The position numbers were made by a program, and so were the translations under genes. 64,000 nt of DNA from Micromonospora ureilytica (GTDB lineage Bacteria; Actinomycetota; Actinomycetes; Mycobacteriales; Micromonosporaceae): contig NZ_JADOTX010000001.1 of assembly GCF_015751765.1 (NCBI RefSeq), positions 4,774,001 through 4,838,000 of the forward strand. Reading direction: 5' to 3'. The notes beneath the pieces were generated by a model that worked only from the letters and a program-made list of their open reading frames with translations, did no database searches and was not told where the DNA came from. Within the stretch, counting starts at the first letter, position 1. Every line of letters starts with the position of its first letter. Positions 1-64,000 of the stretch are shown piece after piece.

Positions 1-80
1 ACCCGCCGGCGTCAATCACCGGCCGCTTCGTGATCGCCGACGGGCTGGTCCGCACCGCCGCTGTGCTCCCGCTGCACTGA
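1..80 (+). CDS. C-terminal end of an unidentified protein (partial, cut by window edge)
   Basis: An open frame beginning before the window ends at a TGA at 78-80. The visible 25 residues (PPASITGRFVIADGLVRTAA... ending LPLH) have the third-position GC bias of real coding sequence, and no competing gene covers the stretch. Too little is present to name a family. About 200 bases without a gene follow before the next start. Confidence 0.5.
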   Translation, partial: PPASITGRFVIADGLVRTAAVLPLH

Positions 81-282
81 CGTCGCCTGGCTACTCATAG
101 TGATGGATGCGATACCGGTCCACATTGGTGTTCGGTGACCGGCCCGACACCGTCCACGCTGGCCGGTGCGGTTTCGCGTCGCCTTCGGTGAGACGCCCTC
201 CGGCGCGGCGGCGGGGCACTCTGCCACCCACGGTAACGTCGACGAGTTCCCGCACGGCAGTATCGATGCGTCAAGGAGTACG

Positions 283-1053
283 GTGACCCACCGCCAGCCC
301 TCCGCCGGGCCGCAGGATCTCCAGCAGTCAAGCTCGCAGCCGCCGAACCGCCCGTTCGCGGCGACGCCGCAGCCGCCGTTCTCGGGGGCCGCGTACCTGA
401 CAGCTGGCGGACACACGGAGGCTGGTGGCGGATATCGGGCACCCGGTGGTCCGGGCTACCCGATCATCGCACCACCACCTGCGCAGACGGACCGCGCCAA
501 GAAGTCCGTAGTGGTCGTCGCGGTCACCGCGGCCGTTCTCACCCTGCTCACCTGCGCCGGCGGCATCGTGGCGGCCGTCATCAGCACCAAAGGCACCTCG
601 ACCACTGTGAGCGAGGCACAGGCCACCCCGCCGACCCCGCCGCCGGCGAACGGCGACACCCGCGACCTGTCGCCGGGCGACACCCTGGTCGTCAACAGCG
701 AGGCCGGCACCGTCGAGATCACCGTGACGAAGTTCAGCAGCGCCACCAAACCCTGCAAGTCCCACGGACTGAAGCCCGGCGAGGGCATGTACGTGATCGC
801 CGACGTGACTGTGGCTGTCACCAAGGGCACCGTGTCGACGAACCCGCTCTACTTCCAGTGGGTCGCCGCCGACGGCACCAGGACCACAGCGATCGGTGGA
901 GCCTTCTCCGGCTGCGGCAAACCGATGCCGGCCGTCGACGACCTGACCGCTGGCACCAGACGGACCGGCAGCGTGGTGTTCGACGTGCACGACACGTCGG
1001 GCGCGCTGGAGTACCAGGACCAGTTCCAGACCGCCGGTTCCTGGAAGCCGTGA
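283..1053 (+). CDS. Membrane-anchored DUF4352-like protein
   Basis: A 256-residue protein. The GTG at 283 is preferred because AAGGAG lies 4-5 bases upstream; an ORF open from 166 has no such site. Residues about 1-70 are Pro/Gln/Gly-rich and probably cytoplasmic. A run of positive residues (RAKK) and one membrane helix (about 72-100, rich in V, A, L) follow. The outer part of about 155 residues begins with a short Thr/Pro linker and has the beta-rich pattern of the DUF4352/telokin-like extracellular domain (LVVNSEAGTVEITVTKF, then GMYVIADVTV). Two cysteines in it (TKPCK and SGCGK) could form a disulfide. These proteins are usually of unknown role in actinomycetes. The family call rests on pattern only. 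Confidence 0.7.
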   Translation: MTHRQPSAGPQDLQQSSSQPPNRPFAATPQPPFSGAAYLTAGGHTEAGGGYRAPGGPGYPIIAPPPAQTDRAKKSVVVVAVTAAVLTLLTCAGGIVAAVISTKGTSTTVSEAQATPPTPPPANGDTRDLSPGDTLVVNSEAGTVEITVTKFSSATKPCKSHGLKPGEGMYVIADVTVAVTKGTVSTNPLYFQWVAADGTRTTAIGGAFSGCGKPMPAVDDLTAGTRRTGSVVFDVHDTSGALEYQDQFQTAGSWKP

Positions 1054-1117
1054 CGCGCTGACGCGACGTGGGGCCGACCCGTCCGGGCCGGCCCCACGCG
1101 GTGGGAGAGTCGGTGGG

Positions 1118-2137
1118 TCAGCAGCCTGTCCAGCGCACCGGGGTCACCCGGTCGGCGAGGACGTTGCGGAACCCGACGATGGTGCCCGAGTCGGAGATGG
1201 ACTGCGCACCGATGGCCACGCGTTCGCCGCCACCCGGCAGGACCCGGGAGGTGGAGCCTCTGGCAACGCGGTCACCACCCACCACGACACCCTTGGCGTT
1301 GATGCCGGTCAGCGCCGGCATGTCCTGGTCGAGCAGCGTGTGCGAGCCGTTCCGAAGGTCCCACCGGACCCTGGTCGACGTGGTGTCGCCGCCCAGCCAT
1401 ACCTGGCCGATTGCCCAGCGGCCCGCCGCCGCGCCGGCAGTGCTCCACTCGGCGCCGGGGAACGTGAGCGCGTCGATCCGGCCGTTCGGGCGGCGGACCC
1501 AGCTGTTCCAGTCTCCGAAGGGTCCGGCGCTACCGACGATGGTTCCGTTGTCAGTGATCCCACTTGCCTGGGCGTCGACCGGGGCGTCGAGCACCTCCAC
1601 GGTGCCCGGACGGGCAGCCGGCCAGCGCAGCGCGACCATTTCCCCGGAGACGATGTCGGAGCCGTGGCCGACGATGTCGCCGGCATCGTTGATGGCGCTG
1701 ACATACGTGGCGGTGGACGGCAGCACCGGCAACTGCTCGAGCTTGCCGTCGCGGTACCTCCACGGCTGCCCGTAGCCGGTTTCCGCCGATCCGTTGCCGA
1801 TCACGACACCGTCGGCGTTGATGTCGACCGGGGTGGACATGCCCTGTGACTCCAGCTCGGTGACCCGCTGCCCGTCCCAGAACAGCAGCAGGTACTGGTT
1901 GTCGGTTTCACCGACTCGCAGCGCGGTCCCCGCGACGTAGCGACCCGTCGGGTCGACCGCGTTCGCGTCGGCGCGATAGGTGTCGGTCGGGTACGGCAGC
2001 GTACTGATCTTGCAGGTGCGGGAGGTCGCCCCGCCCGGCGCGGCGGTCGCCGTCGCGGAGACAGCGACGCCGAGAGAGGTTGCCAGCAGACCGGTTGCGG
2101 TGGCTGCGAGCATCCGGCGTCGAGTGCTTCGATTCAT
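1118..2137 (-). CDS. Secreted HAF-repeat (beta-propeller-like) protein
   Basis: A 339-residue exported protein. The start is the ATG at 2137, preceded by GGGGAG; the frame stays open further upstream but only this start puts a signal peptide at the N-terminus (MNRSTRRRMLAATATGLLA..., cleavage likely after ATATAA). The mature part carries repeated units of the HAF type: VDINADGVVIGN, SAINDAGDIVGH, GITDNGTIVGS, GINAKGVVVGG, SISDSGTIVGF. Repeats of this kind occur in extracellular proteins of unknown function and probably fold as a propeller. Cysteines near both ends of the mature chain (RTCKIS and the terminal WTGC) could close the ring. No enzymatic motif is visible. Confidence 0.75.
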   Translation of the reverse strand: MNRSTRRRMLAATATGLLATSLGVAVSATATAAPGGATSRTCKISTLPYPTDTYRADANAVDPTGRYVAGTALRVGETDNQYLLLFWDGQRVTELESQGMSTPVDINADGVVIGNGSAETGYGQPWRYRDGKLEQLPVLPSTATYVSAINDAGDIVGHGSDIVSGEMVALRWPAARPGTVEVLDAPVDAQASGITDNGTIVGSAGPFGDWNSWVRRPNGRIDALTFPGAEWSTAGAAAGRWAIGQVWLGGDTTSTRVRWDLRNGSHTLLDQDMPALTGINAKGVVVGGDRVARGSTSRVLPGGGERVAIGAQSISDSGTIVGFRNVLADRVTPVRWTGC

Positions 2138-2257
2138 CCTTGCTCCCCGTGTGGGGCCCGGTTGCTCCCGGGCATTCGGTTGATACCCGGCTTCACAGGT
2201 GAGCTGGCTGTACGGTTGCGCACTGTCAGCCAAGGGACAGAAACGGATCCGCCGGAG

Positions 2258-3343
2258 CTACCGCCCCCATGCCTCGGTGGCGGTGACGACCGGCCGGCCG
2301 GTGCGTACCGATTCTTCGATGGCGAGGCTGATCAGGTGGTCCTGGCAGGCTTCGGCGAGGGAATAGGGAGCCGGACCCTCCTCCCGCGCCCACGCCCCGG
2401 CGCGGGCGACGATGTCGGCGACCGCGATGTCGTCGTCGGACATCCCACTGCCGACGAACGGATTGCGGTAGACCACGTCGCCGTCGAAGCTGATGTGCTT
2501 CAGGTCGAGCCCCTCCAGGTTGAGGTCGAGACCCGTCTGGCGTCGCACGAGAGACGACTCCACAGGCGTGGTCGGATCGACCAGGCGGACCACCCGGTCG
2601 TCCACCAGCTCACCGCGCGAGCCCCGCACCACCAAGCGGCGGGTACGCAGCGGGTTCCACCACTGGTTGTCGGTGAAGTCGTACAACCCCATCCGCCCGC
2701 CGAAGTCGATGGTCGCGAGGGTGGTGGGGAGCTGCTGCGGGGTGTCGTCGCCGCTCCAGCCGGCCGGCGAGAGCGGGTTGGCCAGCGGCGCGACGAACGC
2801 GCGCGCGCTGACCTCGGCGCTCTCGTGACCGACACCGAGCAGGCCACGGATCAACGAGACCGCGTGGTACAGGTGGGTCGAGGAGATCTGGACCGAGGTC
2901 GGCTCGCCGAGCACCCCGGCGCGGACCACGGCCAGCCGGGCCGCGTGCCCCGGCATCAGCAGGTACTGCTCGGCGACCTGCACCAGCCCGCTGCCTCCGA
3001 CGTCGGCCCAGAGCGAGCGCAGGCCCGCCAGGTCGGGGGCGGGCGGCGTCTCGGCGAGCACCGGTACGCCGGCCGCGACCAGTTCCCGGGTCGCCTCGGG
3101 CGTCACCGGCCACGGCACCGACACGATGACGAAGTCCGGCCGCTCGTGGGCGAGCAACTCCGCCGTCGTGCGGAAGGTCCGCACGCCCCACTCGGCAGTG
3201 ACGGCAGCTCCCCGCGATTCGGTACGCGTCACCACCCCGGTCACCCGGAACCGCTCGGGGAGCAGCCGGGCCAGGCGAAGGAAGAACTCACCTCGCCAAC
3301 CACTGCCGACGATGCCGAACCGGGTCTGGGCCACCGAAGTCAT
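2258..3343 (-). CDS. Gfo/Idh/MocA family oxidoreductase
   Basis: A 361-residue NAD(P)-dependent dehydrogenase-like protein. The N-terminal Rossmann fold begins at residue about 8 with GIVGSGWRGEFF, the GxGxxG dinucleotide loop, and continues through a strand ending in VTRTES and the segment PDFVIVSVPWPVTPE. The C-terminal half has the alpha/beta substrate domain of the family. Length is typical. Relatives oxidise sugars, inositols or aminosugars; the substrate cannot be read from sequence. The usual EKP motif of the family is replaced by LAETPPAP, so the catalytic lysine is missing at the expected place and enzymatic activity is uncertain. It is divergently arranged with the unknown gene starting at 3403. 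Confidence 0.8.
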   Translation of the reverse strand: MTSVAQTRFGIVGSGWRGEFFLRLARLLPERFRVTGVVTRTESRGAAVTAEWGVRTFRTTAELLAHERPDFVIVSVPWPVTPEATRELVAAGVPVLAETPPAPDLAGLRSLWADVGGSGLVQVAEQYLLMPGHAARLAVVRAGVLGEPTSVQISSTHLYHAVSLIRGLLGVGHESAEVSARAFVAPLANPLSPAGWSGDDTPQQLPTTLATIDFGGRMGLYDFTDNQWWNPLRTRRLVVRGSRGELVDDRVVRLVDPTTPVESSLVRRQTGLDLNLEGLDLKHISFDGDVVYRNPFVGSGMSDDDIAVADIVARAGAWAREEGPAPYSLAEACQDHLISLAIEESVRTGRPVVTATEAWGR

Positions 3344-3402
3344 CTGGGCTCCTCACGTAGAGGTCCGGATGCTAACCGTTCTCCTTCGCTACGGTGGTGC
3401 CG

Positions 3403-4125
3403 ATGACCGCCGACCCGATGCGCGCTGCGCCCGTGTTCCTGCCCGACCCGGGACCGCCCCTGGACTACTACCTGGTCGGCCACAGTGACCCGGTGACCAC
3501 TGTGGAGGGCATCGTCGTCGAGGAGTTCACCCGCCACCGCGACTTCACCACCACGGGGCTGGACAGCGCGGGCTGGACGCCGGACGCCGGCTGGTGGAGT
3601 TCCGCCGCGCTGAGCCGCGCCATGCGCACCGACCCCGAGGTGCTGGCACGGGTGCTTCCCACTTCCCGCCGGGAGGCCGAGGACGTCTACCGCGCGCTGG
3701 GTGGTGGGCAACTGCCGAACGAGCCGCTGCTTCGTACGCACTTCCTCGACCGTCAACCGATCGCCACCGCCCCACCGCTGCGGCTCGGTCCCGCACAGCC
3801 CCCGGCCGGCTTCCACGAGCGACGGGTGTACCGGGTCCTCTTCGCCAAGGATCTCGGCGCCGGACAGGTGGCGAGCCTCCGGACGGCCTGGCGGACACCG
3901 GCGGGCGGCACGGGCGCGTCCGCCGCGACCGGTCGTCTCGACCAGCACGGCGACCAGATCACCTGGGATCTGCGCCGCGTCGGCCACTCCCTGGCCTGGT
4001 GTCTCGACGTGACAGCACTACTGAGGACCGACGCCACCGTGGTCCTCGGCTCGACCCTGTCCGAGCTGACGAACGTCCTGCGCCAGCACGGCTTGATACC
4101 CGTGACGACTGAACGCTTCTCCTAG
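3403..4125 (+). CDS. Hypothetical protein
   Basis: A 240-residue protein that I do not recognise. The ATG at 3403 is taken as start, though two GTG codons at 3394 and 3397 are in frame and no strong ribosome site precedes any of them. The chain is soluble-looking, with no signal peptide or membrane segment. It is rich in charged residues and has paired segments such as DYYLVGHSDPVTTVEGIVVE and GWWSSAALSRAMRTDPEVLA. The C-terminal part (DATVVLGSTLSELTNVLRQH) looks like an alpha/beta element. The next gene follows 46 bases later on the same strand, so the two may form an operon. Confidence 0.6.
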   Translation: MTADPMRAAPVFLPDPGPPLDYYLVGHSDPVTTVEGIVVEEFTRHRDFTTTGLDSAGWTPDAGWWSSAALSRAMRTDPEVLARVLPTSRREAEDVYRALGGGQLPNEPLLRTHFLDRQPIATAPPLRLGPAQPPAGFHERRVYRVLFAKDLGAGQVASLRTAWRTPAGGTGASAATGRLDQHGDQITWDLRRVGHSLAWCLDVTALLRTDATVVLGSTLSELTNVLRQHGLIPVTTERFS

Positions 4126-4171
4126 CCTGTGGCACTGACCACCGGACCACGCGACGAGACCGGAGGCTCGG

Positions 4172-4771
4172 GTGTCAGTCGATCTTGAGGCAACGCTGGC
4201 CCGGCCCATCTCGCTCGCCGAGATGGTGATCGCCGCGCGGGCCACCCTGGCCGAACTTCTCGGCCTGGACACGACACCCGAGCTGAGCCTGTTCACCGAA
4301 CGACGTTACGAGCAGGGACGCCGCGTCGCTTCCGGTCGCCGGCTCGACGCGGCGGAACTGCTGTCGACCACCATCGGCGACCGCATTGAACGCCAGCCCA
4401 ACGGAATGCCGGGCTCGATCCACCTCGAGATCGACGTCTCGGGCTTCGAGGACGGTGCCTGGCTCCTGGTCATCGACCATGAGCCGGAGACCGGCGGCGA
4501 CCCGGAATGCGTCTTCAGCCCCTACCGCACCTGCGTGAGTGTCGTGGTAGCGCTGGCCATGGCACTTGCCGTCGCCGACCGCACTGGCGGGCAGTTCACC
4601 GACGACCAGATCCAGCTCCTACAGCCGGGCCACACCCACCCGCGCCACATGATCACGGCGACTCGACTGCCACCTGAGCCGGGCGAGTTCACCCAGAGGT
4701 GCGAGCGCTACCTTCGCCAGTTCGCGAATCTCGGCGGGTGGCCACGCGACGTGTCGATGGGGCGTACGTGA
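4172..4771 (+). CDS. Hypothetical protein
   Basis: A 199-residue protein of unknown function. The start is GTG at 4172 with CGGAGG six bases upstream. The middle (SIHLEIDVSGFEDGAWLLVI, then FSPYRTCVSVVVALAMALA) suggests a small alpha/beta domain with one hydrophobic helix that is probably buried, not membrane-spanning. A conserved-looking PGHTHPRHM stretch near residue 150 contains three histidines. It lies just downstream of the other unknown gene and ends 72 bases before the tRNA, which is on the opposite strand. Confidence 0.6.
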   Translation: MSVDLEATLARPISLAEMVIAARATLAELLGLDTTPELSLFTERRYEQGRRVASGRRLDAAELLSTTIGDRIERQPNGMPGSIHLEIDVSGFEDGAWLLVIDHEPETGGDPECVFSPYRTCVSVVVALAMALAVADRTGGQFTDDQIQLLQPGHTHPRHMITATRLPPEPGEFTQRCERYLRQFANLGGWPRDVSMGRT

Positions 4772-4800
4772 TGGGCGCGGCTTGTCACCCGAAAGATCGG

Positions 4801-4834
4801 AAAAGGCCGTCTCCGACTCGCGGAAACGGCCTTT
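4801..4834 (-). terminator. Intrinsic terminator of the tRNA-Ala transcript
   Basis: A perfect 9-bp inverted repeat (AAAGGCCGT / ACGGCCTTT) with a 15-base loop. On the minus strand the stem ends in GGCCTTTTCC, a short U tract, ten bases beyond the 3' end of the tRNA. Confidence 0.7.
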
Positions 4835-4843
4835 GACCTGGGG

Positions 4844-4917
4844 TGGAGCTGAGGGGATTTGAACCCCTGACCCCCTCGATGCGAACGAGGTGCGCTACCA
4901 GTCTGCGCCACAGCCCC
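4844..4917 (-). tRNA. tRNA-Ala (anticodon CGC)
   Basis: Read on the minus strand, a 74-nt cloverleaf can be drawn. The acceptor stem GGGGCTG pairs with CAGCTCC with discriminator A. The D arm is GCGC/GCGC. The anticodon stem CCTCG/CGAGG encloses the loop TTCGCAT with anticodon CGC. The T arm AGGGG/CCCCT encloses TTCAAAT. CCA is not encoded. It decodes GCG, a heavily used alanine codon in DNA of this composition. Confidence 0.95.
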
Positions 4918-5038
4918 CCGCCGGCGAACCGGCTTCGGTCCCACCCGGCTTACACCGGGCGGGCCGGCAGCAAGGCTAACAGGTCGCCGGCCCCGACCGC
5001 GAATCCGCCCCCGGCCGCGGCGCACGGCCGAGATCGCG

Positions 5039-5815
5039 TCAGGCGCCTCGGCCGGCTTCGTAGGGGCGGCCGCGGAGGCCGCCCGACCGCCGGTACGAGA
5101 CCGACCCGCCGTTGACCGCCGCCGGCAGGTCCCCCGGTCGGTCCAGGCCCATGGCGGCTCGGCGTACCCCCTCGCGCTGGGCGGCCAGCCGGCGCTGCGC
5201 CTCCCGGCGGGCGGCGGCCCGGCGGGCCTGTTCCCGACGCACCTCGGCCTGCCGGGCGGCCAGCCAGGCGGCCTCCCGGGCTCGGGCGCGGCGGCGGCGA
5301 CGTCCGGCGAGAGCCTGACCCCGCAGGTGGACGACGTACAGGGCCAGGAGCAGGAAGGTGACGCCGAAGCCGACCCAGAAGCCGGGGCTGACGAACAGCA
5401 CGCCGATCAGCTCGACGACGTTGAGGAGCAGCAGGGCGGCGAGCACCCGGCGACGCCGGTACACGGCGGGGGTGTGCTGTCGGCGCGGCGCCGGGCGACG
5501 GCGGGACCGTTTGGGTGCTGGGGGTACGGCGCGCAGCCGACCGGAGCGGCGGGCGGCCGGGGGCGCGGAGACCGGCGCACTCAACGCGCCGGTAGTCGCA
5601 TTCTCACTGAGGGTGACGATCAGTGAGCGCGGAGGATGAACGGGTCGCCGTCCCGGCACAGTACGGCGCCGTCGGCGGCGCTGGAGCACCCGCGCCGTCG
5701 ACTGCGCCCGCTCCGCCACCAGCCGCTCGGTGGCGTCGTACCGGCGAACCAGCGCCGGGGCCAGGGCGAGCAGGCCGGCGGCGGCGAGGACGGCGAGGAG
5801 CACCGAGGTCGGCAC
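5039..5815 (-). CDS. glpR: GlpR/SepX-type divisome membrane protein
   Basis: A 258-residue membrane protein. The GTG at 5815 is preferred (GGGAGG seven bases upstream); the frame is open to 5854. One helix lies at the extreme N-terminus (VPTSVLLAVLAAAGLLALAPALV). A basic Arg-rich linker of about 100 residues follows, then a hairpin of two helices (VLAALLLLNVVELIGVLFV and a second ending LYVVHLR), then a strongly basic, Ala/Arg/Gln-rich C-terminal tail. This layout and the place beside rimJ, a moeA-like gene and galU match Rv0996 of M. tuberculosis, the GlpR receptor of Corynebacterium and SepX of Streptomyces. Those proteins sit at the division septum, and GlpR binds the gephyrin-like Glp protein. 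Function here is inferred from layout and neighbours. A hairpin at 6001-6022 suggests it is transcribed apart from rimJ. Confidence 0.75.
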   Translation of the reverse strand: MPTSVLLAVLAAAGLLALAPALVRRYDATERLVAERAQSTARVLQRRRRRRTVPGRRPVHPPRSLIVTLSENATTGALSAPVSAPPAARRSGRLRAVPPAPKRSRRRPAPRRQHTPAVYRRRRVLAALLLLNVVELIGVLFVSPGFWVGFGVTFLLLALYVVHLRGQALAGRRRRRARAREAAWLAARQAEVRREQARRAAARREAQRRLAAQREGVRRAAMGLDRPGDLPAAVNGGSVSYRRSGGLRGRPYEAGRGA

Positions 5816-6000
5816 CCTCACCCCTCCCGTCACCGAATTCGAAGCAACCGCCATCCGACCGCAGGATCTTCCACCGATCGCGCCTGGGTGCGTGGATCGT
5901 CCGGCCGGAGAGCGCTTGCCGCAGCTTGCAGTTACTTGAGGTTACGGCGCACCGACCGGGATGCCACCGCGCCGCGCCGATCCCGTCCGTGGGACGAGTG

Positions 6001-6022
6001 GGAGGATGTCGGGAAATCCTCC
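6001..6022 (-). terminator. Putative terminator hairpin after rimJ
   Basis: Perfect 7-bp stem GGAGGAT/ATCCTCC with an 8-base loop, starting two bases past the rimJ stop codon. No U tract follows, so the call is weak. The 209 bases from 5816 to 6024 hold no gene. Confidence 0.4.
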
Positions 6023-6024
6023 TA

Positions 6025-6672
6025 CTACGCGTTGGCGCGTATCCGGTGCCAGCGGGCCAGCAGGCCACCCTCGGCAGCGATCTCCTCACTCGTCATCGCG
6101 TACCCGATGTGGTCCCGCCACGCGCCGTCGATGTGCATGTAGCGCACGTGGTACGACTCCTCGCGGAAGCCCAGCTTCTCCACCACCCGCCGGGACGGTT
6201 TGTTCTCCGGACGGATGTTGATTTCCACCCGGTGCAGCCCGCCCGGGCCGAACGCGTGGTCCACGGCGAGCGCGAGCGCCGTCGGGATCACACCTCGGCC
6301 GGCGACCCGGGCGTCCACCCAGTAGCCGACGTAGCCGGAGCAGAGCGCCCGCCGCACGATGCTGCCCACGTTGATGTGCCCGACCAGCCGATCCCGGTCG
6401 CCCTCACGCAGGCAGACCGCGAACGGCATGCCCTCACCCTCGCGGGCCGAGCGCTGCTGGTCACGGTGCACCCAACGGAACGCGGCCGGCGAATTCATCT
6501 CGTCCCAACCACCGGGCAGCGACGACTCCCAGGGCGCCAACCAGGCCCGGTTGGCCCGCCGTACCTCCGACCAGGCCGCCGCGTCGGAGCGCCGGTAGGG
6601 CCGCAGCAGCACCGGGCCGTCGGCCAGCTCCACCGGCCATCCCGGTGACCGCGCGGGTCCGAAGAGACTCAC
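6025..6672 (-). CDS. rimJ: RimJ/RimL-type GNAT N-acetyltransferase
   Basis: About 215 residues. GTG at 6672 is chosen because GGGAG lies nine bases upstream; another in-frame GTG at 6678 is possible. The chain shows the GNAT fold: PVLLRPYRRSDAAAW at the N-terminus, the strand VGHINVGSIVR, GYVGYWVDARVAGRGVIPTA with the acetyl-CoA loop (R-x-x-G-x-G/A type, here RVAGRG), then HRVEINIRPENKPSRRVVEKLGF and a closing YHVRYMHIDGAWRDH. These are typical of ribosomal-protein or small-molecule N-acetyltransferases. It occupies the rimJ position (Rv0995) in the conserved galU-glp-rimJ-glpR block. Its real substrate in actinobacteria is not established. Confidence 0.85.
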   Translation of the reverse strand: MSLFGPARSPGWPVELADGPVLLRPYRRSDAAAWSEVRRANRAWLAPWESSLPGGWDEMNSPAAFRWVHRDQQRSAREGEGMPFAVCLREGDRDRLVGHINVGSIVRRALCSGYVGYWVDARVAGRGVIPTALALAVDHAFGPGGLHRVEINIRPENKPSRRVVEKLGFREESYHVRYMHIDGAWRDHIGYAMTSEEIAAEGGLLARWHRIRANA

Positions 6673-6783
6673 CCGCACAGTCTCCCGCGCGGGACCGTGT
6701 CGCGCGCAAGTAGCCCCGCCGCGTTCACCGCACACGTCCGACTGTCACCCGACGCGGGCCGCGAGCGGACCGGCCGGGACACG

Positions 6784-8097
6784 TCACCGGCGACGGTCCA
6801 GCAGCAGGACGTCCACGGTCGAGCCGGCGGCCGCCGTGGTGACCCGCTCGCCGAGCACCAGCAGCCCGTTGGCCTCGGCCAACCCGGAGAGAGTGAACGG
6901 CCCGCCGCTGAGCGGCTGGACCGTGTACCCGCCACCGCGTCGCTCGGCGACGTGCGCCGGCCGGAACTCCCGCAGCCCCGTCGGGGACGACACGGTCTCC
7001 AGCAGGTGGGCCCGCACGCTGGGTCGGAACACCGGCTCGGCGCCGGCGAGCAGTTGGATGGCGGGGCGGGCCAGCACCTCGAAGCCGATCAACGCGGCGC
7101 CCGGGTCGCCGGGCAGGCAGACCACCGGCACCTCCTCGGCGCCGACCGTGCCGAACCCGAGCGCGGTGCCGGGATAGAGCGCCACGTCGGTGAACGTGAC
7201 CGGCCCGGCGCGACCGCCCTCGCGGCGGGAGAGGATCCGGCGCACCATGTCCCCGGGGCCGGTACCGGTGCCCCCGGTGGTGATGATCAAGTCGGCGCGC
7301 AGCGTCTGGTCCTCCAGCAGGCCGCGCAGCCCCTCCGGGTCGTCGTCGCAGATTCCCACCCGGTACGCCAGGGCGCCCACCTCGGCCGCCGCAGCGGTCA
7401 GCGCGTGCGAGTTCGCGTCCACCACCTGGCCGGGCTGACTGCCCCGGCCCACGTCGACGAGTTCGTCACCGGTGGCCACGATGACCACCCGTGGGCTGGG
7501 CCGCACCACCACGTGCCCGATGCCGGTCGCCGCGAAGACGGCGACCAGGGCCGGGGACACGTAGGTGCCGGCCCGGGCGAGCAGGGTGCCGGCGGGCAGC
7601 TCCTCACCCGCTCGGCGTACCCCGTACCCCCGCTTGGGGGTACGGAAGATCTCCACGGCGGCCATGCCCTGGTCGGTCCACTCCACCGGGACCACGACGT
7701 CAGCGGCGACCGGCAGCGGCGCCCCGGCGGCGACCGAGAAGCACGAGCCGGGGGTGAGCCGGACCGGCCGCCAGCTCGCGGCGCCGAGATCGCCGACCAC
7801 GTTGAGCCGGATGGTGCGGCCGCCGGGCGTGCCGGAGGGGGCCGGGACGTAGCTCGGCCCCCGACCCCCTCCGGAAATGTCCTCCCAGCGCGCGGCGTAG
7901 CCGTCCACGGCCGCCTGGTCGAAGGCCGGGAAGGCGTGCGGCGCGACGACGTCCTCGGCGAGGACGTTGCCGTGCGCCTGGGTGAGGTCGAGGTCGAGTG
8001 GCGGCAGCGCGCGCAACCTGCGCAGCACGCTGCCCAGGTAGTCGGCGAGCGGCGTCAACTCGTTCGCGGCCGCCTCGGCGTCGGCCGTCGCGGTCAT
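6784..8097 (-). CDS. glp: Gephyrin-like protein Glp (MoeA family)
   Basis: A 437-residue MoeA-fold protein. Visible elements include the N-terminal segment FPAFDQAAVDGYAAR (MoeA: MDGYA), the MoCF core RVVIVATGDELVDVGRG, the molybdopterin loop as TTGGTGTGPGDM, and LPGDPGAALIGFEVLARP (MoeA: LPGNPVS). The loop carries extra glycine/proline residues compared with the usual [TS]GG[VT]S.GD.D of MoeA, and the first methionine of MDGYA is Val. It overlaps galU by four bases and is the counterpart of Rv0994. In Corynebacterium this paralogue, Glp, binds FtsZ and the membrane receptor GlpR during division. The altered loop and the gene context favour Glp over a molybdenum insertase, but catalytic activity cannot be excluded. 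Confidence 0.8.
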   Translation of the reverse strand: MTATADAEAAANELTPLADYLGSVLRRLRALPPLDLDLTQAHGNVLAEDVVAPHAFPAFDQAAVDGYAARWEDISGGGRGPSYVPAPSGTPGGRTIRLNVVGDLGAASWRPVRLTPGSCFSVAAGAPLPVAADVVVPVEWTDQGMAAVEIFRTPKRGYGVRRAGEELPAGTLLARAGTYVSPALVAVFAATGIGHVVVRPSPRVVIVATGDELVDVGRGSQPGQVVDANSHALTAAAAEVGALAYRVGICDDDPEGLRGLLEDQTLRADLIITTGGTGTGPGDMVRRILSRREGGRAGPVTFTDVALYPGTALGFGTVGAEEVPVVCLPGDPGAALIGFEVLARPAIQLLAGAEPVFRPSVRAHLLETVSSPTGLREFRPAHVAERRGGGYTVQPLSGGPFTLSGLAEANGLLVLGERVTTAAAGSTVDVLLLDRRR

Positions 8098-9056
8098 GTA
8101 CCAGATCCGCCTGCCGCGTCGGCCTTGACGAAGTCGGCCAGCCAGGACCGGAACTCGGCGCCCAGGTCGTCGCGCTCGGCGGCGATCTGCACCACCGTCT
8201 GGAGGTACCCCAGCGGCATGCCCGTGTCGTAGCGGGTGCCCCGGTAGACGATCGCGTGCACCGGAGTGCCCTCGGTACGCAGCAGTTCCATCGCGTCGGT
8301 CAGCTGGATCTCGCCGCCGCTGCCCGGCTTGGTCCGCCGGATCGCGTCGAAGATCTTGCCCGGCAGGACGTAGCGGCCGAGCACCGCGAGGTTGCTCGGG
8401 GCGTCCTCCGGCTGCGGCTTCTCCACCATCCCGGTCACCTTGACGACCTCGCCGATGTCGGTCAGCTCCGACTCGGCCGGTTCGACGGAGGCGATCCCGT
8501 ACCGCTTGGTCTCGGACGGGTCGACCTCGAAGAACGCGAGCACCACACCGCCGGTGCGGGCCTGCAACTCCAGCATCGCCGGCAGCAGCGGCTCCGACGG
8601 CTTGACGAACTCGTCGCCGAGCAGCACCGCGAAGGGCTGGTCGCCGACGTGCGACTCGGCGTACCCGACGGCGTGGCCGAGCCCGAGCTGCTCGGGCTGC
8701 CGCACGGTGTAGATCTCGGCCAGCTCGCTGGGCCGACGCACGGCGGCCAGCCGCTCGGTGTCGCCCTTCTCCTCCAGCCTGGTCTCCAGGTCCGGACGAC
8801 GGTCGAAGTGGTCCACCATCGACGTCTTACCCCGACCGGTGATCAGCAACACGTCACCGATGCCAGCCTGCGTGGCCTCCTCGACGATGTACTGCAACAC
8901 CGGCCGATCCACCACCGGCAGCAGTTCCTTGGGCACCGCCTTGGTGGCCGGCAGGAACCGGGTGGCCAGTCCGGCGGCCGGGATGACGGCCTTGACCGCC
9001 AGGGGACGGCCGTTTGCGGCGACCGTCGATGAGGGGTTCGCTGAGTGCTCCGACAT
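8094..9056 (-). CDS. galU: UTP-glucose-1-phosphate uridylyltransferase
   Basis: A 320-residue enzyme that makes UDP-glucose from UTP and glucose 1-phosphate, feeding envelope polysaccharide and trehalose synthesis. The nucleotide-binding N-terminus KAVIPAAGLATRFLPATKAVPKELLPV is canonical. Further matches are RQPEQLGLGHAVGYA, FAVLLGDEF (metal-binding Asp region), RYGIASVEP and PGSGGEIQLTDAM. Length is normal. The gene begins nine bases after the diguanylate cyclase stop codon and overlaps glp by ATGA, so the three are probably cotranscribed. No good Shine-Dalgarno sequence precedes the ATG, which fits translation coupled to the upstream gene. Confidence 0.95.
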   Translation of the reverse strand: MSEHSANPSSTVAANGRPLAVKAVIPAAGLATRFLPATKAVPKELLPVVDRPVLQYIVEEATQAGIGDVLLITGRGKTSMVDHFDRRPDLETRLEEKGDTERLAAVRRPSELAEIYTVRQPEQLGLGHAVGYAESHVGDQPFAVLLGDEFVKPSEPLLPAMLELQARTGGVVLAFFEVDPSETKRYGIASVEPAESELTDIGEVVKVTGMVEKPQPEDAPSNLAVLGRYVLPGKIFDAIRRTKPGSGGEIQLTDAMELLRTEGTPVHAIVYRGTRYDTGMPLGYLQTVVQIAAERDDLGAEFRSWLADFVKADAAGGSGT

Positions 9057-9065
9057 GCCGCGAGA

Positions 9066-11429
9066 CTATCGGCCACGGCTCTGCCGCGGCGGCTGTGGCC
9101 CAGAAGACGCGCCGCCACCCGACCCCGGCCGCGCCGCGTCCGGGCCGGCCCGCGCCCCGCCCGTCGCGCTGTCCGGGGTGTCGTCGGCCGAATCCGGTCG
9201 CGCGTGCGCCGGGCCTGCCAGCGATGATTCCGGTACGCCCACAGCCGGGTCGGACCGGGCGGGCCCGCCCGGCTCCCGGGTGGCCTGCACCGGCTGGCCG
9301 GCGCGCGGCAGCCCGTCGGGTGGGCTCACCGCGCACGCGAGCACCGGGATCTCCCGGGTCGGCAGATCCGAGCGCACCTCGGCGACCCGGTACGTGTCGC
9401 GGCCCGCCGCCTTGGCCGCGTAGAGCGCGTCGTCGGCGGCCTCCAGCACCTCCCGCCCGGTGCTGCCGTGGTCCGGGAAGACGGCGATGCCCACCGACAC
9501 GGTCACCAGGACCGGCCCGGCGTACGCCTCGACGGCGATGGCCGTGTCACGTACCGCCGCGCCGAGCCGCTCGGCCACGATCGCCGCACCCCGGGCGTCG
9601 GTCTCCGGCAGCAGCAGCACGAACTCCTCACCGCCCTGCCGGAAGGCCAGGTCGACCTCACGAATTTCCCCGCGCACCCGCCGGGCGAACTCGGCCAGCA
9701 CGGTGTCCCCCGCGGCGTGCCCGTACGTGTCGTTGACGTCCTTGAACCGGTCGAGGTCCAACGCGAGGACGCTGAGCATCCGCCCGAAGCGGCTGGCCCG
9801 TTCCACCTCCCGCCGGATCGACTCGCGCAGGTAGCGGTAGTTCCACAGCCCGGTGAGCGGGTCGGTGAGGGAGAGCCGCTGCGCCTCCTCGTGCACCCGG
9901 ACGTTGTCCACCGCCACTGCCGCATGGCCGGCGAAGGTGCGCAGGGTGGCCAGGTCGTCGTCGTCGAACTCGTCGGCGCCCAGCCGGTCGTAGAGGGCCA
10001 GCACGCCGAGCGCGGCCGCCGCGCCAGCCTCGTCGGACGACCCCGATCCTCCGGTTCCGGTTGCGCCGATGGTGGTGGTGGCGCCGCCCGGGGCAGCGAA
10101 CGGAACCGCGACGTAGGTGCGGCAGCGTGGCTCACCCGTCGGTGCCTCGGTCGGCTCTGCCCTGCCCCGCTGGGGTTCCCCGGTGGCGGCGACCGCACCG
10201 ACCACGCCGACACCGACCGGCACCCGAAGGGTCTGCGACCCGTCCGCGCCCTCCTCCGGCCAGCGCCCGTCCAATCCCTCGGTGCACTGCGCGACGAGCA
10301 CCCCGCCGGTCTCCACGAGCAGCACGGCACCGGCACGCGCGCCGGTGGCCCCGATGGCGCTACGCAGGATCACCCGCAGGATGCGTTGCAGGTCGTGCGT
10401 GCTGGCCAGGGTGTCGCCGAGCACCGCGAGGTGCCCCCGCAGCTGGTCCCGGTTGCTGGTCAGCGCGGTGACGTAGGAGCCGGTCTCCCGGGTCATCCGG
10501 TTGAAAGCGGCGGCCAACCGCCCCAACTCGTCGCGACTGCGGACCGGCACCCGCGCGGTCAGGTCGCCCTGGGCCACCCGGTCGACCGCACCGGCCAACT
10601 CCGCCAGCGGCCGGGTGGTCACCCGGGCCAGCCGCCAGGCGGTCAGCACGGCGAGCAGCCCGGCCAGCACTACCACCCCGACCAGCGTGGCGTGCAGCCC
10701 CGGTGGCCGTTCACTGGGCACGGAGAGCACCAGTGGCAGCGGCTGCGTGTCGGAGGGCCCGAGCCTGCGCACGTACCGGCCCTCGTTGGTCTCGGTGACC
10801 TGCTCGCCGCTGCCGGCGACGGCGGCGGCCAGCACCGCGTCGCGTACGTCCCGGGACTCGGTCGTGTGGGTGACCCGCGCGGCGCTCGCCCCACTGTCGA
10901 GCAGGGTGACCGCCACCCCGGTCACCGCCGCCAGTCGGGCCACGAAGGCCGGGTCGACCAGTTGCGCGGCGGTCACAGTGCCCAGCCGGGTGCCGGCGGG
11001 ATCGTGCAGGGCGACCTGGGCGGCCAGCGCACGGACCGGGCCGGTCGAGCCCGTGCTCGTGCCCCCGTTCGGGCCTCCGGTCGAGCCGGCGCAGTCCTGC
11101 CACGGGGTCGACGGCGCACCGGGCGAGACGTAGGTGACCTGGCTGGCCACGTCGGTGATCAGCACCGCGGCGGCCAGGCCCCGGCCGACCAGTTGCGCGG
11201 CGGCGACGCCCGGATCGGCGGCGAGCGCCACCGCGTCGGCGATGGCGCGTAGCTGCTGGCAGAGCGCGTCGACCGAGGTGCGCACGGTGGACGCCGCCAC
11301 CGCCAGCCGCTCGGTGGAGCGGCTGCGGTCGACCGCCGCGACGGTGGAGGCGACGAAGAGCGCGCCGAGCAGGACCGGCCCGAGCACCACCACGAGGAAG
11401 GCTGCTGTCAACCGCCCGCGTAGCGTCAC
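9066..11429 (-). CDS. Membrane diguanylate cyclase with HAMP, GAF and GGDEF domains
   Basis: A 787-residue sensor enzyme that should make cyclic di-GMP from GTP. Helix 1 is at about 7-32 and helix 2 at about 245-267; between them lies a periplasmic-side sensing region of about 210 residues. A HAMP linker (RPLAELAGAVDRVAQGDLTA) covers about 265-320, and a GAF domain about 355-505 (LLVETGGVLVAQCTEG). The GGDEF domain covers about 515-685 and begins LTDPLTGLWNYRYL. The signature is GGEEF at about 600, so the active site is intact. REVD lies five residues before it, a canonical RxxD inhibitory site for product feedback. About 100 Pro/Gly-rich residues follow. The gene sits between 5-FCL and galU, adjacent genes in M. 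tuberculosis. Confidence 0.95.
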   Translation of the reverse strand: MTLRGRLTAAFLVVVLGPVLLGALFVASTVAAVDRSRSTERLAVAASTVRTSVDALCQQLRAIADAVALAADPGVAAAQLVGRGLAAAVLITDVASQVTYVSPGAPSTPWQDCAGSTGGPNGGTSTGSTGPVRALAAQVALHDPAGTRLGTVTAAQLVDPAFVARLAAVTGVAVTLLDSGASAARVTHTTESRDVRDAVLAAAVAGSGEQVTETNEGRYVRRLGPSDTQPLPLVLSVPSERPPGLHATLVGVVVLAGLLAVLTAWRLARVTTRPLAELAGAVDRVAQGDLTARVPVRSRDELGRLAAAFNRMTRETGSYVTALTSNRDQLRGHLAVLGDTLASTHDLQRILRVILRSAIGATGARAGAVLLVETGGVLVAQCTEGLDGRWPEEGADGSQTLRVPVGVGVVGAVAATGEPQRGRAEPTEAPTGEPRCRTYVAVPFAAPGGATTTIGATGTGGSGSSDEAGAAAALGVLALYDRLGADEFDDDDLATLRTFAGHAAVAVDNVRVHEEAQRLSLTDPLTGLWNYRYLRESIRREVERASRFGRMLSVLALDLDRFKDVNDTYGHAAGDTVLAEFARRVRGEIREVDLAFRQGGEEFVLLLPETDARGAAIVAERLGAAVRDTAIAVEAYAGPVLVTVSVGIAVFPDHGSTGREVLEAADDALYAAKAAGRDTYRVAEVRSDLPTREIPVLACAVSPPDGLPRAGQPVQATREPGGPARSDPAVGVPESSLAGPAHARPDSADDTPDSATGGARAGPDAARPGSGGGASSGPQPPRQSRGR

Positions 11430-11550
11430 TCGGTCCCCCCGGAAGTTCCGCCTCCGTTGCTTGCGATGCTGACACAGAGCAACCGTGGGAGAGGCGTTGC
11501 GTCAGGAGTGTTGCGTGCCGGAATTTTCTGATGAAGCGGAAGTGACCCGA

Positions 11551-12192
11551 ATGGCGAAGCGGGACACCCGCGTCGAGCTGCTCGCTCGCCGCCGGTCGCT
11601 GCCCGCCCCGACGAGGGCGGCCGCCGCCGGGCGCGTGCAGGCCGAGCTTGTCGCTCTGGTACACCGGCTGCGCCCACAGCTGATGACGGCGTACGTGCCG
11701 GTCGGCTCGGAACCGGGCGGGGCCGACCTGCCCGAGGTACTACGGGCGGCCCTGCCGGCGGACGCCGAGTTGCTGCTGCCGGTGCTCCTGGCCGACCTGG
11801 ATCTGGACTGGGCGGCGTATACCGGGCCGGCTGCCTTGATCGCGGCGGGTCGGGGTATCCGAGAACCAGCCGGCGCCCGTCTCGGGGTGGCCGCCGTGGC
11901 GCACGCGGGGCTGGTGGTCGTACCGGCCCTCGCGGTCGACCACCACGGTCGGCGGCTCGGGCGCGGCGGCGGCTCGTACGACCGCGCCCTCGCCCGGGTA
12001 CCCGAGGCAACCCTGACGGTGGTGCCCCTGCACGACGGTGAGCTGGTCGAGGCGCTGCCGGCGGAACCACACGACCGTCGGGTGCGCGCGGTCGTCACTC
12101 CCGCCGACGGGGTGCGTACGCTTGACGGCGGCCCGGGTGCGGCGCACGGTGTCGCGCCCCACACGTCCGCTGGACGAACCCGGGCCGAATGA
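11551..12192 (+). CDS. 5-formyltetrahydrofolate cyclo-ligase
   Basis: A 213-residue enzyme that converts 5-formyl-THF and ATP to 5,10-methenyl-THF in one-carbon metabolism. The ATG at 11551 is preferred (GGAAG eight bases upstream, start MAKRDTRVELLARRRSL); the frame is open from 11485. Family features are the basic N-terminal R-x-x-L-L-x-R-R helix, AYVPVGSEPGGADLPEVLR for folate binding, LLLPVLLADLDLDWA, and the nucleotide loop GRRLGRGGGSYDRAL (family GxRLGxGGGYYDR). It diverges from the diguanylate cyclase and is followed 62 bases later by ruc, as Rv0992c and Rv0991c are in M. tuberculosis. Confidence 0.93.
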   Translation: MAKRDTRVELLARRRSLPAPTRAAAAGRVQAELVALVHRLRPQLMTAYVPVGSEPGGADLPEVLRAALPADAELLLPVLLADLDLDWAAYTGPAALIAAGRGIREPAGARLGVAAVAHAGLVVVPALAVDHHGRRLGRGGGSYDRALARVPEATLTVVPLHDGELVEALPAEPHDRRVRAVVTPADGVRTLDGGPGAAHGVAPHTSAGRTRAE

Positions 12193-12254
12193 CGCACCAT
12201 TGGCACTCGAATAGGTCGAGTGCCAACTGGCCGAGCCCAGATCCGGAGGAGAAC

Positions 12255-12650
12255 GTGCCCACGTACCAGTACGCCTGCACCACGTGCGGTCACCAGCTCG
12301 AGGCGGTGCAGTCCTTCTCTGACGAGCCGCTGACCGAGTGCCCGGCGTGTCAGGGGCGGCTGCGCAAGGTCTTCAACTCGGTCGGCATCGTCTTCAAGGG
12401 TTCGGGCTTCTACCGCACCGACTCCCGGGCGTCCGGCTCCGAGACGACGGCCGGCGGCACGGCCACCAAGCCGGCGAAGTCCGAGTCGTCCTCGGGTGAC
12501 AGCTCGTCCTCGTCGTCCTCTTCGGGGTCCTCGTCCGGGTCGTCCTCGGGTTCGTCGTCCTCCTCGGGGTCGTCTTCCGGGTCGTCTGGGTCGTCCTCGG
12601 GTGGATCGGGCGGCGGCGGCAAGGCGGCGGCGGCAAGCTCCGCGTCCTGA
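12255..12650 (+). CDS. ruc: FmdB-type zinc ribbon protein, Ruc-like redox-regulated chaperone
   Basis: A 131-residue protein. The GTG at 12255 follows GGAGGA by four bases; upstream codons in the same frame are not conserved. The N-terminus PTYQYACTTCGHQLEAVQSF and LTECPACQGRLRKVF give a CxxC...CxxC zinc ribbon (FmdB family), followed by the near-invariant GIVFKGSGFYRTDSR. The rest is a disordered tail of Ser and Gly encoded by imprecise TCGTCCTCGGG-like repeats (12487-12608). M. tuberculosis Rv0991c has the same architecture, and is a chaperone activated by cysteine oxidation that works with Hsp70. Function here is by orthology. Neighbour order with 5-FCL supports it. Confidence 0.85.
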   Translation: MPTYQYACTTCGHQLEAVQSFSDEPLTECPACQGRLRKVFNSVGIVFKGSGFYRTDSRASGSETTAGGTATKPAKSESSSGDSSSSSSSSGSSSGSSSGSSSSSGSSSGSSGSSSGGSGGGGKAAAASSAS

Positions 12651-12659
12651 TCGTCGAAG

Positions 12660-12680
12660 GCCCGACCCCACGGGTCGGGC
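12660..12680 (+). terminator. Putative terminator after ruc
   Basis: Perfect 9-bp stem GCCCGACCC/GGGTCGGGC with a 3-base loop, nine bases after the ruc stop codon. No T tract follows, as is common for actinobacterial terminators. Confidence 0.55.
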
Positions 12681-12725
12681 CTCGGTCCACTCGGTGCCGT
12701 AGCAGATCGAACCGACAGATGGGCG

Positions 12726-12753
12726 TTTTCCACAGGCCGGGCGGTTGTCCACA
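12726..12753 (+). promoter_or_regulatory. Pair of DnaA-box-like sites
   Basis: TTTTCCACA at 12726-12734 and TTGTCCACA at 12745-12753, both followed by GG, lie in the same direction 19 bases apart. The second is an exact match to the actinobacterial DnaA box TTGTCCACA; the first has one mismatch. They lie about 100 bases upstream of the small membrane protein gene. No AT-rich region accompanies them, so an origin is unlikely. Transcriptional control by DnaA is possible but unproven. Confidence 0.4.
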
Positions 12754-12848
12754 GGCGTCGTCCGTGGGTCGGCTGCGGCGGTGGGAACTGCCTAGCCTCC
12801 CGTCCATGGGTGCCACCGCGGCGCTCGGGGACGGAAGGCGGCAGCGCG

Positions 12849-13142
12849 ATGGTCGATCCGGAATCCGCGCGGGCGTTGCGCCCGCTGCGTCAGCTCACTC
12901 TGCCCGGCGGGCGCACCCTGCTCCGGGCCGGCCTGATCGCCGCGCTGCTCGGCCTGGCCGCCGCAGTCCTGCACACCCCGGCCGGATGCCCGCCGACAGC
13001 CGTCCCCTCCGACACACCGTCCTCGCCGGTCAGCATGGCCCGGCAGGTCGGCGAGGGCCGATCGGCCGACTCCAGGACAGGCTCTCCCGATCTGTCGGAG
13101 CTGCGGGGGTCAGTCCCAGTGCGGGGGGCGTTCGGCGAGTAG
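12849..13142 (+). CDS. Small membrane protein, possibly a truncated SAF-domain protein
   Basis: A predicted 97-residue protein from ATG 12849; a weak GGAAGG lies about 12 bases upstream. The first 50 residues look coding and conserved in style: an Arg-rich start (ALRPLRQLTLPGGRTLL) and one membrane helix (AGLIAALLGLAAAVL). The last 45 residues have a less typical composition. In related actinomycetes a SAF/CpaB-like protein of about 200 residues with such an N-terminus often lies near fmdB, so this may be a shortened version. That is inference. Its 3' end overlaps the convergent small gene 13110-13292 by 33 bases. Confidence 0.45.
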   Translation: MVDPESARALRPLRQLTLPGGRTLLRAGLIAALLGLAAAVLHTPAGCPPTAVPSDTPSSPVSMARQVGEGRSADSRTGSPDLSELRGSVPVRGAFGE

Positions 13143-13292
13143 CCAGTCGTCGTTGCCGCCCGACCGCTCGCCCCAACCACTGTCGGTGTCGTCAGAGGTC
13201 TGCTCGGGCAGCACCTTGAAGTCTTCGCTCAGGTCGACGGCGCGGTCATCGTCTCCACGTGCGCCGCGCGTGCCGGGGTCTTCGGTGCTCAC
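13110..13292 (-). CDS. Conserved small acidic protein
   Basis: Sixty residues from GTG 13292, without a clear ribosome site. The sequence is acidic and Trp-rich: DLSEDFKVLPEQTSDDTDSG, then WGERSG, and a terminal WLLAERPPHWD. Short proteins ending in a DDxWLxxERPPHW-like motif are widespread in actinobacteria and of unknown function; I recognise the pattern but not a named family. The gene lies 61 bases from the left end of the inverted-repeat element at 13354-13523, which therefore falls within its upstream region. Confidence 0.6.
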   Translation of the reverse strand: MSTEDPGTRGARGDDDRAVDLSEDFKVLPEQTSDDTDSGWGERSGGNDDWLLAERPPHWD

Positions 13293-13353
13293 GAGCGGCA
13301 AGACTAGCGCAGCCACGGTCGGCGGACCGGGCCGCCGACCGTGGGCTCGCCGG

Positions 13354-13523
13354 CTAGGGCCTGTGTCAAAGCCCTCGGTCGAGCAGAGGCGGAGTCCAGG
13401 CGGCGGTCCGGCAAGGCGGAAGTTCGTCCGGATACCGGTGTTGTATCCGGACGAACTTCCAACGCGGACGGTCGTCGTCTGGGCCCGCCGCAGGCCGGCC
13501 AGGGGCTTTGACACAGGCCCTAG
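13354..13523. mobile_element. 170-bp MITE-like inverted-repeat element
   Basis: The two ends are perfect 21-bp inverted repeats (13354-13374 and 13503-13523; CTAGGGCCTGTGTCAAAGCC and its complement). At the centre is a second perfect 18-bp inverted repeat (13418-13435 and 13443-13460) around the 7-base loop CGGTGTT. The two 42-43 base stretches between them are also partly complementary, many differences being G-T pairs, so the whole unit can fold as one long hairpin. Both ends abut CTAG, which fits the YTAR target duplicated by IS5-type transposases. No ORF belongs to it. It lies between two divergent small genes. Confidence 0.75.
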
Positions 13524-13564
13524 AAGCGACCGGACCACGGGCGGCGTTGGTAGCGTCGGACGGC

Positions 13565-13981
13565 GTGACGACCCCCAGCGGTGGCAGCACCCCGGACGAC
13601 TACTGGCGACGGCCCGACACCGGCGACGACGCGGTGGCGGACCAACCTCCCGCCGCCCCCGCGACCACACCACCGACCGGGCCCACCAGCCAACCGCCGA
13701 CCGGGCCCAGCAACCCACCGCCGAGCGAGCACGCCGGCCCCGCACCGACCGGGTCTACCAGCGGGTACTCCGGCCCGCCGCCGAGCCTGCCGCCGCCGGC
13801 GGGTTGGCGTCCACCCGTACATCTGCAGCCGGCGCCGCCGCGACAGCTGCCGCCGCAGGACATGGCCGACCTGGACGCGGTCGAGCAGCGCTCGCAGCGG
13901 GTCACCTACGGCTTCGGCGCGGCGGCCGGCGTGGTGTTGCTTGTTCTGCTCTGTCTGCTCTGCTCGCGAGTCATCTTCTGA
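13565..13981 (+). CDS. Pro-rich tail-anchored membrane protein
   Basis: A 138-residue protein from GTG 13565. About 100 residues at the N-terminus are Pro/Gly/Thr/Ser-rich with repeated PPTGP and NPPPSE-like units and appear disordered. A short charged helix follows (DMADLDAVEQRSQR), then one C-terminal membrane helix (AAAGVVLLVLLCLLCSRVIF) with no residues beyond it, so the chain is probably a tail-anchored cytoplasmic protein. The function is unknown. The frame is open further upstream, but those codons fall in the inverted-repeat element, whose right end lies only 41 bases before the start. Confidence 0.65.
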   Translation: MTTPSGGSTPDDYWRRPDTGDDAVADQPPAAPATTPPTGPTSQPPTGPSNPPPSEHAGPAPTGSTSGYSGPPPSLPPPAGWRPPVHLQPAPPRQLPPQDMADLDAVEQRSQRVTYGFGAAAGVVLLVLLCLLCSRVIF

Positions 13982-14009
13982 TGCCCGACCCCACCTGAGG
14001 GGCAGCAGC

Positions 14010-14492
14010 TCAGAGGGTGGTGCCCCAGACGGCCTCGGCGCCGGAGTGGCCGGTCAGGGAGACGTAGACCAGGGCGGCGATGGCGAGCCCCACGGCCGCT
14101 ACCGCCAGCACCGGGATGACCAGCGCGGGTAGCTGCGGCACCCGGGGGTGTCCACTGGTTGCCACGAGCAGCAGGATGGCCACGATCCCGAGCGGCACCA
14201 CGATGCGGAACAGGATGTCGCCGTAGCGGGAGTGCTCGAAGATCTGATCGAGGATCGGCCCCTGGAAGCCCCGGGCTACCAGCGCGTCGGTGAGCGCCTC
14301 ACCCGACTTGACCGCGACGTAGGCGGTCACCGGCGCGGCCACGGCGAGGAGGCCCAGGGCCCAGTCCAGCCGGTGCCGCCACCGCGGCAGCCCCACGTAC
14401 GCGATGGCCAGCACCGCCAGCAGCGGCACGAACACGATGACCGCGTGGACCATCAGGGCGTGTACCGGTAGACCCAGGATCTCCTCGAACAT
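14010..14492 (-). CDS. DUF2231 membrane protein
   Basis: A 160-residue integral membrane protein. ATG 14492 follows GGAGG by five bases; a slightly earlier ATG (14513) lacks such a site. The start MFEEILGLPVHALMVHAVIVFVP has the histidine-bearing first helix typical of DUF2231 (family pattern HPxxVHxxxxxxP). Three further helices follow (LLAVAAPVTAYVAV, ILFRIVVPLGIVAILLLVAT, VIPVLAVAAVGLAIAAL). DUF2231 proteins are often near redox or heme functions and may bind heme through the conserved histidines, but that is not established. It is convergent with the preceding gene and divergent from the Fur-type regulator. Confidence 0.85.
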   Translation of the reverse strand: MFEEILGLPVHALMVHAVIVFVPLLAVLAIAYVGLPRWRHRLDWALGLLAVAAPVTAYVAVKSGEALTDALVARGFQGPILDQIFEHSRYGDILFRIVVPLGIVAILLLVATSGHPRVPQLPALVIPVLAVAAVGLAIAALVYVSLTGHSGAEAVWGTTL

Positions 14493-14693
14493 CGAACCCT
14501 CCAGGTGGATCATGGTCAGGGGTGATCAGCCTATGGTCCGCCGATCGTCCCCAGGCTCTCGACCGGACACACGCGCGCCACGTCGATCGGGTTCACTCTC
14601 CGGGCCGTACTCCCGATCTTGCCGGCCTGTGTCGGTGACCACCCGGAGCGGGCGACGGTTGTCGATGCTGATCGGGCGTGTTGTCATTGGCGA

Positions 14694-15122
14694 GTGTCCG
14701 GTGCCGAGGAGCTGCTGCGATCGAGGGGCCTGCGTGTCACGCGGCCACGCCTCGCGGTGCTCGACGTGCTGGCCGGAGGCGGTCACCTGGAGGTCGACGA
14801 GATCACCCGACGGGTTCGGGAACGCCTCGACTCGGTCTCCACCCAGGCGGTCTACGACGTGCTGGGCGCGCTGTCCCGGGCCGGGCTGTCGCGGCGGATC
14901 GAGCCGGCGGGCAGTCCCGCCCGCTACGAGGCGCGGGTGGGCGACAACCACCACCACGTGGTCTGCCGCGGGTGCGGCGAGATCGCCGACATCGACTGCG
15001 CGGTGGGCAGCGCCCCGTGCCTGGAGCCGAACGTCGCGCACGGGTTCGAGGTGGACGAGGCCGAAGTGACCTTCTGGGGTCTCTGCCCGGGCTGCCGGGC
15101 CCGCCGCTCCGCCGACGTCTGA
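14694..15122 (+). CDS. Fur/PerR-family metal-dependent repressor
   Basis: A 142-residue regulator from GTG 14694. The N-terminal winged helix includes RSRGLRVTRPRLAVLDVLA, HLEVDEITRRV, STQAVYDVLGALSRAGLSRR and RYEARVGDNHHHVVCRGCGE. The last supplies the His-rich metal site (DNHHHVVC) and the first CxxC of the structural zinc site; CPGC near the C-terminus supplies the second. It looks closest to the FurA/CatC type that controls katG, yet no catalase gene lies beside it. The 200 bases upstream, shared with the DUF2231 gene, probably hold its own operator, but I cannot identify the box with confidence. Confidence 0.9.
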   Translation: MSGAEELLRSRGLRVTRPRLAVLDVLAGGGHLEVDEITRRVRERLDSVSTQAVYDVLGALSRAGLSRRIEPAGSPARYEARVGDNHHHVVCRGCGEIADIDCAVGSAPCLEPNVAHGFEVDEAEVTFWGLCPGCRARRSADV

Positions 15123-15201
15123 CAGGTGGTTCAGGCGGTTCGGGCGCGGCACCGGCGGCACGTGACCGGCGAGGCCGGCCGGGCCGTGGCACTCTTGGGC
15201 G

Positions 15202-16065
15202 GTGGACTCCGATGACCTCGGCCTCTTCGGTCCGGGTTCGGTCACGTGGAAGGTGCACGACGAGCCGATCCTGATCGTCGCCGGCCTGCGCTCCCTCTTC
15301 CTCCAGGCGTTGCACCCGCGGGCCATGGCCGGGGTCGCGCAGAACAGCAACTACCGCACGGACGCCTGGGGCCGGCTGCTCCGCACCGCCACCTACGCGG
15401 CGACCACCGTCTACGGCACCACCGCCGAGGCGGAGGCCGCCGGGGCCCGGCTGCGCCGCCTGCACGACCGGCTGCGGGCCACCGACACGCTCACCGGTGC
15501 GGAGTTCCGGATCGACGAACCGGACCTGCTGCGCTGGGTGCACGTGACCGAGGTCGAGTCGTTCCTGAGCACGGCCCGACGCGCCGGGCTGCCGCTGACC
15601 GACGACGAGGTGGACGGCTACTACACCGAGCAGCGCCGCGCCGCCGCCCTGGTCGGCCTGGACCCGGCCACCGTCCCGGGCACCGCCGCCGAGGTCGCGG
15701 ACTACTACGAGGCCGTACGGCCACAGTTGCGGATGACCCGGGAGGCCGCCGAGACGGCGGTGTTCCTCACCGCCCCGCCGCTGCCGTGGAAGCTCAGCCT
15801 GCCGGTCCGGTTGGGGCTCACTCTGGGCCCGCCGCGCTGGGCGTACCTGGGGATCGCCGGCACCGCGTTCGCGCTGTTGCCGACGTGGGCGCGCCGGATG
15901 TACGGAGGTCTCGGTCTACCGACCACCGCGCTGTCGGCGGATCTGAGCGTGCGCGCGCTGCGGCTCGCGCTCGCTGCCGTCCCCCGCCGCTACCTGGAGG
16001 GGCCGTTGATCCAGGCAGCCAAGGAGCGGGCCGCGCGGCACGCCGCTGCCTCGCTGGCCGGCTGA
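15202..16065 (+). CDS. DUF2236 / MpaB-like oxygenase domain protein
   Basis: A 287-residue soluble, mainly helical protein from GTG 15202. Family marks include GSVTWKVHDEPILIVAGLRS, the His/Arg-bearing LQALHPRAMAGVAQNS, a WGRLLRTATYAATTVYGTTA segment, and the WVHVTEVESFL helix with a histidine that probably ligates heme. These match DUF2236, the fold shared by latex-clearing (rubber) oxygenase and the fungal MpaB oxygenase. Bacterial members are usually orphan enzymes; the substrate is unknown. It follows the Fur gene by 79 bases in the same direction, so cotranscription is possible but not shown. Confidence 0.85.
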   Translation: MDSDDLGLFGPGSVTWKVHDEPILIVAGLRSLFLQALHPRAMAGVAQNSNYRTDAWGRLLRTATYAATTVYGTTAEAEAAGARLRRLHDRLRATDTLTGAEFRIDEPDLLRWVHVTEVESFLSTARRAGLPLTDDEVDGYYTEQRRAAALVGLDPATVPGTAAEVADYYEAVRPQLRMTREAAETAVFLTAPPLPWKLSLPVRLGLTLGPPRWAYLGIAGTAFALLPTWARRMYGGLGLPTTALSADLSVRALRLALAAVPRRYLEGPLIQAAKERAARHAAASLAG

Positions 16066-16086
16066 CCCGACCCTCCCCGGGGGAGA

Positions 16087-17037
16087 TCAGCCGTCGGCAG
16101 GCCGGTCCATGGCCGCCCACGGCTCCTTGCCCGGCACCTGCGCGCCGGTCGGGCAGTGCCGCCGAAAGTCGCACCATCCACAGCGCGGGCCGGGTGCCAC
16201 CGGGAACGCCTCGTCCGCGTCGGCGCCGTCCGCGACCGCCCGTTCGGCGGCCATGATGTCGCGGGCTGTCTCCTCCGCGCGGGTCAACTGCCGGGCCAGC
16301 GACTCGACTGTGTGGTCGTGGGCGGCGACCGTGCCGGTCGGCAGGTGGTGCAACTCCACCCGGCGGCACGGCTTGCGGAACACCCGCTCGGCCGCGTACG
16401 CGTAGAGCGCCAACGCCTGCGAACCCCGGGCGTCGTCCGTGTCCAGACCGGTGCGACCGGTCTTGTAGTCGACGATGACCAGCTCGGGCCCTTCCGGCCC
16501 GGGTCGCGAGTCGATCCGGTCGGTGCGGCCGTTGAACGCCAGCACCGCGGTCTTGACCGCCACCACCCGCTCCACGCCGAGCGGGTCGGAATCCGGCTCC
16601 AGCGTCTCGACGTACGACTCCAGCCAGCCCAACGCCCGCCGGTAGGCGGCCCGCTCCTGCTCGTCGTCGCGGTAGCCCTCGCGGACCCAGGTGCCCTTGA
16701 GCAGCGTGGCCAGCGCCTCGGGGCGCCGCCGGTCGGCGGGCAGCGCATACCAGTTTTTCAGCGCGGTGTGCACGCTGGCGCCGAGCGAGTTGTGCGCCCA
16801 CGGCGGGCCCTTGGGCGGGGCGGGCCGGTCGACGTAGGAGTAGCGGTAGCGACGCGGGCAGTCCGCGTACGCGCCGAGCTTGCTCGGGGTGCAGACGAAC
16901 AGCCGCTCCGGCATGCCCTCGAAGCCAAGTTGCTCGGCGTCGCCGGCGCGCTGCCGGGGGGCCCGGCCGCCGGCGGCCGGCCGCCCCGCTGATGAGGATC
17001 GTCGCACGCCTGCGATCCTGCCATCCGCCCCCGACAT
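16087..17037 (-). CDS. RecB-family PD-(D/E)XK nuclease with likely Fe-S cluster
   Basis: A 316-residue nuclease. After a basic tail of about 40 residues, the conserved part starts at LFVCTPSKLGAYADCPRRYRY. The active-site motifs are GRTDRID followed by LVIVDYKTGR (the D...DxK of PD-(D/E)XK enzymes) and a downstream QALALYAYA helix. Four cysteines (ADCPRRY plus CGWCDFRRHC) match the 4Fe-4S staple of AddB/Cas4-like nucleases. The length is that of stand-alone actinobacterial 'RecB family exonuclease' proteins. It is the last gene of a minus-strand run with marC (13-base gap) and the PHP gene. An internal ATG at about residue 42 is an alternative start. Confidence 0.88.
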   Translation of the reverse strand: MSGADGRIAGVRRSSSAGRPAAGGRAPRQRAGDAEQLGFEGMPERLFVCTPSKLGAYADCPRRYRYSYVDRPAPPKGPPWAHNSLGASVHTALKNWYALPADRRRPEALATLLKGTWVREGYRDDEQERAAYRRALGWLESYVETLEPDSDPLGVERVVAVKTAVLAFNGRTDRIDSRPGPEGPELVIVDYKTGRTGLDTDDARGSQALALYAYAAERVFRKPCRRVELHHLPTGTVAAHDHTVESLARQLTRAEETARDIMAAERAVADGADADEAFPVAPGPRCGWCDFRRHCPTGAQVPGKEPWAAMDRPADG

Positions 17038-17050
17038 CGCGCGCGTGCCG

Positions 17051-17665
17051 TCAGGCCATGTTGACGTACTGCGTGACGAAGGCGGCCACCGCGTCGGCGA
17101 TGAGCTGCACGGCGATCGCGGCCAGCAGCAGGCCGGCGATCCGGGTCAGCACCTCGATCCCGCCCGGCCGGAGGATCTTCACGATGCCACCGGAGAAGCG
17201 CAGGACGATCCAGACGGCGACCATCACGGCGAGGATCGCCACGGCGATGGCGGTGAACTCTCCCAGCCCGTCGGCCTGCTGGACGAAGAGCATGGTGGCC
17301 ACGATGGCACCCGGCCCGGCCAGCAGTGGCGTGCCCAGCGGCACCAGCGCGATGTTGGAGGTGACCTGTTGGCTCGGGTCGTCGGCCTTGCCGGTCAGCA
17401 GTTCCAGGGCGACGAGTACGAGCAGCAGCCCGCCGGCCGCCTGCAACGCCGGCAGGTCCACGTGCAGATAGTCGAGCAGGGTCTGCCCCGCCACCGCGAA
17501 GATCACGATGACGCCGAGCGCCAGCGCGACGGCCTGCCAGGCTGCCCGGTTGCGGTCGCGGGCGGGCAGCGGGCCGGTCAACGCCAGGAAGATCGGCATC
17601 ATGCCCGGCGGGTCGGTGATCACCAGCAGGGTCACGAAAACCTCGCCGAACAGCTTCAGATCCAC
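17051..17665 (-). CDS. MarC family (UPF0056) integral membrane protein
   Basis: A 204-residue protein with six predicted helices and the MarC signature at both halves: FVTLLVITDPPGMMPIFLAL near the N-terminus and LVPLGTPLLAGPGAIVATML in the middle, each with the conserved D/N-P-x-G or G-P-G-A turn. The family is described as putative antibiotic-resistance or transport proteins, but its function remains unclear; the name comes from an E. coli locus later shown not to depend on it. It lies between the PHP phosphoesterase gene (41-base gap) and the nuclease gene (13-base gap), probably in one transcript. Confidence 0.9.
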   Translation of the reverse strand: MDLKLFGEVFVTLLVITDPPGMMPIFLALTGPLPARDRNRAAWQAVALALGVIVIFAVAGQTLLDYLHVDLPALQAAGGLLLVLVALELLTGKADDPSQQVTSNIALVPLGTPLLAGPGAIVATMLFVQQADGLGEFTAIAVAILAVMVAVWIVLRFSGGIVKILRPGGIEVLTRIAGLLLAAIAVQLIADAVAAFVTQYVNMA

Positions 17666-17706
17666 GTGATCAACCTAGCCGCGCCGCGATGGGCGAAATA
17701 CCCGGA

Positions 17707-18579
17707 TCAGCCCGAAGCGACCTCGGTCACCCCGTCGGCGACGATCCGCTCGTACGCCTCGACGCTGGTGCTGAACGCGCCGAGCTGAACGGTCTTGTGG
17801 GTGCCGTGAAAGTCCGACGAGCCGGTGACGAGCAGACCCAGCTCGGCGGCGAGCGCCCGTACGTGTTCCCGCTCGGCCGGGCTGTGGTCCTCGTGGTCGA
17901 CCTCGAGCCCGGCCAGCCCGGCGGCGGCCAGCTCGGCGATCACCTCGTCGGGTACCACCCGGCCGCGGCGGGTGGCCCGCGGATGGGCGAAGACCGGCAC
18001 ACCTCCGGCCGCCCGGACCAGTCGAATGGCCCGGAACACGTCGATGTCCTCCTTGGGCAGCCGGTACCGCTCGCCCAGCCAGTTCGGGCCGAACGCCTCC
18101 CGGACGCTGTCGACCAGGCCGGCGCGGATCAGCGCCTGTGCGAGGTGCGGGCGTCCCACGGTGCCGCCACCCGCGCCGGCCAGGATGTCCGGCCAGTTCA
18201 CGTCGATGCCGTCGGCCCGCAGGAGGCCGACCATCCGTTCGCCGCGCTCTTCCCGGGCGGCCCGGACCCGGGCCAGCTCGGCCACCAGCTCAGGGTGGTC
18301 CGGGTCGAACAGGTACGCGAGCAGGTGCAGCGGCACCGCTGGCTGCTCGCCGGACCAGCGACACGACAACTCCGCACCCCGGACCAGACGCAGACCTGGC
18401 GGCAGCGCGCCCACGGCCGGGGCCCAACCGGCGGTGGTGTCGTGATCGGTGATCGCCAGCACGTCCAGCCCGGCGTCGACGGCCGCGCCGACCAGCTCGG
18501 CCGGGGTCAGCGTGCCGTCGCTGGCCGTCGAGTGGGCGTGCAGGTCGATCCGGGGGGCGGAGCCGGTACGCGAGGTCAC
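17707..18579 (-). CDS. PHP-domain phosphoesterase
   Basis: A 290-residue metal-dependent phosphoesterase. All PHP metal-binding motifs are visible: DLHAHSTASDG (HxH), ITDHDTTAG, RGAELSC (Glu), GRPHLAQALI (His), PVFAHPRAT (His) and GSSDFHGTHK (DxH). The closest characterised enzymes are 3',5'-nucleotide bisphosphate phosphatases (TrpH/RnAM type), which also trim short RNAs. It is the first gene of the PHP - marC - recB run. The start is a GTG at 18579 without a strong ribosome site. Confidence 0.9.
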   Translation of the reverse strand: MTSRTGSAPRIDLHAHSTASDGTLTPAELVGAAVDAGLDVLAITDHDTTAGWAPAVGALPPGLRLVRGAELSCRWSGEQPAVPLHLLAYLFDPDHPELVAELARVRAAREERGERMVGLLRADGIDVNWPDILAGAGGGTVGRPHLAQALIRAGLVDSVREAFGPNWLGERYRLPKEDIDVFRAIRLVRAAGGVPVFAHPRATRRGRVVPDEVIAELAAAGLAGLEVDHEDHSPAEREHVRALAAELGLLVTGSSDFHGTHKTVQLGAFSTSVEAYERIVADGVTEVASG

Positions 18580-18631
18580 CGCCCGACGCTACCGAGGAAA
18601 CAGTGAGCACGGCTCATGTGGGTCGCCCAGT

Positions 18632-19903
18632 TCACCCGGGGATCAGAAGGTCCTTCACCAGGATCGGCTGGTCTCCGGTCGGCACGCCGGGCACCGCGGT
18701 GGGGCTGGCGGGCTTTCCCGCCCGCACCTGGCCGACGTCGACCCGGACCAGCTCGCCGGTGCCGTCGAGGTAGGAGGCGTGGGCCTCGTTGCTCCACACG
18801 ATCGCCCCGGTCATCGGCGGCCCGGCCGCAACGGCGGTCGTAGCCGGCCCGAGCCGCTGCAGGTCGACCAGCAGGGACCGGCCGGCCTTGCCGATCTCCC
18901 CGTTCACCAGCAGCCACCGCCCGTCCGGCGAGACTCCGCCGATGCCGTCCTGGCTCAGGTCGGGACCGCAGCCGGTGCGTACCGGGTCCAGCTGACGGGT
19001 CGGGGCGAGTACGGCGAGGCAGGTCCGGCCCGGCTCGGTGGTGACCTGGCCGACGAGCCGCCCGTCGGGTAGCCGCCCGTAGACGTTGAGGCTCTTGCGG
19101 TCGAGGGCTTCGGGCAACGACCCCGCACCGGGCCGCCAGAGGGTGTGACCGGCGCCGGCCGGGTCGAGTCGGACCAGCACGCTGTCGCCGACGAACCGGA
19201 CGGGCTCCGCCGCCGCGGGTACCGGGGTGCGTACCGCCCCGATGAGTTGGGTGCCGGCCACGCCCGCCACCAGCAGATCGCCTCCGTCGCGCCAGGCGAC
19301 CTGGAGGCTGTCCGGGGCCAGGACGATGGCGCCCGCCCCGGCCAGCAGCACCTGCACCAGGCCGTCGTCCTGCACCACCCACAGGCTGCGCCCTGCGGTG
19401 CTCTGCGCGCCGACCACCAGCCAACCGCCGCCGCCGGGCAGGGGCTGGGCGCGTTCGGCCGGCCCCACGTCGGGCAGCACCAGCCGCCGCCCGTCGGCGC
19501 TGATCAGCGTCTCGCCGACCAGAGGAGAGGTCGACGTCTCGGGTGAGGGGGCCGGGCCGGGAATGTTGGCCGTCGGGAGCGGTCGGCTGGTCGGGTCCGG
19601 GTCGCCGATAACCACGATGGGCGAACCGTCCCGCCTGGTCTCGGCACCGAGCTGGACCATGCCGGCGCTGAGCAGCACGGTGGTGACCGCCGCGAGGGCG
19701 ACGCCGACCGCGGTGCGTCGACGCCGGATTCGGTTCGCGCGGCGAATGGCCTGCCCCGCCGGGTCGACGCTCAGTGGGCGGGCAAGAGCGACCTGGCGCG
19801 AGAGTGTCTCCCGCACCGCACCTTCCACCTCGTCAGGCCGCACCTGGTATGAACGCCGTGGACCGTCCGTCAGGTTGTCGCGCCGGCCTGGGACCTCACT
19901 CAC
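18632..19903 (-). CDS. Membrane-anchored propeller-like protein coupled to a SigE-family sigma factor
   Basis: A 423-residue protein whose GTG start at 19903 overlaps the sigma-factor stop by four bases. The first 60 residues are cytoplasmic, charged and helical (RPDEVEGAVRETLSRQVALA). One helix follows at about 65-82 (AVGVALAAVTTVLLSAGMV). After a Pro-rich linker comes a region of repeated beta units such as GGWLVVGAQST, SLQVAWRDGGDLLVAG, ALDRKSLNVYGRLPDGRLVG and GGVSPDGRWLLVNG, consistent with a beta-propeller. The cytoplasmic helices and coupling suggest an anti-sigma or sensing partner, but there is no ZAS zinc motif. The role is inferred. Confidence 0.7.
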   Translation of the reverse strand: MSEVPGRRDNLTDGPRRSYQVRPDEVEGAVRETLSRQVALARPLSVDPAGQAIRRANRIRRRRTAVGVALAAVTTVLLSAGMVQLGAETRRDGSPIVVIGDPDPTSRPLPTANIPGPAPSPETSTSPLVGETLISADGRRLVLPDVGPAERAQPLPGGGGWLVVGAQSTAGRSLWVVQDDGLVQVLLAGAGAIVLAPDSLQVAWRDGGDLLVAGVAGTQLIGAVRTPVPAAAEPVRFVGDSVLVRLDPAGAGHTLWRPGAGSLPEALDRKSLNVYGRLPDGRLVGQVTTEPGRTCLAVLAPTRQLDPVRTGCGPDLSQDGIGGVSPDGRWLLVNGEIGKAGRSLLVDLQRLGPATTAVAAGPPMTGAIVWSNEAHASYLDGTGELVRVDVGQVRAGKPASPTAVPGVPTGDQPILVKDLLIPG

Positions 19904-20625
19904 TGCTGTTCCCCGGAGCCCGTGCCGACGGGCACGGCCGCCGGGGCGGTGGGCAGCACGACCTGCGGGGTGATCGGACGCGGCGCGGCGGGGCGCGGAG
20001 CGGCCACGCGGGGCACCTGTCGGCCAGCCGCCCGCCCCGGCCTGGGTGTCGCAGCGGCACCGGTCGCGCCCGCCCCACCATCGGCGGCGGCCGAGCGGCC
20101 GGCGATACCGGCTGCGGCGGCGAGGTCCGCCGCGTCCGCGCCCAATCGACGACGCAGCGTGGCCAGTGCCCGGGACGCCTGGCTCTTCACCGTGCCCGGT
20201 GAAATGTCCAGCATCGCGGCGGTCTGCGCCTCCGACATGTCCTCGTAGTAGCGCAGCACCAGCACTGCCCGCTGCCGGTTGGGCAGCTCCCGGAGATGCC
20301 GCCAGAGCAGGTCACGGTCGAGTTGCTGCTCGATCTCGTCGACACCGGCCCGCTCGGGCAGCACCTCGGTCGGGCGTTCGCCGTGCCAGCGCCGCCGCCA
20401 CCAACTGGTCGACGTATTGACCAGCACACGTCGGGCGTACGGCTCGACCGCCTCGATTCCGCCGAGCCGCTTCCACGCGAGGTAGGTCTTGGTCAGCGCC
20501 GTCTGGAGCAGGTCCTCGGCCGTGGCCCAGTCCCCGGTGAGCAGGTAAGCGGTGCGTAGGAGCGCGGCGGAGCGGGCCGCAACGAACTCGCGGAACTGCT
20601 CCTCCAACGAGTCCTTGCTCGCCAC
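19900..20625 (-). CDS. SigE-family (ECF) RNA polymerase sigma factor
   Basis: A 241-residue sigma factor. GTG 20625 is chosen because GGAGG lies six bases upstream; codons further upstream are open but not conserved. Region 2 runs from SLEEQFREFVAARSAALLRT through LLTGDWATAEDLLQTALTKT. Region 4 includes LRELPNRQRAVLVLRYYEDM and EAQTAAMLDISPGTVKSQASRALATLRRRL. The linker and the lack of an SnoaL domain fit the SigE family (ECF41-unrelated) common in Streptomyces and Micromonospora. About 65 Pro/Ala/Thr-rich residues follow region 4, an unusual tail. It is translationally coupled to the membrane propeller protein. Confidence 0.92.
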   Translation of the reverse strand: MASKDSLEEQFREFVAARSAALLRTAYLLTGDWATAEDLLQTALTKTYLAWKRLGGIEAVEPYARRVLVNTSTSWWRRRWHGERPTEVLPERAGVDEIEQQLDRDLLWRHLRELPNRQRAVLVLRYYEDMSEAQTAAMLDISPGTVKSQASRALATLRRRLGADAADLAAAAGIAGRSAAADGGAGATGAAATPRPGRAAGRQVPRVAAPRPAAPRPITPQVVLPTAPAAVPVGTGSGEQQ

Positions 20626-20728
20626 CGCCCACCTCCACACCCCTGCCGTCCTGGCAGAGTGCCACGTCAGAGGCGCTCTGGTCCATGACGAAAGGTGCGC
20701 ACTTGCTCCGATGTTCGGTCGAAAACCT

Positions 20729-21604
20729 TCACGCCCCGTCGTCGGCCTTGGCCTCGTCGGCCTCCTTGCCGAGCCGTGCCTCGACCGCCTGCGGCTCGTA
20801 CATCTCCTCGACGACACGCAGGTAGAGCTCGTTCGGGTTGGGCAGATTCTTGATCTCGCGGAGCGCCTGCTCCTGGCCGGCGGACTCCAGCACGAAGGTG
20901 CCGTAGTTGAGCGCGCGGCCGGTCGGCGACTGCTCGTACTTCATGTCGGTGACCCGGACCAGCGGCATCATCGCCACCTTGCGGGTGACGATGCCGTTGA
21001 CCACCATGACCCGCTTGTTGGTCAGGATGAACCGGTCATACCACCAGTCGGCGACCTTCCACGCCACCCAGCCCATCACCGCGAACCAGAGCAGCACGGC
21101 GATGGTGGTCAGCGCGCCGACGTCCTGACCGGCGAGGAAGCCGGAGAGGTAGCCAAGCACGAAGGTCGCCGCGACGCCGATCAGCAGCGGGTTGGTGAGG
21201 TGGATCCAGTGCCGCTTCCACTCGCCGCGGTAGCGCTCGGTGGGGAAGAGGTAGCGAGCCACCAGCGAACTGGGCTCGTCTTCCAGTGGCAGCACCCGAC
21301 GAGGGGTCGAGCCGGTCGCGTCTGCGCGCAACCCGGCCAGCTCGTCCTCGGAGATCTGCGGCGGCTGGTAGCTGGCCTCCGGATCACGGATCCACCCCCG
21401 ACCGGAACGACCCTGGCCGGCATAACCGGGCCCGTCGCCGTAACCGACGTCGTCCGAAAGGGACGGACCGTCGGACAGGCCGGGACCGGCCCCGTAGCCC
21501 GGGCCATCATCAGGCCCGATCCGCGGGATCGGCTCGGTGTCGCGCTCGCGACGTTCCCGGTCGGGGTCGTCCGGGTCGAAGGGTGGACCGGAGGGGCTGC
21601 CCAT
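20729..21604 (-). CDS. Membrane protein with bacterial PH domain (bPH2)
   Basis: A 291-residue protein. The first 110 residues are Pro/Gly/Asp-rich and disordered. Two helices follow: LIGVAATFVLGYLSGFLAG and TTIAVLLWFAVMGWVAW. The C-terminal domain, WYDRFILTNKRVMVVNGIVT then MMPLVRVTDMKYEQSPTGR and LNYGTFVLESAGQEQALREI, is the bacterial PH-like (DUF304) fold. Such proteins are found near membrane stress and division genes, but the function is open. The 52-residue membrane protein gene ends six bases upstream of its start, which makes cotranscription likely. Confidence 0.85.
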   Translation of the reverse strand: MGSPSGPPFDPDDPDRERRERDTEPIPRIGPDDGPGYGAGPGLSDGPSLSDDVGYGDGPGYAGQGRSGRGWIRDPEASYQPPQISEDELAGLRADATGSTPRRVLPLEDEPSSLVARYLFPTERYRGEWKRHWIHLTNPLLIGVAATFVLGYLSGFLAGQDVGALTTIAVLLWFAVMGWVAWKVADWWYDRFILTNKRVMVVNGIVTRKVAMMPLVRVTDMKYEQSPTGRALNYGTFVLESAGQEQALREIKNLPNPNELYLRVVEEMYEPQAVEARLGKEADEAKADDGA

Positions 21605-21610
21605 CGGCGG

Positions 21611-21769
21611 CTAGGCGACGAGGCTGGTGAAGAAGTCGCCAAACCCCTGGGCGATATCCATGATCCCGCCGCCGAGCGACTTGAACACGTCCGCCGCAGA
21701 GTTTGGCCGGTAGGCGACGAAGAAGATCAAGAATGCGATTCCGGCCCAGGTGAGGACCTTCTTGACCAT
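21611..21769 (-). CDS. 52-residue membrane protein paired with the PH-domain protein
   Basis: A short gene with ATG 21769 and TAG at 21611-21613. The protein begins MVKKVLTWAGIAFLIFFVAYR, a single N-terminal helix after a Lys pair, then NSAADVFKSLGGGIMDIAQG and a hydrophobic end FGDFFTSLVA that may lie on the membrane. AGAGG precedes the ATG by about 10 bases, and a TTGACG/TATTCA-like promoter pair lies upstream on the minus strand near 21850-21873. Proteins of this shape precede bPH2 genes in many actinobacteria; I know of no assigned role. It is six bases from the next start. Confidence 0.75.
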   Translation of the reverse strand: MVKKVLTWAGIAFLIFFVAYRPNSAADVFKSLGGGIMDIAQGFGDFFTSLVA

Positions 21770-21885
21770 GGCGGGCCATCCTCTCGCGCGGCGCCGGGTC
21801 CCATTACCGCAGCGGCACCCAGAGTATCAGTGTGGTGTCGTACAGTGAATATCTGCGTCCGTTCTCCGTCAAACCAGGAGAGTTG

Positions 21886-22575
21886 TCAAGCTCTACCGGG
21901 TAAATACGGGGACGGTGCGCCGTACACGAGCTCGGGCGGAGTCCACTCGGTCAGGTCGTGTAGCACGACGTCTTCCGCGAGCAGGTGACCCGCACTCGCC
22001 GGCCAGGCTATCGCATGGAGCCACATTCCCCGAGCCTCGCCGGCGTACGCGCTTCGATCCGTTGCTGAATTCACCAACCACAGTGGAGTGGGGTGCCCGC
22101 CGACCTTGATCTTCGCCTGTCCGACGTGGTCAGGGTGACCCGACCCCGGGTCGGTCAGCGCGTCGACCAACTCCGGGCCCGGATCCGGGCCGGTCAGCCC
22201 GGCGAGTCGGGTGCCCAGGCCCACACCGGGTTCCTCGGCCACGAAGACCAGATCGGCCGGACCCCCACCGAGTGGCGCCGGGCCCGCGCAGGCCACCGCG
22301 GTCGCCCGCACCCCCGTGCGGTCGTCCCCGGCGTACGCCACGCCGGTGAGTGTCCAACCGGGCGGCAGCGGCCACGGGCACCACAGCGGCGTCACCGGTG
22401 GATCGGCGGTCGTGGTGATCCGCTCCACCACGCTCGCCACGATGTCCGCTCCGATGTGCTCGGGCACGTGCAACGGCGGCACCGGGCCGCAGCGCACACA
22501 CCTCGAGTCGGTGTTCATCAGATCCGGCGCCCGTACCGGGCCCCCGCATCTCGGACAACTCACCGCGACACTCAC
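21886..22575 (-). CDS. DUF6758-type zinc-ribbon protein
   Basis: A 229-residue protein from GTG 22575. The N-terminus carries a zinc ribbon (VSCPRCGGPVRAPD, then SRCVRCGPVPPLH). The rest has the conserved actinobacterial run TPLWCPWPLPPGWTLTGVAY, GDDRTGVRATAVACAGPAPL and EEPGVGLGTRLAGLTGPDPG, which I recognise from Streptomyces proteins now placed in DUF6758. Nothing points to catalysis. A further GTG (22563) is an alternative start; the first one has GGAG 11 bases upstream. Upstream lies the rRNA/tRNA methyltransferase gene on the same strand. Confidence 0.7.
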   Translation of the reverse strand: MSVAVSCPRCGGPVRAPDLMNTDSRCVRCGPVPPLHVPEHIGADIVASVVERITTTADPPVTPLWCPWPLPPGWTLTGVAYAGDDRTGVRATAVACAGPAPLGGGPADLVFVAEEPGVGLGTRLAGLTGPDPGPELVDALTDPGSGHPDHVGQAKIKVGGHPTPLWLVNSATDRSAYAGEARGMWLHAIAWPASAGHLLAEDVVLHDLTEWTPPELVYGAPSPYLPGRA

Positions 22576-22642
22576 ATCCCCACCGTCTCCCCGGACCGCC
22601 GGCACGTCAAGCCGGAACGTCCGATTCGGCACCGTACGTGGG

Positions 22643-23272
22643 TCAGTCCGGCGGTGTGCCGGCATGCGCACGGATCCAGGCGTGCATCGCGATTCCGCTG
22701 GCCACGCCCGCGTTGATCGACCTCGTCGAGCCGTACTGGGCGATGGAGTAGAGCTGGTCGCACGCGGCGCGGGCCGGCGCGGAGAGGCCGGGCCCCTCCT
22801 GGCCGAACAGCAGCACGCAGTCGCGCGGCAGGGTGCCGGTCTCCAGCGGACGCGACCCGGGCAGGTTGTCGATGCCGAACACCGGCAGGCGCCGCCCGGC
22901 CGCCCAGGCGACGAACTCCTCGATCGTCTCGTGGTGCCGTACGTGCTGGTACCGATCGGTCACCATCGCGCCGCGCCGGTTCCACCGTCGCCGTCCGACG
23001 ATGTGCACCTCGGCCGCGTTGAACGCGTTCGCGTTGCGCACCACAGTGCCGATGTTGAAGTCGTGCTGCCAGTTCTCGATCGCCACGTGGAAACCGTGCC
23101 GGTGCCGGTCCAGGTCCGCGACGATCGCCTCGTGCCGCCAGTAGCGGTAGCGGTCGACGACGTTGCGCCGGTCCCCCTCCGCCAGCAGCTGCCTGTCGTA
23201 ACGACTGTCGTCCGGTGGGTCCCCCGGCCAGGGGCCCACGCCCACCTCAAGCTGGTCGTCGGTCACGGTCAT
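22643..23272 (-). CDS. SPOUT (TrmH/SpoU) family RNA 2'-O-methyltransferase
   Basis: A 209-residue SAM-dependent RNA methyltransferase. The three SPOUT motifs are present: NIGTVVRNANAFNAAEVHIVG (motif 1, with the catalytic Arg), CVLLFGQEGPGLSAPA (motif 2) and YSIAQYGSTRSINAGVASGI (motif 3, the trefoil-knot SAM site). An N-terminal extension of about 60 residues carries basic and aromatic residues that may bind RNA. Members methylate ribose in tRNA or 23S rRNA; which one is unknown here. Confidence 0.93.
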   Translation of the reverse strand: MTVTDDQLEVGVGPWPGDPPDDSRYDRQLLAEGDRRNVVDRYRYWRHEAIVADLDRHRHGFHVAIENWQHDFNIGTVVRNANAFNAAEVHIVGRRRWNRRGAMVTDRYQHVRHHETIEEFVAWAAGRRLPVFGIDNLPGSRPLETGTLPRDCVLLFGQEGPGLSAPARAACDQLYSIAQYGSTRSINAGVASGIAMHAWIRAHAGTPPD

Positions 23273-23317
23273 CAGAGGGTACGGACCGCCTCGGCGCCCG
23301 GCGCGACGACCTGCCGG

Positions 23318-23833
23318 TCAACCGAGGTCGAGGGCGGCACCGAGCCGGTCCAGGAAGCGCCGGTCCGCCGGGCTGGCCGGTGGGTCCACCCGGCGCGCGC
23401 CGGTGCCGGGCACCGCGCGACAGACCCGGGCCGCGACCGACTGCACCCACTGGCGGTACGCGGCCGAGTCGGCGGGGTCGGCCCGCCGCCGCAGGACCCG
23501 GCTCGCCGCCCGGCAGGCGGCCAGCAGGTCCACCAGGTCGGTGAGTCGCTCGGCAGGTTGCGGGGTGCCGTCGTGGCGGGCGTAGATCGTGGCGACCACC
23601 GCGCGGACCAGGTCGCTGTCGGAGGCTCGGCCCGCGGCCACGGCGTCCAGGCCGGCCAGGCTCGCCATGACCCCGCGCTCCGTCCGGCCAGGACCGGGCG
23701 CCGCGGCGGCCACGAGAACCCGACCGGGCAGGCTGGTGAGCAGGTCCCACTCGGCAGCGGAGTAGACAGCGGTGGTCAAGGGCGCGGCTCGGCGGCCGGC
23801 AGAGGACGGCTCTCCCGCGACGGAGTGGCTCAT
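23318..23833 (-). CDS. Hypothetical protein
   Basis: A 171-residue protein with ATG 23833 preceded by GGAGG at a five-base gap, a clear start. It is helical and rich in Ala and Arg, for instance MASLAGLDAVAAGRASDSDL, VVATIYARHDGTPQPAERLT and DLLAACRAASRVLRRRADPA. No family is recognised and there is no signal peptide or membrane helix. The frame continues upstream to 24229, but that part is antisense to the MaoC gene region and is not coding. It lies between the MaoC hydratase and the SPOUT methyltransferase, all on the minus strand. Confidence 0.65.
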   Translation of the reverse strand: MSHSVAGEPSSAGRRAAPLTTAVYSAAEWDLLTSLPGRVLVAAAAPGPGRTERGVMASLAGLDAVAAGRASDSDLVRAVVATIYARHDGTPQPAERLTDLVDLLAACRAASRVLRRRADPADSAAYRQWVQSVAARVCRAVPGTGARRVDPPASPADRRFLDRLGAALDLG

Positions 23834-23945
23834 CGGAACCTCCGGCGTCAGCATATGCCCCGAGACGGGAACAGGGCCCCTTCCCCAGCAGACCCGCGGC
23901 GGGGAAGAAGCCGGTGTTCGTCGACGGTCGAGCCCGCCGCGACGG

Positions 23946-24461
23946 TCAGCGCGGCTCGGGGAAGCTGGGCCGCTCCGGATCCACTCCGTCGGGCACCGCG
24001 GCGGCCGCGTACTCCCGCTTGGGGACCATGACCTTGCGGCGGAAGACGCAGACCATCGTGCCGTCCTGGTTGTAGCCGCGAGTCTCCACCGACACCACGC
24101 CCCGGTCGGGCTTCGAGCCGGACTCCCGCTTGTCCAGCACGGTGGTCTCGCCGTAGATGGTGTCGCCGTGGAAGGTCGGCGCGACGTGCCGCAGCGACTC
24201 GACCTCCAGGTTGGCGATCGCCTTGCCACTCACATCGGGCACCGACATGCCGAGCAGCAGCGAGTAGATGTAGTTGCCGACCACGACGTTGCGCTTGAAC
24301 TGGCTGGCCGTCGCGGCGTAGTGCGCGTCCATGTGCAGCGGGTGGTGGTTCATCGTGAGCAGGCAGAAGAGGTGGTCGTCGTACTCGGTGACGGTCTTGC
24401 CCGGCCAGTGCCGGTAGACCGCGCCGACCTCGAACTCCTCGTAGTAGCGACCGAACTGCAT
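23946..24461 (-). CDS. MaoC-family dehydratase, candidate mesaconyl-CoA hydratase
   Basis: A 171-residue hot-dog-fold hydratase. ATG 24461 gives the conserved start MQFGRYYEEFEVG; an upstream ATG adds 14 unconserved residues. Key segments are WPGKTVTEYDDHLFCLLTMN, NHHPLHMDAHYA (hydratase site), VVVGNYIYSLLLGMSVPDVS and FHGDTIYGETTVLDKRES. These match the MaoC proteins of the Streptomyces ethylmalonyl-CoA gene cluster, which hydrate mesaconyl-CoA. An acyl-CoA dehydrogenase (29221-30417) and a CitE-type lyase (32849-33805) of the same pathway lie within 10 kb, though not adjacent. Substrate assignment is inference from similarity. Confidence 0.82.
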   Translation of the reverse strand: MQFGRYYEEFEVGAVYRHWPGKTVTEYDDHLFCLLTMNHHPLHMDAHYAATASQFKRNVVVGNYIYSLLLGMSVPDVSGKAIANLEVESLRHVAPTFHGDTIYGETTVLDKRESGSKPDRGVVSVETRGYNQDGTMVCVFRRKVMVPKREYAAAAVPDGVDPERPSFPEPR

Positions 24462-25009
24462 GCTGGTCCCTTCGACGGGCGGCGATGGAGTTCGGCACAG
24501 CATGCCTTACCGATGGTTAAGGGGACCGGCGGGGCGCGACGGCGGCGGAAATGTCACACCGGTCACTCGCCTGGGGGGAGACGCAATGAGCGGCGGGGCC
24601 CTCCCCGGCACCCGCCGCCCACGCTCTGATGTGAGGAATTCTGCCCTACGCCTGCGTAGGTTCAACAGAGATCGGCGTCACATTTATCTTTTTGTAACAC
24701 TACTGTCCGTGACGAAGCGGAGGTTGATCAGCGATCTCCGCAGGCCGGATACCTCCTCGTCAGGGCCCAAGTTACCGATTCGTAGTGCTCAATCGGGTGG
24801 ATCTCCCTGGAAACGCTCCCATTACCGCTGGTCACGCAAGTGCGTCATGCACTTGCGTTCCGCAGGTCGGGTGTGAACAGACATGTGTCGATGACCTGCG
24901 GCACCCCCCGGCAGCCCCGAGCACGTTTCGTGCCCCACCGCCCGGGAATTCGATACGGTCAGCCCTGGTTCTACGGGACGTAGATAAACCGCGGTGATCG
25001 GAGAGTGCA
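24462..25009. other. Intergenic region between maoC and trxA with tandem hairpins
   Basis: This 548-base gap separates two divergent genes. Near its left end CCTTACC-GAT-GGTTAAGG is a loose palindrome about 45 bases upstream of the maoC start codon and might be an operator. The stretch near 24670-24715 is unusually AT-rich for this genome and probably holds promoters. At 24835-24857 a perfect 9-bp hairpin (CGCAAGTGC/GCACTTGCG, 5-base loop) is followed by a second 9-bp inverted repeat, CCGCAGGTC (24860-24868) and GACCTGCGG (24893-24901). They could shape a trxA leader or end an upstream transcript. A short ORF at 24586 with a strong ribosome site has poor codon usage and is not called. Confidence 0.45.
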
Positions 25010-25372
25010 ATGGCAACCGTTGAGCTGACCTCGACGAACTTCGACGAGGTGACCGGCAACGACGGCATCGTCCTGGTCGACTTCTGGGCCGACTGGTGTG
25101 GTCCGTGCAAGCGGTTCGCCCCGGTCTACGAGCGCTCCTCGGAGAAGCACCAGAACATCGTCTTCGGCAAGGTCGACACTGAGGCCCAGCAGGAGCTGGG
25201 CGCCAAGTTCGACATTCGCTCGATCCCGACGATCATGGCGATCCGTGACGGCGTCATCGTCTTCGCCCAGCCGGGCGCCCTTCCCGAGTCCGCGCTGGAG
25301 AACCTGATCGAGCAGGTCGAGGCACTGGACATGGACGACGTTCGCAAGCAGCTGGCCGAGCACAACCACTGA
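25010..25372 (+). CDS. trxA: Thioredoxin
   Basis: A 120-residue thioredoxin that reduces protein disulfides. ATG 25010 has GGAGAG seven bases upstream. The active site is WADWCGPCKRFAP, the cis-proline element is FDIRSIPTIMAI, and the KVDTEAQQELGAKF segment is standard. Eleven extra residues at the end (DMDDVRKQLAEHNH) are longer than in E. coli Trx. A strong terminator follows. No reductase gene is adjacent, so this is one of the stand-alone thioredoxins. Confidence 0.95.
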   Translation: MATVELTSTNFDEVTGNDGIVLVDFWADWCGPCKRFAPVYERSSEKHQNIVFGKVDTEAQQELGAKFDIRSIPTIMAIRDGVIVFAQPGALPESALENLIEQVEALDMDDVRKQLAEHNH

Positions 25373-25392
25373 GTCGTCCCCGCGACGACACC

Positions 25393-25423
25393 GAAGGCCG
25401 GGCCCGATGCGGGCCCGGCCTTC
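25393..25423 (+). terminator. Terminator after trxA
   Basis: A perfect 13-bp stem (GAAGGCCGGGCCC / GGGCCCGGCCTTC) around the 5-base loop GATGC, twenty bases past the trxA stop. Only a weak T-rich tail (GTCGTACC) follows, as is common in these genomes. Confidence 0.8.
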
Positions 25424-25526
25424 GTCGTACCCCCGGAAGCTGGCGCATGATCACCTGGCTGGTCAGGCCGAACTGGCCGTCGGAGGGACCCGACACAGCC
25501 GGTACATCCCGTATCGTCACGACCCG

Positions 25527-25967
25527 ATGGAGAACCTGACCACCCGCGGGCGCGCGACCCGGCTCGGCGCGACCGCACTCGGCCTCGCCCTGCTCGTCGT
25601 CGGCACCTTCTGGGGCAGCGACGACGACTTCCCGTTCGGCCCGTTCCGGATGTACTCCACCTCCAACCCGCCGAACGCGCCCGCACCCGACACCCGCGTC
25701 GAGGGGGTGAACAGCTCCGGGGCGCTGATCGACCTCGACCAGAACGCAACAGGCATCCGCCGCGCCGAGATCGAGGGTCAGCAGGCCCGGTACGCTGCCG
25801 ACCCGACGCTGCTCACCGAGGTCGCCGACGCGTACGCCGAACGCCACCCGGACGCCCCCGCGCTGGTCGAGGTCCGCATCGTCATCCGCTGGCACGGCAT
25901 CCGCGCCGGCCGACCGACCGGTCAACACACCGACGAGACCGTCGTCCGCTGGCAGGCCCCCCGATGA
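25527..25967 (+). CDS. Membrane-anchored hypothetical protein coupled to the HTTM gene
   Basis: A 146-residue protein from ATG 25527. One N-terminal helix (ATRLGATALGLALLVVGTF) is followed by an extracytoplasmic domain starting WGSDDDFPFGPFRMYSTSNPP. The FPFGPFRMYS motif recurs in small proteins encoded next to HTTM membrane proteins in actinobacteria. The rest (ADPTLLTEVADAYAERHPDA, LVEVRIVIRWHGIRAGR) is soluble. The stop overlaps the HTTM start by ATGA, which makes translational coupling near certain. Its activity is unknown; it may be a partner subunit or substrate of the HTTM protein. Confidence 0.75.
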   Translation: MENLTTRGRATRLGATALGLALLVVGTFWGSDDDFPFGPFRMYSTSNPPNAPAPDTRVEGVNSSGALIDLDQNATGIRRAEIEGQQARYAADPTLLTEVADAYAERHPDAPALVEVRIVIRWHGIRAGRPTGQHTDETVVRWQAPR

Positions 25968-26932
25968 GCCGCTGGCTGACCGAGGCCGTACCCCGGGGCC
26001 GGGTGGCCGCGTTCCGCACCCTGATCTATCTGTTCGTCGCCGCCGACCTGGTGATCTTCACCCCCTGGGTACGCACCCGGGTCAGCGTGCCCGGCGACCT
26101 GTACCGACCGCTCCTGATCGGCCGCCTGCTCCCACTGCCGACGCCAACCGAGACGTTGGTGACGGTGATCTTCTGGGCGTTGCTGCTACTCGCGCTCCTC
26201 GCCGCGACCGGGCGGGCACCCCGGCTGCTCGGCTGGGCCGTGTGCGCGCTGTACCTGGAGTGGATGATCATCGCGATGAGCTACGGGAAGGTCGACCACG
26301 ACCGGTTCGGCCTGCTCGTCGCCCTGGCCGTGCTGCCCACCGCCGGTCGCGCCCGACACGGCGACACCACCCGCACCGAGGCCGGTGGCTGGGCCCTACG
26401 CGTCACCCAGGTCGCGGTCATCTGCACGTACTTCCTGGCCGCCTTCGCCAAGCTGCGCTTCGGCGGTCTGGACTGGCTGACCGGCTCGGTCCTGGCCCGC
26501 GCGATCATCCGGCGCGGCACCGACCTGGCGGACCTCATCGCCCAGGTGCCGCACCTGCTGATCGTCGCCCAGTTCGGCATCGTCGCGTTCGAGCTGCTGA
26601 GCCCGGTGGTCTTCCTGCTGCCGGCCCGCTGGCGACTCGCCATGGTCGGCTTCTTCTACTCGTTCCACGCGGTCACCATCGCGACCATCACGATCTCGTT
26701 CGCGCCGCACCTGGCCGCGATGACCAGCTTCCTGCCGCTGGAACGGGTGCGCCCACTGGTCTGGGCCCGCCGGCTCGTCGGCCGCGAAACTCCCGCGTCA
26801 GCGACCGACGTTCCTCCAGCGGACCCGATGGACGCCGACACGGTGCCGCCTGGCCAGGCCCCGGTGGGAGCCGGCGCGGAGCGAACGCTCGACGATCAGG
26901 CGCCGGTGGTCGGGCGACCAGTCGGCCCGTAG
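25964..26932 (+). CDS. HTTM-domain membrane protein (vitamin K-dependent carboxylase-like)
   Basis: A 322-residue integral membrane protein with about eight helices in the first 260 residues. It begins RVAAFRTLIYLFVAADLVIF with an Arg in helix one, as HTTM (horizontally transferred transmembrane) proteins do. Later helices include TETLVTVIFWALLLLALLAA, YLEWMIIAMSYGKVDHDRFG and VAVICTYFLAAFAKLRFGGL, the last with the conserved Y/K. The final 60 residues are disordered. HTTM is the domain of vitamin K gamma-carboxylase; bacterial relatives without the lumenal part have unproven roles. It overlaps the upstream gene by four bases and is convergent with the DCC gene, sharing 37 bases at the 3' ends. 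Confidence 0.8.
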   Translation: MSRWLTEAVPRGRVAAFRTLIYLFVAADLVIFTPWVRTRVSVPGDLYRPLLIGRLLPLPTPTETLVTVIFWALLLLALLAATGRAPRLLGWAVCALYLEWMIIAMSYGKVDHDRFGLLVALAVLPTAGRARHGDTTRTEAGGWALRVTQVAVICTYFLAAFAKLRFGGLDWLTGSVLARAIIRRGTDLADLIAQVPHLLIVAQFGIVAFELLSPVVFLLPARWRLAMVGFFYSFHAVTIATITISFAPHLAAMTSFLPLERVRPLVWARRLVGRETPASATDVPPADPMDADTVPPGQAPVGAGAERTLDDQAPVVGRPVGP

Positions 26933-27315
26933 AGCCGCTCCCGGGCCTCCTGCGGCAGGGAACAGGCCGCCGTGCCACCGGGAAGCCGGTGCCGGTTGCG
27001 CGCCACCCAGCGGTACACCGGCCAGGCCGCAGCGCGGACCGGCGGGAACCGCAGACCCGCGCCTGCGACCCGCCAGAGCGGGCCACTCGCGGCAAGCAGT
27101 TTCGCAATGGCGTCCGGGCCCGCAGCGCGCGAGCCGTCCGCGCCCACCCACTGCACGGCCTCCTCGCACTCGGCCACTGTGAGGCCGAGCGCGTCCAGGT
27201 CGGCGAACTGCCAGGGCACCACCCGCGCGGCGGTGGGGATGCGGCGCTCGATGAACTCCGCGCAGGTCGTGCAGAACGCGCAGTCCCCGTCGTAGACGAA
27301 GGTCGACGTCTCCAT
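26896..27315 (-). CDS. DCC-family thiol-disulfide oxidoreductase (DUF393)
   Basis: A 139-residue protein. ATG 27315 has GGGGAGG nine bases upstream; an ATG nine bases earlier is too close to that site. The motif YDGDCAFCTTC gives the D-x-x-C-x-x-C thiol pair after which the DCC family is named. The thioredoxin-like fold continues with VVPWQFADLDALGLT and a second half AAAWPVYRWVARNRHRLPG. DCC genes repeatedly occur beside HTTM genes, which supports a shared redox or carboxylase-type system at the membrane. Its last 37 bases overlap the 3' end of the HTTM gene on the opposite strand. Confidence 0.85.
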   Translation of the reverse strand: METSTFVYDGDCAFCTTCAEFIERRIPTAARVVPWQFADLDALGLTVAECEEAVQWVGADGSRAAGPDAIAKLLAASGPLWRVAGAGLRFPPVRAAAWPVYRWVARNRHRLPGGTAACSLPQEARERLYGPTGRPTTGA

Positions 27316-27383
27316 GGTGTCCATCCTCCCCTCTCCGACCACGCGAACGCCCACCGGTGTACGGCGGGTCACTTGCGCTTGCC

Positions 27384-27399
27384 TCGTACACGTGTTCGA
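27384..27399 (+). promoter_or_regulatory. LexA (SOS) box ahead of the radical SAM gene
   Basis: TCGTAC-ACGT-GTTCGA matches the actinobacterial/mycobacterial SOS consensus TCGAAC-N4-GTTCGA with one mismatch. It ends nine bases before the ATG at 27409. The M. tuberculosis homologue, Rv2578c, is listed among LexA-controlled genes, which agrees with the match. No ribosome site separates box and start, so the message may be leaderless. Confidence 0.65.
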
Positions 27400-27408
27400 A
27401 TAGTGCCC

Positions 27409-28455
27409 ATGCGCTGGGACAACCTCACCGCTCCCCCGGTCGAGGGAGACCCCGAGCGGGCAGCGCCAGCGACGCCACCCCTGCCGCTGGCGCTGCCCGG
27501 CGCCATCGCCCGCACCTTCGACACCCCCGAGTTCGCCGGGATGACCTTCTACGAGGTGCAGGCCAAGTCCATCCTCAACCGGGTTCCCGGGCAGTCCCGC
27601 GTCCCGTTCGAGTGGACGATCAACCCATATCGGGGCTGCTCTCATGCGTGTGTTTATTGTTTCGCGAGAAATACTCACACTTACCTCGACCTCGATGCCG
27701 GCGCGGACTTCGACCGGAAGGTGATCGTCAAGGTCAACGCCGGTGAGCTGGTCCGACGGGAGCTGGCCGCGCCGCGCTGGCGGGGCGCGCACGTGGCAAT
27801 GGGCACCAACGTGGACTGCTACCAGCGCGCCGAGGGTCGTTACCGGCTGATGCCGCAGATCATCGGCGCCCTGCGAGACTTCGCCAACCCGTTCTCGATC
27901 CTCACCAAGGGCACGCTGATCCTGCGCGACCTGCCGCTGCTGCGCCAGGCCGCCGAGGTGACCACGGTGGGCATCTCCTTCTCGGTGGGGTTCGTCGACG
28001 AGCACCTCTGGCGCAGCGTCGAGCCGGGCACACCGCACCCACGCCGCCGGCTGGACGCCGTCCGGGCGCTCGCCGACGCCGGCTTCTCCGTCGGCGTGCT
28101 GATGGCCCCGATCCTGCCCGGCCTCAGCGACAGCGACGAGTCGATCGACGCCACCGTCTCGGCGATCGCCGCCGCCGGCGCGACGAGCGTGACCGCCCTG
28201 CCGCTGCACCTGCGTCCCGGTGCCCGGGAGTGGTACGCGCACTGGATCGCCCGCGAGCACCCGCACCTCGTGCCCCGCTACCGCGAGCTCTACCGAGCCG
28301 GCGCGTACGCCCCGCAGGCGTACCAACGGGAGTTGACCGCGCGGGTGCGGATCGCCTCCCGCCTGCACGGGCTGCACCGCGGGGAGCGGGGCGACAACCG
28401 CAACCTGCCCGAACCGCCGCCACCGTCGGCCGCCGAGCAGCTGACGCTGTTGTAG
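27409..28455 (+). CDS. Rv2578c-type radical SAM protein (SplB-like)
   Basis: A 348-residue radical SAM enzyme. The cluster motif is RGCSHACVYCFARNTH, the CxxxCxxC that ligates 4Fe-4S and SAM, preceded by SRVPFEWTINPY. Downstream are KGTLILRDLPLL, VGISFSVGFVDEHLWRSVEP, RLDAVRALADAGFSVGVLMA and PILPGLSD, all usual in the 'Rv2578c family' related to spore photoproduct lyase. The substrate is unknown, but a DNA repair role is suggested by the SplB relationship and by the LexA-type box just upstream. ATG 27409 has no Shine-Dalgarno sequence. A CoA-binding protein gene follows after 19 bases. Confidence 0.92.
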   Translation: MRWDNLTAPPVEGDPERAAPATPPLPLALPGAIARTFDTPEFAGMTFYEVQAKSILNRVPGQSRVPFEWTINPYRGCSHACVYCFARNTHTYLDLDAGADFDRKVIVKVNAGELVRRELAAPRWRGAHVAMGTNVDCYQRAEGRYRLMPQIIGALRDFANPFSILTKGTLILRDLPLLRQAAEVTTVGISFSVGFVDEHLWRSVEPGTPHPRRRLDAVRALADAGFSVGVLMAPILPGLSDSDESIDATVSAIAAAGATSVTALPLHLRPGAREWYAHWIAREHPHLVPRYRELYRAGAYAPQAYQRELTARVRIASRLHGLHRGERGDNRNLPEPPPPSAAEQLTLL

Positions 28456-28474
28456 TCGGAGCTACAGTCGGCGG

Positions 28475-28882
28475 GTGCGTACCGCTCAGCAGATCCTCGC
28501 CGACTCCGCCGTGATCGCCGTCGTGGGCGCGTCCCGAGACCCGTTCAAGGCCGCGCACGGCGTGCCGTTGCAGATGCAGCAGTACGGCTGGCGCATCATC
28601 CCGGTCAACCCGACGGTCGACGAACTGTTCGGGGAGCGGGCGTACAAGACCCTCGCCGACATCCCGCATCCGGTCGACCTGGTGGACGTGTTCCGGCCGG
28701 CGGCCGACGCCGTGCAGGTGGTCCGGGACGCGGCGGCGATCGGCGCCCCCGCGGTCTGGCTCCAACTGGGCATCGTCTCGGCCGAGGCGCGGCGGATCGC
28801 CGAGGAGGCCGGCATGGACTACGTCGAAGACCGCTGCCTCATCGTCGAACGCGCCGCCGCCAACCTGACCCGCCTCCCCTAA
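28475..28882 (+). CDS. CoA-binding domain protein (YccU-like)
   Basis: A 135-residue single-domain protein starting at GTG 28475. The Rossmann-like CoA-binding fold is evident: IAVVGASRDPFKAAHGVP, GWRIIPVNPTVDELFGERAY, DLVDVFRPAADAVQVVRDAA and APAVWLQLGIVSAEA, ending with the Cys-bearing YVEDRCLIVE. It matches YccU/HcgN-type proteins of unknown role. It follows the radical SAM gene by 19 bases and may be cotranscribed, hence possibly SOS-linked too. The stretch after it, to 29220, has no gene. Confidence 0.9.
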   Translation: MRTAQQILADSAVIAVVGASRDPFKAAHGVPLQMQQYGWRIIPVNPTVDELFGERAYKTLADIPHPVDLVDVFRPAADAVQVVRDAAAIGAPAVWLQLGIVSAEARRIAEEAGMDYVEDRCLIVERAAANLTRLP

Positions 28883-28909
28883 CGCGAACCCCGCCCCGCC
28901 CCGCCCCGC

Positions 28910-28979
28910 CGATCATGCAGTTGTGGTGCCGGGTTGGGGGCCTTTGCCGCTTCTATTCCCCACCACGACTCCTTGATCG
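28910..28979. repeat. Imperfect inverted repeat, probable dispersed Micromonospora-type palindrome
   Basis: CGATCATGCAGTTGTGGTG (28910-28928) and CACCACGACTCCTTGATCG (28961-28979) are 19-base arms that pair with three mismatches around a 32-base loop (containing GGGGGCCTTTGCCGC). Similar GATCATGAAGTTGTGGTG palindromes are, from memory, common between genes in Micromonospora and Salinispora. That recollection needs a genome count. Confidence 0.5.
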
Positions 28980-29093
28980 ACGAGGTTGGGGTGAGTGCGG
29001 AAGGGCTGGTGGGGTGAGGGCGGGTCACCGGCCTGCGCTGGTCAGGGGCGCCATGTCTCGTCAACGACGACGCGTCCGTCGGCGCGGACAGCC

Positions 29094-29157
29094 TCGGTCA
29101 CGAGCGTGATGCCTCTGAGTCATATTGATGCCTCACGGTCATCACGCTCGTGACCGA
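29094..29157. repeat. Perfect 18-bp inverted repeat with internal direct repeats
   Basis: The arms at 29094-29111 (TCGGTCACGAGCGTGATG) and 29140-29157 are exact complements around a 28-base loop. TGATGCCTC occurs twice (29107-29115 and 29126-29134). It lies between convergent genes and could end both transcripts, but it has no T run and the loop is long for a terminator. Confidence 0.65.
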
Positions 29158-29220
29158 CGACGCGGATCGGCGACCGGCCAGCAAGCAACCGGCAGCGAGC
29201 AACCGATCAGCAGGCGCGGA

Positions 29221-30417
29221 TCAGAGCTTGTATTCCTTGAGGAGGCCCCGGGAGATGATGGTCTTCTGGATCTCGGAGGTGCCCTCGCCGATGAGCAGGA
29301 ACGGGGCCTCCCGCATCAGCCGCTCGATTTCGTACTCCTTGGAGTAGCCGTAGCCGCCGTGGATGCGGAACGCCTCCTGGACGACCTCGGCGCAGTATTC
29401 CGAGGCGAGCAGCTTGGCCATGCCGGCCTCGACGTCGTTGCGCTGGCCGGCGTCCTTGAGCCGTGCGGCGTTGACCATGAGGGCGTGCGCCGCCTCGATC
29501 TTCGTGCCCATCTCGGCGAGCTTGAAGGCGATCGCCTGGTGCTTGGCGAGGGGCTGGCCGAAGGTCTTGCGCTGCTGGGCGTAGCTGACCGCCAGCTCGA
29601 AGGCGCGGATGGAGATGCCGCAGGCGCGGGCGGCCACGTTGACCCGGCCCACCTCGATGCCGTCCATCATCTGGTAGAAGCCACGGCCCACCTTGTCGGC
29701 GCCACCGAGGATCGCGGAGTCGGGCACGGTCACGCCGTCGAGCACCATCTCGGTGGTCTCGACACCCTTGTAACCCATCTTCTCGATCTTGCCGGGGATG
29801 GTGAGGCCGGGGGCGGTCTCACCGAAGCCCGGCTCCTTCTCCAGCAGGAACGTGCTCATGTTGCCGTAGACGGACTCCGCGCCGGTGTCGGTCTTGACCA
29901 GGGTGGCGACCACCGAGGAGTACGCCCCGTTGGTGAGCCACATCTTCTGCCCGTTGAGCACGTAGCGGTCGCCGTCGCGGACGGCCCGGGACTTGATCGC
30001 GGAGACGTCGGAGCCGGTCTCGGGCTCGGACATGGAGAACGCTCCGCGCACCTCGCCGGTGGCCATTCTCGGCAGCAGGCGGGTCTTCTGCTCGGCGGAG
30101 CCGTGCTGGGAGATCAGGTACGCCACGATGAAGTGGGTGTTGACGATGCCGGAGATCGACATCCAGCCTCGGGACAGCTGCTCCACGACAAGCGCGTAGG
30201 TGAGCAGTGATTCGCCGAGCCCGCCGTACTCCTCGTCGATGGTGAGGCCGAACAGCCCCATCTCGCGCATGCCGTCGAGGATGTCGGTGGGGTACTCGTC
30301 GGCGTGCTCCAGCCGCTGCGCGTGCGGAATGATCTCCTTGTCGGCGAACTCCCGAACGGTCTCCAGGATCGACTGTTGTACGTCGGTCAGGCCGGGCGTC
30401 TGGGCGAGTCGGGCCAT
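29221..30417 (-). CDS. Acyl-CoA dehydrogenase, candidate methylsuccinyl-CoA dehydrogenase
   Basis: A 398-residue FAD enzyme. ATG 30417 has GGAGG five bases upstream. The sequence starts MARLAQTPGLTDVQQSILET. It has the flavin loop FSMSEPETGSDVSAI, the strand KMWLTNGAYSSVVATLV, VGRVNVAARACGISIRAFE, and QRKTFGQPLAKHQAIAFKLA. The catalytic-base region is HGGYGYSKEYEIERLMREAP followed by IGEGTSEIQK, where the glutamate of IGEGT is the usual acyl-CoA base. Its N-terminus and core resemble the dehydrogenase of the Streptomyces ethylmalonyl-CoA gene cluster (methylsuccinyl-CoA to mesaconyl-CoA). MaoC and CitE-type genes lie within 10 kb. The substrate remains inference. Confidence 0.85.
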   Translation of the reverse strand: MARLAQTPGLTDVQQSILETVREFADKEIIPHAQRLEHADEYPTDILDGMREMGLFGLTIDEEYGGLGESLLTYALVVEQLSRGWMSISGIVNTHFIVAYLISQHGSAEQKTRLLPRMATGEVRGAFSMSEPETGSDVSAIKSRAVRDGDRYVLNGQKMWLTNGAYSSVVATLVKTDTGAESVYGNMSTFLLEKEPGFGETAPGLTIPGKIEKMGYKGVETTEMVLDGVTVPDSAILGGADKVGRGFYQMMDGIEVGRVNVAARACGISIRAFELAVSYAQQRKTFGQPLAKHQAIAFKLAEMGTKIEAAHALMVNAARLKDAGQRNDVEAGMAKLLASEYCAEVVQEAFRIHGGYGYSKEYEIERLMREAPFLLIGEGTSEIQKTIISRGLLKEYKL

Positions 30418-30594
30418 CTCAGCCTCCGGGGATCCGCGCACTACTCGTGGGTAACTGAACGCTGGGTCAGTATCGGCCCCCCGGGCCGACGAGGCCAAGG
30501 TGACCAGTCCACACAACCGCTGTGAAAAGGTTCACCGCTGCGGGTAGCGTCCGGCAAGAGGGACTTTTCCGGCACCGGCAGCAGGAGGACAGCT

Positions 30595-31137
30595 GTGAGC
30601 TACCCGCCGCCGTCGGGACCACCCGAGGACGAGCCGCCGCCGTCACCCTACGAGCCACCCAGGGACCAGTCGCCGTACGCGCCACCGCCGGCCGACCAGC
30701 CTCCGTACGTGCCGCAGCCGGACCAGCCGGCGTACGAGCTGCCAGCGGAACGCTCACCGTACGGGCCACCGGCTGGTGAACCGTCGCCGTACGGCCACCA
30801 GGGGCCGCAGCAGTCGGCGCACTGGAGTCAGCAACCGCCGTACCCCCCGCAGGGCCCCTACGGCCAGTACGGTCCACCGCCGTCCGGGCCGGGTCGGGGC
30901 ACCAACGTGCTGGCGATCCTGTCGCTGGTGTTCGCCTTCGTGTTTCCGCCGGCCGGCGCCGTCCTCGGTCACGTGGCCAAGCGGCAGATCCGTACCAGCG
31001 GCGAGGAGGGCGGCCAGCTCGCGACCTGGGGGCTGATCCTGGGCTACGTCTTCACCGGGCTGACCGTGCTGGCCTGCTGTGGCTGGCTGGCGCTGGTGGC
31101 CTTCGCCAACAACACCGGCGACAGCGGCAGCTACTGA
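30595..31137 (+). CDS. DUF4190-type Pro-rich membrane protein
   Basis: A 180-residue protein from GTG 30595, with AGGAGGA seven bases upstream. The N-terminal 100 residues are a Pro/Tyr/Gln repeat (SPYAPPPADQPPYVPQP). The C-terminal part has two helices separated by the conserved cytoplasmic turn: NVLAILSLVFAFVFPPAGAV, LGHVAKRQIRTSGEEGGQLA and LILGYVFTGLTVLACCGWLA. This is the DUF4190 layout; such proteins are of unknown function. A paralogue with the same domain lies at 32189-32773 on the other side of the SDR gene. Confidence 0.88.
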   Translation: MSYPPPSGPPEDEPPPSPYEPPRDQSPYAPPPADQPPYVPQPDQPAYELPAERSPYGPPAGEPSPYGHQGPQQSAHWSQQPPYPPQGPYGQYGPPPSGPGRGTNVLAILSLVFAFVFPPAGAVLGHVAKRQIRTSGEEGGQLATWGLILGYVFTGLTVLACCGWLALVAFANNTGDSGSY

Positions 31138-31164
31138 CCGACCGACCGGCGCGGCCCAGCGCGG

Positions 31165-32070
31165 TCAGCGGAAACGGGCCTCGCGGACGCTGTTGCCGCC
31201 GTCCACCACCAACATCTGCCCGGTGATGTACGAGGCGGCCGGCGAGCAGAGGAAGCTGATCGCCGCGGCTACCTCGTCCGGCGTGCCCGGTCGCCCCACC
31301 GGGGTGCCCAACCCCTGCTTGATCTCGGCCATGGTGGACGCCGCGGTGTAGATGGTGCCGGGCGCCACCGCGTTGACGGTCACGCCGTCGGCGATCATCT
31401 CCATCGCCAGGGCCCGGGTCAGCCCGACGACCCCGGCCTTCGCCGCGGCGTACGCGGCCTCGGTGGGCAGGGCGTTGACCGGGCCGGCCGTGGCCGAGAG
31501 GTTGACGATCCGACCCCAGCCCCGCTCGGCCATCCCCCCGATGAACGCGCGGCTGCACAGGAACGCGGTGGAGAGGTTGCGGTCGATCTCACCGCGCCAC
31601 TCGTCGTAGGTCAGCTGCGCCACCGGCCGCAGCACCCCCTGGCTGGCCCGACTGGCCAGGCCGGCGTTGTTGACCAGCACCTCGACGTCGCCCAACTGCT
31701 CGGCGACCGCATCGGCCAGCGCGCCGACCTCGGACTCGTCGGTCAGGTCCGCGACGAAACCGGTCACCCCCAGCTCGGTCGCCCGCTCGTGGATGCGTCG
31801 GGTGGTGGAGACGATGGCCACCCGGGCGCCCAGGTCGGCGAGTCGCCGGGCGGTGGCGTACCCAATGCCGTCCGGGCTGCCCGCGCCGGTGACCAGAGCG
31901 ACCCGCCCGTCGAGGCGCATGGTGACCGGGTCGGTGAGCGCGACCGGCTCGTCGGGGCCGGGGTTGCCGGCCGGGGCGGCCGTCCGGGCGCGCCGGGCCG
32001 CACCCGGGCGGCTGACGTCCCGTCGGGGTCGGCTGCCGGAGCGGTCCGCGGCGCGCGCGTCGTATGCCAT
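31165..32070 (-). CDS. SDR-family oxidoreductase
   Basis: A 301-residue chain if ATG 32070 (AGGA eight bases upstream) is used; an internal ATG at 31920 would start [14 protein letters not shown], where homologues usually begin, so the first 50 Arg/Pro-rich residues are doubtful. The NAD(P) loop is [15 protein letters not shown], with a two-residue insertion common in some SDRs. [12 protein letters not shown] (catalytic Ser region), [14 protein letters not shown] (Tyr-x-x-x-Lys) and VAPGTIYTA follow, ending [15 protein letters not shown] and [12 protein letters not shown]. It is a classical SDR of the 3-oxoacyl reductase type; its substrate is unknown. Confidence 0.88.
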
Positions 32071-32188
32071 GCCAGCGATCCTGCCCGTTACGACCGGCCC
32101 GAGCAACGCGGCACCCGGAAGCGGGGGCGTCGGGTTTGGGCGGCGCTGGCTACCCTGTCTCCGCACCCCGACCTGACGGAGAGTTCGC

Positions 32189-32773
32189 ATGACCAATCCC
32201 CCGCCGCCCGGCAACTGGACCGATCCCACGTGGTCGGCCCAGCCGTCGAGCCCCGCACCGGACCCGACCCTTGTGGCCGGTCAGCCGGTGCCCCCGCAAC
32301 CTGGCCCGGTCGACCCGTACGCGCCCGACCCGTACGCCCCGACCCCATACGCCCCGGACCCGTACGCCCCGGTCGACCCTTACGCCGGCGCGAAGCAGCC
32401 AGCGACCCAGCCAATGCCCGGTTACGCCCCGGCCGGTTACGCCCCGGCCGGTTACGCCCCGGCCGGTTACCCGCCGCAGTACCCCGGCTACGGCTACCCG
32501 CAGCCGCCGAAGACCAACGGGCTGGCGATCGCGGCGTTCGTGCTGGCCCTGATCGGTTTCACGTCCTGCATCACCGCGCCGATCGGCGCGATCCTCGGGC
32601 ATGTCGCGCAGAAACAGATCCGGCTCAGCGGCGAGGGCGGCGCGGGGATGGCGAAGGCCGCCATCATCGTCGGCTGGATCCTCACCGGGTTCCTGGTGCT
32701 GGTGATCGCCGGCTACGCCGCCGCGATCATCTACGCGATCGCGACGAGCGACAACAGCAGCAGCAGCTACTGA
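32189..32773 (+). CDS. DUF4190-type Pro-rich membrane protein (paralogue)
   Basis: A 194-residue protein that shares the layout of the 30595-31137 gene: a Pro/Tyr/Ala-rich N-terminus ([19 protein letters not shown] and [15 protein letters not shown]), then two helices around the conserved [20 protein letters not shown] segment ([20 protein letters not shown] and [20 protein letters not shown]) and a Ser/Tyr end. ATG 32189 has GGAG eight bases upstream. The tandem GYAPA units are encoded by three exact 15-base repeats at 32420-32464. The function is unknown. Confidence 0.88.
32420..32464 (+). repeat. Three exact 15-bp tandem repeats inside the DUF4190 gene
   Basis: The unit GGTTACGCCCCGGCC is present three times in succession (32420-32434, 32435-32449, 32450-32464), with no base changes. 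It encodes GYAPA in phase, and exactness at the DNA level suggests a recent slippage expansion. Confidence 0.9.
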
Positions 32774-32848
32774 CCGGCGGGCGGGCCGGCGTACCGCCGA
32801 TTGTCGAGCCGGATCGACAGCCGGCGGCTGTCGTCCCGGCCCGGCCGG

Positions 32849-33805
32849 TCACTGCTCCGGTGGGGTGAACGACGAGGTACGGCTCATCCCGGCCGCCCGG
32901 CCCTTGGCGGCGACCACGAGCGCCATCTTGCGGGACGCCTCGTCGATCATCTCGTCGCCGAGCATCACGGCGCCGAGCCGGCCGCCGGCCTCCGAGGTGT
33001 AGTGCTCGTACGCGTCGAGGATCAACTCGGCGTGGTCGTAGTCGGCCTGCGCCGGCTGGTAGACCTCGTTGGCGGCGTCGATCTGGCCCGGGTGCAGCAC
33101 CCACTTGCCGTCGAAGCCCAGCGCGGCCGAACGCTTGGCCACCTCGCGGAAGGCGTCGACGTCGCGGATCTGCAGGAAAGGGCCGTCGATGGCCTGCTTG
33201 TCGTGCATCCGCGCGGCCATCAGGATCCGCATCAGGATGTAGTGGTACGGGTCGCCCGGGTAGTCCGGGATCAGGCCGCCGACCACCATCGACTTCATGT
33301 TGATCGACGCCATGAAATCGGCCGGGCCGAAGATGATGGTCTCCACGCGCGGGGAGGCGGCGGCGATCGCGTCCACGTTGACCAGACCTGCGGCGTTCTC
33401 GATCTGCGCCTCGATGCCGATCCGACCGACCTCCAGGCCGATCGTCTTCTCGATCTGGGTGAGCGTCAGGTCCAGCCACTGCACCTGGGCGGCGGTCTGC
33501 ACCTTCGGCAGCATGATGCAGTCCAGGTTGGCACCGGCGCCCTCGACGACCTCAATGACGTCCCGGTAGGTCCACGGGGTGGTCAGGTCGTTGACCCGGA
33601 CCACCCGGGTCTTGCCGGCCCAGTCACCCTCGTTGAGGGCGGCCACGATGTTCTTGCGCGCGTCCGGCTTGGCCAGTGGGGCGACGGCGTCCTCCAGGTC
33701 GAGGAAGACCTGGTCGGCCGCGAGCCCCTGAGCCTTGCCGAGCATCTTCACGCTGGAACCCGGCACGGCGAGGCAGGACCTGCGGGGGCGACCGACTGCG
33801 GCCAT
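32849..33805 (-). CDS. HpcH/HpaI (CitE-type) lyase, candidate malyl/methylmalyl-CoA lyase
   Basis: A 318-residue TIM-barrel lyase. ATG 33805 has AGGAG eight bases upstream and gives the conserved start MAAVGRPRRSCLAVPGSSVK. Motifs: DQVFLDLEDAVAPLAKPDAR (acidic metal ligand), RVVRVNDLTTPWTYRD, LDCIMLPKVQTAAQVQWLD, IGIEAQIENAAGLVNV (Glu) and IIFGPADFMASI, then FDGKWVLHPGQIDAAN. These are the CitE/Mcl elements. The N-terminus and length agree with the lyase of the actinobacterial ethylmalonyl-CoA pathway, which cleaves (3S)-malyl-CoA or beta-methylmalyl-CoA. It is divergent from the SDR gene at 33913. Confidence 0.87.
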   Translation of the reverse strand: MAAVGRPRRSCLAVPGSSVKMLGKAQGLAADQVFLDLEDAVAPLAKPDARKNIVAALNEGDWAGKTRVVRVNDLTTPWTYRDVIEVVEGAGANLDCIMLPKVQTAAQVQWLDLTLTQIEKTIGLEVGRIGIEAQIENAAGLVNVDAIAAASPRVETIIFGPADFMASINMKSMVVGGLIPDYPGDPYHYILMRILMAARMHDKQAIDGPFLQIRDVDAFREVAKRSAALGFDGKWVLHPGQIDAANEVYQPAQADYDHAELILDAYEHYTSEAGGRLGAVMLGDEMIDEASRKMALVVAAKGRAAGMSRTSSFTPPEQ

Positions 33806-33912
33806 GGATGCGCTCCTTCCAGCGTCCGGCGGGCATGCCGACGCCACCTGACGACAGATCCGAGACCTTAACGATCCCAAAGGGCGTTGTGACGCCACGG
33901 TAACCTCGCGCC

Positions 33913-34758
33913 ATGACCGGGGTGAATGGACCTGTGGAAGATCTCACTGGGCGCCGACTGGTGGTGGTGACCGGGGCCAGCTCCGGCATCGGACTGGCCG
34001 CCGCCGTGCACCTGGCCTGCCGTGGCGACCAGGTGGTACTGGTCGGGCGGGACCCGGCCCGCCTCCAGGCCGCCGCCGAGCGGGTACGGGAGAACTCCGG
34101 TGAGCGTCCGGAGCTGTTCCGGGCCGACTTCGCGATCCTCGACGACGTACGCCGACTGGCCGAGCAGCTTCGGGCCGCGTACGACCGGATCGACGTGCTC
34201 GCCAACAACGCCGGCGCGATCGCGCTGCAACCACTTGTCACAGTCGACGGCTTCGAGATGTCGATCCAGGCCAACCACCTGGCCCCGTTCCTGCTCACCA
34301 ACCTGCTCGCCGACCGGGTGGACCGGCTCGTGGTGACCGCCTCCGGCGCGCACCGCTTCGGCGCACTCGACTCGGACGACCTGAACAAGCCCCTGCGTGA
34401 CTACCGGCCGATGGGCGCGTACGGCACAAGCAAACAGGCGAACATCCTGTTCACCGCCGAGGCCGCCCGGCGTTGGCCGGGCATGTTCGCGTACAGCTTC
34501 CACCCGGGGGTGGTCCGCACCCGGTTCGCCAACGACAGCAGGCTCGTCGCGTTCGGCATGCGTTTCATGCCCTTCCGCAGCCCGGAGAAGGGCGCGGAGA
34601 CGCTTGTGTGGCTGGCCAACCAGGAGCACTCCCGGCTGATCAACGGGGGTTACTACGTGGATCGTCGGCCGCGTCGGCCCCTTCGGAAGGCGGCCGATCC
34701 GCAACTCGCCGCCCGACTGTGGGCGGCGAGCGCCAAGGCCGTCGGTCTCGATGACTGA
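33913..34758 (+). CDS. SDR-family oxidoreductase (retinol dehydrogenase-like)
   Basis: A 281-residue protein with ATG 33913 and no clear ribosome site, possibly leaderless. It has LVVVTGASSGIGLAAAVHLA, VVLVGRDPARLQAAAERV, DVLANNAGAIALQPLV, LVVTASGAHRFGAL and the catalytic YGTSKQANILFTAEAARR. PGVVRTRFANDSR is the usual substrate-loop region. The spacing and motifs match the short-chain retinol-dehydrogenase-like group of actinobacteria; substrates are unknown. The next gene overlaps by eight bases. Confidence 0.88.
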   Translation: MTGVNGPVEDLTGRRLVVVTGASSGIGLAAAVHLACRGDQVVLVGRDPARLQAAAERVRENSGERPELFRADFAILDDVRRLAEQLRAAYDRIDVLANNAGAIALQPLVTVDGFEMSIQANHLAPFLLTNLLADRVDRLVVTASGAHRFGALDSDDLNKPLRDYRPMGAYGTSKQANILFTAEAARRWPGMFAYSFHPGVVRTRFANDSRLVAFGMRFMPFRSPEKGAETLVWLANQEHSRLINGGYYVDRRPRRPLRKAADPQLAARLWAASAKAVGLDD

Positions 34759-35044
34759 CGTGACCGGCGTGCTGACACTTGTCGCGATCGTCGAGTTCGC
34801 CGCCGGGGCCGAGGCCGCCGGGCAGCGTTACGAGGACTCCGTGCTGGCCCTGCTCGGCCGGCACGGCGGCCACCTGGAACGGCGACTGCACGGCACCGAC
34901 GGGCGGGCCGAGGTGCACATGATCCGGTTCGACGACCGGGCCGGGTACGAGTCGTTCCTCGCCGATGCGGACCGGGCGGCCCTGCGAACCGCCCTCGGCG
35001 AAGCCGCTCCGACGACCCGGGTCATCGAGGTGCACGAAGCCTGA
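34751..35044 (+). CDS. Small DUF1330/ABM-like protein
   Basis: A 97-residue protein whose ATG overlaps the upstream SDR stop by eight bases, so it is translationally coupled. The fold appears as a ferredoxin-like dimeric alpha/beta barrel: VLTLVAIVEFAAGAEAAGQR, RYEDSVLALLGRHGGHLERR, GRAEVHMIRFDDRAGYESFL and TTRVIEVHEA. This resembles DUF1330 or antibiotic-biosynthesis-monooxygenase-like domains. No catalytic residue can be named. A role beside the SDR in small-molecule metabolism is plausible. Confidence 0.75.
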   Translation: MTDVTGVLTLVAIVEFAAGAEAAGQRYEDSVLALLGRHGGHLERRLHGTDGRAEVHMIRFDDRAGYESFLADADRAALRTALGEAAPTTRVIEVHEA

Positions 35045-35113
35045 CCCTCAGCGGCGGCAATCGCCCGGCGGGCGGCGCCGGAGCTCCGACCGGGACGAGC
35101 CACGGATTTTCCG

Positions 35114-35164
35114 GCAATCTTGGACAGTTTCCGTTAGCTGCTAACGGAAACTGTCCAAGATTGC
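35114..35164. repeat. Perfect 24-bp hairpin with a 3-base loop
   Basis: The arms 35114-35137 (begins GCAATCTTGGACAGTTTCCG) and 35141-35164 are exact complements around CTG. The DNA is more AT-rich than its surroundings. It lies 70 bases past a gene end and 114 bases ahead of the P-loop gene. It could be a terminator, a cruciform site or a dispersed palindrome; no T run follows. Confidence 0.75.
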
Positions 35165-35277
35165 TTCAGCAGCACGCACCCGCAGAGGTGCAAACCTGCG
35201 TCTTCCCTCACTTCATCACGGGGCGGCGGGCGAGAACAAGACTTGATCTTGGCGCATCCGGCGGTCAGGGTCGAGGC

Positions 35278-35922
35278 ATGGAGTTCGATGCGACGGCCAC
35301 CGCACGCCGGGCCCTCTGGATCGGCGGTGGGCAATGGGCCGGCAAGTCCACGGTCGCCGTCAACCTGGCCCTTCGACACGGGCTTACCGCTTACCTCTAC
35401 GACCGACACGATGCCCGCGGCCACGACGATCGGCGCATCGCCGACCAAGTCCGGCGGGGAGAGTCACCGGCAAGCCCTGACCCGGACGCTGTCTGGGTCC
35501 GCACCGATCCAACCCGGATGGCAGCCGAGACGCTGGCCGGCTTTGCCAGGCGCTTCGCCTGGGTGCTGGACGACCTGAGCGCGCTGGTGCCCGGCCGGAG
35601 GCTGGTGGCAGAGGGCTGGGGGCTGCGGCCGGAGCTGGTGGCACCGGTCGTCGAGTCGGTACGGCAGATGGTTGTCCTGGTGCCCACCGCCGAGTTTCGC
35701 GCCCACCAGCTCACCCGACTGCCTCGGGCCAGCAACGCCCTAGCGGGGGTCAGCGACCCAGAGCGGGCCAACCGCAACCGGTGGAAGCGGGACGAACTGG
35801 TGGCGGTGGATGCGGTGGCGCAGGCCGAAGCGCTTGGCGTACGGGTCGTCGAGGTGGACGGGAGCCTCGACGGCGAACAGCTGACCGACCTGGTGGCCGA
35901 GCACTTCGCGGCGTACCTGTGA
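35278..35922 (+). CDS. P-loop kinase-like ATPase of unknown role
   Basis: A 214-residue protein from ATG 35278. The Walker A loop is WIGGGQWAGKSTVAVNLAL (GxxxxGKS/T). A hydrophobic segment ending in two Asp, FAWVLDDLSAL, may be Walker B. Later basic segments (NRNRWKRDELVAVDAVAQAE) resemble nucleoside or small-molecule kinases. The frame is open further upstream, but that part overlaps the hairpin and is not supported. No named family is recognised. Neighbours (palindrome upstream, EamA transporter convergent downstream) say little about its role. Confidence 0.72.
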   Translation: MEFDATATARRALWIGGGQWAGKSTVAVNLALRHGLTAYLYDRHDARGHDDRRIADQVRRGESPASPDPDAVWVRTDPTRMAAETLAGFARRFAWVLDDLSALVPGRRLVAEGWGLRPELVAPVVESVRQMVVLVPTAEFRAHQLTRLPRASNALAGVSDPERANRNRWKRDELVAVDAVAQAEALGVRVVEVDGSLDGEQLTDLVAEHFAAYL

Positions 35923-35928
35923 CGTTCG

Positions 35929-36873
35929 TCAGTCGGCCAGCGGGGTCGGGTCGGCCGGCAGGGCGGTGGGTTCGCTCCGCCGGCCGCCGAGCACCACCAC
36001 CGCCACGCCGGCCAGCAGCAACGCCATTCCGAGCAGCGCGTACGGGCGGGGCAGTTGACCCAGCCAGGCCCAGCCAAGCAGTGCCGCGCCCGGCGCCTCC
36101 AGCAGGATCAGCACGCTCACAGTCGTCGCCGGGATCTTCCGCAGTGCGTAGTTGAACATCGAGTGCCCGAGCAGTTGGGCGCCGGCCACCAGGGCCAGGA
36201 TGGCCAGCCAGCTACGCCCGTCGAACCCGGTCAGCCGTACGCCACCGGCCAGGCACAGGGCCAGCAGGATCAGTGCGCAGATCCCGTAGCAGATGGTGGT
36301 GTAGGTGGTGGTGCTGATGCTGGTCCGCGCCCGTTCCCCGAACGCGGTGTAGACGGCGGCGAACACGCCGCCGGTCAACGCCAGGACGTCGCCGAGGACG
36401 GCCCGGCCGGAGACTCCCACGTCCACCCCAGTGGCGACCGCCGCGCCGCCGACCGCCACCGCGATGCCGATCCACACCAGCCGGGGCAGCGGACGCCCCT
36501 GGGCGCGGGCGATCAGCCCCTGCCAGACCGGCTGGGTGGCGACCAGTGCGGTGGAGGTGGCGACCGAGGTGAGCTGGGCGCTCGGCACCCAGGTCGCGAA
36601 GTGCCCGGCCAACGCGACCCCGGACAGAGCGCAGAACAGCCCCTCCCGCCGGCCCGCACCCACTGTCAGCGTGCGGAACTCGGCGCGACGTCGAACCAGC
36701 GCGAAGGGGCTCAGTACGGCCACCGCGAGCAGGTTGCGCCAGAACGCGATGGCCAGCGCGGGGGCGGCCGCGTACGCGATCAGCGGCGCGGACGACGACA
36801 CGGCGACCACGGCCAGCCCGACCGCGCCGGTGGTCAGCGGATCCACTGTCGGCCGAGGTAAAGGTGGGGGCAC
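35929..36873 (-). CDS. EamA/DMT-family transporter
   Basis: A 314-residue integral membrane protein with ten helices arranged as two EamA halves. The first half includes AVGLAVVAVSSSAPLIAYAA, ALAIAFWRNLLAVAVLSPFAL and SVATSTALVATQPVWQGLIA. The second includes GDVLALTGGVFAAVYTAFGE, LAILALVAGAQLLGHSMFNY and TVSVLILLEAPGAALLGWAW. The pattern matches DMT superfamily exporters of metabolites; the substrate is unknown. It is divergent from the HAD hydrolase gene and convergent with the P-loop gene. Confidence 0.92.
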   Translation of the reverse strand: MPPPLPRPTVDPLTTGAVGLAVVAVSSSAPLIAYAAAPALAIAFWRNLLAVAVLSPFALVRRRAEFRTLTVGAGRREGLFCALSGVALAGHFATWVPSAQLTSVATSTALVATQPVWQGLIARAQGRPLPRLVWIGIAVAVGGAAVATGVDVGVSGRAVLGDVLALTGGVFAAVYTAFGERARTSISTTTYTTICYGICALILLALCLAGGVRLTGFDGRSWLAILALVAGAQLLGHSMFNYALRKIPATTVSVLILLEAPGAALLGWAWLGQLPRPYALLGMALLLAGVAVVVLGGRRSEPTALPADPTPLAD

Positions 36874-36979
36874 GGGACGTAATCCTCACACGTATGACGG
36901 TCAGCACGGAGGGTCATCGCTCCGTTACGATCACGCGGTTCCGCGCCGGCGACCCTCGACCGCCCGGAGGCGTTCCCCC

Positions 36980-37699
36980 ATGCCCAGCTACCAGGCGGTG
37001 CTGTTCGACTTTTTCGGCACCCTGACCCGTTCGGTGCAGCGCGGCGTCGCCCACCTCGGCACCGCCGAACTGCTCGGGTGCCACACCGACACGTTGACCG
37101 AGGTGCTGGATCGTACCTACTACGAGCGGGCCACCGGCCTTCTCGGCAACGCGGAGGCGACCCTGCGCTGGGTGTGCGCCCAGGCCGGCGTACACCCCAG
37201 TGACCAGGCGGTGCGGGCGGCCGTGGCCTCCCGGCACCGGGCGGTCCGCGCCGACACCTGGCTGCGGGCCGACGCGGTGCCGGTGCTGGCGGCCCTGCGC
37301 CAGCGCGGCCTACGCACCGGCGTGATCAGCGACTGTACGCACGAACTGCCGGCCTTCCTGCCGCAGCTCGCGATCGCCCCGCTGCTCGACGTACGGGTCT
37401 TCTCGGTGCAGGTCGGGCGGTGCAAGCCGGACCCGGCGCTCTACCTGACCGCCTGCCAGCGGCTCGGGCTCGCCCCCGGCGACTGCCTCTACGTCGGTGA
37501 CGGCGGCAGCCAGGAGTTGACCGGCGCCGAGCGGGCCGGGATGACCGCCGTCCGGCTCGCCGCACCGGATCTGGCCACGCACCTGGTGTTCAACGCCGAC
37601 CGGGACTGGCGCGGCCTCACACTCGGCACCCTGGGCGAGGTGCTCGCCCTCGTCGACGCGGACGCGGCGGTCGCGGGCGTCGGCGGCCGGGCGGGCTGA
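36980..37699 (+). CDS. HAD-superfamily hydrolase
   Basis: A 239-residue protein. ATG 36980 has CGGAGG nine bases upstream. HAD motifs: motif I AVLFDFFGTLT, motif II TGVISDCTHELP, the motif III Lys in VGRCKPDPALYL, and motif IV CLYVGDGGSQELTGAERAGM. In motif I the usual second Asp (DxDGT) is Phe, as in dehalogenase-like and some other HAD groups that lack the acid needed by phosphatases. The cap is helical (C1 type). The substrate is unknown. It is convergent with the hypothetical gene at 37708. Confidence 0.88.
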   Translation: MPSYQAVLFDFFGTLTRSVQRGVAHLGTAELLGCHTDTLTEVLDRTYYERATGLLGNAEATLRWVCAQAGVHPSDQAVRAAVASRHRAVRADTWLRADAVPVLAALRQRGLRTGVISDCTHELPAFLPQLAIAPLLDVRVFSVQVGRCKPDPALYLTACQRLGLAPGDCLYVGDGGSQELTGAERAGMTAVRLAAPDLATHLVFNADRDWRGLTLGTLGEVLALVDADAAVAGVGGRAG

Positions 37700-37707
37700 T
37701 CAGTTGA

Positions 37708-38220
37708 TCAGCGGCGGCGGACCCGGTGCAGGCGGAACGGTTTGCGGGTGGCCCGGACCGCCGGAGTCGCCCGGGGCGGCTCGGCCTGCGCGTCGGCCGG
37801 CAACTCCGCTCCGGCCAGCGGCGTACCGGCCGGAGCGAGCCGGTTCACCGCGCATCCGTCGGCGGCCCACCGGGCCACCAGGTCGGCTGTCGGACCGGGC
37901 GCGTTGAGCCGCTTCGCCGCCACCAGCGGCGCGGTGATGTCCCACGCCTCGGTGCCCGGCTGCAACCGGCTCACCCGCGCCGGCCAGGTGACGATCCGAC
38001 CGCCGTGGTCGCCGCGCAGGGTGACCTGGGCCTCGGTGGCGTCGGCCAGACCCGGTGCGGCCTGCTCGCCCGGCCCGCTCACCACCAGGAGCGCGCCCTC
38101 CAGTGGGGCGCACCAGAGCGCGAGCGCCGGCCCGCCGGCAACGCTGATCCAGGCCACGGCGGCCTTCTTCATCGCCTCGTCGACCAGTGGGGTGCCCCCG
38201 AGGGCTTCCTCGTCCGTCAC
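37708..38220 (-). CDS. Conserved hypothetical protein
   Basis: A 170-residue protein. GTG 38220 follows GGGAGG by about eight bases; the frame opens slightly earlier. The core repeats the pattern AAVAWISVAGGPALALWCAP, EGALLVVSGPGEQAAPGLAD and VTLRGDHGGRIVTWPARVSR, a beta-rich fold that resembles small actinobacterial proteins of the split-barrel kind, but I recognise no named family. The end is basic (RKPFRLHRVRRR). It ends a minus-strand run after the PhzF-like gene. Confidence 0.68.
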   Translation of the reverse strand: MTDEEALGGTPLVDEAMKKAAVAWISVAGGPALALWCAPLEGALLVVSGPGEQAAPGLADATEAQVTLRGDHGGRIVTWPARVSRLQPGTEAWDITAPLVAAKRLNAPGPTADLVARWAADGCAVNRLAPAGTPLAGAELPADAQAEPPRATPAVRATRKPFRLHRVRRR

Positions 38221-38250
38221 ACCCGCATCCTCCCGCATCGGTGCCTCCGC

Positions 38251-39120
38251 TCAGCCCACGAACGGCGGCACGGCGATCTCGCCCCGGGCCACCGGCATCA
38301 CCTGACCGGCGACCGTCGCGCCGACCGCCACCCCGTCCGCCGCGGTGACAGTGCAGGCCAACGCGGACGGACGGTTCATCTCCACACCCTGACGGACCGC
38401 GTACTCCGACCGCCCCTCGCCGGGCAGCAGGCCACTCGCCACCAGCCAGACACCGAGGCCGAGCGCCGCCGAACCGGTCGCCGGGTCCTCCGGAACGCCG
38501 ATCCCCGGCACGAAGACCCGGGCATGCGCGGTTTGCGCGGCCGCGTCCCAGGAGAAGACGCTGACGTGCGACACCCCGTACCGCTGCGCCACCGCCGGGT
38601 TCACCCGGGCGCGGGCCACCGACTCCGGCCGCACCGGCAGGTACGGGAACTCCAGCCCGCAGCCGGCGACACGTGGGGCGGGCCCGATGTGGTCGTCGGC
38701 TACCAGCCCGGCAATCTCCAGCAACGGCTCCGGGTCCAACTCCGGCCCGAGGGTCGGGGCGCCCCCGGTCAGCGTCGCCCCGGACGCGGTCACCTCGATC
38801 GGCAGCACACCGGCCCCGCACTCCTGGGTGACCTGCCCCACACCGAACATGCCCCGCCGGCACGCGGTGACCGCCGCGCCGACGCTGGGGTGCCCCGCGA
38901 ACGGCAACTCCTCCACCGGTGTGAAGATCCGGGCCCGGTAGGTGATGCCGACCTGGGTCGGCGGCAGCACGAACACCGTCTCGGAGAGGTTGAACTCCAG
39001 CGCGAGCGCCTGCATCTGCTCGGTGGCCAGCGCCTCCGCGCCGAACACCACCGCCAGCGGGTTGCCGGCGAAGGGGCGGTCGGTGAAGACGTCCACGATC
39101 TCGTAGGCCAAGGTCGACAT
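38251..39120 (-). CDS. PhzF-family isomerase/epimerase
   Basis: A 289-residue protein with the diaminopimelate-epimerase-like fold. ATG 39120 has no ribosome site, and only 33 bases separate it from the divergent MgtE-like gene, so the message may be leaderless. It starts LAYEIVDVFTDRPFAGNPLA. The active-site Glu lies in LEFNLSETVFVLPP. TPVEELPFAGHPSVGAA and VPEDPATGSAALGLGVWLV are signature segments. PhzF isomerises DHHA in phenazine synthesis, but most relatives act in other, unknown pathways; no phenazine genes are nearby. Confidence 0.92.
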   Translation of the reverse strand: MSTLAYEIVDVFTDRPFAGNPLAVVFGAEALATEQMQALALEFNLSETVFVLPPTQVGITYRARIFTPVEELPFAGHPSVGAAVTACRRGMFGVGQVTQECGAGVLPIEVTASGATLTGGAPTLGPELDPEPLLEIAGLVADDHIGPAPRVAGCGLEFPYLPVRPESVARARVNPAVAQRYGVSHVSVFSWDAAAQTAHARVFVPGIGVPEDPATGSAALGLGVWLVASGLLPGEGRSEYAVRQGVEMNRPSALACTVTAADGVAVGATVAGQVMPVARGEIAVPPFVG

Positions 39121-39153
39121 GTTGATAAACCCTAGGCGCTTAGGCTGGTGCCC

Positions 39154-40440
39154 GTGAGCACGCCGAACCGGGTCTACATCGCCCGTCTCGCCGGAGTCGC
39201 CGTCTTCGACCCGAACGGCGACCAGGTGGGCCGGGTTCGTGACGCCGTGGCACGGCTCCGGGCGACCAAGCGTCCGCCCGAGGTGGTGGGCCTCGTCGCC
39301 GAGATGCCGATGCGCCGTCGGATCTTCCTGTCCATCAACCGGATCACCTCCATCGACGCGGACGCCGTCGTGCTCGGCTCCGGCACCCTCAACCTGCGCC
39401 GGTTCGAGAAACGCCAGAACGAGCTGCTGGTGCTCCAGGAACTGCTCGACCGGCGTGTGCAACTCGACCCGGGCGGCCAACCCGGCGCGGTCGTGGACGT
39501 CGCGATGGAGTGCACCCGGGGCGGCGAGTGGTCGCTGACCCGTGTCGCCGTACGCGAGCAGACCGGTCGGCTCAGCCGCCGCGGCCACCTGCACCAGGTC
39601 GAGTGGGACCGGGTGCGCGGGCTCAGCGGCATCGCCGACAACCGGGGTACGGCGAACCTGCTCGCCGTCCTGGAGGACATGCGCCCCGCCGACCTGGCCA
39701 ACGCGTTGCAGGATCTGCCCGACGCGCGGCGCAACGAGGTCGCGGCCGCGCTGGACGACGAGCGACTGGCCGACGTGCTCAGCGAGCTGCCGGAGCACGA
39801 CCAGGTGGAGATCCTCGCCGCCCTGGACCGGGAGCGGGCCGCCGACATCCTGGAGGAGATGGACCCGGACGACGCCGCGGACCTGCTCAACGAGCTGCCC
39901 CCGCCCGAGCAGGACGTGCTGCTGGACCTGATGGAGCCGGACGAGGCCGACCCGGTACGTCAGCTACTGAAGTACACCCCCGGCACGGCGGGCAGTGTGA
40001 TGACCTCGGAGCCGGTCATCCTGCCGCCGGACGCCACCGTCGCCGAGGCGCTGGCCCGGATCCGGGAGCCCCAGCTCTCCCCCGCCGTCGCCGCGCAGGT
40101 CTTCGTGACCCGGGCACCGCAGAACACGCCGACGGGCCGCTACCTGGGCATGGTGCACTTCCAGGCGCTGCTGCGCGAACCACCGGCCGACCTGCTGGGC
40201 AAGGTGGTGGTCAACGACATCGACCCGCTGCGCCCCACCACGCCGCTGCCGGAGATCACCCGCCGGATGGCCACCTACGACCTGGTCGCCATGCCGGTGA
40301 TCGACCGCAACAACCGGCTGGTTGGCGCCGTGACAGTGGACGACGTGCTGGACCACTCGCTGCCCCGGGACTGGCGAGACCGTGACGCCCTGGTCGCCCC
40401 GGGCACCGCGGACGTGGCGCTGGACGGCGCGGATGGCTGA
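39154..40440 (+). CDS. MgtE-like protein with PRC-barrel and CBS domains, no channel part
   Basis: A 428-residue cytoplasmic protein from GTG 39154 (another GTG at 39148). It opens with a PRC-barrel-like segment (YIARLAGVAVFDPNGDQVGR). The middle is an MgtE N-terminal domain with superhelical repeats (LLAVLEDMRPADLANALQDL, LADVLSELPEHDQVEILAAL and ILEEMDPDDAADLLNELPPP). Two CBS motifs follow (GSVMTSEPVILPPDATVAEA and VNDIDPLRPTTPLPEITRRM, ending LVGAVTVDDVLDH). The membrane channel of MgtE is absent. The same kind of gene, Rv1232c, lies beside a DUF1003 gene and near mrp in M. tuberculosis. It probably senses Mg2+ or nucleotides; the DUF1003 gene overlaps its end. Confidence 0.88.
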   Translation: MSTPNRVYIARLAGVAVFDPNGDQVGRVRDAVARLRATKRPPEVVGLVAEMPMRRRIFLSINRITSIDADAVVLGSGTLNLRRFEKRQNELLVLQELLDRRVQLDPGGQPGAVVDVAMECTRGGEWSLTRVAVREQTGRLSRRGHLHQVEWDRVRGLSGIADNRGTANLLAVLEDMRPADLANALQDLPDARRNEVAAALDDERLADVLSELPEHDQVEILAALDRERAADILEEMDPDDAADLLNELPPPEQDVLLDLMEPDEADPVRQLLKYTPGTAGSVMTSEPVILPPDATVAEALARIREPQLSPAVAAQVFVTRAPQNTPTGRYLGMVHFQALLREPPADLLGKVVVNDIDPLRPTTPLPEITRRMATYDLVAMPVIDRNNRLVGAVTVDDVLDHSLPRDWRDRDALVAPGTADVALDGADG

Positions 40441-41083
40441 GCAGCGGCGGGCGGAGCGGCTCGACCAGCCGCGCGAGCCCCGGGGCATCAAGCTGCCCCG
40501 GTTCGACGCGGAGGCGTTCGGTCGGTGGTCGGAGGGCATCGCCCGGGGCATGGGCACCGCGAACTTCCTCGTCGTCATGACGGTGGTGATCGCGATCTGG
40601 TTCGGCTGGAACACCCTGGCCCCGGCGAACCTGCGCTTCGACCCGTACACCTTCACGTTCCTGACCCTGATCCTGTCCCTGCAGGCCAGCTACGCGGCCC
40701 CGCTGATCCTGCTGGCCCAGAACCGGCAGGCCGACCGGGACCGGGTGGCCCTCGAGGAGGACCGGCGGCGAGCCACCGCGCAGAAGGCGGACACCGAGTA
40801 CCTGGCGCGGGAGATCGCGGCCCTGCGGATCGCGCTGGGTGAGGTCGCCACCCGCGACTTCCTCCGCTCCGAGCTGGCCCGGCTGGCCGAGGAACTGGAC
40901 GAGATGGGGCAACGCCGGCAGCGACTGGAGCGCCGCCAGCAGGAGAAGGACAGCCGGCAGGAGCGACGTGGCCAGCGGCCGACCGACGGTGTCGGCCTCG
41001 ACGAACCCCGTGACGACCTGGACGGCGACTTCACCCGGGGCGCCCGGCCGGACGGCACCGGCCCGCGCCGGTCGGAGGGCTGA
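40433..41083 (+). CDS. DUF1003 membrane protein
   Basis: A 216-residue protein whose ATG lies eight bases inside the upstream gene, so it is translationally coupled. Two helices follow a short basic lead: GTANFLVVMTVVIAIWFGWN and TLILSLQASYAAPLILLAQN, with the conserved PYTFTF turn between them and the QNRQADRDR motif after. A helical, charged C-terminus (ARLAEELDEMGQRRQRLERR) looks like a coiled coil. DUF1003 proteins are of unknown function. The gene is paired with MgtE-like proteins in many actinobacteria, which suggests a shared role in ion handling. Confidence 0.92.
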   Translation: MAEQRRAERLDQPREPRGIKLPRFDAEAFGRWSEGIARGMGTANFLVVMTVVIAIWFGWNTLAPANLRFDPYTFTFLTLILSLQASYAAPLILLAQNRQADRDRVALEEDRRRATAQKADTEYLAREIAALRIALGEVATRDFLRSELARLAEELDEMGQRRQRLERRQQEKDSRQERRGQRPTDGVGLDEPRDDLDGDFTRGARPDGTGPRRSEG

Positions 41084-41159
41084 CCAACTGGTCATCGATT
41101 GGCTCACACCGCCCCGGGCAGCGGCGGCAGCGGATGCCCCGCGACGTAGCATTGCGGGC

Positions 41160-42308
41160 ATGTCAGCACCCGTGAGCACCGTCGAGGACGCGATCCAGGC
41201 CGCCCTGGCCACCGTCAACGACCCGGAGATCCGCCGGCCCATCACCGAGCTGGGCATGGTCCGCTCCGCCACGATCGGTGCCAGCGGCGTCGTACGCGTC
41301 GAGCTGCTGCTCACCGTCGCCGGCTGCCCGCTGAAGGACAAGCTGCGTAACGACATCACCGCCGCCGTCGCCGCGGTACCCGGCGTCACCGGCGTGGAGA
41401 TCGACTTCGGTGTGATGACCCCCGAGCAGCGGCAGGGGTTGCAGTCGCAGCTGCGCGGCGGCGGCGCCACCGAGGAGCCCGTCATCCCGTTCGCCCAGCC
41501 CGGTTCACGCACCCGCGTGTACGCGGTGGCCAGCGGCAAGGGCGGCGTCGGCAAGTCCAGCGTGACTGTCAACCTGGCGGCGGCGCTCGCGGCCCGTGGG
41601 CTCTCCGTCGGGGTGGTCGACGCGGACATCTACGGCCACTCGGTGCCGCGGATGCTCGGCACGGAGGCCCGGCCCACCCGCGTCGAAGACATGATCATGC
41701 CGCCGCAGGCGCACGGCGTGAAGGTGATCTCCATCGGCATGTTCACCTCCGGCAACGCCGCAGTGGTGTGGCGTGGCCCCATGCTGCACCGGGCGTTGCA
41801 GCAGTTCCTGGCCGACGTCTACTGGGGCGACCTGGACGTGCTCCTGCTCGACCTGCCGCCGGGCACGGGTGACGTGGCCATCTCGCTGGCCCAACTGCTG
41901 CCCAACTCGGAGATCCTGATCGTCACCACCCCGCAGACCGCCGCCGCCGAGGTGGCGGAGCGGGCCGGCGCGATCGCCCTGCAGACCCACCAGCGGGTGG
42001 TCGGCGTCATCGAGAACATGTCCTGGCTGGAGCTGCCGGACGGCTCCCGGATGGAGATCTTCGGCTCCGGCGGTGGCACTGCCGTCGCCGAGTCGCTGAG
42101 CCGGACCATCGGTGCGCAGGTGCCGCTGCTCGGTCAGATCCCACTGGACACCCGGGTCCGCGAGGCCGGCGACGCCGGCAACCCGATCGTGCTGGCCGAG
42201 CCGGCATCCCCGGCCGCGCAGGCACTCGGCACGATCGCCGACCGGCTCGCCCTGCGCCGCGAGTCACTGCTGGGCAAGCCCCTCGGCCTCAAGCCCGCCG
42301 GCCGCTGA
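41160..42308 (+). CDS. mrp: Mrp/ApbC-family Fe-S carrier ATPase
   Basis: A 382-residue P-loop ATPase involved in iron-sulfur cluster transfer. ATG 41160 fits the N-terminal MIP18/DUF59 domain (VEDAIQAALATVNDPEIRRP and the Cys of TVAGCPLKDKLR). The deviant Walker A is ASGKGGVGKSSVTVNLA; further motifs are VVDADIYGHSVPRMLG, DVLLLDLPPGTGDVAISLAQ and GVIENMSW. The CxxC that binds the cluster in E. coli-type Mrp and Nbp35, expected soon after ENMSW, is missing (LELPDGSRMEIFG), as in other actinobacterial Mrp proteins. The context MgtE-like - DUF1003 - mrp, convergent with tatB, resembles the M. tuberculosis region around Rv1229c. Confidence 0.93.
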   Translation: MSAPVSTVEDAIQAALATVNDPEIRRPITELGMVRSATIGASGVVRVELLLTVAGCPLKDKLRNDITAAVAAVPGVTGVEIDFGVMTPEQRQGLQSQLRGGGATEEPVIPFAQPGSRTRVYAVASGKGGVGKSSVTVNLAAALAARGLSVGVVDADIYGHSVPRMLGTEARPTRVEDMIMPPQAHGVKVISIGMFTSGNAAVVWRGPMLHRALQQFLADVYWGDLDVLLLDLPPGTGDVAISLAQLLPNSEILIVTTPQTAAAEVAERAGAIALQTHQRVVGVIENMSWLELPDGSRMEIFGSGGGTAVAESLSRTIGAQVPLLGQIPLDTRVREAGDAGNPIVLAEPASPAAQALGTIADRLALRRESLLGKPLGLKPAGR

Positions 42309-42323
42309 CCACCACGAACACCC

Positions 42324-42359
42324 CTCAGCCCGTCGGCCACCGTTGGCCGGCGGGCTGAG
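42324..42359. terminator. Bidirectional terminator between mrp and tatB
   Basis: CTCAGCCCGTCGGCC pairs with GGCCGGCGGGCTGAG around a 6-base loop; one position is a G-T pair. It lies 15 bases past the mrp stop and 57 bases before the tatB stop on the other strand. Confidence 0.65.
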
Positions 42360-42415
42360 TCGTCGTACGGCCGAGGCGGGTACGGGCCGGGCCAAGGCGC
42401 GGAGTACGGGGTTGG

Positions 42416-42838
42416 TCAGGTGGCGTCGTCGTAGCTGACGCGAGGGGCTGGCGCCGAGGGGCTGCTGGTGGCCGTGCCGGAGCGGGCCTCGTTCGACCGC
42501 AGGTCGGCGGCGTTGGCCACGTCCTTCAGGTCGTTGTGCACGCCGCTGACGTCCGCGCGCAGGTTGTCGTAGACGCCCTGCAACGGCTTGCGGATCGCCG
42601 CCTCGTCCTCCTCGCTGAGGAGGTGCTTGCGGATGAACGCCTTCGGGTGCAGGTCTTCCAGCTGGATGTCGGTGCCCAGCTCGCGGCTCAGGTCACCGGT
42701 GGCGTTGCGGGCCATGTTGCGCAGGTTGCGCACCAACCGCAGGCCGTCGGTGATCACGGCGGGGAGCCGGTCGCCGAAGATCAGCAGCGCCAGGAGCAGC
42801 AGCGCACCGATCTCCCACCAGTTCAGGTTGTCGAGCAT
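42416..42838 (-). CDS. tatB: Sec-independent translocase TatB
   Basis: A 140-residue protein with the TatA/B layout: one N-terminal helix (NWWEIGALLLLALLIFGDRL), a short turn with the FGDRLP element, and an amphipathic helix (ITDGLRLVRNLRNMARNATG). A longer charged C-terminal part (DIQLEDLHPKAFIRKHLLSE and beyond) is the TatB mark; TatA is shorter. TatB with TatA and TatC exports folded proteins. It lies directly downstream of htrA, as in mycobacteria. The first residue before the helix is Asn/Trp instead of the common Glu. Confidence 0.9.
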   Translation of the reverse strand: MLDNLNWWEIGALLLLALLIFGDRLPAVITDGLRLVRNLRNMARNATGDLSRELGTDIQLEDLHPKAFIRKHLLSEEDEAAIRKPLQGVYDNLRADVSGVHNDLKDVANAADLRSNEARSGTATSSPSAPAPRVSYDDAT

Positions 42839-42914
42839 CCTGCGGGCCTCCTCTCGGCGTCAGCAGCAAGACTACGCACGCTGGACTGCTTTCGGGCAAG
42901 GGGTGCGCCGCTGT

Positions 42915-44372
42915 TCACTTCGCGTCCGCGGCGAGAGTTACCGAGGTGTTCTGCCGGGTGGTGCCCCGCCGATACTCGACGGTCACGACCGAGCCCGGCG
43001 CGTACTTGCGGACCAACGCGGTCAGGTCCGTTGGCTCGGTCATCGGCCGCCCATTGATCTTGAGGATCACGTCGCCGACCTTCAGCCCTGCGCCGTCCGC
43101 GGGGCCGGACGGCTCCACCTCGGCCAGCCGCAGGCCACCCCCGACAACCCCGGTCGGGCCGTCGGCTCGGGCGCCGATCACCGTACGCCGGGCCTTGCCG
43201 GTGCCGATGATGTCCTGGGTCACCCGCTTGGCCTGGTTGATCGGGATGGCGAAGGCGAGCCCGATGTTGCCCGCTTCCTGCCCCTCGGTGACGAGTGACT
43301 TGATTGTGGAGTTCACCCCTACCACCCGGCCGGCGCCGTCGACAAGCGGGCCGCCCGAGTTGCCGTGGTTGACCGCGGCGTCGGTCTGAATGGCGGCGTA
43401 GTAGCGCACCGGACCGCCCGGCTCGCCGGCCTGCATCGTCCGGTCCAGGGCACTCACGATGCCGGCGGTGACCGTGTTGGCCAGCGACAACGGCGAGCCG
43501 ATGGCGAGCACGGGGTCGCCGACCGCCAGCGCGTCGGAGTCACCGAACTCCACCGGCCGTAGCCCGGGACGACTCACCTTGATCACGGCGATGTCCGACT
43601 CCGCGTCCTGCCCGACGATTGTCGCCGGCGCGGTGCTGCCGTCGTTGAAGACCACCGAGGCCTTGCCGGTGCCACCGGCCACCACATGGTCATTGGTGAT
43701 CACATGGCCGTCGGCGGTGGCGATGAACCCGGAGCCCTCACTGGTCCCGCCGAGGCTGCTCACCCGCACGGTGACAACGCTGGGTAGGACTCGCTCGGCG
43801 ACCCCGGCCAGCGACTCCGGTTTGCGCTGCGCCAGTGCCGGCACCTCCGCGGGCGCACCACCGAGGACGGCCGCGCCAGCCCCGCCGCGTACCGCGAACG
43901 CGTAGCCCAGCGCACCACCGAGGGTGCCGGCCAGGAGCGCGGTGATCACCGGGATGAGCAACAGGTGGCGCAGTGTCGGCCTGCCCGGCGCATCGGGATC
44001 GGTGACCGGCTCGGGCTCGGTGCCGGGGGCCACCACCCCGGGCACCACCACCGCGGTCGGCGCCGACGGGTCGCGCCAGGGGTCGGCGAGCGCGTCCGAC
44101 CACCAGGGCGACGCGTCGGCCGAGTTGGACCCGCCCGCGGCCGGTCCCGGCCAACCAGGTGCCATCCCACCGGGAGACGCCGGCCCGACCGGAGGCGCCA
44201 TCCCACCGGGAGACGCCGGCCAACCAGGTGCCGGCCCGCCGCCTGGCGGGGCGAGGGGCGTGTGGTCAGCCCCCGGCATGGTCGGCGGCCCCACCGACGG
44301 GGCTCCTACCCCGGGCGGTCGCGCCGGAGCCGGAGTCTCACCGCCCCGGCGCCAGTCCCAGCCGTCGGTCAC
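42915..44372 (-). CDS. htrA: HtrA/DegP-type S1C serine protease with PDZ domain
   Basis: A 485-residue membrane-anchored protease. GTG 44372 has GGGAGG nine bases upstream. The first 130 residues are Pro/Gly-rich with repeats such as GWPASPGGMAPPVGPASPGG, and cytoplasmic. One helix follows at about 134-162. The catalytic domain has His in VITNDHVVAGG (about 226), Asp in AESDIAVIKVS (about 257) and Ser in AVNHGNSGGPLVDG (about 337). The PDZ domain is at about 395-480 (EPSGPADGAGLKVGDVILKI). It should degrade or refold misfolded extracytoplasmic proteins. tatB follows it. In mycobacteria sigE-rseA precede this pair; here they are absent. Confidence 0.95.
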   Translation of the reverse strand: MTDGWDWRRGGETPAPARPPGVGAPSVGPPTMPGADHTPLAPPGGGPAPGWPASPGGMAPPVGPASPGGMAPGWPGPAAGGSNSADASPWWSDALADPWRDPSAPTAVVVPGVVAPGTEPEPVTDPDAPGRPTLRHLLLIPVITALLAGTLGGALGYAFAVRGGAGAAVLGGAPAEVPALAQRKPESLAGVAERVLPSVVTVRVSSLGGTSEGSGFIATADGHVITNDHVVAGGTGKASVVFNDGSTAPATIVGQDAESDIAVIKVSRPGLRPVEFGDSDALAVGDPVLAIGSPLSLANTVTAGIVSALDRTMQAGEPGGPVRYYAAIQTDAAVNHGNSGGPLVDGAGRVVGVNSTIKSLVTEGQEAGNIGLAFAIPINQAKRVTQDIIGTGKARRTVIGARADGPTGVVGGGLRLAEVEPSGPADGAGLKVGDVILKINGRPMTEPTDLTALVRKYAPGSVVTVEYRRGTTRQNTSVTLAADAK

Positions 44373-44560
44373 GTCGGTGCCTCCCAGTCCGTCCCCGGAT
44401 CCCGCGCCGCGTCGCCCGGCCACGGGCCGGTCTGGTCGCGGCTGACGGGATACCGCCTCCAGGATTGCACGGATGTACGCGGTGCAGTCAGCGGTTGCCC
44501 CGGTGATCGCTTCCGGTGGAGGCGCGGCTGCGCCCCGCGACGGTCGCCTCTACGCTCACA

Positions 44561-45256
44561 GTGCCAACCCGCCCCCGCACCACGCACCGCCCCCGGAGGT
44601 GCCCCATCGCCACGGTCGCCGGTTCCGGCAGTTCGACGACGCAGGCTCAGCAGTTCGCCGAGTCGTACGTCACCGAGGACCTCGTTCTGCGTACCGCCCG
44701 CAGCCTGGCCCGGGAGGTGGGCCTCGACGCGGTCACCCCCGGCGCGGGAGCGGCGCTGCGGCTGCTCGCCGCCGCCGGCAATGCCCGTGCGGTGGTGGAG
44801 ATCGGCACCGGCACCGGGGTGAGCGGGGTCTGGCTGCTGCGCGGCATGCGCGCCGACGGCGTGCTCACCACCATCGACCTGGAGGTGGAGCACCAGCGGA
44901 TCGCCCGGCGGATCTTCGCCGAAGCGGGTTTCGCGGCCGGGCGCACCCGGATCATCACCGGCCGGGCGCTCGACGTGCTGCCCCGGCTCGCCGACGGTGC
45001 GTACGACCTGGTCTTCGTGGACGCGGAGGCGACCGGCTTCCATGCCTGCGTGGAGGCGGCGCTGCGGCTGTTACGCCCGGGTGGCGTGCTGGCGCTCAAC
45101 GGCGTGCTGGCCAGTGGCCGGATCGGCGACCCGTCCGCCCGGGACGCGGAGACGGTGACGGTTCGCGAGACGATCAAGGCGGTCCGGGAGTCGGAGCACT
45201 GGATCCCCGCGCTGCTTCCGGTCGGGCATGGGCTGCTCGCCGCGGTGAAGTGCTGA
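44561..45256 (+). CDS. O-methyltransferase
   Basis: A SAM-dependent methyltransferase of the catechol-O-methyltransferase type (Rv1220c-like). SAM motifs are AVVEIGTGTGVSGVWLLRGM, GVLTTIDLEVEHQRIARRIF, YDLVFVDAEATGFHACVEAA and LLRPGGVLALNGVLASGRIG. The start is uncertain: GTG 44561 is used, and another start is 44516. A strong GGAGG at 44595-44599 lies six bases before the in-frame codon ATC at 44606, after which the conserved sequence begins, so translation may start at that rare codon. It is divergent from htrA and convergent with pepA. Confidence 0.88.
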   Translation: MPTRPRTTHRPRRCPIATVAGSGSSTTQAQQFAESYVTEDLVLRTARSLAREVGLDAVTPGAGAALRLLAAAGNARAVVEIGTGTGVSGVWLLRGMRADGVLTTIDLEVEHQRIARRIFAEAGFAAGRTRIITGRALDVLPRLADGAYDLVFVDAEATGFHACVEAALRLLRPGGVLALNGVLASGRIGDPSARDAETVTVRETIKAVRESEHWIPALLPVGHGLLAAVKC

Positions 45257-45263
45257 CCGGACC

Positions 45264-46739
45264 TCAGTGAACGTCGGCCAGCCAGCGCAGCAGTGACCGG
45301 ACGCCCCAGCCGGTGGCGCCGCGGCTGACCTCGGCCTGGTCGCCGTCGGCCCAGGACGGGGCCGACATGTCCAGGTGCAGCCAGCGGTCTCGTAGTTCGC
45401 CGGTGAACTCGCGCAGGTAGAGCGCGGCCAGCACCGACCCGGCACCCTGCGTCGGTGCGCTGTAGAGGTCGGCGATCTCGCTGCCGAGGTACTCGACGTA
45501 GTCGGTGTGCAGCGGCATCCGCCACGCCGACTCGCCGGCCGATTCGGCGGCCGCCAGCACGCCGGCGGCCAACTCGTCGTTCTCGCTGTACAGGGCGGCG
45601 GTGCGCTTGCCCAGCGCCACCGAGTTCGCGCCGGTGAGCGTGGCCAGGTCGAGAAGCAGGTCTGGTTCGAGCTGCTGCACCGCGTACGCCAACGCGTCGG
45701 CGAGGACCAGTCGACCCTCGGCGTCGGAGTTGGTCGTCTCGCTGGTCGTGCCGCCGTAGTGCCGGATGACGTCGCCGGGGCGGAACGCCGAGCCGCTGAC
45801 CATGTTCTCGGCGAGCGGGGCCAACGTGGTGATCCGGACCGGCAGCCGCAGCGCGGCGGCGCCCAGGGTGGCGGCGACGACCGCGGCCGCGCCGGCCATG
45901 TCCTTGCGCATCAGCTTCATCGCCGCCACCGGCTTGATCGAGATGCCGCCGGTGTCGAAGGTGATGCCCTTGCCGACCAGCACCACGTGGGTGCGCGCGT
46001 TGGCGGGGTGCCAGTCCAGTTCGACGAGCCGGGGTCCGCTGGCGGAGCCACCGCCCACGGCGAGGATCCCGCCGAAGCCCTCGGCGGCGAGTTCGGCTGG
46101 GCCACGGACCCGCAGCCGCAGGTCCGGAAGGTCGGCCGCGGCGGAGGCCACCTGGTCGGCGAACCACTGCGGGGTCTTCACCGAGGAGGGGGTGTTGGTC
46201 AGGTCCCGGGCGAGATGGGTCATCGCGGCAGTGGTCCGGGCCGTGGCGACGGTGTCCTCGTACGCGGTCGGGTCGGCGAGCAGCAGGTCGACGCCGCTGA
46301 GCGTCGGCCGGTCGCCGGCCTCGGTGAGTCGGAAGCGGTACGGGGCGAGCAGCAGCCCCTCGGTCAACCCGCGAATCGCGGCCGAGGTCACCTCGGCCGG
46401 CAGCGCGATGGTGATATGCGTCTCAGCTGCGTTGGAGCGGGCCAGGGCCGCCCCGGCCGTCCGCCAGGCCGCCTCGTCCCCGTCACCGATGCCGAGCAGC
46501 TGCAGCCGGCCGGGGGTACCCCCGGGGCGCAGCTGGGTGTGGATCTCGCCGGTTCGGCCCGTCAGTCGGGCCGCCGACACCAGCGCGACGGCCTCGTCGG
46601 CCGTGCCGTCCGGGGCCGCCACGGCTGTCGGCATCGGCTCGGCCGAGGTGTCACCCTCCGCCGTCGATTCGGCGGGCCGGACGGGCAGGACGAGGGCGTC
46701 GAGCCGGTCAGGCTCGGCGATCAGACGGATGTCGAGCAC
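45264..46739 (-). CDS. pepA: Leucyl aminopeptidase (M17)
   Basis: A 491-residue zinc/manganese aminopeptidase. GTG 46739 has GGAGG 11 bases upstream and gives the start VLDIRLIAEPDRLDALVLPV; the open frame runs on upstream without support. Motifs: LTNTPSSVKTPQWFADQVAS, HVVLVGKGITFDTGGISIKP (metal-binding Lys and Asp), KDMAGAAAVVAATLGA, NSDAEGRLVLADAL (the M17 signature with Asp, Glu and Arg) and GANSVALGKRTAALYSENDE. The C-terminus ends LHLDMSAPSWADGD. Length is normal. It is convergent with the O-methyltransferase gene. Confidence 0.95.
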   Translation of the reverse strand: MLDIRLIAEPDRLDALVLPVRPAESTAEGDTSAEPMPTAVAAPDGTADEAVALVSAARLTGRTGEIHTQLRPGGTPGRLQLLGIGDGDEAAWRTAGAALARSNAAETHITIALPAEVTSAAIRGLTEGLLLAPYRFRLTEAGDRPTLSGVDLLLADPTAYEDTVATARTTAAMTHLARDLTNTPSSVKTPQWFADQVASAAADLPDLRLRVRGPAELAAEGFGGILAVGGGSASGPRLVELDWHPANARTHVVLVGKGITFDTGGISIKPVAAMKLMRKDMAGAAAVVAATLGAAALRLPVRITTLAPLAENMVSGSAFRPGDVIRHYGGTTSETTNSDAEGRLVLADALAYAVQQLEPDLLLDLATLTGANSVALGKRTAALYSENDELAAGVLAAAESAGESAWRMPLHTDYVEYLGSEIADLYSAPTQGAGSVLAALYLREFTGELRDRWLHLDMSAPSWADGDQAEVSRGATGWGVRSLLRWLADVH

Positions 46740-46806
46740 GCGGAACCGTACCTCCAGGAAAGTGTCGCGGACCGGAGGCGAACCCACCTGCCCGCAGCAT
46801 TGAAGA

Positions 46807-46839
46807 CCCTGAGCCACCGGCGATTCCGGTGGCTCAGGG
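46807..46839 (-). terminator. Terminator after the DUF3117 gene
   Basis: A perfect 14-bp stem (CCCTGAGCCACCGG / CCGGTGGCTCAGGG) with the loop CGATT lies 47 bases after the DUF3117 stop on the minus strand and ahead of pepA, so pepA has its own promoter. Confidence 0.75.
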
Positions 46840-46886
46840 CCCAAAGAACGTTCCGGGCGGCGTGAGCCGCCCGGAGCACTCCTCAC

Positions 46887-47054
46887 TCAGCCGGCCGCTG
46901 CCTTCAGTGCATCACCGAGCGCGTTGGCCTCGTCGGGAGTCATCTCGACGACGAGCCGGCCACCGCCCTCCAGCGGGACCCGCATGACGATGCCCCGCCC
47001 CTCCTTGGTGACTTCCAGCGGACCGTCGCCCGTCCGCGGCTTCATCGCCGCCAT
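46887..47054 (-). CDS. DUF3117 small conserved protein
   Basis: A 55-residue protein from ATG 47054 with GGGGAG six bases upstream. It reads MAAMKPRTGDGPLEVTKEGR, then IVMRVPLEGGGRLVVEMTPD and EANALGDALKAAAG, which is the DUF3117 family, represented by Rv1211 of M. tuberculosis. The function is unknown; it appears to be one small alpha/beta domain. The name is confident because the sequence is strongly conserved across actinobacteria. A terminator follows. The 190 bases upstream, shared with paaX, hold no other gene. Confidence 0.92.
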   Translation of the reverse strand: MAAMKPRTGDGPLEVTKEGRGIVMRVPLEGGGRLVVEMTPDEANALGDALKAAAG

Positions 47055-47244
47055 GTTGTCTCCCCTCAGACCTACACCAGGGTCGGTGGGTTGCCCCACA
47101 GCCACTTCGTCACGACCACCCGCAACGGTCACGGGGGTGTCGACCAACGATTTTCCCTGATGAACACCGCCGGACCCAAACCGGAGCAGCATTGATGTAA
47201 CAGCATCTAGCTTATCTTGAGAAGGCCTGTCACAATGTGCGGTC

Positions 47245-48063
47245 ATGCAGGCACGGTCGGCACTCTTCGACCTGTACGGCGACCACCTCCGTCCGAGGGG
47301 TGGCCGGGCACCGGTTGCTGCCCTGGTCAAGCTACTGGCGCCGCTGGGAATCGCACCGCCAGCAGTTCGCACCGCCGTCTCCCGGATGGTGCGTCAGGGC
47401 TGGCTCGAGCCCCTCCGGTTGGTCTCCGGACCGGGATATTCGATCACACCGAAAGCTGCCCGCCGACTCGACGAGGCAGCGGCCCGGATCTACCGGACCG
47501 GCCGGGTCACCTGGGACGGCCGGTTCGATCTGCTGGTGTTGGAGGCTCCGGGCTCCCGGCGGGACCGCCAGCGGCTCGCCGCCAACCTGAGCTTCCTCGG
47601 TTACGGGACGCTCGACGAGCAGACCTGGGTCGCCACCCGCCCCGCGGAGGACGTCGACCTGCTCCTCGCCGAGACCGGCATCCGGTTCGAACGGTTCACC
47701 GCGTCACACTTCTCCGGCACCCCCGGCGCGATGGGCGTGGTCCGACGAGCCTGGAACCTGGCCGAGATCGGCCGCGCCTACGAGCGGTTCGTCGCGGACC
47801 AGCGCCCGCTGCTCGCCGCGGTCACCGTGCGCAGCAGCGACGAGGAGGCGTACGCGACGCGGTTCCGCCTCGTGCACGCGTGGCGTACCTTCCTCTTCCA
47901 GGACCCGCAGCTGCCCCCGGCGCTGCTGCCCGAGCGGTGGCCCGGCACCGCCGCGGCCAGTTTCTTCGACCGGCACGCGGCTCGCCTGCGCCCGGCCGCC
48001 GACCGGTACGTCGAACAGTGCCTCGACGCCGGCAACCGCATCGTCCGACAGAAGGGTCGTTAG
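47245..48063 (+). CDS. paaX: PaaX-family transcriptional repressor
   Basis: A 272-residue regulator. The N-terminal winged-helix domain is SALFDLYGDHLRPRGGRAPV, ALVKLLAPLGIAPPAVRTAV and SRMVRQGWLEPLRL. The central part, RTGRVTWDGRFDLLVLEAPG, is the PaaX dimer domain, and GVVRRAWNLAEIGRAYERFV with YATRFRLVHAWRTFLFQDPQ belongs to the C-terminal domain. In E. coli PaaX represses phenylacetate degradation genes and responds to phenylacetyl-CoA. ATG 47245 lacks a ribosome site. The enoyl-CoA hydratase gene follows after four bases, in the same transcript. Confidence 0.92.
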   Translation: MQARSALFDLYGDHLRPRGGRAPVAALVKLLAPLGIAPPAVRTAVSRMVRQGWLEPLRLVSGPGYSITPKAARRLDEAAARIYRTGRVTWDGRFDLLVLEAPGSRRDRQRLAANLSFLGYGTLDEQTWVATRPAEDVDLLLAETGIRFERFTASHFSGTPGAMGVVRRAWNLAEIGRAYERFVADQRPLLAAVTVRSSDEEAYATRFRLVHAWRTFLFQDPQLPPALLPERWPGTAAASFFDRHAARLRPAADRYVEQCLDAGNRIVRQKGR

Positions 48064-48067
48064 ACAC

Positions 48068-48859
48068 GTGACCGAGCCGCTGCTGGTCGACCGGACCGAT
48101 GCCGTCGTCACCCTCACTCTGAACCGGCCGAACGCGATGAACGCGCTCGACGTGGCGCTCAAGGAGGCGCTGCGGGACGCCCTGGCCGAGTTGGAGACCG
48201 ACAGGTCCTGCCGCGCGGTCGTCCTGGCCGGGGCCGGCGGGTCGTTCAGCGCCGGTCAGGACCTGCGCGAGCACGTGTCGACGCTGGAAAACTCGTCCAG
48301 TGACCCGCTGGGCACCGTGCGGGCGCACTACAACCCGATCGCCGCCCGGCTCGCCAACCTGCCCAAGCCGGTGATCGCCGCGGTCCGTGGGATGGCCGCC
48401 GGGGCGGGCGCGTCGCTGGCGTTCCTCGCCGACATCCGCATCGGCGGTCCGACCACCAGCTTCCTGATGGCCTTCGCCAAGGTCGGTCTCGCCGCCGACA
48501 CCGGCGCCTCCTGGACGTTGCCCCGACTGGTCGGCCACGCCAAGGCTGTGGAGTTGCTGATGCTGGCCGAGCCGGTCCGCGCCGAGGAGGCCTGCCGGTT
48601 GGGCCTGCTCAACCGGTTGACGGACGACGACGAGCAGGTGTTGCCCGTCGCCCAGGAACTGGCCGCCCGCCTCGCCGCCGGCCCGACCGTCGCGTACGGG
48701 GCGATCAAGCGGCAGCTCTCCATCGCCGACGCCGGCACCCTCGCCGACGCCCTCGCCGCCGAGGCGCAGGCCCAGTCCATCTGCGGCGCCACCGCCGACC
48801 ACCGAGCGGCCACCCTCGCCTTCGTCGGCAAGCAGAAACCGGTCTTCGAGGGACGCTGA
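48068..48859 (+). CDS. Enoyl-CoA hydratase/isomerase, PaaG-like
   Basis: A 263-residue crotonase-fold protein from GTG 48068. It has the CoA-binding loop LNRPNAMNALDVALKEALRD, the oxyanion-hole segment GSFSAGQDLREHVS, and AAVRGMAAGAGASLAFLADI followed by ADTGASWTLPRLVGHAKAVE. The SAGQDL form and the partner PaaX point to PaaG, the ring-opening oxepin isomerase of phenylacetate catabolism, rather than a general beta-oxidation hydratase. That link is inference, because no other paa gene is in the window. Confidence 0.88.
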   Translation: MTEPLLVDRTDAVVTLTLNRPNAMNALDVALKEALRDALAELETDRSCRAVVLAGAGGSFSAGQDLREHVSTLENSSSDPLGTVRAHYNPIAARLANLPKPVIAAVRGMAAGAGASLAFLADIRIGGPTTSFLMAFAKVGLAADTGASWTLPRLVGHAKAVELLMLAEPVRAEEACRLGLLNRLTDDDEQVLPVAQELAARLAAGPTVAYGAIKRQLSIADAGTLADALAAEAQAQSICGATADHRAATLAFVGKQKPVFEGR

Positions 48860-48918
48860 ACGCGATCCGGACGTCGCCCTTACCGTCCTCGAACAGGGGA
48901 CGCCTAGCGTCGGCCGGT

Positions 48919-50217
48919 ATGAGCGATCGTGAAGCGGTGGCGCACCTGCTGCGCCGGGCCACCTTCGGGCCGACCGCCGACGAGGTGGACGCGGCCGAGC
49001 GGGCCGGGCCGGCGGCGACCCTGGACCGGGTGCTCACCCGGTCCGGCGCGGACCGGGGCGCGGCGGCCACGCCGCTCCCGGCGCTTGCCCCCGACCCGTA
49101 CGCCGAGCTGACCAAGGACTCCAGCCGCGAGCTGCGGCAGCAGGCCAACGCGGAGCGCCGCAAGCAACTCCAGCAGGTCACCGAGTGGTGGCTGGACCGG
49201 ATGGTGGCCGCCGAGGACGGGCTGACCGAGAAGTTGCTCTTCTTCTGGCACGGGCACTGGGCCACCAGCGCGCAGAAGGTCAAGTCGGCGCGGCTGATGC
49301 TGGGCCAGTTGGAGACCCTGCGCCGGCACGGCCGTGGGCCGCTGGGCCCACTGGTCGCGGCGATGGTGCGCGACCCCGCCCTGATCGTCTGGCTGGACGG
49401 GCAGAAGAACACCCGCAAGGCACCGAACGAGAATCTGGCCCGCGAGTTGATGGAGCTGTTCACCCTCGGCATCGGCGCGTACAGCGAGGCCGACGTGAAG
49501 GCCGGCGCGCGGGCCCTGACCGGCTGGGTGGTCGACCGGCGCACCGGTGCGGCCCGGATCGAGGCCCGGCGGCACGACCCCGGCGAGAAGAGCATCCTCG
49601 GGCAGAGCGGCCGGTTCGACGCCGAGGCGTACGCCGGTCTGCTGGCCGCCCAACCGGCGGCGGCGACCTTCGTGGCCGGGCGGCTCTGGTCCCGCTACGC
49701 CGGCTCCGACGCCCCGCCCCCGGGCGGTCTGGCCGGCGCGAACACCATCGCGACCCTGCGCGCGATCTTCTCCGCACCGGCCTTCGCGCAGACCCGGGGC
49801 ACGCTTGTGAAGCAGCCGGTGGAGTGGCTGGTCGGTGCGCTACGGCAACTCGGCATCCGACCGTCCGCTCTGCCCGAGCAGCAACGCAAACAACTGCTGG
49901 CCGGCCTGAACGCGCTGGACCAGGTGCCGCTGCGTCCACCCAGTGTGGGCGGCTGGCCGGCCGGGGCCGCCTGGCTGACCACCTCGTCGTTGCAGGCCCG
50001 ACTACGGACGGCCGGGGTGCTCGCCGCCGCCACGGCACCAGCGGCGCTGGCCCGGCTGACCGCCGCGCCCAGCGCCGGCCGACCGGACGCGCTGGCCCGA
50101 CTGCTTGTGGTCGACGGCTGGGGGCCGCGCACCCGCGCCGCCCTCACCCCGCTGGCCGGTGAGCCCCGCAAGCTGCTGGCCGCCGGCCTGGTCAGCCCCG
50201 AATACACAGTCAGCTGA
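48919..50217 (+). CDS. DUF1800 domain protein
   Basis: A 432-residue protein from ATG 48919. It begins MSDREAVAHLLRRATFGPTA and contains the family segments WWLDRMVAAEDGLTEKLLFF, WHGHWATSAQKVKSARLMLG, ENLARELMELFTLGIGAYSE and LKAGARALTGW-like (here VKAGARALTGWVVDRR), then WSRYAGSDAPPP and VKQPVEWLVGALRQLGI. DUF1800 (COG5267) genes nearly always accompany DUF1501 genes, as here with a 14-base gap. The role of the pair is unknown. No signal peptide is visible on this partner. Confidence 0.92.
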   Translation: MSDREAVAHLLRRATFGPTADEVDAAERAGPAATLDRVLTRSGADRGAAATPLPALAPDPYAELTKDSSRELRQQANAERRKQLQQVTEWWLDRMVAAEDGLTEKLLFFWHGHWATSAQKVKSARLMLGQLETLRRHGRGPLGPLVAAMVRDPALIVWLDGQKNTRKAPNENLARELMELFTLGIGAYSEADVKAGARALTGWVVDRRTGAARIEARRHDPGEKSILGQSGRFDAEAYAGLLAAQPAAATFVAGRLWSRYAGSDAPPPGGLAGANTIATLRAIFSAPAFAQTRGTLVKQPVEWLVGALRQLGIRPSALPEQQRKQLLAGLNALDQVPLRPPSVGGWPAGAAWLTTSSLQARLRTAGVLAAATAPAALARLTAAPSAGRPDALARLLVVDGWGPRTRAALTPLAGEPRKLLAAGLVSPEYTVS

Positions 50218-50231
50218 GCGGAGGAGTCGAC

Positions 50232-51473
50232 ATGGACAGCCTGACCCGACGCAGGTTCCTGCTGACCAGCGGGGTGGTCGGCGCGGGCGCGCTGGCCGCC
50301 GGGGCCGGCGCGTACAGCCTGCGGGACCTGCTGGACACCACCGGGGACCGGGACCCGCAGTCCCGCACGCTGGTGCTGGTGACCCTCTACGGCGGCAATG
50401 ACGGCCTCAACACTGTCATTCCGTACGGCGACCCGGCCTACCGGGCGGCGCGCCCCGAGCTGGCGTACCCGGACGGGGAGGTGCGGCGGTTGGACGACGA
50501 CTTCGGCCTCAACCCGGCGCTGGCCGGCCTGCACCAGCGCTGGTCCGGCGGTGGGCTGGCGATCGTGCGGGGGGTCGGCTACCCGAAGCCGGACCGCAGC
50601 CACTTCCGGTCGATGGACATCTGGCACACCGCGCAACCGGACCGGCCCGGCAACACGGGCTGGCTCGGGCGGTGGCTGGACGGAGCCGGTGGTGACCCCC
50701 GGCTGGCGGTCTCCTTCGAGCCGGCGCTGCCGCCGCTGCTGGCCGGGGCCCGAAGCGCCGGCGCCGCTGTGCCGGTGACCGACCGGAAGGCCGCCAAGGG
50801 GCTTCCCGCGGAGACGCTCACCGCGTTCTCCGCCGCGGAGGCGGGCGAGTCGCCGGCCCGGGGTCGCGCCGCCGCCTGTTTCGCCGACCTGCGGTCGGTG
50901 GACGAGATGATCCGCCAGGTACGCGACTCCGCCGACCCGGACACGGCGGACCCGGACGGCGAGCAGGCCCCCGCGACAGCCACCGGCGGGGCACGCACAC
51001 CGCTGGACGCACAGCTCGACCTGGTCGCGCAGTGTGTCGAGGCGGGAGTGTCCACCAGGGTCTTCTCGGTGTCGCTGGGCGGCTTCGACACGCACGCCGA
51101 CGAGAAGCAGTTGCAGGCCGTCCTGCTGGGGCAGTTGGACCGGGCGTTGACCGGGTTCGCCGACCGGATGAGTCGCACCGAGGCCGGCCGGAAGGTGGTG
51201 GTGGCGGTCTACTCCGAGTTCGGCCGTCGGGTACGGGCCAACGCCTCGGACGGCACCGACCACGGCACCGCCTCGGACGTGCTGCTGCTCGGCGCGGGCG
51301 TCCGTGGTGGCTGGCACGGCGCACCACCGAGCCTCACCGACCTCGACGACGGCGACCTGAAATACACCACCGACTTCCGGGATGTCTACGCCACGCTGCT
51401 GGAGCGGGTGCTGGACACCGACCCGGGGCCGGTCCTCGCCGACTGGCGGGGACGAGTGGAGAAACTTTTTTAG
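50232..51473 (+). CDS. DUF1501 domain protein with Tat signal
   Basis: A 413-residue protein. The N-terminus, SLTRRRFLLTSGVVGAGALA, is a twin-arginine signal. The mature part has VLVTLYGGNDGLNTVIPYGD, KPDRSHFRSMDIWHTAQPDR, SVSLGGFDTHADEKQLQAVL, VAVYSEFGRRVRANASDGTD and HGTASDVLLLGAGVRGGWHG, the metal-binding elements of the DUF1501 (COG4102) alkaline-phosphatase-like fold. It is the partner of the upstream DUF1800 gene. The export route would use Tat, one component of which (TatB) is encoded at 42416-42838. The function of the pair is unknown. Confidence 0.92.
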   Translation: MDSLTRRRFLLTSGVVGAGALAAGAGAYSLRDLLDTTGDRDPQSRTLVLVTLYGGNDGLNTVIPYGDPAYRAARPELAYPDGEVRRLDDDFGLNPALAGLHQRWSGGGLAIVRGVGYPKPDRSHFRSMDIWHTAQPDRPGNTGWLGRWLDGAGGDPRLAVSFEPALPPLLAGARSAGAAVPVTDRKAAKGLPAETLTAFSAAEAGESPARGRAAACFADLRSVDEMIRQVRDSADPDTADPDGEQAPATATGGARTPLDAQLDLVAQCVEAGVSTRVFSVSLGGFDTHADEKQLQAVLLGQLDRALTGFADRMSRTEAGRKVVVAVYSEFGRRVRANASDGTDHGTASDVLLLGAGVRGGWHGAPPSLTDLDDGDLKYTTDFRDVYATLLERVLDTDPGPVLADWRGRVEKLF

Positions 51474-52093
51474 TCGTCCTCTTCCGGGTCCTGGTTGGCC
51501 TGCTCGCCCAGCACGAACGCCTGCATGGCCAGCTCGTCACCGGCCGGCGACACGAAGGCGGGCAGCTCACGCGGCCCCAACTCCTGCACGTAGGACCAGA
51601 ACAGCCGAACCGCCTCGGCGGGCGTGCCGGCCTCGATCGGCAGGTCGAGGCTGACCAGCCAGGTGCGCCGCGCCGGGGGCGGGCCGAGCCGGTCGGCCAA
51701 CGCCCGGAAGGCCGCCGGCTCCAGTGCGGTGACCGGCCCGTCGAGCGTCAGCAGGTCGGCCGGCACCGGCTCGTCGAAGGCCCGTCGGGTGTACGCGACG
51801 ACGAGCGTCCCCGGCTCGACCGGGGACTGCGGGTCGTCCGGGTCTTCGCGGTGGCGTCGACCCGGCGCGGTGACCCGGCCGAGGGCCACCAGCCGTGGCG
51901 GCCCGTCGACCAGCACGGCCACCTGGTCTCCCGGCCCCGGCCGGGCGACGTCGGTCAGCGCGGTCAGCTCCAGCGTGTCGTGGTGCACGAGCCGCTCGGC
52001 CTCGTAACGCTCGGCGGGCAGCAGCACCGCCCAGGTGCCCGCCCCGTCGGCGTTGCCGGCCGCACCGGCCCGGTGCGCGGTCTCGGTCGTCAT
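51470..52093 (-). CDS. Hypothetical protein
   Basis: A 207-residue protein from ATG 52093 (another ATG lies three codons earlier). The first half has a PUA/EVE-like pattern: WAVLLPAERYEAERLVHHDT and GPGDQVAVLVDGPPRLVALG, followed by RVTAPG. The second half (LVVAYTRRAFDEPVPADLLT, RRTWLVSLDLPIEAGTPAEA, VRLFWSYVQELGPRELPAFV) suggests another small domain. The assignment to any family is uncertain. It is convergent with the DUF1501 gene (four-base overlap) and ends a minus-strand group with tag. Confidence 0.62.
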   Translation of the reverse strand: MTTETAHRAGAAGNADGAGTWAVLLPAERYEAERLVHHDTLELTALTDVARPGPGDQVAVLVDGPPRLVALGRVTAPGRRHREDPDDPQSPVEPGTLVVAYTRRAFDEPVPADLLTLDGPVTALEPAAFRALADRLGPPPARRTWLVSLDLPIEAGTPAEAVRLFWSYVQELGPRELPAFVSPAGDELAMQAFVLGEQANQDPEEDD

Positions 52094-52106
52094 GCCTGCC
52101 ATCTCA

Positions 52107-52688
52107 TCACGCCGCCGGTGGGAGGGTGACGTGACAGCCGACGATGTGATCGTCGACCATTCCGGTGGCCTGCATCAGCGCGTACGCGGTGGTCGGGCCG
52201 ACGAACCGGAAGCCGCGCTTCTTGAGTGCCTTGGCCATCGCCGTCGACTCCGGGGTGATCGGCGGGAGCTCGGCGAACGAGGCGGGGCGAGCCGGCCGGG
52301 GCTCCGGGGCGAAGGACCAGAGCAGCGCGGACAGGCCCTCCGGCAGATCCAGTGCGGCGCGGGCGTTGGCGATCGCCGCCTCGATCTTGGCTCGGTTGCG
52401 GACGATGCCGGCGTCGGCGAGCAACCGGGTCACGTCGGCGTCGTCGTAGCGGGCGACGGTCGGGAGGTGGAACTCGTCGAAGGCCAGCCGGAACGCCGGA
52501 CGCTTGCGCAGGATGGTCAGCCAGGACAACCCGGACTGGAACGCCTCCAACGTCATCCGCTCGTAGAGCGCGTCGTCGCCGCGCAGCGGCCGCCCCCACT
52601 CGGTGTCGTGGTAGATGGCGTAGTCGGGGGTGCTCGACCCCCAGGCGCAGCGAGGCAGCCCATCGGCACCGATCACCAGGTCAGTCAC
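52107..52688 (-). CDS. tag: DNA-3-methyladenine glycosylase I
   Basis: A 193-residue base-excision repair enzyme that removes 3-methyladenine. GTG 52688 gives the family start VTDLVIGADGLPRCAWGSST; the ribosome site is poor. Motifs are PRCAWGSSTPDYAIYHDTEW (zinc-binding Cys and His), RPLRGDDALYERMTLEAFQS, SGLSWLTILRKRPAFRLAFD and VRNRAKIEAAIANARAALDL. GFRFVGPTTAYALMQATGMV and DDHIVGCH complete the zinc site. Length is normal. In M. tuberculosis the tag gene (Rv1210) lies near the DivIVA-like and folP2 genes, as here. Confidence 0.93.
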   Translation of the reverse strand: MTDLVIGADGLPRCAWGSSTPDYAIYHDTEWGRPLRGDDALYERMTLEAFQSGLSWLTILRKRPAFRLAFDEFHLPTVARYDDADVTRLLADAGIVRNRAKIEAAIANARAALDLPEGLSALLWSFAPEPRPARPASFAELPPITPESTAMAKALKKRGFRFVGPTTAYALMQATGMVDDHIVGCHVTLPPAA

Positions 52689-52766
52689 CTCGTACACGCT
52701 AGGGCATCCGTCCGACACCCCATCGCCACCGGCGGCCGTGATGACGCGGCGCACCGGGCCGCACAG

Positions 52767-53264
52767 TCAGGGCAGCCGGCCCTGCTCGACCAGACGGGCA
52801 AACCTCTTCAGCGCCTGGGTGAGGCCGAGCTTGGAGCCGGGCCAGAGCACCGGCCACGCCAGTCGACCGGCCCGACCGCCCGGCAGGTGGAACCACTCGT
52901 GCCAGACGACCTGGGTGCGGTCCCGACCCAGTTGGGTGCAGCGCAGCACCCCCGGGCCGCGCAGCAGTTGGCCGTAGTGCACCACACCGATCTCGTACGG
53001 CTCGTCGACCCGGACCACCCGCATCTCGTCGCGCAGCGTCGCCCGGCCGAGCGCGGTCACCGCCTCGATCCGGCTGCCCTCGCGCCCGTCGCCCTCGACC
53101 ACGCGGACCCGGGTGAACGGAATCCAGTCGGACTGACGTTCCCAGGCGAGCAACGCGGCGAAGACCCGCTCCGCCGGGGCGTCGACGATCACCGTGGCGG
53201 TCACCTCACCGGCACCGGGTCGGGCCGCCTCCCGAAGATCGTCGGCGCCCTCCGAATCGGTCAC
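52767..53264 (-). CDS. SRPBCC-family protein
   Basis: A 165-residue single-domain protein of the START/Bet v1 fold. GTG 53264 overlaps the DivIVA-like gene by four bases. It runs ATVIVDAPAERVFAALLAWE, RQSDWIPFTRVRVVEGDGRE, TLRDEMRVVRVDEPYEIGVV and VVWHEWFHLPGGRAGRLAWP, then LKRFARLVEQGRLP. This is the polyketide cyclase/dehydrase-like lipid-binding fold; no catalytic role can be named. It is coupled to the DivIVA-like gene and precedes tag. Confidence 0.85.
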   Translation of the reverse strand: MTDSEGADDLREAARPGAGEVTATVIVDAPAERVFAALLAWERQSDWIPFTRVRVVEGDGREGSRIEAVTALGRATLRDEMRVVRVDEPYEIGVVHYGQLLRGPGVLRCTQLGRDRTQVVWHEWFHLPGGRAGRLAWPVLWPGSKLGLTQALKRFARLVEQGRLP

Positions 53265-53896
53265 GCCGACTCCGACCGAACCACCGCGTCGCGCTGCTCG
53301 GTGCCGTCGGCGGGCCGCGCACGATCGGCCGACTCGTCGTCGGCGGGGGTGGCGGCAGGCGCCACACCATCGGAATCCGCCGGGGACGAGGTGGCGGCGG
53401 GCAACGAGCCGGGGGTCGTCGAGCCGACCGGGGCCGAACCCGCCTCGCCGGTCAGCGGCGCGTCTTTGCCCGGCTCGACCGCCGTACCCGGCTCTGCTGC
53501 CTCGCCCGGCTCCGCCGCTTCCGCGGTCGTCGCCTTGCTGGCGGACTGCTCGCGGGCCTGGCGCAGCACGTCCGCGTCGTCGGTGCGCCCCTCACGCAAG
53601 GCGATGACCTCCGACTCCAGTACGCCGATCAGCTCGGACTTGTAACCGATGTCGTAGGCGGCACGGCGCATCGCCTGATCGACCTGGTCCATCCGGTACC
53701 CGCGCAACCCGGTGTCGAAACGGACCGCCCCCACATCGGATTCGCGTAACGGGCGGGTGCCCGGCAACGCCACGGCCTGCGAATCCGGCTCGGCTGGCAC
53801 CAGGCCGGGATCACGGCCGCTGACCAGCACCGTCACGCCGAATATCACCGCCGCGACGGTCAACGCCACGACCAGGAGGAGCAGAAGCTGACCCAT
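53261..53896 (-). CDS. DivIVA-domain membrane protein (Rv1209-like)
   Basis: A 211-residue protein from ATG 53896. One N-terminal helix (QLLLLLVVALTVAAVIFGVT) is followed by LPGTRPLRESDVGAVRFDTG, LRGYRMDQVDQAMRRAAYDI and GYKSELIGVLESEVIALREG, a short DivIVA-like lipid/curvature-binding segment with a helical continuation. The rest is an Ala/Glu/Pro-rich disordered tail. The length, helix and gene order (folP2 divergent, tag nearby) match Rv1209. DivIVA proteins localise to curved membrane in actinobacteria; whether this short one does is inference. The last four bases overlap the next gene. Confidence 0.8.
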   Translation of the reverse strand: MGQLLLLLVVALTVAAVIFGVTVLVSGRDPGLVPAEPDSQAVALPGTRPLRESDVGAVRFDTGLRGYRMDQVDQAMRRAAYDIGYKSELIGVLESEVIALREGRTDDADVLRQAREQSASKATTAEAAEPGEAAEPGTAVEPGKDAPLTGEAGSAPVGSTTPGSLPAATSSPADSDGVAPAATPADDESADRARPADGTEQRDAVVRSESA

Positions 53897-54052
53897 GTAC
53901 TGATCGTGGCATGGCAGCCGGCCGGGAGCGACCCCGCCACCCGCCCCGATCACGATCGGCGCCGACGCCCGCCCGGAATTGCGGACGGACGACCGACTAG
54001 CGTCGGGACCGGCCGACGCGGCGGCGACGGCGCGAACTTCCAGGAGGCGGGC

Positions 54053-54922
54053 ATGGCCGGGGCGCTTCGGCTGGGTGGGCGCACGTTCGCCCCCGGCGAG
54101 CTGGTGGTGATGGCGATCATCAACCGCACGCCGGACTCGTTCTTCGATCGGGGGGCGACCTACGCCGCCGACAACGCTCTGCGGGCTGTGGAGCGGGCGG
54201 TGGACGAGGGCGCGGCCATCATCGACATCGGCGGGGTCAAGGCCGGGCCCGGTGCGGACGTGGGCGTCGCCGAGGAGATCCGGCGCACGGTGGACACCAT
54301 CGCCGCCGTCCGGGCCGCGTTCCCGGAGGTGGTGATCTCGATCGACACCTGGCGTGCCGAGGTGGCGACGGAGGCCGTGGCGGCCGGCGCCGACCTCCTC
54401 AACGACACCTGGTCGGGCGCCGACCCGACGTTGGTCCGGGTGGCCGCGCAGACCGGCGCCGGCCTGGTCTGTTCGCACGCCGGCGGCCTGACGCCGCGGA
54501 CCAGGCCGCACCGCGCCGCCTTCACCGACGTGGTCGCCGACGTGGTCGCGACGGTGACCGGGCTCGCCGAGCGCGCGGTGGCGGCAGGGGTACGCCCCGA
54601 CGGCATCCTCATCGACCCGGCGCACGACTTCGGCAAGAACACCCGGCACTCGCTGGAGATCACCCGCCGACTGGACGAGCTGACCGGGAGCGGCTGGCCG
54701 GTGCTGGTGGCGCTCTCCAACAAGGACTTCATCGGCGAGACGTTGGGCCTGCCGGTGGCCGAACGGCTGGAGGGGACGCTCGCCGCGACGGCGGTCTCGG
54801 CCTGGTTGGGCGCCCGGGTATTCCGGGCCCACCAGGTCGGCCCGACCCGCCGGGTGCTGGACATGGTTGCCTCGATCCGAGGCGACCGCCCGCCCACGGC
54901 GACCCGCCGCGGGCTGGCCTGA
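54053..54922 (+). CDS. folP2: FolP2-type dihydropteroate synthase homologue, altered active site
   Basis: A 289-residue TIM-barrel protein. ATG 54053 has AGGAGG five bases upstream. DHPS elements are recognisable: LVVMAIINRTPDSFFDRG (canonical NVTPDSFSDGG), AAIIDIGGVKAGPGADVG (canonical DIGGESTRPG), VVISIDTWRAEVATEAVAAG, LIDPAHDFGKNTRHSLEITR and VLVALSNKDFIGET. The loop that holds the pterin and PABA partners, ESTRPG, is VKAGPG, just as in M. tuberculosis FolP2 (Rv1207). That enzyme is reported to lack DHPS activity and has another role. It is divergent from the DivIVA-like gene. Confidence 0.93.
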   Translation: MAGALRLGGRTFAPGELVVMAIINRTPDSFFDRGATYAADNALRAVERAVDEGAAIIDIGGVKAGPGADVGVAEEIRRTVDTIAAVRAAFPEVVISIDTWRAEVATEAVAAGADLLNDTWSGADPTLVRVAAQTGAGLVCSHAGGLTPRTRPHRAAFTDVVADVVATVTGLAERAVAAGVRPDGILIDPAHDFGKNTRHSLEITRRLDELTGSGWPVLVALSNKDFIGETLGLPVAERLEGTLAATAVSAWLGARVFRAHQVGPTRRVLDMVASIRGDRPPTATRRGLA

Positions 54923-54989
54923 CCGGTTGTCGCCGTGGGCGACCGCGAACGGCCGGACGGACCGACACGATCGCCGGAGGCCGCGGCGC

Positions 54990-55367
54990 TCAGGTCCAGC
55001 GGAGGATGTTCCTGCGCCAGGCGTAGAGGATGCCGAGCGCGAGCACCGCCACGAACACCGCCATCTCCACCACCGTCACCAGACCGAAGCCCGGCCGGTC
55101 GAAGACCACCGCCCAGGGGAAGAGGAACACCGCCTCGACCGCGAACAGCACGTACAGGTAGGCGTACACGTAGTAGCGGATCTGCATCTGCGCCCAGTCG
55201 CCGCCGACCGGGTCGAGCCCGCACTCGTAGCTGGCCCGCTTGCCCGCCGGGTCGGCCGGACGCGCCGGGCGTAACACCCGGTTGGCCGAGAACGCCGTAA
55301 CGAAGAAGAGAACGCTGGCGAGCAGCAGGAGCCCGAGCGTCGCGTACGAGCCCAGGTATCCGGTCAC
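54990..55367 (-). CDS. nuoA: NADH-quinone oxidoreductase subunit A (orphan copy)
   Basis: A 125-residue membrane protein of complex I. GTG 55367 gives VTGYLGSYATLGLLLLASVL. It has three helices, and between the first two lies the family loop KRASYECGLDPVGGDWAQMQ (conserved Cys and Glu), then IRYYVYAYLYVLFAVEAVFL FPWAVV. It stands alone: neither nuoB nor any other nuo gene is next to it. Some actinomycetes have a second, smaller nuo set near korAB, and korAB lie 2 kb away here. The function without partners is unclear; it could complement subunits elsewhere. Confidence 0.92.
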   Translation of the reverse strand: MTGYLGSYATLGLLLLASVLFFVTAFSANRVLRPARPADPAGKRASYECGLDPVGGDWAQMQIRYYVYAYLYVLFAVEAVFLFPWAVVFDRPGFGLVTVVEMAVFVAVLALGILYAWRRNILRWT

Positions 55368-55496
55368 AGTCGGCAGCCTACCGTCCGCCCGAACGGGCCG
55401 TCCCAAACACGTTACGGATTTGTTTCCAGATGGGACTAGTGCACTGGGGCAACTGTTACCGAATATTGGACACCCACCCATGTCACCGGAGGACAG

Positions 55497-56984
55497 ATGG
55501 CCCGCGTGAAGGCATCGCCCGGTAACCGGGCGGAGGGGCGGCGTTCCACGCCCCTGCTGGCGACCGCGCTCGTGCTCGGCCTGCTCGCGGCGCTCGCCGT
55601 GGGACCGGCCTGGGCCAGCGCGGCCGCACCGGACGCGGACCCGGTCGTGACCTCGGCCGAACCGGTCAACGAGCCGGGAGACGGAGGGCCACCGACCACG
55701 CCGGCGGAGGAGCCCACCCCGACCGAGGCCCCGGGCGGCGAACCGGTGCCGACCGACCCGGCCCCGGAGACCACCGCCCCGCCACCGGAGACGACGCCAC
55801 CGGCGCCGGTGACCACCGCCCCGGAGATCCCGCCGGCGCCGACCACCAACGCGCCCGCGCCGGGCGGCACCACCCGACCGCCCAGCCCGACGCCCCCGGT
55901 GCCACCGACGGCGCCGCCGGTCCCACCGGCCCCGCCGACACCCCCGGCTCCGCCGGTCCGCCCGCCCGCGCAGGGTTCGGTGCCGCCGCCGCAGAACCCG
56001 CTGGGCGTGCAGGTCACCACCGGCGACGTCACCCTCACCGAGGCGTACTGGAACGCGGCGAGCACGGCCGCCACCCTGCAGGTCACGGTGCACAACACAG
56101 GTACCACCGCGCAACGGATCCGACTCTCGTACACGCTGCCCGCCGGGCTGACCGACGCCGGCACGAAGGGCTGCGCCGCCGCCGGTGGTGGCGCGTACCG
56201 CTGTGGGGCCTGGACCGCCGGGGCTGGCGTCCGGTTCAGCACCGTGCTGCGCCTGCGGGTCGCTGGCACGGCGTGGAAGCAGATGCCGCTCAGCGGCTCC
56301 GTCCAGGTCGTCGCGGACGCGCCGGCAGTGGCCGGGGAGGCGACCGACGACCAGGGCTTCGCGGTGCTCATCCCACCTGGCCCGCCGGTGCCCGGGATCG
56401 CGCTCGCCGCCGACGAGGTGGCCTTCGACATCAGCGGCAGCCCCAGCACCCTCACCCTCCGGCTGGGCAACACCGGCACGGTGGACGCCGCCGGCCGGGT
56501 CGAGGTCGTCCTACCGGCCGGGGTGACCGTGCCGACCCCACCGCCCGGCTGCGTTGCCGTCGACCCGACGCGTACCCGCTGCGACGCCGGCCTGGTGCTG
56601 GCGGGGGCGACCGCCGAGGTGCAACTGCCGGTGGAGGCGACGCCGCAGGCCCAGCGGGAAGCGCCGTTGTCCGGTGCCGTGATCGGTCAACTCGATCCAC
56701 GCAGCGGCCCGACCCGTCGGGTGCAGATGAGCTTCCGGATCACCGCCGCTGCCGCCCTGGCCACGCCGGTGGTCTCGCCGCCCGCGCCGACCGGCTCGCA
56801 GGGCGTACTCCCCGCCGGTGCCGCGACCGGAGACGGCGGGTTGACCTCGGTGCAGCGCACCGCGGTCATCCTGATCGCGGTCTCCGCGCTGCTGGTGGTG
56901 CTGGCTCTCACGCTGACCATGACCTCGCTGCGCCGCCGGTTCGGCGGTCCACCGGCCGAGCCCACGCTCAATCCCGCCGACTGA
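55497..56984 (+). CDS. Pro-rich secreted surface protein with C-terminal anchor
   Basis: A 495-residue protein. ATG 55497 follows CGGAGGACAG. A signal peptide (TPLLATALVLGLLAALAVGP, cleavage after AWASA) is followed by about 120 Pro/Thr-rich residues in PTPPAPP-like runs. Next come two beta-rich domains of the CARDB/DUF11 kind (VTLTEAYWNAASTAATLQVT with RIRLSYTLPAGLTDAGTKGC; EVAFDISGSPSTLTLRLGNT with GRVEVVLPAGVTVPTPPPGC). Each has a Cys pair that may form a disulfide. A helix near the end (AVILIAVSALLVVLALTLTM) and RRRF tail anchor it. The function is unknown; it probably protrudes from the envelope. A hairpin (56991-57022) follows. Confidence 0.8.
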   Translation: MARVKASPGNRAEGRRSTPLLATALVLGLLAALAVGPAWASAAAPDADPVVTSAEPVNEPGDGGPPTTPAEEPTPTEAPGGEPVPTDPAPETTAPPPETTPPAPVTTAPEIPPAPTTNAPAPGGTTRPPSPTPPVPPTAPPVPPAPPTPPAPPVRPPAQGSVPPPQNPLGVQVTTGDVTLTEAYWNAASTAATLQVTVHNTGTTAQRIRLSYTLPAGLTDAGTKGCAAAGGGAYRCGAWTAGAGVRFSTVLRLRVAGTAWKQMPLSGSVQVVADAPAVAGEATDDQGFAVLIPPGPPVPGIALAADEVAFDISGSPSTLTLRLGNTGTVDAAGRVEVVLPAGVTVPTPPPGCVAVDPTRTRCDAGLVLAGATAEVQLPVEATPQAQREAPLSGAVIGQLDPRSGPTRRVQMSFRITAAAALATPVVSPPAPTGSQGVLPAGAATGDGGLTSVQRTAVILIAVSALLVVLALTLTMTSLRRRFGGPPAEPTLNPAD

Positions 56985-56990
56985 TCGGCG

Positions 56991-57022
56991 GACGACCCCG
57001 GCAGCGCGCGGCCGGGGTCGTC
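56991..57022 (+). terminator. Terminator after the surface-protein gene
   Basis: A perfect 12-bp stem GACGACCCCGGC/GCCGGGGTCGTC around an 8-base loop, six bases past the stop codon. The next 200 bases to korA contain a leader ORF and an upstream region with no other gene. Confidence 0.7.
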
Positions 57023-57224
57023 GGCGGGGGCCCGGTGGTGATCTGAATTACGGCGGGCGGGGCGTAACACCGCAAAGGTGGGCATTTATCGTCTCTATCG
57101 GGTCCCAGTCGGCGGACCTCCAGCGATGGTTAGGGCTCCCTTAGACGTAGGCTCTCAGATGAGGAACGACAGCGGCCGGACCAGCCTGGGGCGGTGCGGT
57201 GAAGCGTTGCGTCAAGGAGGTTCC

Positions 57225-57269
57225 GTGGCCGGGCAAGCCCCGCAGTCGCGAACGAAGGTGGCACAGTGA
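57225..57269 (+). CDS. Fourteen-residue leader peptide overlapping korA
   Basis: GTG 57225 is preceded by AAGGAGG at a four-base gap, the strongest ribosome site in this area. It encodes VAGQAPQSRTKVAQ and stops at TGA 57267-57269, overlapping the korA start (GTG 57266). The korA start itself has AAGGTGG five bases upstream. The arrangement suggests translational coupling of korA to a short upstream frame. It could also be the vestige of a longer KorA N-terminus, as Streptomyces KorA has a longer one in a different reading register. It has no known family. Confidence 0.45.
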   Translation: MAGQAPQSRTKVAQ

Positions 57270-59113
57270 CCAAGCAGATCCGTCAACTCGACCGGGTGGT
57301 CATCCGGTTCGCCGGTGACTCCGGCGACGGCATGCAGCTGACCGGCGACCGGTTCACCTCGGAGACGGCGCAGCTCGGCAACGACATCTCCACGCTGCCA
57401 AACTTCCCCGCCGAGATCCGGGCGCCCGCCGGCACGTTGCCGGGGGTGTCGAGCTTCCAGGTGCACTTCGCCGACTACGACATCCTCACACCGGGTGACG
57501 CGCCCAACGTGCTGGTGGCGATGAACCCGGCGGCCCTCAAGGCCAACCTGGCCGACCTGCCGCGCGGCGCGGACATCATCGTCAACACCGACGAGTTCAC
57601 CAAGCGCAACCTGGCCAAGGTCGGTTACCAGGCCAGCCCACTGGACGACGACTCGCTGGCCGGCTACGTGGTGCACCCGGTGGCGCTGACCTCGATGACT
57701 GTCGGCGCGCTCGCCTCCCACCAGGTGTCCAAGAAGGACGCCGAGCGCTCGAAGAACATGTTCGCGCTCGGCCTGCTCTCCTGGATGTACTCCCGGCCAT
57801 TCGAGTCGACGCTGCGCTTCCTGGAGCGCAAGTTCGCGTCCCGTCCGGAGCTGGTCGCCGCGAACGTCGCCGCCTTCAAGGCCGGCTGGAACTTCGGCGA
57901 GACCACCGAGGACTTCGCCGTCCGCTACGAGGTCAAGCCGGCGAAGATGAAGCCGGGCACGTACCGCAACATCACCGGCAACGCGGCGCTCTCGCTGGGG
58001 TTGGTCGCCGCCGGGGTCCGCTCCGGGCTGCCGGTCTTCCTCGGCGCGTACCCGATCACGCCGGCATCGGACATCCTCCACGAGCTGAGCAAGCACAAGC
58101 GCTTCGGCGTGATCACCGTGCAGGCCGAGGACGAGATCGCCGCTGTCGGCGCCGCGCTCGGCGCCTCCTACGGCGGGTCCCTCGGTGTGACCACCACCAG
58201 CGGCCCCGGCGTGGCGCTCAAGAGCGAGACGATCTCGCTCGCGGTGGCCCTGGAGCTGCCGCTGGTGATCGTGGACGTGCAGCGCGCCGGCCCGTCGACA
58301 GGCATGCCGACCAAGACCGAGCAGGCCGACCTCAACATGGCGCTCTACGGACGGCACGGCGAGGCGCCGGTCGCGGTGATCGCGCCCCGGTCACCGTCGG
58401 ACTGCTTCTTCGCGGCACTGGAGGCGGCCCGGATCGCGCTGACCTACCGCACCCCGGTGATCCTGCTGTCCGACAACTACGTTGCCAACGGTTCGGAGCC
58501 GTGGCTGCTGCCCGACGTGGAGTCGCTGCCCGACCTGCGGGTCGAGTTCGCCACCAAGCCCAACGGCGACGACGGCACCACCTTCCTGCCCTACCTGCGT
58601 GACCCGGAGACCCTGGCTCGGCCATGGGCGATCCCTGGCACGGCGGGCCTGGAGCACCGGATCGGCGGTCTGGAGAAGGCCGACAAGACCGGCGACATCT
58701 CCTACGACCCGGCCAACCACGACTTCATGGTGCGCACCCGGGCCGCCCGGATCGAGACCATCCCGGTGCCGGACATCGAGGTGGAGGACCCGGACGGCGA
58801 CGCTCGGGTGCTGGTCCTCGGCTGGGGCTCGACGTACGGGCCGATCGGCGCGGCATGCCGCGGCGTACGCCAGCGCGGCCTCTCCATCGCCCAGGCGCAC
58901 CTGCGGCACCTGGCACCGATGCCGGCCAACCTCGGTGAGGTGCTCCGCTCGTACGACAAGGTGGTCATCCCGGAGATGAACCTGGGCCAGCTGGCGCATG
59001 TCATCCGGGCCCGCTACCTGGTCGACGCGATCAGCTACAACCAGGTCCGCGGCCTTCCGTTCACGGCCGCCGAGCTGGAGACGACGCTGGAAGAGGTGCT
59101 GAAGAATGTCTGA
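57266..59113 (+). CDS. korA: 2-oxoacid:ferredoxin oxidoreductase, gamma-alpha fused subunit
   Basis: A 615-residue subunit of an enzyme that oxidises 2-oxoglutarate or another 2-oxoacid to acyl-CoA, reducing ferredoxin. The first 190 residues are the gamma domain (LDRVVIRFAGDSGDGMQLTG, LPNFPAEIRAPAGTLPGVSS, DAPNVLVAMNPAALKANLAD). The alpha domain starts near 215 (GNAALSLGLVAAGVRSGLPV). It includes YPITPASDILHELSKHKRFG, VQAEDEIAAVGAALGASYGG, TTTSGPGVALKSETISLAVA and DVQRAGPSTGMPTKTEQADL. Fusion of the two is normal in this group. GTG 57266 is overlapped by the leader ORF. korB overlaps the end by eight bases. Confidence 0.95.
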   Translation: MTKQIRQLDRVVIRFAGDSGDGMQLTGDRFTSETAQLGNDISTLPNFPAEIRAPAGTLPGVSSFQVHFADYDILTPGDAPNVLVAMNPAALKANLADLPRGADIIVNTDEFTKRNLAKVGYQASPLDDDSLAGYVVHPVALTSMTVGALASHQVSKKDAERSKNMFALGLLSWMYSRPFESTLRFLERKFASRPELVAANVAAFKAGWNFGETTEDFAVRYEVKPAKMKPGTYRNITGNAALSLGLVAAGVRSGLPVFLGAYPITPASDILHELSKHKRFGVITVQAEDEIAAVGAALGASYGGSLGVTTTSGPGVALKSETISLAVALELPLVIVDVQRAGPSTGMPTKTEQADLNMALYGRHGEAPVAVIAPRSPSDCFFAALEAARIALTYRTPVILLSDNYVANGSEPWLLPDVESLPDLRVEFATKPNGDDGTTFLPYLRDPETLARPWAIPGTAGLEHRIGGLEKADKTGDISYDPANHDFMVRTRAARIETIPVPDIEVEDPDGDARVLVLGWGSTYGPIGAACRGVRQRGLSIAQAHLRHLAPMPANLGEVLRSYDKVVIPEMNLGQLAHVIRARYLVDAISYNQVRGLPFTAAELETTLEEVLKNV

Positions 59114-60140
59114 GCCTGTCGCCGTCAAGCTCACCGCGAAGGACTTCAAGTCCGACCAGGAGGTGCGCTGGTGCCCCGGCTGCGGTGACTACGCGATCCT
59201 GGCGGCCATCCAGCAGTTCATGCCGGAGCTGAACATCCCCCGGGAACGCACCGTCTTCGTCTCCGGGATCGGCTGCTCGTCCCGCTTCCCGTACTACATG
59301 AACACGTACGGCATGCACTCGATCCACGGCCGGGCCCCGGCGATCGCGACCGGCCTGTCGGTGTCCCGGCCGGACCTTTCGGTCTGGGTGGTCACCGGCG
59401 ACGGCGACGCGCTCTCCATCGGTGGCAACCACCTGATCCACGCGCTTCGGCGCAACGTCAACCTCAAGATCCTGCTGTTCAACAACCGGATCTACGGTCT
59501 GACCAAGGGCCAGTATTCTCCCACCTCCGAGGTCGGCAAGATCACCAAGTCGACTCCGGCCGGCTCGGCGGACGCCCCGTTCAACCCGCTCTCGCTGGCC
59601 CTCGGCGCGGAGGCCAGCTTCGTCGGCCGGACCATCGACTCCGACCGTAAGCACCTGCAGTCGGTGCTGCGGGCCGCCGCCGAGCACGAGGGTTCGGCGT
59701 TCGTGGAGATCTACCAGAACTGCAACATCTTCAACGATGGGGCGTTCGAGCAGCTCAAGGACCCGTCCACCCGGGACGACTACCTGATCCGCCTGGAGCA
59801 CGGCCAGCCGATCACCTTCGGGGCCGACGGGCAGTTCTGCGTGGTGCACCCGCCGGGTGGCTTCGGCCTGGAGGTCCGGGACACCAGCTCGGTCCGCCCG
59901 GAGGAGATCGTCGTGCACGACGCGACGGTCAACGACCCGGCGTACGCCTTCGCGCTGTCCCGGCTGCCCGGCCTGGACCTGCGCAACACTCCGATCGGGG
60001 TGTTCCGCTCGGTGGACCGGCCGTCCTACGACAGCGTGGTGCAGGCTCAGCTCGCGGCCGCCAAGGCGACTGTCACCGAGACCCCCGAGCAGCAGCTCGC
60101 CGGCCTGCTGGGCAGCGGCGACACCTGGACGATCATCTGA
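59106..60140 (+). CDS. korB: 2-oxoacid:ferredoxin oxidoreductase, beta subunit
   Basis: A 344-residue thiamine-diphosphate-binding subunit. ATG 59106 overlaps the korA stop by eight bases. The Cys-bearing Fe-S segment is EVRWCPGCGDYAILAAIQQF and SGIGCSSRFPYYMNTYGMHS. The ThDP motif runs from WVVTGDGDALSIGGNHLIHA through INLKILLFNNRIYGLTKGQY (here VNLKILLFNNRIYG). SPTSEVGKITKSTPAGSADA is typical of KorB. With korA it forms an alpha-beta enzyme; in aerobic actinobacteria it can replace 2-oxoglutarate dehydrogenase in part. A strong terminator follows. Confidence 0.96.
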   Translation: MSEPVAVKLTAKDFKSDQEVRWCPGCGDYAILAAIQQFMPELNIPRERTVFVSGIGCSSRFPYYMNTYGMHSIHGRAPAIATGLSVSRPDLSVWVVTGDGDALSIGGNHLIHALRRNVNLKILLFNNRIYGLTKGQYSPTSEVGKITKSTPAGSADAPFNPLSLALGAEASFVGRTIDSDRKHLQSVLRAAAEHEGSAFVEIYQNCNIFNDGAFEQLKDPSTRDDYLIRLEHGQPITFGADGQFCVVHPPGGFGLEVRDTSSVRPEEIVVHDATVNDPAYAFALSRLPGLDLRNTPIGVFRSVDRPSYDSVVQAQLAAAKATVTETPEQQLAGLLGSGDTWTII

Positions 60141-60157
60141 CGCCCGAAAATGGGACA

Positions 60158-60185
60158 GGGCCCGCAACCGTTCGGTTGCGGGCCC
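60158..60185. terminator. Terminator after korB
   Basis: A perfect 12-bp stem GGGCCCGCAACC/GGTTGCGGGCCC with loop GTTC, then TTCCC on the plus strand, lies 17 bases past the korB stop. The convergent protease gene ends 28 bases further on, so it may act for both transcripts. Confidence 0.75.
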
Positions 60186-60212
60186 TTCCCGTTACTGCTG
60201 CGGACAGCCTGG

Positions 60213-62027
60213 TCAGAAGACCAGGTTGAAGACTCCCCAGCCGGTGCCGATGACCCCGCCGCTCGAGTCGATCCACTGGCCGTAGCCGTTGGTCGTGTAG
60301 AGCCGCATCCGGCCACTGCCGTCGACGCCGAGCATGTCCATCATGTTGTCGCCGCTCCAGTCGCCCGGAACCATGATGTTCTTGAAGCCCTGCCAGCCGC
60401 TACCGATCTTGGTGCCGAGCGGGTTGGTCCAGCCGCCCTTGCTGTCGGACTGGTACATCTTCAGGTCGCCGGTCGAGGTACGACCGATCAGCACCTCACG
60501 CCCGTCGCCCTTCCAGGCCCCGGGGGTGAGGAACAGGTTGAACCCGTTCCAACCGTTGCCGATCTTGGTGCCCAGCGGGTTCTCCCAGCCGCCATTACCG
60601 TTGCTGGTGTAGCGGATCAGGTCGCCGTTGGACTTGCGCACCAGAAGGCTCGGCCGGTTGTTGCCCAGCCAGTTGTTCGTCACCATGAGCGCGGTGAAGC
60701 CCTGCCACCCGGTGCCGATCTTCTTCGCGCCACCGACGAAGTTGCCCTTGCCATCGGTGTTGTAGATGAACAGCTCACCGTTGGGCTTCATCGCCATGAT
60801 GGACGGCTTCTTGTCGCCGTTCCAGTTGTAGACGCGGAAGACCCGGCTGTAGATGTTCCAGCCCGCGCCGATTTGCTGAACCCCGTAGAAGCCGCCGTAC
60901 CCGTCCTTGGAGAAGCCACTGCCGTACCACAACGCCAGGTTGCCGGCGGCGTCGCGGGCGAGCAGGTCGGTGTGACCGTCGCCCGTCCAGTCCGCGTTGA
61001 CCAGCGACGGACGGGTGAGGTCCGCCTTGATGGAGTTGTTGTAGTAGCTCAACCGCTCGTAGTAGCCGGGCGACGAACCACACGGCCGGAAGCCCCAGTC
61101 GGTGATGCCGACCTGGACCCCGTTGACGAGCAGCGGACCGCCGGAGTCACCCCCGCAGGTGTCGCTGCTCGGCGTGGCGTCGGTGCCCGCGCCAGCACAG
61201 ATCATCCGGTCGGCGAGGTAGAGCCCGGCGACGTTGCAGTCCTCGTTGGACCGCATCGGAACAGTCGCCTTGCGCAGCCGGCTGTCCGGGTTCTCGTCGT
61301 CGGACGCGGTGACGCCGTAGCCCGCGATCTGGGCCTGCGTACCAGCCACGTACGGAGTCTGGTCACCCTGGGCGCTCAACGACACCGGCTTGTACACGCT
61401 GGGCAGGTTCTGCTTCAGCGTGAGGACCGAGACGTCGTCCACGATGGGCGCGGTGTCGGGGTTCTCGTACTGCTCGGCGATGTTCCAGCCCGGGTGGGTC
61501 CAGGTCGAACCAACCTCGGCGACGAACCCGCTGCCACCGACGAGCTGGCCGTTGCTGTCGACCAACCGGTCGTTGCCGGCGATGACCCGAGTCGCCCCGG
61601 GCCCGTCGGCGGTGCAGTGCGCGGCCGTCAGCACCTTGTTGGGGGCGATGATCGTGCCGGTGCACCAGTACCAGTAGAAGTCCGGGCCATCCTGGAAAGT
61701 GGTGACGATACCCACGATGTACGGGAACTCGGAGGCGCTCGCCAGGGCCCCCTGGAAGACCTTGGGGGAGGCACCCGTACCGGACTGGAAGGTCCGGCCC
61801 TGGGCGCCCGGCTTGGGAAGCGTGAGCTTCCCCTTGTGCAGGTTCGGCAGCTTGCTCAACCGGTCCGGTCGCTCGCTGCTCGCCACGTCGTACGCGCCGC
61901 CGCCGGCGGGGGCGGCGCTGGCACTGGTCGTGGGTGCCACGGCCGCCACGCCCGTGAGAGCGAGGCCCGCCATGACGCCGGCGTACCATCGCCGCCGGGC
62001 TCCTGCGGATGTTGCCACTTCAGCCAC
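60213..62027 (-). CDS. Secreted trypsin-like serine protease with VCBS-like repeats
   Basis: A 604-residue exported protein. GTG 62027 has GGGAAG seven bases upstream. Residues 1-39 form a signal peptide (AGVMAGLALTGVAAVAPTTS). The S1 domain spans about 90-330: KVLTAAHCTADGPGATRVIA (His), IVDDVSVLTLKQNLPSVYKP (Asp) and SSDTCGGDSGGPLLVNGVQV (Ser), with four Cys in trypsin positions. The last 260 residues are VCBS/FG-GAP-like repeats (DWTGDGHTDLLARDAAGNLA, NWNGDKKPSIMAMKPNGELF, NWLGNNRPSLLVRKSNGDLI, AWKGDGREVLIGRTSTGDLK, DWSGDNMMDMLGVDGSGRMR), five in number and likely a propeller that binds polymer or protein. Confidence 0.93.
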   Translation of the reverse strand: MAEVATSAGARRRWYAGVMAGLALTGVAAVAPTTSASAAPAGGGAYDVASSERPDRLSKLPNLHKGKLTLPKPGAQGRTFQSGTGASPKVFQGALASASEFPYIVGIVTTFQDGPDFYWYWCTGTIIAPNKVLTAAHCTADGPGATRVIAGNDRLVDSNGQLVGGSGFVAEVGSTWTHPGWNIAEQYENPDTAPIVDDVSVLTLKQNLPSVYKPVSLSAQGDQTPYVAGTQAQIAGYGVTASDDENPDSRLRKATVPMRSNEDCNVAGLYLADRMICAGAGTDATPSSDTCGGDSGGPLLVNGVQVGITDWGFRPCGSSPGYYERLSYYNNSIKADLTRPSLVNADWTGDGHTDLLARDAAGNLALWYGSGFSKDGYGGFYGVQQIGAGWNIYSRVFRVYNWNGDKKPSIMAMKPNGELFIYNTDGKGNFVGGAKKIGTGWQGFTALMVTNNWLGNNRPSLLVRKSNGDLIRYTSNGNGGWENPLGTKIGNGWNGFNLFLTPGAWKGDGREVLIGRTSTGDLKMYQSDSKGGWTNPLGTKIGSGWQGFKNIMVPGDWSGDNMMDMLGVDGSGRMRLYTTNGYGQWIDSSGGVIGTGWGVFNLVF

Positions 62028-62449
62028 TGATTGCTTCCCGTCGTTCGATTAACGAGGCACTCGGAACTGCCCGGGATGACCTGCGTGGGACGCGACGGGG
62101 TGAACGACAAACCGCACCAGGGCGAGTCCGCCCGGCTCTAGAAGCTTTCCCCGTCGTGCCTGCGCCAACGACGCTGCACCGGCAAGTCCCGGCAGCGACA
62201 CCCATTGACAGCTCTAAGCCGGGACACCGTAGCAAGGGTTCGATCGGGAAGCTGCCCGGTAACGAGGTTTTTCCATGATCCGCAACCAGGCCGCGACGAA
62301 CCGGCGGGGTCAGCGCAGCCGCGACTCATCCGGACGGGTTGCGGCTCCAGCCGCCTGGTGCTCAGAAACTGGATGTCCCGCCCCGGAGGGGTGGCCGTTC
62401 CGGTGTGGAGCGGCCGCCCTCCGGGCGACGAGCGACGAGGGACGACTGG
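62028..62449. other. Intergenic region upstream of the protease and downstream of azoR
   Basis: These 422 bases hold no gene that I can support. On the minus strand TCGTT-AATCG-AACGA (about 62043-62057) is a short palindrome close to the protease start and may be regulatory. On the plus strand a TTGACA at about 62206 might be a -35 element. A plus-strand frame starting at 62276 (MIRNQAATNR) has poor coding character and overlaps azoR antisense. Confidence 0.35.
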
Positions 62450-63094
62450 TCAGCGGGCGGCGCCGGCCGGCTGCCAGAGGTTGTCGATCTCCTTCTCGGC
62501 CGCCGTGAGACTCGCCTCGTGCAGCGGGATCAGCTCGGCCATCGCCGGCACCGACGGCGCCAGGGTCAGCTCGGCGCTGATGAAGCGCGGCTGCATGCCG
62601 GTCATCGACAGGCCGTGCGGGAGCCACGGCTCGGCGTGGTCCCAGCCGGAGCGCGGGGTGCCCTCGCCGTAGCCGCCGCCCCGGGTGGCCAGCACCACGA
62701 ACTCGCGTCCGCCGAGCAGGCCCTCCTGGGTCGTCGGGTCGAACGACAGCCCGGGAACGATCAGGTGGTCGACCCAGGACTTGACGCTGCTGGGCGCGCC
62801 GAAGTTGTAGAGCGGCAGGCCGAGCAGCACCACGTCGGCCTGCTTCACCTCGTCGACCAACCGCGCGCTGAGCTCCCAGGAGTCACGCTGGGCCGGCGTG
62901 TGCTGGTCCGGAGGCGTCATCCGCGCCAGCCCGCCCTCCGCGTCCAGGTGCGGTAGTGGCTCGGCGCCCAGGTCCCGGTAGGCCACGGTGCCGTCCGGGT
63001 GGGCCGCACGCCATGCGTCGACCGCGCGGGCGGTGAGCCGTCGGCTGATCGACCAGTCACCACGGATGCTCGAGTCAATATGCAGCAGGTGCAT
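62450..63094 (-). CDS. azoR: FMN-dependent NADH-azoreductase family protein
   Basis: A 214-residue flavodoxin-like NAD(P)H oxidoreductase. ATG 63094 (the second of two adjacent ATGs) is preferred because AGGAGG then lies four bases upstream. It has MHLLHIDSSIRGDWSISRRL (FMN phosphate loop), ADVVLLGLPLYNFGAPSSVK (isoalloxazine loop) and SWVDHLIVPGLSFD, then VVLATRGGGYGEGTPRSGWD. These are the AzoR/AcpD elements; members reduce quinones and azo compounds. It is divergent from the marR gene, which probably represses it. A sigma-70-like promoter lies in the 82-base gap (63131-63158). Confidence 0.92.
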   Translation of the reverse strand: MHLLHIDSSIRGDWSISRRLTARAVDAWRAAHPDGTVAYRDLGAEPLPHLDAEGGLARMTPPDQHTPAQRDSWELSARLVDEVKQADVVLLGLPLYNFGAPSSVKSWVDHLIVPGLSFDPTTQEGLLGGREFVVLATRGGGYGEGTPRSGWDHAEPWLPHGLSMTGMQPRFISAELTLAPSVPAMAELIPLHEASLTAAEKEIDNLWQPAGAAR

Positions 63095-63130
63095 CATTCC
63101 TCCTCTAGGAATCGTCTGTGCAGCACCAAC

Positions 63131-63158
63131 TATTTATAGCAGGCCGATGTTCCGTCAA
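63131..63158 (-). promoter_or_regulatory. Promoter of azoR
   Basis: On the minus strand TTGACG (complement of 63153-63158) and TATAAATA (complement of 63131-63138) form a -35/-10 pair spaced 14-16 bases, the most consensus-like promoter in the window. The A/T-rich core CTATTTATAG is near-palindromic and could overlap a MarR operator; the gap to marR is also within 50 bases. Confidence 0.55.
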
Positions 63159-63176
63159 GTCGGTAGACTGGGTCAC

Positions 63177-63656
63177 ATGTCCGCGCAGCCGCTCGACTCC
63201 TCAGAGCACCGCTCGGGCGCACTCCTGGACCATCTGGCCCGGCGGATGCGGCTGCGGTCGGAGTCGGTACTGGCGCCACTGGGGCTGCGCCCCCGGCACC
63301 TGGTCGCGCTCACCGTGCTGCGCGCCGGCGGCGGCACCGGTCAACAGGCGCTCGCCACCATCCTGGAAATGGACAGCACCAACATCGTCGGGCTGCTCAA
63401 CGACCTGGAAGCCAAGCAGCTGATCGAGCGGCGGCGCTCCCCCGAGGACCGTCGCCGACACGTCGTCGAGCTCACCGAAGATGGGACGAAACGCCTCAGC
63501 GAGGCCGAATGCGCCCTGGCTGGCGCCGAGGACGAGGTGCTGGGCGCACTGGATCCCGCCGAGCGGGAAACCCTCTACAAGCTGCTCAGCCGGGCCTCCA
63601 CCGGCACGTCGATCAACTGCACCGAGGCGATCTGCGCCACCGACGACACCTGCTGA
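63177..63656 (+). CDS. MarR-family regulator with Cys-rich C-terminus
   Basis: A 159-residue winged-helix regulator from ATG 63177. It includes RSGALLDHLARRMRLRSESV, LAPLGLRPRHLVALTVLRAG, GTGQQALATILEMDSTNIVG, LLNDLEAKQLIERRRSPEDR and RRHVVELTEDGTKRLSEAEC, the standard wing and dimer helices. Four cysteines occur: one at the end of that helix and three in the last 15 residues (NCTEAICATDDTC). Together with the divergent azoreductase this suggests a thiol-based sensor of quinones or oxidants, like OhrR/QsrR, but the positions differ from theirs. No ribosome site precedes the ATG. Confidence 0.9.
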   Translation: MSAQPLDSSEHRSGALLDHLARRMRLRSESVLAPLGLRPRHLVALTVLRAGGGTGQQALATILEMDSTNIVGLLNDLEAKQLIERRRSPEDRRRHVVELTEDGTKRLSEAECALAGAEDEVLGALDPAERETLYKLLSRASTGTSINCTEAICATDDTC

Positions 63657-63711
63657 CGCGGCGTCACCTCAACGACCGAGCGGCCAGGCCCGCCCAGCAG
63701 TGGCGGGACGA

Positions 63712-64000
63712 TCAGGCGTTCGTGGCCGACTGGGGGCGGTCGTCGCGTACGTGCACCAGCATGTCGCCGGTCTCGATCACCGCGCCGGCCCGGTCCGCCA
63801 ACGTGACCACCTTGCCCCGCCGCACCAGGGCGATCACCAACGACTCCAGCTCGCGCGGCGAGCGACCCACCTCGTCCCGCTCCGCGGAACGCATCGCCAG
63901 CGCCATGCCCTGACCGGGAGTGAGCAGATCTTCCACCACGTCGATCAACGGCGGCGCCGAGGTGGACAGGCCGAGCAGCCGGCCCGCCGTGGCCGAGGAG
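63712..64000 (-). CDS. C-terminal part of a TrkA-C domain potassium channel/transport protein (partial)
   Basis: The visible 95 residues end at the stop at 63712-63714; the gene continues past the window edge. They begin SSATAGRLLGLSTSAPPLID and read through VVEDLLTPGQGMALAMRSAE, ERDEVGRSPRELESLVIALV and RRGKVVTLADRAGAVIETGD, a TrkA-C (RCK_C) domain. The segment before it resembles the end of a TrkA-N domain. The whole protein is probably an ion-channel or Trk-type regulatory protein. A pore segment, if any, lies outside the window. Confidence 0.8.
   Translation of the reverse strand, partial: SSATAGRLLGLSTSAPPLIDVVEDLLTPGQGMALAMRSAERDEVGRSPRELESLVIALVRRGKVVTLADRAGAVIETGDMLVHVRDDRPQSATNA

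Follow-up and report, generated by a model that had tools for sequence, protein, structure and literature searches.

The window, which is the whole 64,000-nucleotide stretch of Micromonospora ureilytica DNA analysed here, contains a nested inverted repeat at positions 13354-13523, between two small genes. We asked what this structure is, how it may have reached this site and what its folded interior stands for. We regard it as almost certain that the feature is a mobile miniature inverted-repeat transposable element (MITE) with IS5-type ends. Our preferred reading of the whole, to which we assign a probability of roughly 0.6, is an IS5-type MITE moved in trans that carries a conserved core folding on one strand, most likely as a structured RNA.

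Architecture, target site and mobility of the element

The region 13354-13523 forms one long imperfect hairpin with inverted ends of 21 bp, a central 18-bp repeat and pairing spacers. Taken over a length of 39 nt, the outer arms are 82% complementary. The first-pass annotation had described the terminal repeats, the central repeat with its 7-base loop and a weak, G-T-rich pairing of the spacer arms. All of these were recovered, and the G-T pairs are real: several of them are kept in most of 111 copies from the genus. The features of the locus are as follows.

13357-13520, + strand: mobile element proper, 164 bp, with inverted ends; limits from the TA duplication deduced from 142 non-orthologous insertion sites
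13354-13357, no strand: left CTAG, with the putative left target duplication TA at 13355-13356 (from the ends of other copies)
13520-13523, no strand: right CTAG, with the putative right target duplication TA at 13521-13522 (from the ends of other copies)
13354-13374, + strand: left terminal inverted repeat, CTAG included; perfect 21-bp match to the right end
13503-13523, - strand: right terminal inverted repeat, CTAG included
13376-13501, + strand: core common to elements with differing ends (covariance model R1)
13411-13417, + strand: GCAAGGC, 5' side of an internal loop widely kept across relatives
13418-13435, + strand: 5' arm of the central hairpin, perfect 18-bp repeat; sequence variable, pairing kept
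13436-13442, + strand: apical loop CGGTGTT, 7 bases, common in the family
13443-13460, + strand: 3' arm of the central hairpin, perfect 18-bp repeat; sequence variable, pairing kept
13461-13465, + strand: AACGC, 3' side of the internal loop, likewise widely kept
13110-13292, - strand: small gene, an open reading frame of the first-pass annotation; start codon 61 bp from the element
13565-13981, + strand: small gene, an open reading frame of the first-pass annotation; start codon 41 bp from the element

The + strand of the 170 nt folds at -133.4 kcal/mol compared with a mean of -71.6 for 200 shuffled sequences (z -13.7; no shuffle was as good), and the - strand of 13357-13520 (164 nt) reaches -110.4 (z -11.0). 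Folded as DNA, the + strand also performs well (z -10.7). In 111/111 copies the fold of the + strand is more stable than that of the - strand. The element is short (164 bp) and without coding capacity, as had been claimed before: the reading frames crossing it appear mechanical, and a simple gene caller called none there. Adjoining the insertion site, positions 13313-13344 hold a 16-bp inverted repeat (94%) without a loop.

Copies of the element are dispersed. The complete genome of the strain (7.1 Mb) contains one further full copy with 89% identity, and 80 of the 160 genomes searched in the genus, this one included, match the element at E 1e-6 with up to ten matches each, in a search that also counted antisense matches of the palindrome and scored few candidates per genome. 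Some genomes carry identical copies (for example L204-L207), which are therefore recent. Of the listed matches to the region around the window copy, only that of the strain's own genome runs through in one piece, and all 29 relatives' loci inspected (29/29) align across the junction without the element. The opposite case, a single-copy sequence conserved in position across species, which the first-pass annotation had named as an argument against a MITE, was not encountered. At C1:1188105-1188170 (L003, L005), the strain's own genome also carries a core-less relative of 66 bp whose ends are of the same kind. By eye, the left CTAG of this small element supplies the TAG stop of the upstream frame. 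Facing ends like those of the 66-bp element, 49-116 bp apart, occur in five genomes (G053, G054, G056, G134, G152). Two loci, L200 (G054 C1:1804876-1805209) and L288, contain two head-to-tail copies with one common CTAG, as if one copy had inserted into the end of the other; the two tandem copies of L288 carry different ends.

To define the target site we collected 154 copies (111 from the genus and 43 from other genera of the family), which represent 142 sites once shared flanks are removed. CTAG is kept at both ends in 54 of the 142 sites and TA at both ends in 85; in 31 of these 85 the outer bases differ from CTAG/CTAG, for example in copies with a left CTAG and a right CTAA. Since TA is found at both ends with varied outer bases, a TA duplication within a preferred CTAG fits better than a four-base duplication. 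The target duplication is thus best read, as a likely interpretation of the aligned ends, as TA inside CTAG, which would place the element proper at 13357-13520. For the window locus itself a TA duplication may be assumed from the other copies; here the element-free sites of the 29 relatives mostly read CCAG (about 22 of 29). An empty CTAG site at this locus, named in the first-pass annotation as support for mobility, was found in none of the 29 loci inspected.

A search with the end pattern matched 23 of 160 genomes of the genus, and one of the 30 loci fetched (L088) has facing ends about 1 kb apart. This locus contains a 1,049-bp IS5-family element of a relative (L088:1501-2549), bounded by CTAG on either side. 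It agrees with the window element in the first 18 bases of the left end and in the outer 14 of the right end, where the inner bases differ. Two open reading frames match DUF4096 and DDE_Tnp_1 (Pfam) and the IS5 family model NF033580 (NCBIfam) above the cut-offs. Together with the 54 sites that keep both CTAGs, these nearly identical ends back the earlier view of CTAG as an IS5-type target. We therefore agree with the annotation that the feature is a non-autonomous MITE: dispersed copies, element-free sites, perfect 21-bp terminal inverted repeats, an IS5-family element whose ends are almost identical, and the TA-in-CTAG ends of other copies all point in this direction. Such an element would have inserted into CTAG, duplicating TA, and an IS5-family transposase recognising its ends would have moved it in trans. 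DNA related to the insertion sequence of L088 is present in 83 of 160 genomes of the genus. The strain's own genome gave no DNA match to it at E 1e-50, and across the genus the presence of the insertion sequence is not associated with that of the element (38/160 genomes have both; p 0.34). The copies in the strain's own genome therefore look orphaned. For the second commonest end type we found no autonomous partner near 1 kb in 10 genomes searched with at most 1 mismatch; in these genomes, ends of this type either stand alone or face each other at a distance of 49-166 bp.

A conserved core between changing ends

Bacterial MITEs are usually viewed as transposon remains. In the alignment of the 111 copies, the ends fall into distinct types and about 126 internal bases stay alike. 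This core, the inner 126-130 bases, is a hairpin. A core search across the family found it in 17 of 44 genera and in 105 of 354 genomes, the strain's own among them. For the 147 copies whose two ends match, complete linkage yields 22, 19 or 16 end types at no more than 6, 7 or 8 differences per 20 bases, respectively, whereas single linkage merged nearly all ends.

We built the covariance model R1 from 34 diverse cores and searched wider samples. The order sample gave matches in 70 of its 397 genomes and the class sample in 17 of 345, 14 of these outside the order; among the 129 genomes of the phylum sample only the strain's own genome matched. We inspected 20 hits of the order sample, 13 of them from other families, and 28 loci of the class sample, one of which was empty and one of which was the window copy. 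By eye, most of them show a similar hairpin flanked by inverted ends that belong to other types, and a few have ill-defined ends (e.g. L343). In Streptomyces, 45 plasmid records carry relatives of one core element; the weak plasmid hits L382 and L384 are not members, judged by eye and by score.

The core was also considered as the remains of a matching insertion sequence. This was rejected: R1 gave no credible match in 30 insertion-sequence loci (best E 0.06), and the interior of the element accordingly shows no derivation from a parent insertion sequence, a derivation that not all authors require of a MITE. The IS5-family insertion sequences (NF033580; DUF4096 and DDE_Tnp_1) thus resemble the element in nearly the same terminal repeats and, in L088, in being bounded by CTAG, but differ in being about 1,049 bp long and coding and in this missing core. 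The MITE account therefore holds but is incomplete, since the interior is a core common to elements with many different ends. The element is more than a deletion derivative; its hairpin core is kept while the ends change. Core-less mini-elements exist alongside the core-bearing ones. That the family keeps a similar hairpin while switching ends suggests that the core itself has a job. It would be a conserved module, a long one-strand hairpin with a kept internal loop and not a transposase leftover, carried through many lineages with terminal repeats that have changed, presumably in adaptation to different transposases. If one core outlived many end changes, selection acts on the core, and small non-coding elements can switch transposase.

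Most relatives, though not all, retain the internal loop GCAAGGC/AACGC. Allowing one mismatch, GCAAGGC is present in 127 of the family's 147 distinct cores, in 12/13 from other families of the order and in 20/20 loci of the class; the exact AACGC occurs in 98/147, 9/13 and 13/20 cores, respectively. The remaining 20 of the 147 family cores are without GCAAGGC even with one mismatch allowed, and some lineages without it have other letters, such as GTGTGCG. The kept loop offers a concrete target in the search for a binding partner.

Apparent strand preference and alternative explanations

In the alignment of 34 cores, 24 of 39 pairs changed on both sides, 95.1% of the cells pair (82.0% after shuffling and at most 46.1% after sliding), and covariation amounts to 0.407 compared with 0.159. 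Covariation thus goes beyond the shuffled and slid controls, as in structured RNAs, with the reservation that these controls remove the effects of relatedness and of palindrome correction only in part. It does not by itself prove selection, because palindromes can keep their arms equal by template switching.

A comparison between the strands is more telling. For it we counted changes by parsimony on a tree of 160 distinct cores, using the 44 pairs that the + and - strand folds share. Standard pairs turned into G-U 147 times and into A-C 60 times (p 1e-9); such parsimony-inferred changes are partly non-independent and depend on the alignment. The excess is 75 to 19 in the central hairpin and 72 to 41 in the other pairs, and resolving ties differently changes the totals to 143 and 56. 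The asymmetry is mainly due to C-to-T changes, with 113 of these and 34 G-to-A in pairs compared with 17 and 14 at unpaired positions (Fisher p 0.02); A-to-G and T-to-C changes in pairs number 30 and 22 (p 0.33). Direct pair counts in the 111 copies give 693 GT and 118 AC cells, a count based on the + strand's own fold and therefore biased that way. Since the changes to G-U exceed those to A-C, the fold of one strand seems to be favoured. Selection of the core on one strand is therefore supported but not proven.

These counts bear directly on an ordinary MITE, in which a functionless core was spread by descent and horizontal transfer while its arms were equalised by template switching during replication. 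Four of the 160 distinct cores suggest that such switching happens: in L186, L187, L193 and L203 the apical loop is inverted (AACACCG for CGGTGTT), which points to strand switching inside the hairpin. Our script had flagged six flipped loops, two of which (L280, L298b) were false by eye. The core-less mini-elements, the identical recent copies in some genomes and the lineages with a different internal loop would also suit a core without function. But template switching is blind to the strand and would remove G-T pairs, in conflict with the ratio found in the central hairpin, and most class-level members retain the internal loop. We consider a functionless core rather unlikely.

The asymmetry could also reflect selection of a folded single DNA strand rather than of an RNA, for example on the lagging strand or during a DNA-transfer step. 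G-T is the more stable mismatch in DNA hairpins too, the + strand folds stably as DNA, and the copies show no bias relative to host transcription (see below). But IS5-type transposition uses double-stranded DNA, and nothing in our data points to a single-stranded step, so that we regard a selected DNA strand as improbable. In our preferred reading, the core would be a structured RNA, or with lower probability a single strand of folded DNA, and would aid persistence or movement of the element. No known RNA family was recognised in it: the window copy and 8 relatives gave no match in Rfam 15 at the gathering score. We found neither a promoter-like site nor a terminator-like site with a T-run.

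Concerning the genes next to the element, neither 13110-13292 nor 13565-13981 has a Pfam match. The gene caller missed the former and called only 13862-13981 of the latter; the DNA around 13110-13292 is 85-94% alike in many relatives. In the intergenic region that holds the insertion site, a relative (locus L111) contains a 37-bp tandem repeat (1439-1524) with a unit like the element-free site. The genes near all copies were called with the same simple codon-position caller, which misses short genes. By its calls, the genes on the two sides converge at 61 of the 142 sites and diverge at 12. The window copy lies between divergent genes according to the open reading frames of the first-pass annotation, whereas the caller classed it between two genes of the same direction. 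The TAG stop of a neighbouring gene is located inside an end of the element at 78 of 142 sites, compared with 19 of 98 other CTAGs taken from the same flanks, shared flanks included (odds ratio 5.1, p 3e-8). Insertion into CTAG, often a TAG stop codon, would spare the reading frame of the neighbour and could be a way for such elements to remain nearly harmless. The stop is on the left side alone at 37 and on the right side alone at 28 sites (p 0.32). There is thus no orientation bias, and the favoured strand does not depend on which gene reads into the element. For the same reason we rejected the core as a 3'-UTR element of the gene ending at it.

The preference for stop codons and for convergent genes would also be expected if the element, once inserted, shielded convergent genes by acting as an insulator or as a transcription terminator in both directions, and both strands fold very stably. 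But the hairpin has no T-run, a terminator needs neither the kept internal loop nor a favoured strand, an orientation bias is missing, and the window copy lies between divergent genes by the annotated frames. We therefore hold this function to be quite improbable. Finally, a native cis-regulatory structure controlling the two small genes, suggested by the distances of 61 bp and 41 bp to their start codons, was rejected as hardly credible, since the locus is kept without the element in 29 of 29 inspected relatives and copies are found elsewhere.

Known systems and members beyond actinobacteria

REP/BIME palindromes are likewise intergenic and present in many copies, but they are shorter, have no TA-duplicating IS5-type ends and are tied to another type of transposase, the RAYTs. 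MITEPsy1 of Pseudomonas syringae pv. phaseolicola (100 bp, 18-nt ends, reported 4-nt duplication; PMC3189936) is similar in being short and non-coding, with a suggested IS5 origin and insertion at CTAG or YTAA. It differs in its 4-nt duplication, and neither a structured core nor alternative ends appear in the parts of its description available to us (PMC3189936). QMITE1 is described with variable ends and a conserved core, and QMITE1 and QMITE2 are stable hairpin MITEs tied to small-RNA loci; compared by description only, and from part of that source, they have another host and other direct repeats (PMC5896051). In open-licence full text we recognised no paper describing the core found here.

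We then ran the pattern CCGGCAAGGCGG, 34-46 bases, CAACGC, N, GCCGG on GTDB contigs, which yielded at least 120 stretches, 80 of them listed. Together with one viral hit, 81 hits were considered, and 74 were testable because 7 lay too close to the end of the locus. TA-bounded inverted ends of 18 bp surround 39 of the 74 testable hits and 0 of 356 control positions, and 37 of the 39 spans measure 163-169 bp. For the other 35 of 74 hits, the test used found no TA-bounded ends; it requires TA, as spurious far ends appear otherwise. Hits in Burkholderia stagnalis, Pseudomonas seleniipraecipitans, Vogesella and one viral contig have no TA-bounded ends and were rejected as chance hits. Inverted ends enclose hits in two Salinisphaera species and in metagenome-assembled genomes (MAGs) of a Methylophaga, a deltaproteobacterium and a member of the Binatia. 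In the Binatia MAG these ends match but carry no TA; each of the others has TA at one end or at both.

A shorter module of the core sits in bounded elements of Salinisphaera, Methylophaga and the deltaproteobacterium. At E 0.01 the module model matches 13 and 78 times in the two Salinisphaera genomes, 2 times in Methylophaga, 25 times in the deltaproteobacterium and once in the Binatia; these E-values are rough, and the 19 loci viewed settle only part of the ends. In the alignment A3 of 49 modules the loop motif is nearly invariant, which is partly built in by the choice of rows, since 19 come from the pattern search that fixes the loop letters and all were placed by a motif finder allowing at most 2 substitutions; the loop counts given above were made independently of this finder. 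A3 leaves out 6 of 55 modules, namely L300, L334 and L340, which the finder had misplaced, and the near-repeats L378, L469 and L472. It is conceivable, though less likely than not, that the element belongs to a class of non-autonomous transposons that spans phyla and is defined by a structured RNA, in which the GCAAGGC/AACGC loop would be recognised by a conserved cellular or transposon partner. Its members would have an almost constant length of about 165 bp in actinobacteria and would have changed their ends repeatedly to exploit different IS5-type transposases.

The Planctomycetales MAG locus L399 is not among the hits that failed for TA-bounded ends and may be a member in another phylum. 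In the Salinisphaera genome with 78 module matches (G1102), the module at L470 lies within a longer element of about 290 bp.
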